IMG/VR virus record: IMGVR_UViG_3300021138_000167
Location: 1-24,299 of that record
Strand: one strand, 5' to 3'
Length of the DNA stretch: 24,299 nucleotides
DNA from: a virus
Below the pieces are notes generated by a model. That model saw only the letters and a list, made by a program, of their open reading frames with translations, was not told the origin of the DNA and searched no databases. How positions within the stretch are numbered: position 1 is the stretch's first letter; every line of letters begins with the position of its first letter. Position numbers and translations under genes: made by a program. Positions 1-24,299 of the stretch are shown here, piece by piece.

Positions 1-25
1 ACGTTAGTGGCCCGCCGTTTTATAT

Positions 26-322
26 TCACACACACATGTGGTCGCTTGGAAGCTCGAACGATTTAAACCATTCGACAGTTTCCCTGTGGCAATGTTCATT
101 GCCGGTATCGTAGATTTCCCACACAAGTTCTGCGACCTTGGCGGTTATATCTGACCAAGTGCCGACTTCATCCAACCATAGAATGGCTTTGATTGTGTTT
201 GGATTATCAATTTGCATGGAGTAAATCCAATCGACCAATGCCTCGACCGACCGAAATGGTTGTTCATCCATCCATGGCTTGCGGTCTTGACCTTTGAACA
301 TGATGATACCGAATGATTCCAT
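26..322 (-). CDS. hypothetical protein, 98 aa
   Basis: I do not recognise this protein. It is acidic and tryptophan-rich, apparently soluble, with no membrane segment. The start is supported by GGAGGA seven bases upstream; that ribosome binding site lies inside the last codons of the upstream 41-aa gene, so the two are probably translated as a unit. It is the last gene of the leftward operon visible before the window edge. Residues PFRSVEAL contain the GGTCGGTC motif that recurs across this operon, read in the same frame (CGG TCG GTC) as in the 92-aa and 74-aa genes. A competing 172-aa reverse frame overlaps it but has no ribosome binding site. Confidence 0.75.
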   Translation of the reverse strand: MESFGIIMFKGQDRKPWMDEQPFRSVEALVDWIYSMQIDNPNTIKAILWLDEVGTWSDITAKVAELVWEIYDTGNEHCHRETVEWFKSFELPSDHMCV

Positions 323-326
323 AGCT

Positions 327-452
327 TTATCCTCCGATTGCGATGATGCCAGCCAAGATAGCTGCTACTGCGATTGTGATAGCCGCCGCCCATAGGGCGA
401 TGGCTGTTATTTCGATTAGGGCGACCAATGCCCATGAGACCAATCGTGACAT
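327..452 (-). CDS. small hydrophobic membrane peptide, 41 aa
   Basis: Reading the minus strand from the ATG at 452 gives a 41-residue peptide that begins MSRLVSWALVALIEITAIAL and continues almost entirely with Ala, Ile, Val, Leu and Gly. It is expected to sit in the membrane as one long helix or a tight hairpin; Glu14 is the only acidic residue. GGAGAGA lies five bases before the start, and its final GGAGGA codons double as the ribosome binding site of the 98-aa gene. Its position after the GACC arrays and the half-operator at 487-495 suggests it could have its own promoter. Small phage membrane peptides include holin-like and superinfection-exclusion proteins, but nothing here selects a role. 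Confidence 0.65.
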   Translation of the reverse strand: MSRLVSWALVALIEITAIALWAAAITIAVAAILAGIIAIGG

Positions 453-469
453 GCTCTCTCCATTGCTTT

Positions 470-540
470 GACCGACCGACCGACCGATATGACAGTTTGG
501 CACACGACCGACTTATAGTCAAGTGACCGACCGACCGACA
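470..540. repeat. GACC tetranucleotide arrays in an intergenic region
   Basis: Four tandem GACC units (470-485), a short GACCGAC (506-512) and three tandem GACC units followed by GACA (525-540) lie between the 92-aa and 41-aa leftward genes. The same GACCGACC 8-mer also occurs inside neighbouring genes at 245, 633, 971, 1037/1041 and 1103. Between the arrays, 487-495 reads ATATGACAG, identical to nine bases of the palindromic operators at 2286 and 3323. Iterons, a protein-binding array or simple-repeat drift are all possible. Confidence 0.7.
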
Positions 541-543
541 GAT

Positions 544-577
544 AATGCGCCGCGACTGATTATCCGATCGGCGCATT
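544..577. other. inverted repeat (9-bp arms) after the 92-aa gene
   Basis: AATGCGCCG (544-552) and CGGCGCATT (569-577) are perfect inverted repeats around a 16-base loop. On the minus strand the hairpin falls about 26 bases after the stop of the 92-aa gene. No U-run follows, so it is not a canonical intrinsic terminator; it may instead stabilise or process the operon transcript, or be part of the adjacent repeat region. Confidence 0.45.
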
Positions 578-602
578 TGCACATTTCGCCGGAGGTTGTC
601 GG

Positions 603-881
603 TCAATATTCGCATGGGAGCAACAACGTGGTGACCGACCGATCTGCCTCGGTGATGATCCACAGCTTCCCTGCGCCGATCAGCTTATAGACCGACATCA
701 CGCGCCGGTTGCCTAATCGGATCGCCTCGATATTTAGGTGGGCGTCGTCTTGGCATATATCGCCGAAGTCTCCACAAGCATGGCGACCGACTAGCATAGA
801 CGCAAGGTCTATGTCTTTTTCGAGCAGCGACCACGCGCCGGGCGTGGCGACAACTTGACCGATGGGAAAACATGGTGTCAT
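603..881 (-). CDS. conserved plasmid/phage protein, 92 aa (ADRSxTTLLLP family)
   Basis: The protein resembles a conserved small family carried on plasmids, integrative elements and phages. It shows the family's N-terminal MTPCFPIGQVVATPGA, an internal aspartate-rich stretch (GDFGDICQDD) and the C-terminal signature KLWIITEADRSVTTLLLP. The biochemical role is, to my knowledge, unknown. The ATG shares four bases (ATGA) with the stop of the upstream 74-aa gene and has GAGG five bases upstream, indicating translational coupling. Where I would expect DRSATTLLLP, this copy has DRSVTTLLLP; that valine codon completes a GGTCGGTC motif, consistent with pressure on the DNA motif. The family assignment is from memory. 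Confidence 0.85.
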   Translation of the reverse strand: MTPCFPIGQVVATPGAWSLLEKDIDLASMLVGRHACGDFGDICQDDAHLNIEAIRLGNRRVMSVYKLIGAGKLWIITEADRSVTTLLLPCEY

Positions 882-1102
882 TTGCGCCTCACAAGTTTAC
901 GTGACCGAAGCATCATTTCTGTTGTGTAAGCATCCATCTCGGCTAATAGCTTAGCCACATAAGGATCAGTGACCGACCGCTCGCGGTATAGTGGCAAGGT
1001 GCGCTGTATATCCTCTACAGCGTGGCGCATATCGGCGACCGACCGACCACGTGCGCGTTGCGTGTAGTACTCAAGAGAGTAGGGGATGGGGTCAATTTTC
1101 AT
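878..1102 (-). CDS. hypothetical protein, 74 aa
   Basis: I do not recognise the family. The frame is open further upstream, but the start at 1102 (MKIDPIPYSLEYYTQ...) is favoured because it forms an ATGA overlap with the preceding 59-aa gene and has GAGGG six bases upstream. The protein looks like a small soluble helical protein (MRHAVEDIQRTLPLY, VAKLLAEMDAYTTEMML) with a basic tail, RSRKLVRRK. It contains two in-frame copies of the GGTCGGTC-encoded tripeptide Arg-Ser-Val, at RGRSVADM and RERSVTDP. It is coupled by ATGA overlaps on both sides. Confidence 0.75.
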   Translation of the reverse strand: MKIDPIPYSLEYYTQRARGRSVADMRHAVEDIQRTLPLYRERSVTDPYVAKLLAEMDAYTTEMMLRSRKLVRRK

Positions 1103-1278
1103 GACCGACCCTCTGCGACCGATACCGTGCCCGTGCGACCAGCTAACAGGCGCGCCACTGTCAGCGCGGCCTTGCGTGTTTGGTAGTGACCGATCACGCA
1201 TCGCCGATCCGCAACTATTGCTTCAATTGACCATCTAACAGCGGATTTATACGCTTGTTTTGTTATTGTATAGGTCAT
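1099..1278 (-). CDS. hypothetical protein, 59 aa
   Basis: Translation from the ATG at 1278 gives MTYTITKQAYKSAVRW..., preferred over longer versions because GAGGGGG lies five bases upstream. The protein is small and basic, with a central VIGHYQTRKAALTVARLLAG helix. I do not recognise it. Its stop overlaps the start of the 74-aa gene by ATGA. The C-terminal codons carry another GGTCGGTC copy, ending EGRS. Confidence 0.65.
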   Translation of the reverse strand: MTYTITKQAYKSAVRWSIEAIVADRRCVIGHYQTRKAALTVARLLAGRTGTVSVAEGRS

Positions 1279-1289
1279 GTTTGCCCCCT

Positions 1290-1370
1290 CTATATAAACG
1301 CCATGGCGCCAAGCGCGCCGACCACGACGAAACACATAATCGTAACAATAGCCTCAAGCAGCTTTAGCAT
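1290..1370 (-). CDS. tiny membrane peptide, 26 aa
   Basis: The minus strand encodes MLKLLEAIVTIMCFVVVGAL followed by GAMAFI, essentially one transmembrane helix. GGAG lies nine bases upstream of this ATG; an in-frame ATG at 1385 would add five residues but has no ribosome binding site. The stop is 11 bases before the next gene's start. It fits the operon's spacing and direction, but at this length chance cannot be ruled out. Function unknown. Confidence 0.45.
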   Translation of the reverse strand: MLKLLEAIVTIMCFVVVGALGAMAFI

Positions 1371-1413
1371 AGCTTTACACTCCATTTTAATCGTCACTAT
1401 TGGCGCTTATCTA

Positions 1414-1431
1414 GGGCGCCCGTGGGCGCCC
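1414..1431. other. GC-rich hairpin (two GGGCGCCC palindromes)
   Basis: Two copies of GGGCGCCC separated by GT can fold into a strong GC stem. On the minus strand it starts about ten bases after the stop of the 245-aa gene. No U-tract follows, so an intrinsic terminator is unlikely; mRNA stabilisation or partial attenuation between the 245-aa gene and the small genes is plausible. GGCGCC recurs nearby at about 1304 and 1456. Confidence 0.4.
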
Positions 1432-1440
1432 CTGTAAACG

Positions 1441-2178
1441 TCAATTAAAGTGACTGGCGCCCGCGCCGTGCGCCACAATGGCGATAGATTTAGCCTTGAC
1501 GGTATTTCCCCCGCAAAGCTTGCAATCGGCGCAAGTGGTCCGCTTGCCAGCCTCTTTTGATGCAGGGCATAATGTCTCTTTTGTCTTGTCAATTTCCGAT
1601 AGACTTTTGACCACGCGAAACGTGCGAAAAGCTTTTTTCCAAGCTTGTGCCGCTTGCTGGATTGTTTCCACAGAAACCATATAAAGCGCGGGATCAAAAG
1701 CTGAGCTTTTGTTGCGTGACTGATGGCTATAGCCTGTATGCGCTTTGGCCTTGGAAAGCAAAGCTAGCCAAACGTAGGCAGGAACTGCCGCGCCGTCACC
1801 GTAGGTCCCGATCCGCACAAGCGCGCTTTCACCTATTCCGGCGATATCTTGCGCCATAGGATAGAGCCCCTTCTGGTAGGCTTGCCAAACGATTAACGGA
1901 CCTTGGCCTAATAGGACATAACAAGCGCGATCTTTTGCTTGCTTTGCTTTGGGATCGTCTGTTGCTTGCCCACGCATAGGACACGTGCCGCAAATTGATT
2001 TGTCTAGGCCAAGCTTACTAGCCAAGCGCGGATCTGTATCAGAACGCAGAATATAGGTCTGTAGCATTTTGCCTGTCTTTTTGTTTCGATTGCTTTCCAC
2101 TGCAATCGCCACAATAGGCGCGCCATCAATTAGGCTTGGACCTTGATATATGATCGCGCTTTTTGATTGCTTAGCCAT
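1441..2178 (-). CDS. conserved phage protein with Cys-rich (zinc-like) motifs, 245 aa
   Basis: This resembles a widespread conserved phage hypothetical family (I recall it as DUF7227, from memory). Signature stretches are YQGPSLIDGAPIVAIA near the start, CGTCPMRG (Cys63, Cys66), CYVLLGQGPLIVWQAYQKGLYP, VRIGTYGDGAAVP, TGYSHQ, and a C-terminal CPASKEAG (Cys204) with CADCKLCGG (Cys216, 219, 222) followed by IAIVAHGAG. The paired cysteines suggest metal binding or an iron-sulfur site; no activity is established that I know of. It is the first gene of the leftward operon, transcribed from a TTGACA promoter embedded in a palindrome at 2286-2301. Length matches my recollection of the family. Confidence 0.85.
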   Translation of the reverse strand: MAKQSKSAIIYQGPSLIDGAPIVAIAVESNRNKKTGKMLQTYILRSDTDPRLASKLGLDKSICGTCPMRGQATDDPKAKQAKDRACYVLLGQGPLIVWQAYQKGLYPMAQDIAGIGESALVRIGTYGDGAAVPAYVWLALLSKAKAHTGYSHQSRNKSSAFDPALYMVSVETIQQAAQAWKKAFRTFRVVKSLSEIDKTKETLCPASKEAGKRTTCADCKLCGGNTVKAKSIAIVAHGAGASHFN

Positions 2179-2264
2179 TAGGTCAATCTCCGGTTTAGGA
2201 TATGCCTATCTAACATGCTAAAATGACAGATTGCTAATCGTTATTTCCAATAGCTTTTTGCGGG

Positions 2265-2301
2265 ATCATTGGAACAATCAATTAGACTGTCAATATGACA
2301 T
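2265..2301 (-). promoter_or_regulatory. leftward promoter with palindromic operator
   Basis: On the minus strand, TTGACA (2293-2288) is followed 17 bases later by AATGAT (2270-2265), a perfect -35 with a 4/6 -10. The -35 sits inside ACTGTCAATATGACAT (2286-2301), near-identical to the palindrome at 3323-3337. A half-site TGACAG lies downstream at 2224-2229. A repressor bound here would block the leftward operon and could also influence the rightward gene at 2343. Confidence 0.55.
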
Positions 2302-2342
2302 GCAGTAAGTTATTTACATAAGCAATAGAGAGAGACTGAATT

Positions 2343-2609
2343 ATGGCAATAAGACAAGTAAAGACTGTAGCGCGCAAGGCAACTGCTGCAATGAGAAGCG
2401 CGCCTTTTGGCCTAGGATTCCGTGAAGCGCGCAAAGGAAAACCGCTCAACTATGACGCTTTCCCACGTGATACTAACGCGCAATGGCAATATGAGCGTGG
2501 GCGATTATTTGCTCATATATTTGCGGGAAAGCTTAAGGTTAACAATAAGCTAAGCTGCTATGCAATTGAAGCGTTTTATGACGCAATGCGCCTCAAACTT
2601 ATCTTCTAA
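2343..2609 (+). CDS. small basic protein, weakly RMF-like, 88 aa
   Basis: It has a basic N-terminus (MAIRQVKTVARKATAAM) followed by FGLGFREARKGKPLNYDAF and AQWQYERGRLFAHIFAG. The spacing of Gly-Arg-Glu-Ala, Pro, and Gln-Trp-x-Tyr-Glu-Arg-Gly loosely recalls ribosome modulation factor and RMF-like phage proteins; that is a resemblance only. The ATG follows a GAGAGAGA stretch. It is the first gene of a rightward trio ending at the terminator at 3071, diverging from the 245-aa gene across a 164-base gap that carries the operator. Confidence 0.75.
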   Translation: MAIRQVKTVARKATAAMRSAPFGLGFREARKGKPLNYDAFPRDTNAQWQYERGRLFAHIFAGKLKVNNKLSCYAIEAFYDAMRLKLIF

Positions 2610-2628
2610 CTTGGAAAGGAAAAAAACA

Positions 2629-2886
2629 ATGGAAACTGTCACCGCAACACAATCTAGGCCTTTGCATGTTATCGCACGAGAGATCAGGCGAGACTGGAAA
2701 AACGTAACCTATGCTGCAAAGCCCTATCTTGAGGCTATGGCTACGCTAAACGATATTAAAGAGCCGTTTCATTATGATAGCGGGAAAAGTGTAGTGCTCT
2801 ACTTTTTGAGCAATGCAGCCTCTTGGCGGGGCGATACCGCAAAGCGCGTAAAGGCTGAATTAAAAGCAATGTGCAAGGGGGCTTAG
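2629..2886 (+). CDS. conserved small phage protein, 85 aa
   Basis: The protein matches a conserved small phage family of unknown function: PLHVIAREIRRDWKNVTYAA, PYLEAMATL and SGKSVVLYFLSNAASWRGDT, with a C-terminal AKRVKAELKAM helix. The start at METVTATQSR is chosen because AAAGGA lies upstream; the frame is open further but would overlap the previous gene. It is probably soluble. The ribosome binding site of the next gene lies within its last codons. Confidence 0.85.
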   Translation: METVTATQSRPLHVIAREIRRDWKNVTYAAKPYLEAMATLNDIKEPFHYDSGKSVVLYFLSNAASWRGDTAKRVKAELKAMCKGA

Positions 2887-2888
2887 CC

Positions 2889-3062
2889 ATGACAATAACA
2901 GTTGAGATTAAGACGGTCTACGGGAATAAGACGGTCTATCCTGTATGCGATAAAGCTTTCGCATTGTGCGCGTTAACGGGAAATAGAACGCTAACGCCGG
3001 ACGCAATCGATTTAATCAAGAAACTAGGTTATGCGATTAAGGTAAAAGCGCCGGAATTGTAA
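2889..3062 (+). CDS. conserved small phage/plasmid protein, 57 aa
   Basis: MTITVEIKTVYGNKTVYPVC with the C-terminal LTPDAIDLIKKLGYAIKV is a pattern I recognise from small conserved proteins on alphaproteobacterial phages and plasmids; function unknown. The start at 2889 is supported by AAGGGGG seven bases upstream, just after the stop of the previous gene. The bidirectional terminator at 3071 follows directly. Confidence 0.8.
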   Translation: MTITVEIKTVYGNKTVYPVCDKAFALCALTGNRTLTPDAIDLIKKLGYAIKVKAPEL

Positions 3063-3070
3063 AACAAGAA

Positions 3071-3094
3071 AAGCCCCGGTCTAAGCCGGGGCTT
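3071..3094. terminator. bidirectional intrinsic terminator
   Basis: AAGCCCCGG (3071-3079), loop TCTAAG, CCGGGGCTT (3086-3094) form a perfect nine-base-pair stem. On the minus strand it is followed by TTCTTGTTTT, a good U-tract for the 49-aa gene at 3117-3266; on the plus strand the tail is weaker (CATTGCTTTG). Placed between convergent genes, it probably serves both. Confidence 0.85.
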
Positions 3095-3116
3095 CATTGC
3101 TTTGCTTGTGTTTGCG

Positions 3117-3266
3117 TTAAATCGAAAAGCCGTTAATGCGAAGAAAAGCAATTTCCTCTTGTGTGGCCATACAAACGGCCATCATGTGCTTGTTAAGGTA
3201 AGCTTGAAGCTTGCAGCGATTGCTAGAGGAAGGAAGCTTGCGAAATTGAGCGATTAGCTTGGCCAT
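3117..3266 (-). CDS. small conserved protein, 49 aa
   Basis: The minus strand reads MAKLIAQFRKLPSSSNRCKL, then QAYLNKHMMAVCMATQEEIA and FLRINGFSI. The ending resembles small alphaproteobacterial hypothetical proteins I recall with a pattern like YLDKHxMAxCMATPEE; I cannot verify this. It has its own promoter (3301-3329) giving a leader of about 28 bases, and a terminator at 3071, so it forms a single-gene unit pointing against its neighbours. Under the same palindromic operator as the leftward operon, it may be co-regulated with it. The ribosome binding site is weak (GGGA). Confidence 0.7.
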   Translation of the reverse strand: MAKLIAQFRKLPSSSNRCKLQAYLNKHMMAVCMATQEEIAFLRINGFSI

Positions 3267-3300
3267 TGGATTAATCCCGTGTTTGATTGCTTACAGTCTT

Positions 3301-3337
3301 TTTTTAGCAAAGCGCGCTTGATCTGTCAATATGACAG
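3301..3337 (-). promoter_or_regulatory. leftward promoter with perfect palindromic operator
   Basis: On the minus strand, TTGACA (3329-3324), a 17-base spacer and TAAAAA (3306-3301) make a good sigma-70-type promoter for the 49-aa gene. The -35 is embedded in CTGTCAATATGACAG (3323-3337), a perfect inverted repeat with six-base arms and a three-base centre. The spacer also contains the palindrome AAGCGCGCTT (3310-3319). Confidence 0.6.
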
Positions 3338-3368
3338 TGTGCAAAAAACGGAAAATATTTTTGAAGCT

Positions 3369-3396
3369 TTGTGATAAGCACGAATCGTGCTATCTT
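3369..3396 (+). promoter_or_regulatory. candidate promoter with a second palindromic operator
   Basis: TTGTGA (3369-3374), 16 bases and TATCTT (3391-3396) form a candidate promoter for the HTH gene at 3433. The spacer holds AGCACGAATCGTGCT (3377-3391), perfect seven-base arms around one central base. Unlike the CTGTCA sites, this palindrome sits between -35 and -10, as expected for a repressor or spacer-distorting activator. The 226-aa HTH product itself is one candidate ligand. Confidence 0.5.
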
Positions 3397-3432
3397 AAAT
3401 CATTGGATTAATTAGGGATTAAGGCGATAGCA

Positions 3433-4113
3433 ATGGCGGGAAGCCCGAAAAAGCGCGCGCGCAATGAGGCCCTAGGGCTTGGTAAGCTTTCTGATTTCAA
3501 GATAACGCCACCAGGAATTGAGCCCCCCACAAGAGAAGCTTGGAACGGCGCAGCAAAGGAAATAGGCGACAAGCGCGAAATAGCCTTGCTAAATGAGGCA
3601 AAGGCTAACATCGGGCGCCCTAGCGTCTTTTCTAAAGAGAAAGCAGAAAGCCTAATAGAGCTTGTAGCAGGGGGCTTGCCATTGTCGCGAGCTTGTAAGC
3701 TGGTGGGGATCAATCGAAAAACAATCAATAATTGGATTTATGGGGAAACGGGAAATGGGGATTTCTTAGCTTTTAGAGAAAACCTTGCCCGTGCGCGTGA
3801 GGATGGTGGGGAATCTTTAGCGGGAGAAGCTCTAAGAGTTGCGCGTGAAACCTACGAGAAAGCGGAAGTCACAAGCGCGCAAGTGCAAAGCGCGACTCTC
3901 TATACTAACGTGTTGAAATGGTACGCTGGCACGCTCAACACTTCGTTTAATCCCAATGCTATCAAGCACTTAGAGATAACTGGGGCTAATGGCGCGCCAC
4001 TAAACGCGCCTGTTGTAATAGATGCGCGATCGTTGCCTGATGATCAAAGAGAGGCAGTAAGGCAAGCCTTGCTTGCCATGCGGGGCGACAGCGCGAAAAC
4101 CATTGACGGCTAA
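3433..4113 (+). CDS. terminase small subunit-like HTH protein, 226 aa
   Basis: After a basic N-terminus (SPKKRARNEALG), residues about 60-103 form a helix-turn-helix of the type in small terminase subunits: IGRPSVFSKEKAESLIELVA, then GGLPLSRACKLVGINRKTINNWI. Residues about 110-165 look helical (EDGGESLAGEALRVARETYE), and the C-terminus resembles a DNA-packaging tail. In the TerS role it would bind the packaging site and load DNA to the large subunit. The large subunit gene is 2.6 kb downstream, with a tRNA and six small genes between, which is unusual. A transcription regulator with the same HTH is the alternative. The start has AAGG nine bases upstream. Confidence 0.7.
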   Translation: MAGSPKKRARNEALGLGKLSDFKITPPGIEPPTREAWNGAAKEIGDKREIALLNEAKANIGRPSVFSKEKAESLIELVAGGLPLSRACKLVGINRKTINNWIYGETGNGDFLAFRENLARAREDGGESLAGEALRVARETYEKAEVTSAQVQSATLYTNVLKWYAGTLNTSFNPNAIKHLEITGANGAPLNAPVVIDARSLPDDQREAVRQALLAMRGDSAKTIDG

Positions 4114-4131
4114 AAAATCGGGAGGGGTGAC

Positions 4132-4185
4132 ATGGTTGGAGGGTCCCGCCAGACCGACCACCGACACCCCGCCTATTGGATATGA
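4132..4185 (+). CDS. possible 17-aa peptide (uncertain)
   Basis: ATG at 4132 follows a strong GGAGGGG site and encodes MVGGSRQTDHRHPAYWI, then stops at TGA. It begins 18 bases after the HTH gene. It could be a leader peptide or the remnant of a longer gene; chance is a serious alternative. It contains the only GACCGACC copy (4152) I noticed outside the first 1.2 kb. Confidence 0.2.
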   Translation: MVGGSRQTDHRHPAYWI

Positions 4186-4189
4186 GTCC

Positions 4190-4203
4190 CAGGCTTAAGC
4201 CTG
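4190..4203. other. 14-bp perfect palindrome
   Basis: CAGGCTTAAGCCTG is fully self-complementary with no loop, so it is more likely a dimeric protein-binding site than an RNA hairpin. It lies in the gap between the HTH gene and the 100-aa gene. A similar CTTAAG-centred palindrome occurs at 4838-4849. Confidence 0.4.
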
Positions 4204-4248
4204 AACCCCTCACCTCAACATACGGCCCACAAAAACTAAACTATACGC

Positions 4249-4328
4249 TTGACTATTCTCAAAATAGGATCAATATAGGCGCAGTCTCAATATAGGATCA
4301 CTAACAGCTATAGGGGTATATAGGGGTA
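4249..4328 (+). repeat. ATAGG-rich direct repeats upstream of the 100-aa gene
   Basis: ATAGGATCA occurs at 4264 and 4292, CAATATAGG at 4271 and 4288, and TATAGGGGTA is tandemly duplicated at 4309-4328, ending at the ATG of the next gene. TTGACT at 4249-4254 could be a -35 with TATAGG at 4274 as -10 (19-base spacer, weak). The repeats may be regulator-binding direct repeats. The rest of the gap 4114-4327 holds only the palindrome at 4190 and the possible peptide at 4132. Confidence 0.4.
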
Positions 4329-4630
4329 TGGTTATAGAAGTACGGGATATATTGCCTAAGAAGGCTATGGGTAATGGGGCCCCCGGAAAAGTACCTGGAA
4401 AAGTTTTTGGTTCTATGGGTCTTTCTAATGGGTCCCCTGTAGGGGTAGGGGGCAATACCCAGGCTGCTACGGCTGGCCAGCCATTGGGTGGGTATATAGG
4501 GCGACCTAGGTTGGAGGAGGTGCCGTATACCTTTGAGGCAACTAAGCCTTGGGAAACTGGTAAAGTTAAGATGTCTAGGGCAACTTGGTATCGGCGTCGG
4601 CGTGAGGCATTGGCCAATAAGAAGCCTTAA
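4328..4630 (+). CDS. small basic protein with C-terminal SRATWYRR motif, 100 aa
   Basis: The first two thirds are rich in Gly, Pro and Val (GNGAPGKVPGKVFGSMGLSN) and look unstructured. The end, KPWETGKVKMSRATWYRRRREA, resembles the recognition helix of small helix-turn-helix proteins (PWE...SRxTWYRR) found in replication-linked or hypothetical proteins of alphaproteobacterial plasmids and phages. Nucleic-acid binding is likely but not proved. The start abuts a tandem TATAGGGGTA repeat, with no clear ribosome binding site apart from GGGG. The next feature is the tRNA gene. Confidence 0.55.
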   Translation: MVIEVRDILPKKAMGNGAPGKVPGKVFGSMGLSNGSPVGVGGNTQAATAGQPLGGYIGRPRLEEVPYTFEATKPWETGKVKMSRATWYRRRREALANKKP

Positions 4631-4720
4631 GTGTTTGTAATTTAACATGAATAGGGAAAGCCAGCAATGATAGAATATGCAAAACGGCAATCTTAAAATT
4701 TGGCAGAATGACATACGCAT

Positions 4721-4795
4721 TCGGGGTTAGTTCAGCGGTAGAACAACGGGTTTTGAGTCCGTGTGCCGGTGGTTCGAATCCATCACCCCGAACCA
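4721..4795 (+). tRNA. tRNA-Gln (anticodon UUG)
   Basis: A complete cloverleaf: acceptor stem TCGGGGT/ACCCCGA, D stem GTTC/GAAC, anticodon stem ACGGG/TCCGT (one G-U) with loop TTTTGAG giving anticodon UUG (4753-4755), five-base variable loop, T stem GGTGG/CCATC with TTCGAAT loop, discriminator A and an encoded CCA (4793-4795). It reads CAA glutamine codons, frequent in the nearby AT-rich genes. An encoded CCA and lack of an adjacent integrase argue for a functional phage tRNA over an att-site remnant. Confidence 0.95.
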
Positions 4796-4837
4796 ATGTA
4801 AAAAATTGCATAAAATTGGCAAAACGCCAGAGGTAAG

Positions 4838-4849
4838 GTACTTAAGTAC
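4838..4849. other. 12-bp perfect palindrome
   Basis: GTACTTAAGTAC is fully self-complementary and lies 43 bases after the tRNA, in the short gap before the 82-aa gene. It shares the CTTAAG core with the palindrome at 4190-4203. A dimeric binding site is possible; nothing else is evident in this gap. Confidence 0.3.
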
Positions 4850-4927
4850 AAATTAGCCAGCAGATGGATTTATTGTACTGACAGAAACTTGGTTGCTCCA
4901 AAGCCCTCAAGCGCCGGATCCTTTCAA

Positions 4928-5176
4928 ATGAACACGTCGACAATTAGCAGCCTGATGAAAAAAATCTTATCTTATCCTGCATACAACAAAGACTTGGCTT
5001 TGTTTTATACGGACAGGTACGAACCGGCTTGGTCGGCTGAGTATTGCAATCCAGCGTCGCATTGCGTCATGCTGGGCGAAGCATCCGGTGATTTTGTTGG
5101 ATCAGGCAAAACGCCGGAAGAAGCTTTGGAAAATCTGATCAAGACGCTGGATAGCCACAACTGGGACGACCCGTGA
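4928..5176 (+). CDS. hypothetical protein, 82 aa (start uncertain)
   Basis: The protein contains YEPAWSAEYCNPASHCVMLGEASGDFVGSGKTPEEALENLIKTL. The GxSGDFxGxGxTPEEAL pattern resembles small alpha-beta proteins of the HicB-like/DUF type, in which a predicted strand-strand-helix ends in TPEEAxxxL. No HicA partner is adjacent, so this is a fold resemblance only. No start has a convincing ribosome binding site: TTG at 4889 would add 13 residues and ATG at 4955 would remove nine. It is followed by the KGG gene after about 80 bases. Confidence 0.6.
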   Translation: MNTSTISSLMKKILSYPAYNKDLALFYTDRYEPAWSAEYCNPASHCVMLGEASGDFVGSGKTPEEALENLIKTLDSHNWDDP

Positions 5177-5256
5177 TTTCATGCCATGTATGTCAAATTA
5201 TATATTGACATGCTTGGCTGTTTTGGTAGGGTTCATCATCAACAAGGGAAATAGCA

Positions 5257-5457
5257 ATGGAAAAGCCAAAATCAAAACGTGGGTTTGCCAGCATGTCGGC
5301 GGAAAAACGCCGTTCTGTAGCTTCTATGGGTGGCAAAGCTTGCCCAAAAGAAAAGCGCCAATTTTTTGTTAATCGAGAACTTGCCCGGCTGGCTGGCCAA
5401 AAAGGTAAAAGATTGAAAAAAGCAACTCAAACAAAGGAACATGACAATGTTGCCTAA
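5257..5457 (+). CDS. KGG-motif (YciG-like) stress-type protein, 66 aa
   Basis: KRGFASMSAEKRRSVASMGGKA matches the stress-induced KGG repeat (general stress protein YciG/ConJ type), and LARLAGQKGKRLKK looks like a second, degenerate copy ending the short protein. These are very basic, mostly disordered proteins, possibly nucleic-acid associated; phage roles are unknown. AAGGGA lies eight bases upstream of the ATG. The stop overlaps the start region of the 130-aa gene by 11 bases, suggesting coupling. Confidence 0.85.
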   Translation: MEKPKSKRGFASMSAEKRRSVASMGGKACPKEKRQFFVNRELARLAGQKGKRLKKATQTKEHDNVA

Positions 5458-5839
5458 AGACAAAATGCTTATTGAAGTTGAAATTTCGTTTAATGAATTT
5501 GTATCCGCAATTATAAAAGAATTTGGATCAAAGTTGCCGCAAGCTTTGCGTGATCAATTTATAATTGCGTCAACTATTGATGACGAAAATTTAAATAATC
5601 TAAAAAAAACAATTAGGCGCACAGAGAAATGGCTTTGGAATTACCAATACGGAGGTATGGGATTTATATCAGAGCAAATTGTCGAATCACGAAAAGCAAT
5701 AGAACAACTGGTGTTTATCTTGCACATTGGGCAAGCTTATCCTGGAAAAGCTGCGGCACAAGCTATAAAATTACGCCCTAAACTTGTGCTTGAAAAAAAA
5801 CCTAAGAAAATTTCGAGGGATCAAGATGCAAACGCTTGA
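5447..5839 (+). CDS. hypothetical protein, 130 aa
   Basis: I do not recognise this protein. It is mostly helical: an acidic N-terminal part (MLIEVEISFNEFVSAIIKEF), a central basic segment (NNLKKTIRRTEKWLWNYQYG), and a long C-terminal helix with a lysine-rich tail (LVLEKKPKKISRDQ). The ATG at 5447 is preferred over 5441 because AAGGA is then eight bases upstream instead of two. It overlaps the upstream and downstream genes by 11 and 14 bases, so all three probably form one translational unit. Confidence 0.75.
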   Translation: MLPKDKMLIEVEISFNEFVSAIIKEFGSKLPQALRDQFIIASTIDDENLNNLKKTIRRTEKWLWNYQYGGMGFISEQIVESRKAIEQLVFILHIGQAYPGKAAAQAIKLRPKLVLEKKPKKISRDQDANA

Positions 5840-6236
5840 AGAAATGCACCAACATTACAAAGCTGTTAGGAATCGGCTAAGATACGCGCCCCCAAAAAAA
5901 ACCGTGGTAATTGCTTTTGTACCTCAACCCGAACCTCAACCCGAACTTCAACAAGAATTGCCAAAAATTAAATGTTCAATTGAAATTTTATTGCCGCTAA
6001 GCCCAGCGCAATGCATTTTGCAAGAAGTAGTGCTAAAGCATGGCATTACAATCGAAGAAATTAAATGCCATAGCCATAAAAAAATATTTGTAAAAGCTAG
6101 ACAAGAAGCGGCGTATTTAATGCGAGAAAAATTAAAATTATCCTTGCCAATGATAGGTCGTGTTATTGGTAAACGGGATCATACAACAATTTTACATGCA
6201 ATTCGAAAATACAAAAAACGGAATCAAATAGAATAG
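5826..6236 (+). CDS. DnaA domain IV-like DNA-binding protein, 136 aa
   Basis: The C-terminus carries the DnaA origin-binding domain: ARQEAAYLMREKLKLSLPMI, GRVIGK, then RDHTTILHAIRKYKK (Arg117, Asp118, His119, Thr120, Thr121), the DnaA signature. The AAA+ ATPase domain of full-length DnaA is absent. The N-terminal third has a Pro/Glu/Gln linker (QPEPQPELQQEL). Such stand-alone domains occur in phages and may bind host DnaA boxes or regulate transcription; I noticed no perfect TTATCCACA box here. The start at 5826 follows GAGGGA and overlaps the previous gene by 14 bases. Confidence 0.9.
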   Translation: MQTLEEMHQHYKAVRNRLRYAPPKKTVVIAFVPQPEPQPELQQELPKIKCSIEILLPLSPAQCILQEVVLKHGITIEEIKCHSHKKIFVKARQEAAYLMREKLKLSLPMIGRVIGKRDHTTILHAIRKYKKRNQIE

Positions 6237-6244
6237 GAAAAATA

Positions 6245-6733
6245 ATGGAAAACGTAGTACGGCTTTATTTGTCTCCTGCTCAAATTTTTGTTGCGGCAGA
6301 AGTTGGGAAACTGCGGCAAATTCAAGCAATACAAGAAAATTTTAAAAATAGAATAAAAAACCATAGGGGAACCCCTTGGGAAGCTCATATTGAAGGCGCT
6401 ATGGGGGAATTAGCTGTATCAAATCATTTTAAAATGCATTGGTCTGGTTTATGCAACCAAGGAGCGCCAGATGTGGGCGATATATATGATATTCGAACCA
6501 CGGCATACATGAATGGAAGTTTATGGGTTCATGAAGATGATAAAGATGAAAGGTTTATGTGGTTGTTAACGGGTTACGGAGGGTCATACATTTTGCGTGG
6601 TGGAATGTATGTACACGAAGCTAAACAAAAACATTGGTGGGGTACAAAAGATACAACTGGTCCTAAAGAAAACAAAAGTTTTGCATTTTGGATCCCGCAA
6701 GAGCATCTTTATTTCCCGGAAGGCACGAGGTAA
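6245..6733 (+). CDS. conserved phage protein, possible PD-(D/E)xK-type nuclease, 162 aa
   Basis: This resembles a conserved phage family found next to terminase genes. After a helical start it has EGAMGELAVSNHF (Glu50, Glu55), then GAPDVGDIYDIRTT (Asp76, Asp79, Asp82), later MWLLTGYGGSYILRGGMYV and a C-terminal FWIPQEHLYFPEG. The Glu followed by Asp and a strand ending in Ile-Arg recalls a PD-(D/E)xK core, with Arg where catalytic Lys is usual; activity is therefore uncertain. AGGAA precedes the ATG. Its stop overlaps the terminase start as TAATG. Confidence 0.7.
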   Translation: MENVVRLYLSPAQIFVAAEVGKLRQIQAIQENFKNRIKNHRGTPWEAHIEGAMGELAVSNHFKMHWSGLCNQGAPDVGDIYDIRTTAYMNGSLWVHEDDKDERFMWLLTGYGGSYILRGGMYVHEAKQKHWWGTKDTTGPKENKSFAFWIPQEHLYFPEGTR

Positions 6734-8463
6734 TGAGCATGAATGGCCCTTTGGGACAAATTGACGCTTCAAAGTTTGACTTGGAAAAAAGTTTGCAATC
6801 CTATGAACGCATGGATTGCGAAAACAGTTTGTATGAGTTTTTCCAAAAAGCTTGGAAGTATATAGATGCTGCGCCTTACACCGATGGCTGGCCCATTGAA
6901 GCTGTGGCTGAACATCTACAGGCTGTTGTAGATGGCGATATTAAACGCCTTATTATCAATATTCCTCCTCGTTGCGCTAAATCTACGCTAACATCTGTAG
7001 CTTTTCCGGCTTGGGTGTGGACACAACCATGGAATACGCCAACTTCTGGCCCTGGAGTGCAATTGCTTCATGCATCATATGCGTTTTCCTTGGCTCTTCG
7101 AGACAGCGTAAAATGCCGTAGGCTTATTGAATCTCCTTGGTATCAAGCTTTGTGGGGAGATAGGTTTAAACTGCAAGGTGATCAAAACACCAAAGGGCGT
7201 TTTGCCAACGATCAAAATGGAGAACGATTGATAACCGCCGTGGAAGCTCGTGTAACGGGTGAAGGTGGTAATATTATTGTAATTGACGATCCCAACGCAG
7301 CCAATGAAGCATTTTCGGAAGCAGCAATTCACACTACAGTTGAGTGGTGGGACACTACAATGTCTACTCGCTTGAATGATCCCAAGACGGGCGCGTTCAT
7401 TGTTATTCAACAGCGGCTAGGCGAAGAAGATTTGACCGGGCATATTCTTTCTAAGGAATACTCAAGCTGGACACATTTGTGTTTGCCCATGCGATACGAA
7501 TGGCAAAGACATAGCTATACCAAAATTGGCTGGCATGATCCCCGTGGCTGTGCGGCAAATGATACTCCTTTGGTGGCAATTACAGATAATGGAGATCGAT
7601 TGCCCGTAAGCCCCGAAGCTAGACAAGAATTAGAAATCCGCGAAGGTATGCTTATGTGGCCCGAGCGTTTTGCGGAAGCCGAAGTAAACCTTTTGGAAAA
7701 ACAGCTTGGTCCTTGGTCATCGGCTGGGCAGCTTCAACAGCGCCCAGAGCCTAAAGGCGGCGGTATCATTAAACGAGATTGGTGGCAAACGTGGGAAAAC
7801 CCGGCGTATCCCCCAATGGATTTGATCATAGCTTCTTTGGATACGGCATATACAACCAAAACGGAAAATGATTTTAGTGCTTTAACAATTTGGGGCGTGT
7901 TTACATCTGACGTTGTTGCTCAAGCTAACCGGGTGGCTGGCCGATATGATGGGATTTCCCAATCATATCAACGAACTTTTGCGGAATCACACCCCCGTGT
8001 AATGCTTATGTATGCCTTTCAAGAACGCCTTGAGATCCACGAATTGGTTACAAAAGTCGCCAAATGGTGCAAAGATTTAAAAGTAGATACGCTTTTGATT
8101 GAAAACAAAGCCGCTGGTCACTCTGTGGCCCAGGAAATCCGCCGATTGTACGGATTTGAACAATTTGGAGTGCAGTTATGCGACCCCAAAGCACAAGATA
8201 AGTTAGCTAGACTGTATTCTGTGCAGCATCTGTTTGCCGAAGGGATGATTTATGCACCGATAAAAGCATGGTCCGAAATGGTCATCAGCCAAGTTGGCAC
8301 GTTCCCCAAGGGAAAACATGACGATTTGGTGGACACGGTTAGCATGGCTTTAAGGCATATGCGAGATATTGGTGTGCTTGTACGTTCTACGGAATGGGCG
8401 CAGACCATGGAAGAAAACATGACATTTAAGGGGAACACTGATGTTCCTCTGTATCCCGTGTGA
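6733..8463 (+). CDS. terL: terminase large subunit, 576 aa
   Basis: This is the ATP-driven DNA-packaging motor with C-terminal nuclease. Walker A is NIPPRCAKST (residues about 76-85), where Cys-Ala replaces the usual His-Gly of PPRHGKS; Walker B is IVIDDP (about 182-187). The segment AFIVIQQRLGEEDLTGHIL fits the coupling region. The RNase H-like nuclease has SLDTAY (about 368), LIENKAAG (about 454) and DDLVDT (about 530) supplying acidic residues. Length is typical. The start at 6733 shares one base with the upstream stop; ATG at 6739 is also possible, with GAGG eight bases upstream. Portal follows after one small gene, the standard packaging order. Confidence 0.95.
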   Translation: MSMNGPLGQIDASKFDLEKSLQSYERMDCENSLYEFFQKAWKYIDAAPYTDGWPIEAVAEHLQAVVDGDIKRLIINIPPRCAKSTLTSVAFPAWVWTQPWNTPTSGPGVQLLHASYAFSLALRDSVKCRRLIESPWYQALWGDRFKLQGDQNTKGRFANDQNGERLITAVEARVTGEGGNIIVIDDPNAANEAFSEAAIHTTVEWWDTTMSTRLNDPKTGAFIVIQQRLGEEDLTGHILSKEYSSWTHLCLPMRYEWQRHSYTKIGWHDPRGCAANDTPLVAITDNGDRLPVSPEARQELEIREGMLMWPERFAEAEVNLLEKQLGPWSSAGQLQQRPEPKGGGIIKRDWWQTWENPAYPPMDLIIASLDTAYTTKTENDFSALTIWGVFTSDVVAQANRVAGRYDGISQSYQRTFAESHPRVMLMYAFQERLEIHELVTKVAKWCKDLKVDTLLIENKAAGHSVAQEIRRLYGFEQFGVQLCDPKAQDKLARLYSVQHLFAEGMIYAPIKAWSEMVISQVGTFPKGKHDDLVDTVSMALRHMRDIGVLVRSTEWAQTMEENMTFKGNTDVPLYPV

Positions 8464-8470
8464 GGATGAC

Positions 8471-8719
8471 ATGGAACCAGATAAGTTTATTAGGTTGACC
8501 GCCAATTGCGAACAAACTGAAACTGGGCTATGGAGTGTTGAAATTGAAAATGTTGATGACCCCCAAATGAGGGTACACTATACTATCCAAGCAAAAACTG
8601 ATAGTTTAGCGGTTCAGCACGGGATGAAGCAGTTTACCGATAGCATCAGACGTGGGTCGCCGGACAGTGGTAATGTTAAGGAAATATTGAATGCCACTTA
8701 CCCCAGGATTGTCTCCTAG
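8471..8719 (+). CDS. hypothetical protein between terminase and portal, 82 aa
   Basis: A small acidic protein, MEPDKFIRLTANCEQTETGL then WSVEIENVDDPQMRVHYTIQAKTDSLA, with predicted beta strands followed by a helix (QHGMKQFTDSIRR). I do not recognise the family. GAGGATG precedes the start, and its end overlaps the portal start by 29 bases, so it is probably coupled. Position suggests a packaging accessory role, but nothing in the sequence shows it. Confidence 0.75.
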   Translation: MEPDKFIRLTANCEQTETGLWSVEIENVDDPQMRVHYTIQAKTDSLAVQHGMKQFTDSIRRGSPDSGNVKEILNATYPRIVS

Positions 8720-11003
8720 CATTCGACAGCCAGATACGTCTGGTTTGGGCGCTCTATTGTCATCGGAAGCGCCTATGGTTGATATAATGGTAGATGAGGC
8801 AGGCGTAACGCCTGATGAACCTTCAAAAGAATCAAAAAAAATATTATCAATTGAGCATGAAGATGGTTCTATAACTATTTCTCTAGATGGAAAATCGCTA
8901 ACCGAAGATGATGCTGACACAAATCCACCTGACTGGTTTGATAACCTTGCTGATCGTCTTCCTGATGGTGAATTAAATCGCATCAGCACGGATCTTTTGC
9001 GCGGAGTTGACGACGATCTTGAAAGCCGCAACGAGTGGATGGAAACTCGTGCGCTTGGCATCAAGCTTTTGGGGCTTAAAGTTGAGGTTCCTGGCTTGCA
9101 AGGGGCATCTGACGGCGCTCCTGTAGAAGGCATGTCTAAAGTTCGTCATCCATTGTTGTTGGAAGCTGTGTTGCGTTTTCAAGCTAATGCGCGTTCAGAG
9201 CTTTTGCCTACCGATGGCCCAGCTAAAATTCGCAATGACGACAATAACTCGACATTAGAAGAAGACCAACTTGCAGATGCGTTTGAAGTTGATCTGAACC
9301 ATTACCTAACAGCGACAGCAACTGAGTATTATCCTGATACGGATCGTATGCTGTTGATGCTTGGATTTGGCGGCACTGCCTTTAAAAAAGTATATATGTG
9401 TCCGCTGCGCAATCGCCCTGTGTCTGAAACGGTTGATGCGAACGATTTGATCGTCAACAACGCCGCAACGGATCTTGAAAACGCAAAAAGGATTACGCAT
9501 CGTTCTTTTATGCGCCCATCGACGCTTAAAAGATTGCAAATCCTTGGTGTTTATCGCGATATAGATCTTTCAACGCCGCACGAAGCTAAACTTGACAGTG
9601 TTCGGCGCGAAAAAAACGATCAGCAAGGTATTTCTTCGCAATCTCGAAACCCAGAAGATCGGGATAGAGAAATATACGAATGTTATTGCGAATTAGATTT
9701 GCCTGGATTTGAACATAAATGGAAAGGCAAGCAATCTGGCTTGGAAATTCCATATCGAGTGACAATTGACGTGTCTTCTAAGAAGATTTTGTCGATTGTT
9801 CGCAACTATGATGAAGATACAGAACAACTTCCTGTTTCACGTGAAACATTTATTAAATATACATTTGTTCCCGGTATGGGATTTTATGATATTGGCTTAG
9901 TTCATATACTTGGCAATACCACAAACGCAATCACGGCTGCTTGGCGTGAAATGCTTGACGCCGGTATGTACGCAAATTTTCCCGGTTTCTTAATGGCGGA
10001 TACCGGAGCAAGGCAAAATACCAATATTTTCCGTGTTCCTCCCGGTGGCGGCGCGCTGGTAAAGACAAATGGCATGTCAATTAAGGAAGCAATTATGCCG
10101 CTTCCTTATAAAGAACCATCTAGTGCGTTGATGTCGCTTGTTAACGACATGGCACAGACTGGAATGCGCATTGGCGGTACATCTGAGCAACAAGTTGGCG
10201 AAGGTAAGACGGAAATGCCCGTTGGCACTACGCTTGCAATGATGGATCAAGCTGCAAAAGTTATGAACAGTGTTCATAAAAGGCTTTGCTCGGCACAAGC
10301 CAAAGAACTTCAGCTTATTGCCAAGGTGTTTAAAGAAAATCCTGAAGCATTTTGGCAGCGTAACCGCGCTCCGGCTACTCAATGGGATGAAGAAAAGTTT
10401 CTTAAGGCGCTTAAAGATTTTGATTTGGTGCCGCAAGCTGATCCTAATACTGCCAGCCATGGCCAGCGGTTGATGAAAATCAGTGGATTGAAGCAGCTTC
10501 AGTCTACATCGCCCAACATGTACGATGCGTACAAGGTAGATGCGGCTGCGCTTCAGGCGCTTGGCTGGTCTAACCCGCAGCAATTCATGAAACATCCTGA
10601 CGACATGAAGAAGCCCTCGCCGCAGGATCAGGCGTTGCAGGCTAAGGCGCAGGCTGAAAAGACAGTTGCTGACGCCCGCATGATGGATAGCCAGACTCGC
10701 GCCAAAGAAGGCGATGCAAAAATCAAGCATGAATCACATAGAGAAACCGTAAGCAATGTAAAAACGCAGATGGAACTTTCAAAGGTTCAAATGAAAGATT
10801 CCGCTGACAAACAAATTGCTTTGATGGACCAACAGAAGGCTTTGCTTGAGCTTGCCAGGGATATTGCCAAAAATCCTGAAAGCGCAGTGCAGTTGCAGCC
10901 TTTGATTCAGCCTGCTGTTGAGCAAATGCAGCGGGATCAAGCTGCTTTAGGAACTCAACCGCCTATGTCGCCTATGCCCCCTAAGCCACCTGGAGCCGCA
11001 TGA
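8691..11003 (+). CDS. portal protein, P22-like, 770 aa
   Basis: The portal forms the dodecameric ring at the capsid vertex through which DNA passes. Diagnostic segments include HPLLLEAVLRFQANARSELL, MLLMLGFGGTAFKKVYMCPL, VNNAATDLENAKRITHRSF, YECYCELDLPGFEH and VPGMGFYDIGLVHILGNTTN. The last 130 residues are a Gln/Lys/Ala-rich helical tail ending MSPMPPKPPGAA, comparable to the extended C-terminal barrel of P22-type portals. Its length is slightly above P22's portal (725 aa). AAGGA lies upstream of the start. Its stop overlaps the next gene's ATG as ATGA. Confidence 0.93.
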   Translation: MPLTPGLSPSIRQPDTSGLGALLSSEAPMVDIMVDEAGVTPDEPSKESKKILSIEHEDGSITISLDGKSLTEDDADTNPPDWFDNLADRLPDGELNRISTDLLRGVDDDLESRNEWMETRALGIKLLGLKVEVPGLQGASDGAPVEGMSKVRHPLLLEAVLRFQANARSELLPTDGPAKIRNDDNNSTLEEDQLADAFEVDLNHYLTATATEYYPDTDRMLLMLGFGGTAFKKVYMCPLRNRPVSETVDANDLIVNNAATDLENAKRITHRSFMRPSTLKRLQILGVYRDIDLSTPHEAKLDSVRREKNDQQGISSQSRNPEDRDREIYECYCELDLPGFEHKWKGKQSGLEIPYRVTIDVSSKKILSIVRNYDEDTEQLPVSRETFIKYTFVPGMGFYDIGLVHILGNTTNAITAAWREMLDAGMYANFPGFLMADTGARQNTNIFRVPPGGGALVKTNGMSIKEAIMPLPYKEPSSALMSLVNDMAQTGMRIGGTSEQQVGEGKTEMPVGTTLAMMDQAAKVMNSVHKRLCSAQAKELQLIAKVFKENPEAFWQRNRAPATQWDEEKFLKALKDFDLVPQADPNTASHGQRLMKISGLKQLQSTSPNMYDAYKVDAAALQALGWSNPQQFMKHPDDMKKPSPQDQALQAKAQAEKTVADARMMDSQTRAKEGDAKIKHESHRETVSNVKTQMELSKVQMKDSADKQIALMDQQKALLELARDIAKNPESAVQLQPLIQPAVEQMQRDQAALGTQPPMSPMPPKPPGAA

Positions 11004-11989
11004 TGTCACCGGAAGAAATGCTTGCTCTTTTTACGCCACAGCGTCGCATTAACCCAAATACGGGTGCTGCTGTTCCCAAGCGCGGACCTTCTGGGCGTAT
11101 GGAAGCAGATTTTGGGGTTCCCGGCGCTGTAGACCCTTATGAAGCTCTTGCGGCAGAAGCAAAGCGCATTTTGGCAGAAAAAGCGCAACAGGCTGGTAGT
11201 GCTGCGGCTTATCCATTTACGCCTAATACATGGAATGGCAAGCAGGTAATTAACCCCAACGGCCAGTTTGGCGGGAAAATTATGGAATATTCGCCTACGC
11301 AAAAGGCTGCGGCTGGTACGCTTGGCACTGGTATGCTTGTTGGCGCGGGCGTTAGCGCAGATGATTATTTGCATCCTAAAACGGCGTCACCCGCTGCGGC
11401 GGCCCCCGCGCCTATTCCGCCATCAAATGTTGATCGGATGCCGCAAGGTTATACGCCGCCGTCATCTTTGCCCAGTTATATGATGGCTGATACTGTTCCG
11501 CAGGGATATGTGCCTCCTTTTTCATTAGATAGCAAATTGTTGGCTGATGTGGTCCCGCAAGGATATACGCCTCCTGCTGCGTTAGATATTGGGCAATCTT
11601 CTCGTTCTGCGCCTACCACTTCACAACACGCTCCCGCTCGCCCCGCACCAATGCCACCAACTCGTCCTGCTGAATTGGCGCGTGAACAGCCAAGTATTTT
11701 GTCGCGGATTTTTTCTGGTCAGGATTACCAGTCTAACAATGAATTAGTGAACAAACCTACGGGTGGTGCGCCGGTTAACTGGGGCAATTCTGACAATGCG
11801 GCGGATTTTTTTCGTGCATCCAAGGCTTTGCAGCAAACTCGCCCTGAAATGTTCCAGCAAGGTTCGGATGATAGCGGGCATGCTCGGGGTGGCACGGTTG
11901 GCCAGCAAGGTAAAGGCGCTAGTGGTAACAACGCCGCATTGCACAAAGCGTTAGAAATTATTCATCACATGCTAATGCAGAGGCACTGA
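11000..11989 (+). CDS. virion-region protein with PQGYTPP repeats, 329 aa
   Basis: I do not recognise a known family. A structured N-terminus is followed by an Ala/Pro-rich region containing a 19-residue tandem repeat (MPQGYTPPSSLPSYMMADT, VPQGYVPPFSLDSKLLADV, then VPQGYTPPAALD; residues about 147-196). Near the C-terminus is GHARGGTVGQ, then a helix ALHKALEIIHHMLMQRH. The HARGGTV element is one of the basic Gly-Gly motifs shared with three other proteins in this window. It is translationally coupled to portal (ATGA overlap) and directly abuts the 191-aa gene. A minor virion or ejected internal protein is plausible from position only. Confidence 0.8.
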   Translation: MMSPEEMLALFTPQRRINPNTGAAVPKRGPSGRMEADFGVPGAVDPYEALAAEAKRILAEKAQQAGSAAAYPFTPNTWNGKQVINPNGQFGGKIMEYSPTQKAAAGTLGTGMLVGAGVSADDYLHPKTASPAAAAPAPIPPSNVDRMPQGYTPPSSLPSYMMADTVPQGYVPPFSLDSKLLADVVPQGYTPPAALDIGQSSRSAPTTSQHAPARPAPMPPTRPAELAREQPSILSRIFSGQDYQSNNELVNKPTGGAPVNWGNSDNAADFFRASKALQQTRPEMFQQGSDDSGHARGGTVGQQGKGASGNNAALHKALEIIHHMLMQRH

Positions 11990-12564
11990 TGCACGATCAG
12001 CATATTTCCACTGCTTTGGAGTTAATTCGCCATCATTATGAAGATGGCGGAAAAGCCCCTATGCTTTTGGAAGATCCGGCTGGTTGGTTTGCCCGCAAAG
12101 GCCAACAAATTGCGGATTTGCCAAGCAATGCGGCGGAAGCATGGGAAAACTATCGGAACAATCCGGTTGTTACTGCGTTTAGAGAGCAACCGGCTACAAT
12201 GATACCCGGTGCAGCAAAGATTTTTGGTGGCTGGGCGGCGGAACACCCATTTGCGGCTGCACGAAAAGTTGCTGGCACGTATGCGGATTTTACGGGAAAT
12301 CCCACAGTTGCGGTTCCTAATGCTTTTTTATCTTCTAGCCCATTAAATGAAGGCGAAGATGAAATAGCTAGGCAAATAGAATATGGTATTCGCCCAGAAA
12401 ACGACTATCCCGGCAAAGAACGGTATACAATGCCCGATAATTTTGCCCATGGCGGACATGTGGATAGCATAAAATACATAAATCAATTACTTGATCAGCT
12501 TGGCATCACGCCGCAGGATGCTTTGGATGTGTTGAAGCGGCATTACGGGGGACGCCCCGAGTAA
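11989..12564 (+). CDS. virion-region protein with Gly-Gly motifs, 191 aa
   Basis: It starts with MHDQHISTALELIRHHYEDGGKAPML and ends FAHGGHVDSIKYINQLLDQLGITPQDALDVLKRHYGG. Both ends therefore carry the pattern of an Ala-Leu-x-x-Ile/Val-x-x-His helix next to a Gly-Gly element, also seen at the end of the upstream 329-aa protein (ALEIIHHML). The middle (PAGWFARKGQQIADLPSNAA) looks globular. I do not recognise the family. The ATG shares one base with the preceding stop (TGATG), indicating coupling. Probably a virion-associated or assembly protein. Confidence 0.8.
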   Translation: MHDQHISTALELIRHHYEDGGKAPMLLEDPAGWFARKGQQIADLPSNAAEAWENYRNNPVVTAFREQPATMIPGAAKIFGGWAAEHPFAAARKVAGTYADFTGNPTVAVPNAFLSSSPLNEGEDEIARQIEYGIRPENDYPGKERYTMPDNFAHGGHVDSIKYINQLLDQLGITPQDALDVLKRHYGGRPE

Positions 12565-12583
12565 CCTAGCTAGGAGTGGTGCA

Positions 12584-13636
12584 ATGAACGAGATGGCCAA
12601 AGCTGCGCGAGCGGCTATGAAGAAGAAAGCCTCTCTTATGGGTGGCAAAGGAGAGCCTCACCAGAAGGTTGATGCTTCTTCTTGGACGCCCCCTGAGATG
12701 CTGAATGCTGGTTCCAAAACTGGCATGCGCCCGGTTTCCAAGCGCCAGTATAAAGCTGGCGGCAAGGTTCATGGCAAAGACTGCGGTGAGAATATGGGGC
12801 GCAAGCCTCGCAAATCTGGCGGTCGCGCTTTGACTTCTAACAGTTTGATTAATCGTAATGCCAAAGAAGCTAATCAAGAACGCGATGGCGCTAAGCACAT
12901 TGGCGGCTTGAAGCATGGTGGCAAGGCGCACCGCAAGCATAAGGATATGGGTGGCCCCATGATGGGTGGGATTCCGCCTGTTGGATCCGCTCCCGGCGCT
13001 GCCCTGAGCCCCAATTCTGCGCCTAATGCTCCCGGCACAATCCCTGGGTCGCAGGCTAAGTTTATGGCAAACCAGAGCCCTATGGGAAGTATGATTCGGC
13101 TGAAGCGCGGCGGCAAAGCTGAAGGTCATCCTGATGTTGCGGAAGACAAGGCGTTGATCCGCAAGATGGTCAAGCCGGAAGCCCGTACTGGCAAGAAGCA
13201 TGGCGGTTCGCCTGTGGCCAGCGGTGAATACCAGGGTACTCGTCCTACGGGTGGGCGCATTGCTCGCGCCCATGGTGGCAGCGCAAAGGGCAAGAAAACC
13301 AACATCAATATTACCATTGATGCTGGTGGCAAGCCTGCTAGTGCTGGTGGCCCCCCGATGGGCGCTCCAATGCCGCCGCCTTCCACACCTATGGCTCCTC
13401 CTCCGGGCGCTGGAGCCCCGCCTCCTGGTATGCCCATGGGTGGCCCTCCTCCAATGGGTCCTCCCCAGGGTATGCCGATGGGTGGCCCGCCCGGTATGCC
13501 CCCCGGTATGCCCCCTGGCGCTCCTCCCATGATGCGCAAGCGTGGTGGCCGCACTAATGCTGGTTTTCCGGATATGGAATATGGCGGTGGCGGCGGGCTC
13601 GGCAGGCTTGAAAAGATTAAAACCTACGGTAAATAG
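12584..13636 (+). CDS. basic Gly-Gly-motif protein with Pro/Gly/Met-rich domain, 350 aa
   Basis: The N-terminal segment SSWTPPEMLNAGSKTGMRPV followed by SKRQYKAGGKV resembles proteins of uncultured phages that I recall with repeated lysine-Gly-Gly motifs. Motif instances are YKAGGKVHG, RKPRKSGGRA, LKHGGKAHRK, LKRGGKAEG, KKHGGSPVA, RAHGGSAKG and RKRGGRTNA. Residues about 258-325 are a low-complexity Pro/Gly/Met stretch with GMPP and PPG units, followed by a glycine run. The protein is very basic and probably disordered, which fits nucleic-acid or polyanion binding; no catalytic motif is seen. It is the last gene before the terminator at 13686. Confidence 0.85.
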   Translation: MNEMAKAARAAMKKKASLMGGKGEPHQKVDASSWTPPEMLNAGSKTGMRPVSKRQYKAGGKVHGKDCGENMGRKPRKSGGRALTSNSLINRNAKEANQERDGAKHIGGLKHGGKAHRKHKDMGGPMMGGIPPVGSAPGAALSPNSAPNAPGTIPGSQAKFMANQSPMGSMIRLKRGGKAEGHPDVAEDKALIRKMVKPEARTGKKHGGSPVASGEYQGTRPTGGRIARAHGGSAKGKKTNINITIDAGGKPASAGGPPMGAPMPPPSTPMAPPPGAGAPPPGMPMGGPPPMGPPQGMPMGGPPGMPPGMPPGAPPMMRKRGGRTNAGFPDMEYGGGGGLGRLEKIKTYGK

Positions 13637-13647
13637 GTTTAACAAAG

Positions 13648-13683
13648 TTAACGGGTTGTTATGTTATGCGTATAACTCGTTAA
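13648..13683. other. imperfect inverted repeat after the 350-aa gene
   Basis: TTAACGGGTT (13648-13657) and AACTCGTTAA (13674-13683) pair at nine of ten positions around a 16-base loop. It lies between the stop of the 350-aa gene and the strong terminator at 13686, so it may be a first RNA hairpin or a binding site. Confidence 0.35.
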
Positions 13684-13685
13684 TG

Positions 13686-13721
13686 ACCGGGCGGTGTCCC
13701 CCTACGCCGCCCGGTTTGTTC
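13686..13721 (+). terminator. intrinsic terminator after the 350-aa gene
   Basis: ACCGGGCGG (13686-13694) pairs perfectly with CCGCCCGGT (13707-13715) around a 12-base loop, followed by TTGTT. It separates the terminase-portal block from the GroES-like/scaffold block. No clear promoter is visible between it and the next start at 13749, so read-through is probably used. Confidence 0.75.
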
Positions 13722-13748
13722 AAAATCTAGGGGAAGAAAGGAAAATTG

Positions 13749-13958
13749 GTGTTCACAGCAACTAATCTATTTGAAAAAGAATTCGAAAAAAGAATAAAAT
13801 CAGAAATCGAACGAGTTACCAAAGAACTCAGTTTTGGTTGGCATGTCGATGACTATCCTTCTTACAAGAAAGTTGTCGGTTATTTAGAAGCACTTCGGTG
13901 GGTGGAATCAACCGCACTAGAAGAAGTCGCTGAAATCGTCCACGAACGCACAATATAG
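13749..13958 (+). CDS. small phage protein, 69 aa (GTG start)
   Basis: The sequence FEKRIKSEIERVTKELSFGW, then YPSYKKVVGYLEALRWVEST, resembles a small conserved phage family found near head genes; function unknown. GTG at 13749 is preferred over TTG at 13746 because AGGA is then six bases upstream. It is helical and mixed-charge. It lies nine bases before the GroES-like gene and may act with it. Confidence 0.75.
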   Translation: MFTATNLFEKEFEKRIKSEIERVTKELSFGWHVDDYPSYKKVVGYLEALRWVESTALEEVAEIVHERTI

Positions 13959-13967
13959 GGGAAAAAA

Positions 13968-14360
13968 ATGCCGTACATGGAAATGACTCACGATGTAGAT
14001 CCTGTCAAGAAAATGCTTGACGAAATTGGTGATCTGTCAAGTTTTGATATTTTAAATAATCATGTGTTGCTTGGCATTTACATTCGCCCGGTAAGAACCA
14101 AAGGCGGCATTATGCTGACGGACAATTACAGAGACGAAGACAAGTGGCAGGGAAAGGTTGGCTTGGTTCTTAAGAAAGGGCCTACTGCTTTTATCGACAA
14201 AACTGGTGAATGGTTTGATGGAATCACCATTAACGAACATGACTGGCTTGTTACTCGCCCATCTGATGGGTTTCTCATCACGATTAGAAATGTATTTTGT
14301 AAGCTTGTTGTAGATACAAGCACCAAAATGCGTATTTCTCGTCCTGATGAAATTTGGTGA
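13968..14360 (+). CDS. GroES-like (Cpn10-fold) phage protein, 130 aa
   Basis: Residues about 28-120 match the Cpn10 co-chaperonin fold: NNHVLLGIYIRPVRTKGGIM, LTDNYRDEDKWQGKVGLVLK, KGPTAFID, then VFCKLVVDTSTKMRISRPDEIW at the end. Canonical GroES has the mobile-loop pattern after TxGGI, as does this protein. Phage GroES-like proteins can help host GroEL fold capsid proteins, as T4 gp31 does; others may be structural. Its place directly before the scaffold and upstream of capsid supports a capsid-folding role, but that is inference. The ribosome binding site is GGGGAAAAAA. Confidence 0.85.
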   Translation: MPYMEMTHDVDPVKKMLDEIGDLSSFDILNNHVLLGIYIRPVRTKGGIMLTDNYRDEDKWQGKVGLVLKKGPTAFIDKTGEWFDGITINEHDWLVTRPSDGFLITIRNVFCKLVVDTSTKMRISRPDEIW

Positions 14361-14370
14361 AAGGTAAACT

Positions 14371-15297
14371 ATGGTTGAGAAAAAGGAAGACGCAAACGAT
14401 CTTGGCGTTGTTGCGGATGACCCTATAAAGTCAAATGCAAACAATTCTTTGGAAGTTGTTGAAAAGGTTGAAGAAAAAGAACCTGATGTAGACGACCTAC
14501 GCAAAGAATTGGAGGATTACAAGAAACGCCTTGAACACCAGGCGCAGGCTAGGTTTGAAGCCGAACGTCAGGCGCAGCAAGCTATGCAGCGTTCTGTGCA
14601 GGCTACCAATGACAAGTATGATAGCGAATATCATCTTGTCGCCAGTGCTCTTGAAACGACAAAAAATCAAGCTTCAATGCTAAAGGCTCAGCAAGCTGAA
14701 GCTATGTCTGTTGGTGATTACCAGCGAGCAGCAGAGCTTAATGAGGCTCTCAACCGTAATGTGCTAGACCATGACAGGCTGGCCAGCGGTTTGGAGCGCA
14801 TGAAAACTCAGCCTCGCCCGCAATATAATCCCCAGCAGGCTCAGTTAGACAATCAAATGGAAGTAGCTAATCCTTTGGATGAGCTAATCCATGTAGTAGC
14901 AAAAACGTCACCACGTTCTGCTGCTTGGTTGGAAACAAACCGTAACAAAATTACGGACCCCAGAACACTGAACAAGATCCGCCGCGCACATGAAGATGCG
15001 GTGGATGATGGTTTGGTGGTCGATACTGACGATTATTTCCGGTATGTGGAAAATCGGGTGGGGTTTTTTCGTGGTTCTGAGCCATTGGGGGAAGATCCGT
15101 TTTCTAGCGCGGCGTCTTCCACTACGCGACGTTCTGCACCTCCTGCTGCTCCCGTGTCTAGGTCTGGTTCTCCGGGGCAAAGTCGCCCTGGCAGGATTAC
15201 TTTGACGCCGGAACAGAAGGAAGCTGCTGAATTCAGCAAAATGACCTACGAAGAATACTTTGAGCGTATGGTCGAAGAGAAAAAGAGGAGCAAGTAA
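14371..15297 (+). CDS. capsid scaffolding protein (probable), 308 aa
   Basis: The protein is acidic at the N-terminus, then has a long coiled-coil (DVDDLRKELEDYKKRLEHQA through QQAMQRSVQATNDKYDSEYH; about residues 38-140), a middle domain (NPLDELIHVVAKTSPRSAAW), a Ser/Pro-rich linker and a basic C-terminal helix (PEQKEAAEFSKMTYEEYFER, then VEEKKRSK). This arrangement and its location before the capsid gene match P22-like scaffolds, which use a basic C-terminal helix to bind coat protein. No protease domain is seen. Sequence identity to known scaffolds is not obvious; the call rests on architecture and order. Confidence 0.75.
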   Translation: MVEKKEDANDLGVVADDPIKSNANNSLEVVEKVEEKEPDVDDLRKELEDYKKRLEHQAQARFEAERQAQQAMQRSVQATNDKYDSEYHLVASALETTKNQASMLKAQQAEAMSVGDYQRAAELNEALNRNVLDHDRLASGLERMKTQPRPQYNPQQAQLDNQMEVANPLDELIHVVAKTSPRSAAWLETNRNKITDPRTLNKIRRAHEDAVDDGLVVDTDDYFRYVENRVGFFRGSEPLGEDPFSSAASSTTRRSAPPAAPVSRSGSPGQSRPGRITLTPEQKEAAEFSKMTYEEYFERMVEEKKRSK

Positions 15298-15299
15298 CC

Positions 15300-15872
15300 A
15301 TGTCTGATCAAGAATTTCCCCCTGCGGCCCGCCGCCGTGGTCGTCCTCCTGGATTTTCTGTGGAAGAAAATTCGTCAATGGACCAGTTTGAGCCGGTTTC
15401 TGAGCGCCCGCCGCTTCGAGAACCTGTTGAAGAAGATTCCCGCGCCCGCGCTCGCAAACACATGGACGAAATTCGGCGTTCTGGCGCTGAAGAAGCCGAA
15501 GGCATTGACCGTTTTTGGGCTCCGCAGGCTCCAGAATACTTCGAGTATGAGTGGAAGATGAAATCCGTCATGCAGAAGGAAGATGCGCCGTACCAGATTC
15601 GGATGCGTCATGCTGGATGGAAGTTTGTCCCGCTTTCTCGGCACCCTGAGATGTCTCCTGCGGGCGAATCTGACATTATTGAGCGTGATGGGATGGTCCT
15701 GATGGAGCGCCCCAAGGAATATAATGATGAAGTTCGCGCTCGGGAACGCCAGAAGGCTAGGGATCAGGTTCGCGTCAAGCAGGCTCAGCTTGGTGGTACG
15801 CCAGATGGCCAACTTGACCGTGTAAAGCCTAAGATTGGTACATCTTACGAGCCTCTCAGGATCCCTGAATAA
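15300..15872 (+). CDS. conserved head-region phage protein with AT-hook-like N-terminus, 190 aa
   Basis: Residues 11-18 read RRRGRPPG, an AT-hook-like motif that can bind the minor groove. The C-terminal half, GMVLMERPKEYNDEVRARER through QVRVKQAQLGGTPDGQLDRV, resembles a conserved phage protein located between scaffold and capsid genes; role unknown. It is highly charged, with RxRARKHMDEIRR helices. The ATG lies two bases after the scaffold stop. It is the last gene before the terminator at 15898, so it is separated from the capsid operon. Confidence 0.8.
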   Translation: MSDQEFPPAARRRGRPPGFSVEENSSMDQFEPVSERPPLREPVEEDSRARARKHMDEIRRSGAEEAEGIDRFWAPQAPEYFEYEWKMKSVMQKEDAPYQIRMRHAGWKFVPLSRHPEMSPAGESDIIERDGMVLMERPKEYNDEVRARERQKARDQVRVKQAQLGGTPDGQLDRVKPKIGTSYEPLRIPE

Positions 15873-15897
15873 AAAAGTTTTGGGAAAACAGCAAGAA

Positions 15898-15926
15898 GGG
15901 CGGCTTAAGTTAAGCCGCTCTTTACA
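15898..15926 (+). terminator. intrinsic terminator after the 190-aa gene
   Basis: GGGCGGCTTA (15898-15907) and TAAGCCGCTC (15911-15920) form a ten-base-pair stem (one G-U) with a three-base loop, followed by TTTACATTT. The tail overlaps the -35 of the capsid promoter, a compact terminator-promoter junction. Confidence 0.75.
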
Positions 15927-15948
15927 TTTAATTTGAATCGTGTATTTT
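15921..15948 (+). promoter_or_regulatory. capsid-operon promoter
   Basis: TTTACA (15921-15926), a 16-base spacer and TATTTT (15943-15948) form a plausible sigma-70-like promoter directly after a terminator. Transcription would start near 15955, giving a leader of about 105 bases before the 205-aa gene, which has a perfect AAGGAGG site. Confidence 0.55.
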
Positions 15949-15968
15949 AAATTTAGGTCTTAGCACCT

Positions 15969-15991
15969 ACTCCCCCCAGGGAGGGAGTTTT
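15969..15991 (+). promoter_or_regulatory. leader hairpin with T-tract upstream of capsid operon
   Basis: ACTCCC (15969-15974) pairs with GGGAGT (15983-15988), followed by TTTT, in the 5' leader of the capsid operon. It could be a weak attenuator or a 5' stabilising hairpin of the abundant capsid mRNA. It may also act as a second terminator for read-through from upstream. Confidence 0.4.
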
Positions 15992-16060
15992 CACTACTAT
16001 CGGTCGTTGATTCGCCCCGGTGTGCGATGATTGACCTTCCTGTAAAAAGGAGGATCCGTC

Positions 16061-16678
16061 ATGGCGAACACCAATGCGCCTTACGGTTTCCGTCAGTACA
16101 GTGGACTTGGTTCTGCTCCCACATACGAGCAGGCTACCACCCAGATTGCATCTGCTAATACTACCGCCATCTATTTTGGCGACCCTGTTGTCCAGCTTAA
16201 TACTGGCTACATTACTCAGGCTTCGAGCAATTCGACGGCTGTGGCTGGCATCTTTGCTGGTTGCAAGTATCTGTCTACTTCTCAGAAGCGCACTGTCTGG
16301 TCCAACTATTGGCCCGGCTCTGACGCTAACGGCGACGTGACTGCTTACGTTATCACTGACCCGAATGCTCAGTTTATCGTTCAGACGGCTAATGCCTCGA
16401 CGACTGCGACTGCTGTTGGTCTTGCCAACGTCGGCAACAACATCGGGTTTGCTATCGGCACTGGAAACTCGGCTAATGGAATTTCTGGCGCTTATGCTGA
16501 CCAGAACACCATTAACACGACTTCTACGCTTCCTTTCCGCATCATTGCGTTGGCAAACTATACTCCGGGTGGCGTAAGCCCGCTGGTTTCCATCAATGGC
16601 AATGACAACACATCCGCCTACAATTCGATTATCGTGACGTTCAACAACGCTACGACTAAATCGTTGACCGGCATTTAA
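16061..16678 (+). CDS. conserved phage structural protein, 205 aa (capsid-associated)
   Basis: It resembles a conserved phage family encoded just before the major capsid gene. Signatures are MANTNAPYGFRQYSGLGSAP, IYFGDPVVQLNTGYITQASS, GIFAGCKYLSTSQKRTVWSN, and a C-terminal LPFRIIALANYTPGG and AYNSIIVTFNNATTKSLTGI. The beta-rich, Ala/Thr/Asn-rich composition and perfect AAGGAGG ribosome binding site suggest an abundant virion protein, possibly head decoration or capsid-stabilising. It is the first gene of the capsid operon; 13 bases separate it from the capsid gene. The exact role is inferred. Confidence 0.85.
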   Translation: MANTNAPYGFRQYSGLGSAPTYEQATTQIASANTTAIYFGDPVVQLNTGYITQASSNSTAVAGIFAGCKYLSTSQKRTVWSNYWPGSDANGDVTAYVITDPNAQFIVQTANASTTATAVGLANVGNNIGFAIGTGNSANGISGAYADQNTINTTSTLPFRIIALANYTPGGVSPLVSINGNDNTSAYNSIIVTFNNATTKSLTGI

Positions 16679-16691
16679 GGAGTAGGGAACA

Positions 16692-17606
16692 ATGGCTGTC
16701 AATCTCTCGGCTATTAAGGATCTGCTCCTGCCTGGCCTTCGTGGTATCGAAGGCAAGTACGAGATGATCCCGAGTCAGTACGACAAGATCTTCACCAAGC
16801 ACGATTCGAAGATGGCTCTCGAACGTACTGCTGAAATGCGCTTCCTTGGGTATGCGCAGCTTAAGCAGGAAGGCGGGCAGACTGCTTTTGATAACGGCGC
16901 TGGTGAGCGTTACGTCTACAATCAGGAACACACTGAAATTGGTCTTGGTTATTCAATCACCCGCAAGGCGATTGACGATAACTTGTACAAGACTCAGTTT
17001 CATCCTTCCAATCTGGGCCTCATTGACTCGTTCCAGCAGACGAAGGAGATCTACGGCGCGTCGATCCTGAACAACGCTACCATCTACAACAATGCTGTTG
17101 GCGGTGACGGTGTTGCGCTTTGCTCGGCTTCGCATCCGATTGACGGTGGTACGGTCGCCAATACTCCTGCCATTCAGGTTGATCTCAATGAGGCGACCCT
17201 GCTGAATGCGATGATTTCTATCCGCACGAACTTCAAGGATCAGGCGGGTCTGAAGGTCTTCGCTCGTGGCCGTAAGTTGATCGTTCCTCCGCAGCTTGAG
17301 CCTGTCGCCATCCGCCTGACGAAGACGGAACTGCGTCCCGGCACTGCCGACAACGACGTCAACGCCATCCTCACCACGGCAGGCGGGCTCTCCGAAGGCT
17401 ATATGGTGAACGATTTCTTGACTTCATCGTATGCTTGGTTCTTGCTGACCAACATCGACGGTTTGTCGTATATGGAACGAGTGAAGTTTGAAACCGACAT
17501 GCAGGTCGATTTTGTGACTGATAACCTTCTGGTTAAGGGTTACGAGCGTTACAGCTTCGGTTACTACAACTGGCGTTCGATTTACGGCAATTTCCCCACC
17601 TCGTAA
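16692..17606 (+). CDS. major capsid protein, Mu gpT-like, 304 aa
   Basis: The protein resembles the Mu gpT-like major head subunit, an HK97-fold coat protein. Recognisable parts are the N-terminal MAVNLSAIKDLLLPGLRGIE, TEIGLGYSITRKAIDDNLY, SFQQTKEIYGASILNNATIY, GGDGVALCSASHPIDGGTVANT, KVFARGRKLIVPPQLEP and a C-terminal RYSFGYYNWRSIYGN. Its 304-residue length is normal for the group, with no propeptide or protease visible. AAGGAGTAGG precedes the start. Codons are richer in C-ending triplets than in the surrounding genes, as in strongly expressed genes. It sits between a small structural protein and the 397-aa protein. Confidence 0.92.
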   Translation: MAVNLSAIKDLLLPGLRGIEGKYEMIPSQYDKIFTKHDSKMALERTAEMRFLGYAQLKQEGGQTAFDNGAGERYVYNQEHTEIGLGYSITRKAIDDNLYKTQFHPSNLGLIDSFQQTKEIYGASILNNATIYNNAVGGDGVALCSASHPIDGGTVANTPAIQVDLNEATLLNAMISIRTNFKDQAGLKVFARGRKLIVPPQLEPVAIRLTKTELRPGTADNDVNAILTTAGGLSEGYMVNDFLTSSYAWFLLTNIDGLSYMERVKFETDMQVDFVTDNLLVKGYERYSFGYYNWRSIYGNFPTS

Positions 17607-17623
17607 CCGCAGGAGAAGGCACA

Positions 17624-18817
17624 ATGGCTAATACAGCTTTCTCCGGGCCGTTGATGGTGTTCGGTCAGAACCCATCACAGCCTTCGGATTACAACCCTGA
17701 TATTGGCGGCATGTCCATGTTCAATGGCGCTGCCGGTATCATGGACCCGCGCGGGTACTACACTTATCTTCCGGGTGAAAGTCAGGCGGCTTACGATTAC
17801 GGATGGCTTGGGTTTGACAACATCACGACGATCAACGCAGTGCCTTATACCAAGGCTGCTGGCGCCATCGTCGCGTCTGCTAATGCTACTGCCGCAACTT
17901 TGACGCTTGTTTCGGCGGGTTCCGCCACGACCGGCGTCAATGTTACTACTACTATGACCCGTGGCGATACGGGTGCGGTGGACGCTGGTCCGCTGGTTGT
18001 TCTTGATGGCTATACCTCTGTAACTGCTTCGTTCTCTAATGGCGTGATGACTATCACTGCCAATAGCGCGATGCCGGTTGCTCCGGGCATGGTTGTCGTT
18101 TCAACCTCTGGCACCGTTTCGCAGGGAACTGCTGCCGGTACTCAGGTTGTAAACCAGCTCACGGGCGGCACGGGTGGTCAGGGCGTTGCTGGTACTTACC
18201 AGACCAACGGCAATCTGACGGCTACTTCTGGAACGGTGGTTCTCGCTATCTCAACTCCCAGTCAGTGCATTGTTCTTAACAATGCGCAGACTCCCAGCGA
18301 TGTCGCTTGGAATGCTATGACCCTGTACGGTCGCGCGGTTGCGGTTACTGCCGCTTCTGGCGCTACTGCTACTACGGCCACGGTAAACGGCTATGACAGC
18401 TACGGTTTCCCGATGACGGAAGCCATTACTATCACTGCCGGTTCGCAGGTATCTGGTAAGAAGGCGTTTAAGTACATCAAGTCTGTCGTTCTTAATGCGG
18501 CGGATGCGACCCATGCTTATTCGGTCGATACTACCGATGTCTTCGGGCTTCCGATCCGCTCGGACAGCTTCGGCGATGTGCTTGTCAACTACGCTTCGTC
18601 GTTGACCGGCGTTACGCTGATTACTGCTGCCACCACCTACGTCGCCAGTGACCGCACTACGGCTACTTCGACAACGGGCGATGTTCGCGGCACTTATGGT
18701 GCCTTCACGTCCTCTACGGGCGCGAACAAGTTGATCATTCGCCAGTCACCGCAGGCATACATGACCACTACGACTAATCCGGGTCTGTATGGCGTCACTC
18801 AGTACTCTGGCTTCTAA
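17624..18817 (+). CDS. structural protein with inserted beta module, 397 aa
   Basis: Probably a second virion protein, encoded 17 bases after capsid with AGGAGAAGG upstream. The N-terminus (FGQNPSQPSDYNPDIGGMSM, YTYLPGESQAAYDYGWLG) and C-terminus (NPGLYGVTQYSGF) look like a head-shell or decoration protein. Residues about 130-205 resemble a small immunoglobulin-like or beta module common in phage structural proteins: FSNGVMTITANSAMPVAPGM, VVSTSGTVSQGTAAGTQVVN, then GGQGVAGTYQTNGNLTATSG. The module interrupts a region that otherwise has a continuous pattern, suggesting an insertion. The exact role in the particle is not known to me. Confidence 0.8.
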   Translation: MANTAFSGPLMVFGQNPSQPSDYNPDIGGMSMFNGAAGIMDPRGYYTYLPGESQAAYDYGWLGFDNITTINAVPYTKAAGAIVASANATAATLTLVSAGSATTGVNVTTTMTRGDTGAVDAGPLVVLDGYTSVTASFSNGVMTITANSAMPVAPGMVVVSTSGTVSQGTAAGTQVVNQLTGGTGGQGVAGTYQTNGNLTATSGTVVLAISTPSQCIVLNNAQTPSDVAWNAMTLYGRAVAVTAASGATATTATVNGYDSYGFPMTEAITITAGSQVSGKKAFKYIKSVVLNAADATHAYSVDTTDVFGLPIRSDSFGDVLVNYASSLTGVTLITAATTYVASDRTTATSTTGDVRGTYGAFTSSTGANKLIIRQSPQAYMTTTTNPGLYGVTQYSGF

Positions 18818-18827
18818 GGAGTAGACC

Positions 18828-19271
18828 ATGAAGGGTCATAAGGAACATCATCACCGCAAGCATCATGCTAAGGGCGGTTCCGCGCACGAGGACACTGGCA
18901 CTGAAAAGGGCCATTGGGAAGAGTCTGCTGAAACCGGCACGGATGAAGCGGATCAGGATCTCAAGCGCAAAAACATGGATTACACCGGGCACAGCAATGT
19001 GACAGGTGAGGCCGAAAAGCGTAAGCGTGGCGGTCGCACCGCTCGCAAGCATGGCGGTCATGTCCATCACGAGGCTGGCAAGCACATGGCTCACGCCAAG
19101 CATCTTGGCAATGTCCATGGCGAGCATGGCGGTCATCATGCGGGCCGTAAGCCCCGCAAGGCTGGCGGTCGCGCTGGTGCAGACATGCATCCTTTCTCGT
19201 CTGCCATGCATGGTTCGCTTCCCAAGGGCCGCAAGGTCGAGAAGATGAGTATGGGCAGCGATAAGGAATAA
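18828..19271 (+). CDS. His-rich basic Gly-Gly-motif protein, 147 aa
   Basis: The protein has 22 histidines in 147 residues, clustered as HKEHHHRKHH, HGGHVHHEAGKH and HGEHGGHH. Between them are HAKGGSAHE, RKRGGRTARK and GRKPRKAGGRAGADMH. The element GRKPRKxGGRA also occurs in the 350-aa protein at 12584. An acidic segment (residues about 32-48) breaks the basic background. It is probably disordered and could bind metal ions or nucleic acid. It is encoded 10 bases after the 397-aa gene with AAGGAGT upstream, and closes the capsid operon before a strong terminator, so it should be expressed with capsid. No family recognised. Confidence 0.85.
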   Translation: MKGHKEHHHRKHHAKGGSAHEDTGTEKGHWEESAETGTDEADQDLKRKNMDYTGHSNVTGEAEKRKRGGRTARKHGGHVHHEAGKHMAHAKHLGNVHGEHGGHHAGRKPRKAGGRAGADMHPFSSAMHGSLPKGRKVEKMSMGSDKE

Positions 19272-19293
19272 TCCTTTCGCAGTGATTTAAAGG

Positions 19294-19315
19294 CGGGGGC
19301 TACGGCCCCCGTTTT
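19294..19315 (+). terminator. intrinsic terminator closing the capsid operon
   Basis: CGGGGGC (19294-19300), loop TACG, GCCCCCG (19305-19311) and TTTT make a compact, very stable hairpin. It lies between the His-rich gene and the 81-aa gene. Confidence 0.88.
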
Positions 19316-19330
19316 ACCATGGGGGAACTA

Positions 19331-19576
19331 ATGGCTGGCGCTTGGACACGTTCAGAAGGCAAATCTCCATCTGGCGGGCTTAATGAAAAAGGTCGCGCTT
19401 CTCTTCGTGCTGAAGGGCATGATATTAAGCGCCCACAGCCAGAAGGCGGATCCCGCAAGGACAATTTCCGTGCTAGAATGTGTGGGATGAAGGAAAAGCT
19501 GACTTCTGCGAAGACGGCTCATGATCCCAACAGCCGAATTAACTTGGCTTTGAAGAAGTGGAACGTCAAATGCTGA
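19331..19576 (+). CDS. conserved small phage protein (DUF6321-like), 81 aa
   Basis: AWTRSEGKSPSGGLNEKGRA, then GGSRKDNFRARMCGMKEKLT and SAKTAHDPNSRINLALKKWNVKC, match a conserved small family of phages (recalled as DUF6321; function unknown). It is basic and probably binds nucleic acid or assembles in the head. The start at 19331 is preferred over 19319 because GGGGGA lies four bases upstream. The stop overlaps the start of the 56-aa gene by seven bases. Confidence 0.85.
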   Translation: MAGAWTRSEGKSPSGGLNEKGRASLRAEGHDIKRPQPEGGSRKDNFRARMCGMKEKLTSAKTAHDPNSRINLALKKWNVKC

Positions 19577-19740
19577 AAGAGCGTCCGTTTTGGGAAAAGG
19601 AAGCCCCGAAAGATGCTCGCGTGAAGCATTTGGACAAAAGCCAAAAGAAATCTGCTAAAGCAATGGCTCGGGCGGCTGGTCGGCCTTATCCAAATCTTGT
19701 TGATAATGCCGCCGCCGCTCGTGCAGGCAAGAGGAGTTAA
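19570..19740 (+). CDS. small basic conserved protein, 56 aa
   Basis: KERPFWEKEAPKDARVKHLD, then KKSAKAMARAAGRPYPNLVD and NAAAARAGKRS, resemble small basic proteins with AKAxAxxxGRPYPNLVDN that pair with the DUF6321-like gene in phage genomes; function unknown. ATG at 19570 is chosen over GTG at 19558 because it follows a GTGGA site and has the usual overlap length. It ends two bases before the next start, so it is coupled. Confidence 0.75.
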   Translation: MLKERPFWEKEAPKDARVKHLDKSQKKSAKAMARAAGRPYPNLVDNAAAARAGKRS

Positions 19741-19742
19741 TA

Positions 19743-20540
19743 ATGACTACGTTCAACTCAACTGGCGCAGTTTCGCAGTCAATTACTCGTGTCGGGCGTT
19801 ATGAGCCTTTTGAGCTTCAAGTTTCACGCAGTCAGATCACTTGGCATACCCCCACAAACATTTTTGGATATGGCACAACTCCCTCTACGGCTGGCTTGTT
19901 TCGTACAGTTTGGGAGAATATGACAACGACTGACTATGTGTTTCCTACGTCTGCAACCACCATGACATTGACTGGCGGAAGTGGCGATACAGCTACCATC
20001 ACGATTGTTGGTTTGGACGCCAATTATAATGTTTTGACCGAAAATCTTGTCCTTAATGGCGCGACAGGCGTTACGACTGGTAATTCTTATTTCCGCATCA
20101 ACAGCATGTATGTTGCGGCAGGGAGCGCCACAAACCCAGCTAATACGGTGACGCTGACTAATGGTGGCGTGACATATGCACAAATTAACACCGCAACCAT
20201 AAATGGCGTCACAAGTAGCATCGGAACATCGCAGATGGCGGTTTATACGGTGCCTGCGGGAAATACATTTTACGGATACCGTTACGGCGCATATTCGTCA
20301 TTCAATGGAAATAGCGCAAACTATACCACTTATCGTTCCATCACCAATTTATCATCTGGTGTGCAGCGTGTTATTGTTCAAACGCCATTCAACACTTCAT
20401 ATGAAGTGCAGCGCCATTTTCCATTTGGATACGCTGCGGGAACGGATTTGCGGTTTCAAATTGCGCCCAGTGCAGCCGTTGCTGCTGTTGTTAGCGTCAA
20501 CATTGGTGGAGTACTTGTGGCCAACGATGGCACATTGTGA
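19743..20540 (+). CDS. virion structural protein, 265 aa
   Basis: The protein begins TGAVSQSITRVGRYEPFELQ and VSRSQITWHTPTNIFGYG, a pattern seen in phage structural proteins, including marine cyanophage ones. The middle is a repetitive beta module (TMTLTGGSGDTATITIVGLD, ANYNVLTENLVLNGATGV) typical of Ig-like phage surface domains, and the end (YEVQRHFPFGYAAGTDLRFQ) is globular. Likely a head-decoration or tail-associated surface protein, but its position in the virion is inferred. AGGAG seven bases before the ATG supports the start. Confidence 0.8.
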   Translation: MTTFNSTGAVSQSITRVGRYEPFELQVSRSQITWHTPTNIFGYGTTPSTAGLFRTVWENMTTTDYVFPTSATTMTLTGGSGDTATITIVGLDANYNVLTENLVLNGATGVTTGNSYFRINSMYVAAGSATNPANTVTLTNGGVTYAQINTATINGVTSSIGTSQMAVYTVPAGNTFYGYRYGAYSSFNGNSANYTTYRSITNLSSGVQRVIVQTPFNTSYEVQRHFPFGYAAGTDLRFQIAPSAAVAAVVSVNIGGVLVANDGTL

Positions 20541-20547
20541 GGATTAG

Positions 20548-21237
20548 ATGACCACGAGCAATACATACAATTACAACCCGTCTTTAGGCGAGCTTGTTTT
20601 GTATGCCTTTAACTTGATTGGCATTCGCAATACTGCATTGCTTCAGGAACATATGGAAGCCGCCAAAATGGCGGCAAACTTGTTGTTGGGGCGTTGGTCA
20701 TCACAGGGTGTAAATTTGTGGTCTGTGGATCTTCAGACGATCCCATTGGTGCAGGGCACATCAACATATTCAGTGCCATCTAACACAATCGTTATGTTAG
20801 ATGCTTATGTGGTTGTAACCAATGGCGGGTACACTACAAATCGACTAATTTTGCCAATTAGTCGTACAGAATATGCGTCTTATCCTAACCCTAATCAGCA
20901 AGGTTTCCCAACAACCTATTGGTTTGATAGGCTTTTGTCGCCAACGGTGACATTGTGGCCCGTGCCGGATGGCAATGAAACTTCGTTTAACTATTACCGT
21001 GTGCGTCAATTGCAGGATGCTGCCTTGGCCAGCGGTACGCAGGTAGAAGTTCCATATTATTTCTTAGAAGCTTTTGCGTATGGTTTGGCTGTACGATTGG
21101 CTATGATTTTTGCCCCTGAAAGGGTAGGATTGCTTAAACCTATTGCTGATGAATCTTATCAGATTGCAGCAAGTCAAAACGTAGAAACCGCGCAACAGTA
21201 CATAAGCCCGACAATTAGTTCTTATTTTCGCGCATAG
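20548..21237 (+). CDS. head-tail adaptor, P22 gp4-like / T7 gp11-like, 229 aa
   Basis: The pattern LGELVLYAFNLIGIRNTALL, AAKMAANLLLGRWSSQGVNL, LILPISRTEYASYPNPNQQG, WFDRLLSPTVTLWPVPDG and PYYFLEAFAYGLAVRLAMIF identifies an adaptor of the P22 gp4/T7 gp11 type. These proteins form a dodecameric ring below the portal, retain packaged DNA and provide the tail attachment site. Length fits the group. AGGATTAG precedes the start, eight bases after the 265-aa gene. This gene is the strongest hint of a podovirus-like tail. Confidence 0.85.
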   Translation: MTTSNTYNYNPSLGELVLYAFNLIGIRNTALLQEHMEAAKMAANLLLGRWSSQGVNLWSVDLQTIPLVQGTSTYSVPSNTIVMLDAYVVVTNGGYTTNRLILPISRTEYASYPNPNQQGFPTTYWFDRLLSPTVTLWPVPDGNETSFNYYRVRQLQDAALASGTQVEVPYYFLEAFAYGLAVRLAMIFAPERVGLLKPIADESYQIAASQNVETAQQYISPTISSYFRA

Positions 21238-21246
21238 GAGGCGTAA

Positions 21247-21981
21247 ATGGCATACGCTTCTCAAGCTGGCAGAGCCAGAACTAGCGCAAAATCTCCGCAA
21301 GCACATGCAATTTGTGATAGATGCGGATTCCGGTACAATTTTGTTAACTTAAAATGGCAATTTGATTGGCGTGGTGCATCTTTGCAAAACCTTAAATTAT
21401 TGGTTTGCAATACGTGCTATGATGCGCCTCAAGAACAACTGCGCGCTATCATTGTTCCAGCAGATCCGACGCCGATTGTGCAAGCGCGTCCAGAAAATTA
21501 TGCTTTAGATTCAACAGATTACGTAACAACGTCTGCGCCAACAGTTTATGATTCTAGAACGGGCATTCCAATTCCATCATCTACTAATATAGTTACTCAA
21601 ACAGGTGATAATGTTACTACGCAGCCTGTTGGCAAGCCATTGGGTTTGGCTCAAGGCGCTGTAATGCCTGTTCAAGAAGGAGTTACATATGGAACTCAGC
21701 TTTTCCCATTATCTGTGTATTCTTTTGGAACTCCAGAAATAACAATTACTTTTTCGTCCAATCATGGTTTGTCTACCAATGACCAAATTTCTGTTTTGGG
21801 GTTGAGCAACAATTTAGCCAATGGATTTTTCTCAATCACGTTTAAAACAAACACCTCCTTCACCTACCAGGCAAATACTGCTATACCATCAGGGTCTCTT
21901 TTGCAGGGGACAACTAAAATAATCACGGCTATAGCGGGTACGCCGTGGAATTATAGCCAGATTGTCCAGACGGGGCCATAA
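21247..21981 (+). CDS. zinc-ribbon-containing phage structural protein, 244 aa
   Basis: The N-terminal domain has ICDRCGFRYNFVNLKWQFDW (Cys23, Cys26) and LLVCNTCYDAPQEQLRAIIV (Cys54, Cys57), giving a four-cysteine zinc-ribbon that resembles a conserved phage family (CxxCGF...WQxDW...CxxCYDxPQEQ). Following ADPTPIVQARPE is a Thr/Ser-rich linker, and residues about 155-244 form an Ig-like domain (EITITFSSNHGLSTNDQISV). It is probably a tail or neck component; it sits between the adaptor and the fibre gene. AGGAGGC precedes the start. Confidence 0.8.
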   Translation: MAYASQAGRARTSAKSPQAHAICDRCGFRYNFVNLKWQFDWRGASLQNLKLLVCNTCYDAPQEQLRAIIVPADPTPIVQARPENYALDSTDYVTTSAPTVYDSRTGIPIPSSTNIVTQTGDNVTTQPVGKPLGLAQGAVMPVQEGVTYGTQLFPLSVYSFGTPEITITFSSNHGLSTNDQISVLGLSNNLANGFFSITFKTNTSFTYQANTAIPSGSLLQGTTKIITAIAGTPWNYSQIVQTGP

Positions 21982-21983
21982 AC

Positions 21984-24299
21984 ATGTCCAACATCACTAT
22001 CCCCGGCTTGCCAGCGGCAATATCTTTAAATGGAACAGAAGAATATTTGGCTGTTCAATCGGGTTCTTCTGTTTATGTAACGACTTCGCAAATCGCCAGC
22101 TACATCAACATCAATTACCCGGCACCGGGCGTTTCCCGTATTTCGACTTCAGGGCCAATAACTGGCGGGCCGATTACATCTACTGGCACAATTGCACTTC
22201 AAACTGCTGGCGTAACAAATGCTTATTTAGCAACTATGACTGCTGGCACTATAAAAGCCAATGTCACAGGTGGACCTGCTACGCCTACAGATGCAACGCC
22301 TAGTTCTATTTTAGATCTTTTTGGTTCTACGCAAGGCATGACATTATATCGTGGTGCAAGCGGCTGGGCTGCTTTGGCTGGCAGTGGAACCAATACACTT
22401 TTGAGCCTTAGCGGATCCACGTCTAATCCGGCTTGGCAAACGCTTTCTTATATGATCGACAATGCTATTAACAGTGCGTCCGCGCAAGGCACTATTCTTT
22501 ATCGTGGGGCATCTACGTGGTCTTCACTAGCTCCGGGTACAAATAATCAATTTTTGCAGACAAAAGGGTCTAGCGCCAATCCGCAGTGGTCTACTGCGGT
22601 TACAAGTGTAGATGTTAGCGGCGGAACAACAGGTCTTACAACTAGCGGAGGTCCAGTCACATCAACTGGAACTATTACATTAGCAGGTACGCTTGCCATT
22701 GCTAACGGCGGAACTGGACAAACAACTGCTTCCGCTGCATTTAACGCATTGTCGCCAATAACATCAACGGGCGATTTGATCCTTGGCAATGGCACAAATA
22801 GCGCCACGCGCCTTGGAATTGGGTCAAATACATATGTTCTAACTTCCAATGGAACAACGGCATCTTGGCAGCCAGCCACTGGTGGTGGTTCAGGAACTGT
22901 AGCTTCCGGGACAGCGGGCCAGCTTACATACTATAGCTCAACTGGCACCACGGTATCCGGCAACGCCGACGCCACCATCAGCGGCGGCGCTCTGACACTT
23001 GGTGTTGCGGGTACAACAGCGGGCAGCACTGTATTTTCTGGAAGCACTTCCGGTGCAGTGACGGTGAAGTCTGCCGCTGCGGCTGGCACTTGGACTATGA
23101 CCCTGCCAACAACGGCGGGCACCAATGGATATGTGCTTTCTACAGATGGGACCGGCATTACAAGCTGGGTCGCCACGTCTGGCGGTGGTGGCACCGTTAC
23201 AAGCGTCAATGTCAGTGGCGGCACAACGGGTTTGACAACCAGTGGCGGCCCAGTTACGGGGTCAGGCACTATTACTTTGGCGGGCACTCTAGCTATCGCC
23301 AATGGAGGTACGGGGCAAACAACAGCTTCTGCCGGATTTAATGCTCTGTCACCAATCACCACAACTGGCGATTTAATTATTGGCAACGGCACGAATAGCG
23401 CCGCGCGGCTTGCCATCGGCACCAATGGATATGTGCTGACATCCAATGGAACCACGGCTTCATGGGCCGCATCAACTGGCGGCGTGACTTCGTTCTCTGC
23501 GGGAACGACAGGGCTTACGCCTAGCACGGGGACAACTGGTGCTATTACCCTAGCCGGAACCCTTGGGGTTGCTAATGGTGGAACAGGCGCTACAACCCTA
23601 ACTGGTTACGTTAAGGGAAGCGGAACAAGCGCATTAACGGCATCTTCTACCATTCCGAACACGGATATTTCCGGTTTGGGAACCATGTCGGTGCAGTCTG
23701 CTACGTCTGTCGCTATCACTGGCGGCACGATCAATGGGACAAGCGTTGGGGCAACAACCCCAAGCACAGGCGCATTTACTTCAGTCTCAGCCAACCTGAC
23801 AATTACTGGGTCATTATCTGCCGGTGCTTATTCCTACGGATCGCTTTCTTACAGCGATACTGGAATTTTTGCATCATATAATACCAACACCAATAGCTAC
23901 GCCCAAATAATTTTGGCTAATGGCAGTGCTGGCACTGCTGCTTCGACTGACTTTATTGTTGGCAACAACAATACAACCGCCACAACATATTTTGGCGATT
24001 TCGGGATGAATAGTTCTGCATTTAGCGGAACTGGTTCCTTAAATGCGCCTAATGCAGTTTTCTTAGCGTCCACGTCTGCCGATTTGGCTATTGGTACGAA
24101 CACTGCAAATGCCATTCATTTTGTAGTTAATGGCGGTTCTACCGATGCCATGACGATCAACTCGTCAGGGGCAATTAGCGTCGGAACATGGAATGGTACG
24201 GCTATTGGGGCTGCTTACGGTGGCACCGGCGTGGCGAACAATGCCGCCAGCACACTGACGATCAGCGGAGCTTACGCCACGACCCTGACGGTCAGCGGC
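21984..24299 (+). CDS. tail fibre-like repeat protein, partial (772 codons to window edge)
   Basis: The frame starting MSNITIPGLPAAISLNGTEE has no stop to the right edge. It is Gly/Thr/Ser/Ala-rich with the fibre motif NGGTGxTT at several sites. A 97-residue module occurs twice, at 22599-22889 and 23196-23486 (VTSVxVSGGTTGLTTSGGPV through YVLTSNGTTASW), and a shortened third copy starts at 23484. Further modules TWTMTLPTTAGTNGYVLSTD resemble phage tail-fibre and tailspike stalks. A host-binding or chaperone tip would lie beyond the window. The ribosome binding site is poor. It is the first gene after the zinc-ribbon protein, with two bases between. Confidence 0.85.
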   Translation, partial: MSNITIPGLPAAISLNGTEEYLAVQSGSSVYVTTSQIASYININYPAPGVSRISTSGPITGGPITSTGTIALQTAGVTNAYLATMTAGTIKANVTGGPATPTDATPSSILDLFGSTQGMTLYRGASGWAALAGSGTNTLLSLSGSTSNPAWQTLSYMIDNAINSASAQGTILYRGASTWSSLAPGTNNQFLQTKGSSANPQWSTAVTSVDVSGGTTGLTTSGGPVTSTGTITLAGTLAIANGGTGQTTASAAFNALSPITSTGDLILGNGTNSATRLGIGSNTYVLTSNGTTASWQPATGGGSGTVASGTAGQLTYYSSTGTTVSGNADATISGGALTLGVAGTTAGSTVFSGSTSGAVTVKSAAAAGTWTMTLPTTAGTNGYVLSTDGTGITSWVATSGGGGTVTSVNVSGGTTGLTTSGGPVTGSGTITLAGTLAIANGGTGQTTASAGFNALSPITTTGDLIIGNGTNSAARLAIGTNGYVLTSNGTTASWAASTGGVTSFSAGTTGLTPSTGTTGAITLAGTLGVANGGTGATTLTGYVKGSGTSALTASSTIPNTDISGLGTMSVQSATSVAITGGTINGTSVGATTPSTGAFTSVSANLTITGSLSAGAYSYGSLSYSDTGIFASYNTNTNSYAQIILANGSAGTAASTDFIVGNNNTTATTYFGDFGMNSSAFSGTGSLNAPNAVFLASTSADLAIGTNTANAIHFVVNGGSTDAMTINSSGAISVGTWNGTAIGAAYGGTGVANNAASTLTISGAYATTLTVSG
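22599..23599 (+). repeat. coding repeat of tail-fibre module (2.4 copies)
   Basis: Two 291-base units, 22599-22889 and 23196-23486, encode nearly identical 97-residue modules; a partial third copy runs 23484-23599. In the 40 codons starting VSGGTTGL I count 28 synonymous and 2 amino-acid-changing codon differences between units one and two, so the DNA copies are old or come from different sources, and the protein is conserved. Confidence 0.85.

Follow-up and report, generated by a model that had tools for sequence, protein, structure and literature searches.

Phage-specific, one-orientation clusters of 4–6-nt words in the early and replication region of uncultured tailed phages

Introduction

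The pri-rep-ori modules of SaPI/PICI elements carry element-specific iterons beside their primase and initiator genes (PMC6092414), while the stoperators of cluster A mycobacteriophages are oriented sites that vary with the repressor (PMC6550527). The clusters of short words that we describe here in a group of uncultured tailed phages resemble both: as in PICI iteron origins (PMC6092414), there are element-specific short direct repeats, which in several of the phages adjoin a primase gene, and, as with stoperators, the sites within one genome are oriented and group-specific and vary with the phage (PMC6550527). They also differ from both. PICI origins have two compact sets of iterons flanking an AT-rich region, whereas here dozens of 4–6-nt copies in one orientation extend into coding sequence, and phages whose primase and helicase are almost identical have different words; unlike stoperators, the sites are words of 4–6 nt, lie in tandem and in genes, are confined to a few kb and are accompanied by no recognised repressor. 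To our knowledge, neither PICI origins nor stoperators spread 4–6-nt words through neighbouring coding genes or swap words between phages with near-identical replication proteins.

The pac site of P1 contains several short hexamer repeats within a coding region near the packaging genes; here, in contrast, the specificity domain of TerS does not track the word. Partition-site arrays such as the omega heptads and parC iterons are likewise tandem, short, oriented and element-specific, and are located over promoters; the present sites differ in that they invade coding sequence, and an unsystematic look at the genes revealed no partition gene. Finally, like the sites of T7-type primases, the words are short and strand-specific and in some phages contain GTC, but they vary among phages that have the same Zn ribbon. 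We claim membership in none of the known systems, and our search of the open-access literature found no description of such word clusters, which is weak evidence of absence.

Results

GACC is concentrated on one strand of a short region

The window, as we refer to the whole stretch of DNA that was analysed, is an entire virus record of 24,299 bases; it is a fragment, without the helicase and primase genes found in its relative G001 (see below), and contains one instance of a phage-specific cluster of asymmetric 4–6-nt sites in one orientation. An initial annotation had listed the positions of an 8-mer, GACCGACC, in this DNA. All 12 positions are correct and all are on the plus strand, whereas dinucleotide shuffles contain 0.32 copies on average and never more than 2. 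The underlying unit is shorter, GACC(GA), the 8-mer being a by-product. Positions 1–1300 contain 34 GACC on the plus and 6 on the minus strand (approximately 2.8 and 4.0, respectively, are expected from the rest of the window), and 22 GACCGA on the plus strand and 1 on the minus (approximately 0.1–0.2 expected).

The 150-nt intergenic region 453–602 contains two perfect tandem arrays, and the remaining copies are dispersed through small leftward genes (Table 1). Isolated copies, defined as GACC with no second GACC within 10 nt, make up 15 of the 34, as compared to 2.6 expected. In GACC phages a pyrimidine usually stands before the word and GA after it. The arrays flank a short spacer on both sides in the window as well as in G001, and an array is found close to the 3' end of the 92-aa gene in the window, L120, L140, L015–L017 and L020. 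We detected no clear 10–11-nt period in the spacings that would indicate helical phasing (the commonest are 4, 7 and 12), and the single-strand structure of the arrays is not unusual (z −1.2). The locus has multiple direct repeats of an element-specific word, as iteron-type origins do, and tandem copies of a short unit in variable number, as microsatellites do; unlike a microsatellite, it also has an excess of isolated and in-gene units at fixed protein sequence.

Table 1. Features of the GACC cluster and its surroundings, in coordinates of the window
Feature	Position	Strand	Remarks
Entire strand-biased GACC/GACCGA cluster	134..1232	+	33 of the window's plus-strand GACC
Tandem array (GACC)4.5, intergenic	470..487	+	G001 orthologue at 31471-31493 differs in length
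Tandem array (GACC)3.8, intergenic	525..539	+	orthologous array in G001, 31533-31571
Lone GACCGA between both arrays	506..511	+	conserved in G001
GACCGACC within 98-aa gene, antisense to gene (PFRSVEAL)	245..252	+	also in G001
GACCGACC within 92-aa gene (ADRSVTT)	633..640	+	
GACCGACC within 74-aa gene	971..978	+	RERSVTDPY in window, RERDTRDPY in homologues
(GACC)3 within 74-aa gene	1037..1048	+	(GACC)2 in L178, same place, another frame
GACCGACC where the end of the 59-aa gene overlaps the start of the 74-aa gene	1103..1110	+	
Inverted repeat AATGCGCC...GGCGCATT adjoining the arrays	544..577 (arms 544-551, 570-577)	.	kept in G001
98-aa gene, without known family	26..322	-	
Gene for probable 41-aa membrane protein, read from internal ATG	327..452	-	
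92-aa gene (ITEADRSVTT family)	603..881	-	
74-aa gene	878..1102	-	homologues in L178 and G001
59-aa gene	1099..1278	-	homologue in L178
Twelfth GACCGACC, outside the cluster, after TerS gene	4152..4159	+	

The enrichment acts on DNA rather than on protein

In five genes TCGGTC, which is GACCGA on the coding strand, occurs 14 times, while 0.51 occurrences are expected at fixed protein sequence with codons drawn from the phage's other genes. When the genes' own codons are shuffled the expectation rises to 2.5. The observed 14 is reached in 0 of 2000 draws. The occurrences are spread over frames 0, 1 and 2 (6, 3 and 5, respectively), none are on the opposite strand, and GGTC starts are present in all frames. 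Because this excess at fixed protein spans all three reading frames, the enrichment acts on the DNA and not on the peptide Arg-Ser-Val. The recurrence of Arg-Ser-Val in one reading frame, which had been the starting observation, is real in four cases, but these are a subset of the 14 in all frames, so that the 'same reading frame' is a selection effect, and we reject it as a protein motif. We also reject a signal at the level of mRNA: the word stays on one strand while genes run in either direction, so that it is sense to some and antisense to others, which makes a role in RNA unlikely.

It had further been suggested that Val is unique to this copy of the 92-aa protein, Ala being found elsewhere. 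This does not hold as stated: ITEADRSVTT is near-invariant in the family and Val is the usual residue, albeit in a partly biased sample, many of the homologues having been fetched by the ITEADRSV pattern; Ala and Ser occupy the position in the terminase-clade members L120 and L140, respectively. The presence of RSV residues in homologues without the DNA repeat, which would speak against selection for the DNA motif, applies to the 92-aa gene, whereas the region taken as a whole does not show it. The 74-aa protein has yielded to the DNA word, with RERSVTDPY in the window as compared to RERDTRDPY in both homologues. Near its residue 20, GGTCGGTC is common to the window and L178 in different frames (GRSV and LPVGQ, respectively), with CGTGGTCGGTCGGTC of the window read as RGRSV and CCGGTCGGTCAG of L178 read as PVGQ; the DNA word is therefore at the same place in another frame. 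What stands of the initial reading is a strand-specific enrichment of a DNA motif to which at least one protein has yielded; the single reading frame and the unique Val do not.

Relatives that share the word

Searching with the 98-aa protein, we found G001, a virus record of 58,415 bases, in which this protein is 97% and the terminase and portal are 98% identical to those of the window. G001 has 12 GACCGACC, all on one strand, and shares with the window the motif, its orientation and the intergenic arrays, which are orthologous and of different length. The majority of its plus-strand GACCGA (22 of 24) lie within 28.6–31.6 kb, a region encoding an SF2 helicase (phrog_16) and a Zn-ribbon/Toprim primase (phrog_510, PF08273, PF13362). 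Each of these genes contains 4 GACCGA, as compared to approximately 0.4 expected at fixed protein, and the excess extends in the genes of G001 up to 3 kb from the array. The GC skew of G001 has no extremum specific to the array. The cluster is located beside replication genes (primase) in G001, L286, L315, L318, L319, L321 and L323; near the array of L120 and L140 there are genes for an AAA ATPase and a DUF7192 protein, and not for a primase or helicase.

Scanning viral contigs for (GACC)4 returned at least 120 stretches, the matches listed including L120, L140, L141 and L178 of the terminase clade. While this set was selected by the motif, G001, L323 and L020 were found by protein and so carry the word independently. 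The GcrA homologue encoded by G001 (PF07750, an alphaproteobacterial cell-cycle regulator; L067 591-1070, minus strand) hints at an alphaproteobacterial host; a genome scan for the host returned MAG contigs and distant relatives only.

Relatives with other words, and exchange of the word between close relatives

Loci fetched by the primase, the terminase or the 92-aa protein have the same kind of one-stranded cluster, but with other words. The word is GGTCC in L286, L318, L319 and L321, CAACCA in L315, L316, L320, L015 and L017, TGGCA in L349, CCACCG in L324, AGTAAG in L317 and GGAGGTA in L215. In each phage its own word is numerous, the other words occur at close to background levels, and its own word is almost absent as the reverse complement. 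With the protein sequence fixed, the primase genes of L286, L315 and L318 contain more copies of the word than expected, and those of L319 and L324 show no enrichment. A few words, namely GACC, GGTCC and CAACC, recur in diverged phages. Such a cluster is absent from most primase relatives below 42% identity and from several above this value, and hence characterises part of the primase family. We found none near the primase or terminase of the cultured relatives Pseudomonas YA3 and PS-1, Serratia OS31 and Roseobacter CRP-902, nor of the uncultured relative MW202675; a GGTGTT run of YA3 is located at the far edge of the fetched stretch.

Among close relatives, the orthologous region is occupied by different words. 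The helicases of L321 and L349 are 88–91% and their primases 84–94% identical to those of L323. We compared the region in and beside the gene for a small IADLCG protein, where L323, L321 and L349 have, respectively, 23, 3 and 1 GACC, 1, 12 and 0 GGTCC, and 2, 0 and 19 TGGCA, with each word on one strand. At a single site the words of all three coincide with their spacing kept, as GACCGACC (GACC), GGTCCGGCG (GGTCC) and TGGCATTGA (TGGCA). Furthermore, the Gly-His codons of the conserved peptide EIGHM are GGT CAC in L323, which makes GGTC, and GGA CAT in L321, which makes GGAC, the third relative having GGG CAC. By circular shift, the coincidence of sites is moderate between L321 and L323 (8 of 12, p 0.05) and absent for L349, and our statement about switching therefore concerns the region and not every site.

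None of the genes tested co-varies with the word

As candidate determinants of the word we tested the primase, the helicase, TerS, the IADLCG protein and p245/GP88; none co-varies with it. The primases of L323 and L349 are 94% identical with near-identical Zn ribbons, yet the words are GACC and TGGCA, and the helicase is rejected by the same argument, although in principle a few residue changes could alter the specificity of either protein. TerS is rejected because the window and G001 share the word, yet have different HTH domains joined to an identical C terminus; the recognition helices of TerS do not group by word. The C-terminal domain of the IADLCG protein is common to all three words, and, while p245 is found near GACC arrays in several phages, G001 has GACC with GP88 in its place. 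Neighbouring small proteins do not track the word, and Pfam recognised no repressor among the tested genes near the array, in what are incomplete fragments. The reader may be encoded outside the fragments, be a host factor, or be absent.

The 245-aa protein (window 1441-2178; phrog_2554, weak DUF7227) is also located near GACC arrays in L164, L156 and L118, and G001 and L321 have a GP88-family gene at the equivalent place. Small proteins starting with LPxxIADLCGI are encoded beside the arrays of L321, L323, L349, L120, L015–L017, L020, L315, L316, L320 and L350, spanning most word classes; in L323 the linker is expanded by the array (GRSVGR repeats).

Further features of these phages

A second strand-biased cluster is found at 4141-4490 of the window, immediately behind the TerS gene and ahead of the tRNA/terminase, with 11 GGGT on the plus and 3 on the minus strand. 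It has equivalents at 35060-35510 of G001 and 5150-5600 of L141 (GGGTCCC in L141), and is a candidate packaging or control region. The TerS genes of the window (3433-4113) and G001 (L067 14422-15039) differ by a domain swap, with an identical C-terminal part and a different N-terminal HTH, next to terminase large subunits that are 98% identical. L323 has upstream of its replication genes a 900-nt G-rich stretch (1650-2550) with 17 GGCAGG on one strand, approximately 40–60 nt apart. L326 and L328, of the same primase family, contain the palindrome AAGCTT 35–37 times, clustered beyond the primase.

Discussion

The clusters, their strand bias, the DNA-level enrichment in all frames of coding genes and the different words of close relatives are observed. 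We infer, with a probability of roughly 0.45, that the words are recognition sites, iteron-like and direction-sensitive, for a specificity system that switches fast and is located at the early-control/replication region. A putative trans-acting factor would read the sites like iterons, as part of a DNA-binding system for replication, partition or regulation. It would bind mainly at the dense intergenic arrays, and selection for additional sites of like orientation would have produced the isolated copies in the flanking genes. The specificity of the reader would switch often, with the sites following, perhaps as a result of a benefit to co-infecting phages that do not read one another's sites. 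Against this reading stand the lack of co-variation of any tested gene with the word, the merely partial conservation of single sites between switching relatives, the GC skew without an extremum specific to the array, the spacings without clear helical phasing, and those primase relatives and primase genes that show no cluster or enrichment. More speculatively, and probably going too far, the words could constitute a new kind of address code, interchangeable, strand-specific and 4–6 letters long, which selection would have written over coding and non-coding DNA around the replication/early region, the whole set of which is replaced between near-identical phages and read by a putative phage or host factor; such a code could serve, for example, in discriminating the phage's own DNA from that of foreign phages.

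The strongest rival is neutral spread of a repeat by slippage and short-patch copying, in which a 4–5-nt unit expands where an intergenic region is under weak constraint and is then copied into nearby genes by local template switching; there would be no reader, and the words would be accidental. Tandem runs that vary in length between the window and G001, the fast turnover of words and the thinning out of copies with distance from the array all agree with it. While this makes it the alternative to be taken most seriously, we think it rather improbable: it fits badly with 15 isolated GACC where 2.6 are expected, with an excess at fixed protein that spans all frames and in G001 reaches genes up to 3 kb away, with synonymous codons that yield GGTC in L323 and GGAC in L321 at one conserved Gly-His, and with the recurrence of the same few words in distant phages. 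Slippage alone accounts poorly for isolated synonymous copies.

Two further explanations invoke a reader of a different kind, and we hold both to be unlikely. One is that the words are stoperator-like operators, spread in one orientation across the early region and bound by an immunity repressor with which they co-evolve. This would rationalise the orientation bias and group-specific sequence, which cluster A mycobacteriophages also display, as well as arrays in a promoter-like region of early genes. However, the sites are 4–6 nt long and mostly tandem or within genes, they have no fixed orientation relative to transcription, since the genes under the constant motif strand run both ways, and no repressor gene was recognised near the array. 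The word could also be set by the host, as a Chi-like site or as the asymmetric target of a type III/BREX-like system that acts on one orientation, accumulated in that orientation. Type III enzymes spare sites that are all in the same orientation, and short asymmetric words in one orientation, with fast turnover among near-identical phages and recurrence in unrelated ones, agree with this; the clusters are, however, limited to a few kb rather than genome-wide.

Pac sites bound by TerS in the manner of the P1 hexamers would explain why the motif strand is the terminase strand in the window, G001, L120, L140 and L178, with TerS 3–5 kb away, but are highly improbable given that one word goes with different TerS DNA-binding domains in the window and G001 and that recognition helices are not grouped by word. 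Equally improbable are recognition sites for lagging-strand priming, i.e. single-strand 4–5-nt words such as GGTC, which resembles the T7 primase site: strand bias and the adjoining Zn-ribbon primase gene are as expected, but the almost identical primases of L323 and L349 go with different words.

If the words are read, these phages, whose replication genes are otherwise almost identical, would offer a natural series of matched sets of sites, and the reading factor could be found by comparing them. They would also show how fast a recognition system can change, rewriting codons of neighbouring genes in the process, both synonymously and non-synonymously. If the words are not read, the clusters are an unusual strand-specific repeat that has spread into coding genes. 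Peptides that derive from the words, such as Arg-Ser-Val and Gly-Pro, should not be taken as protein motifs.
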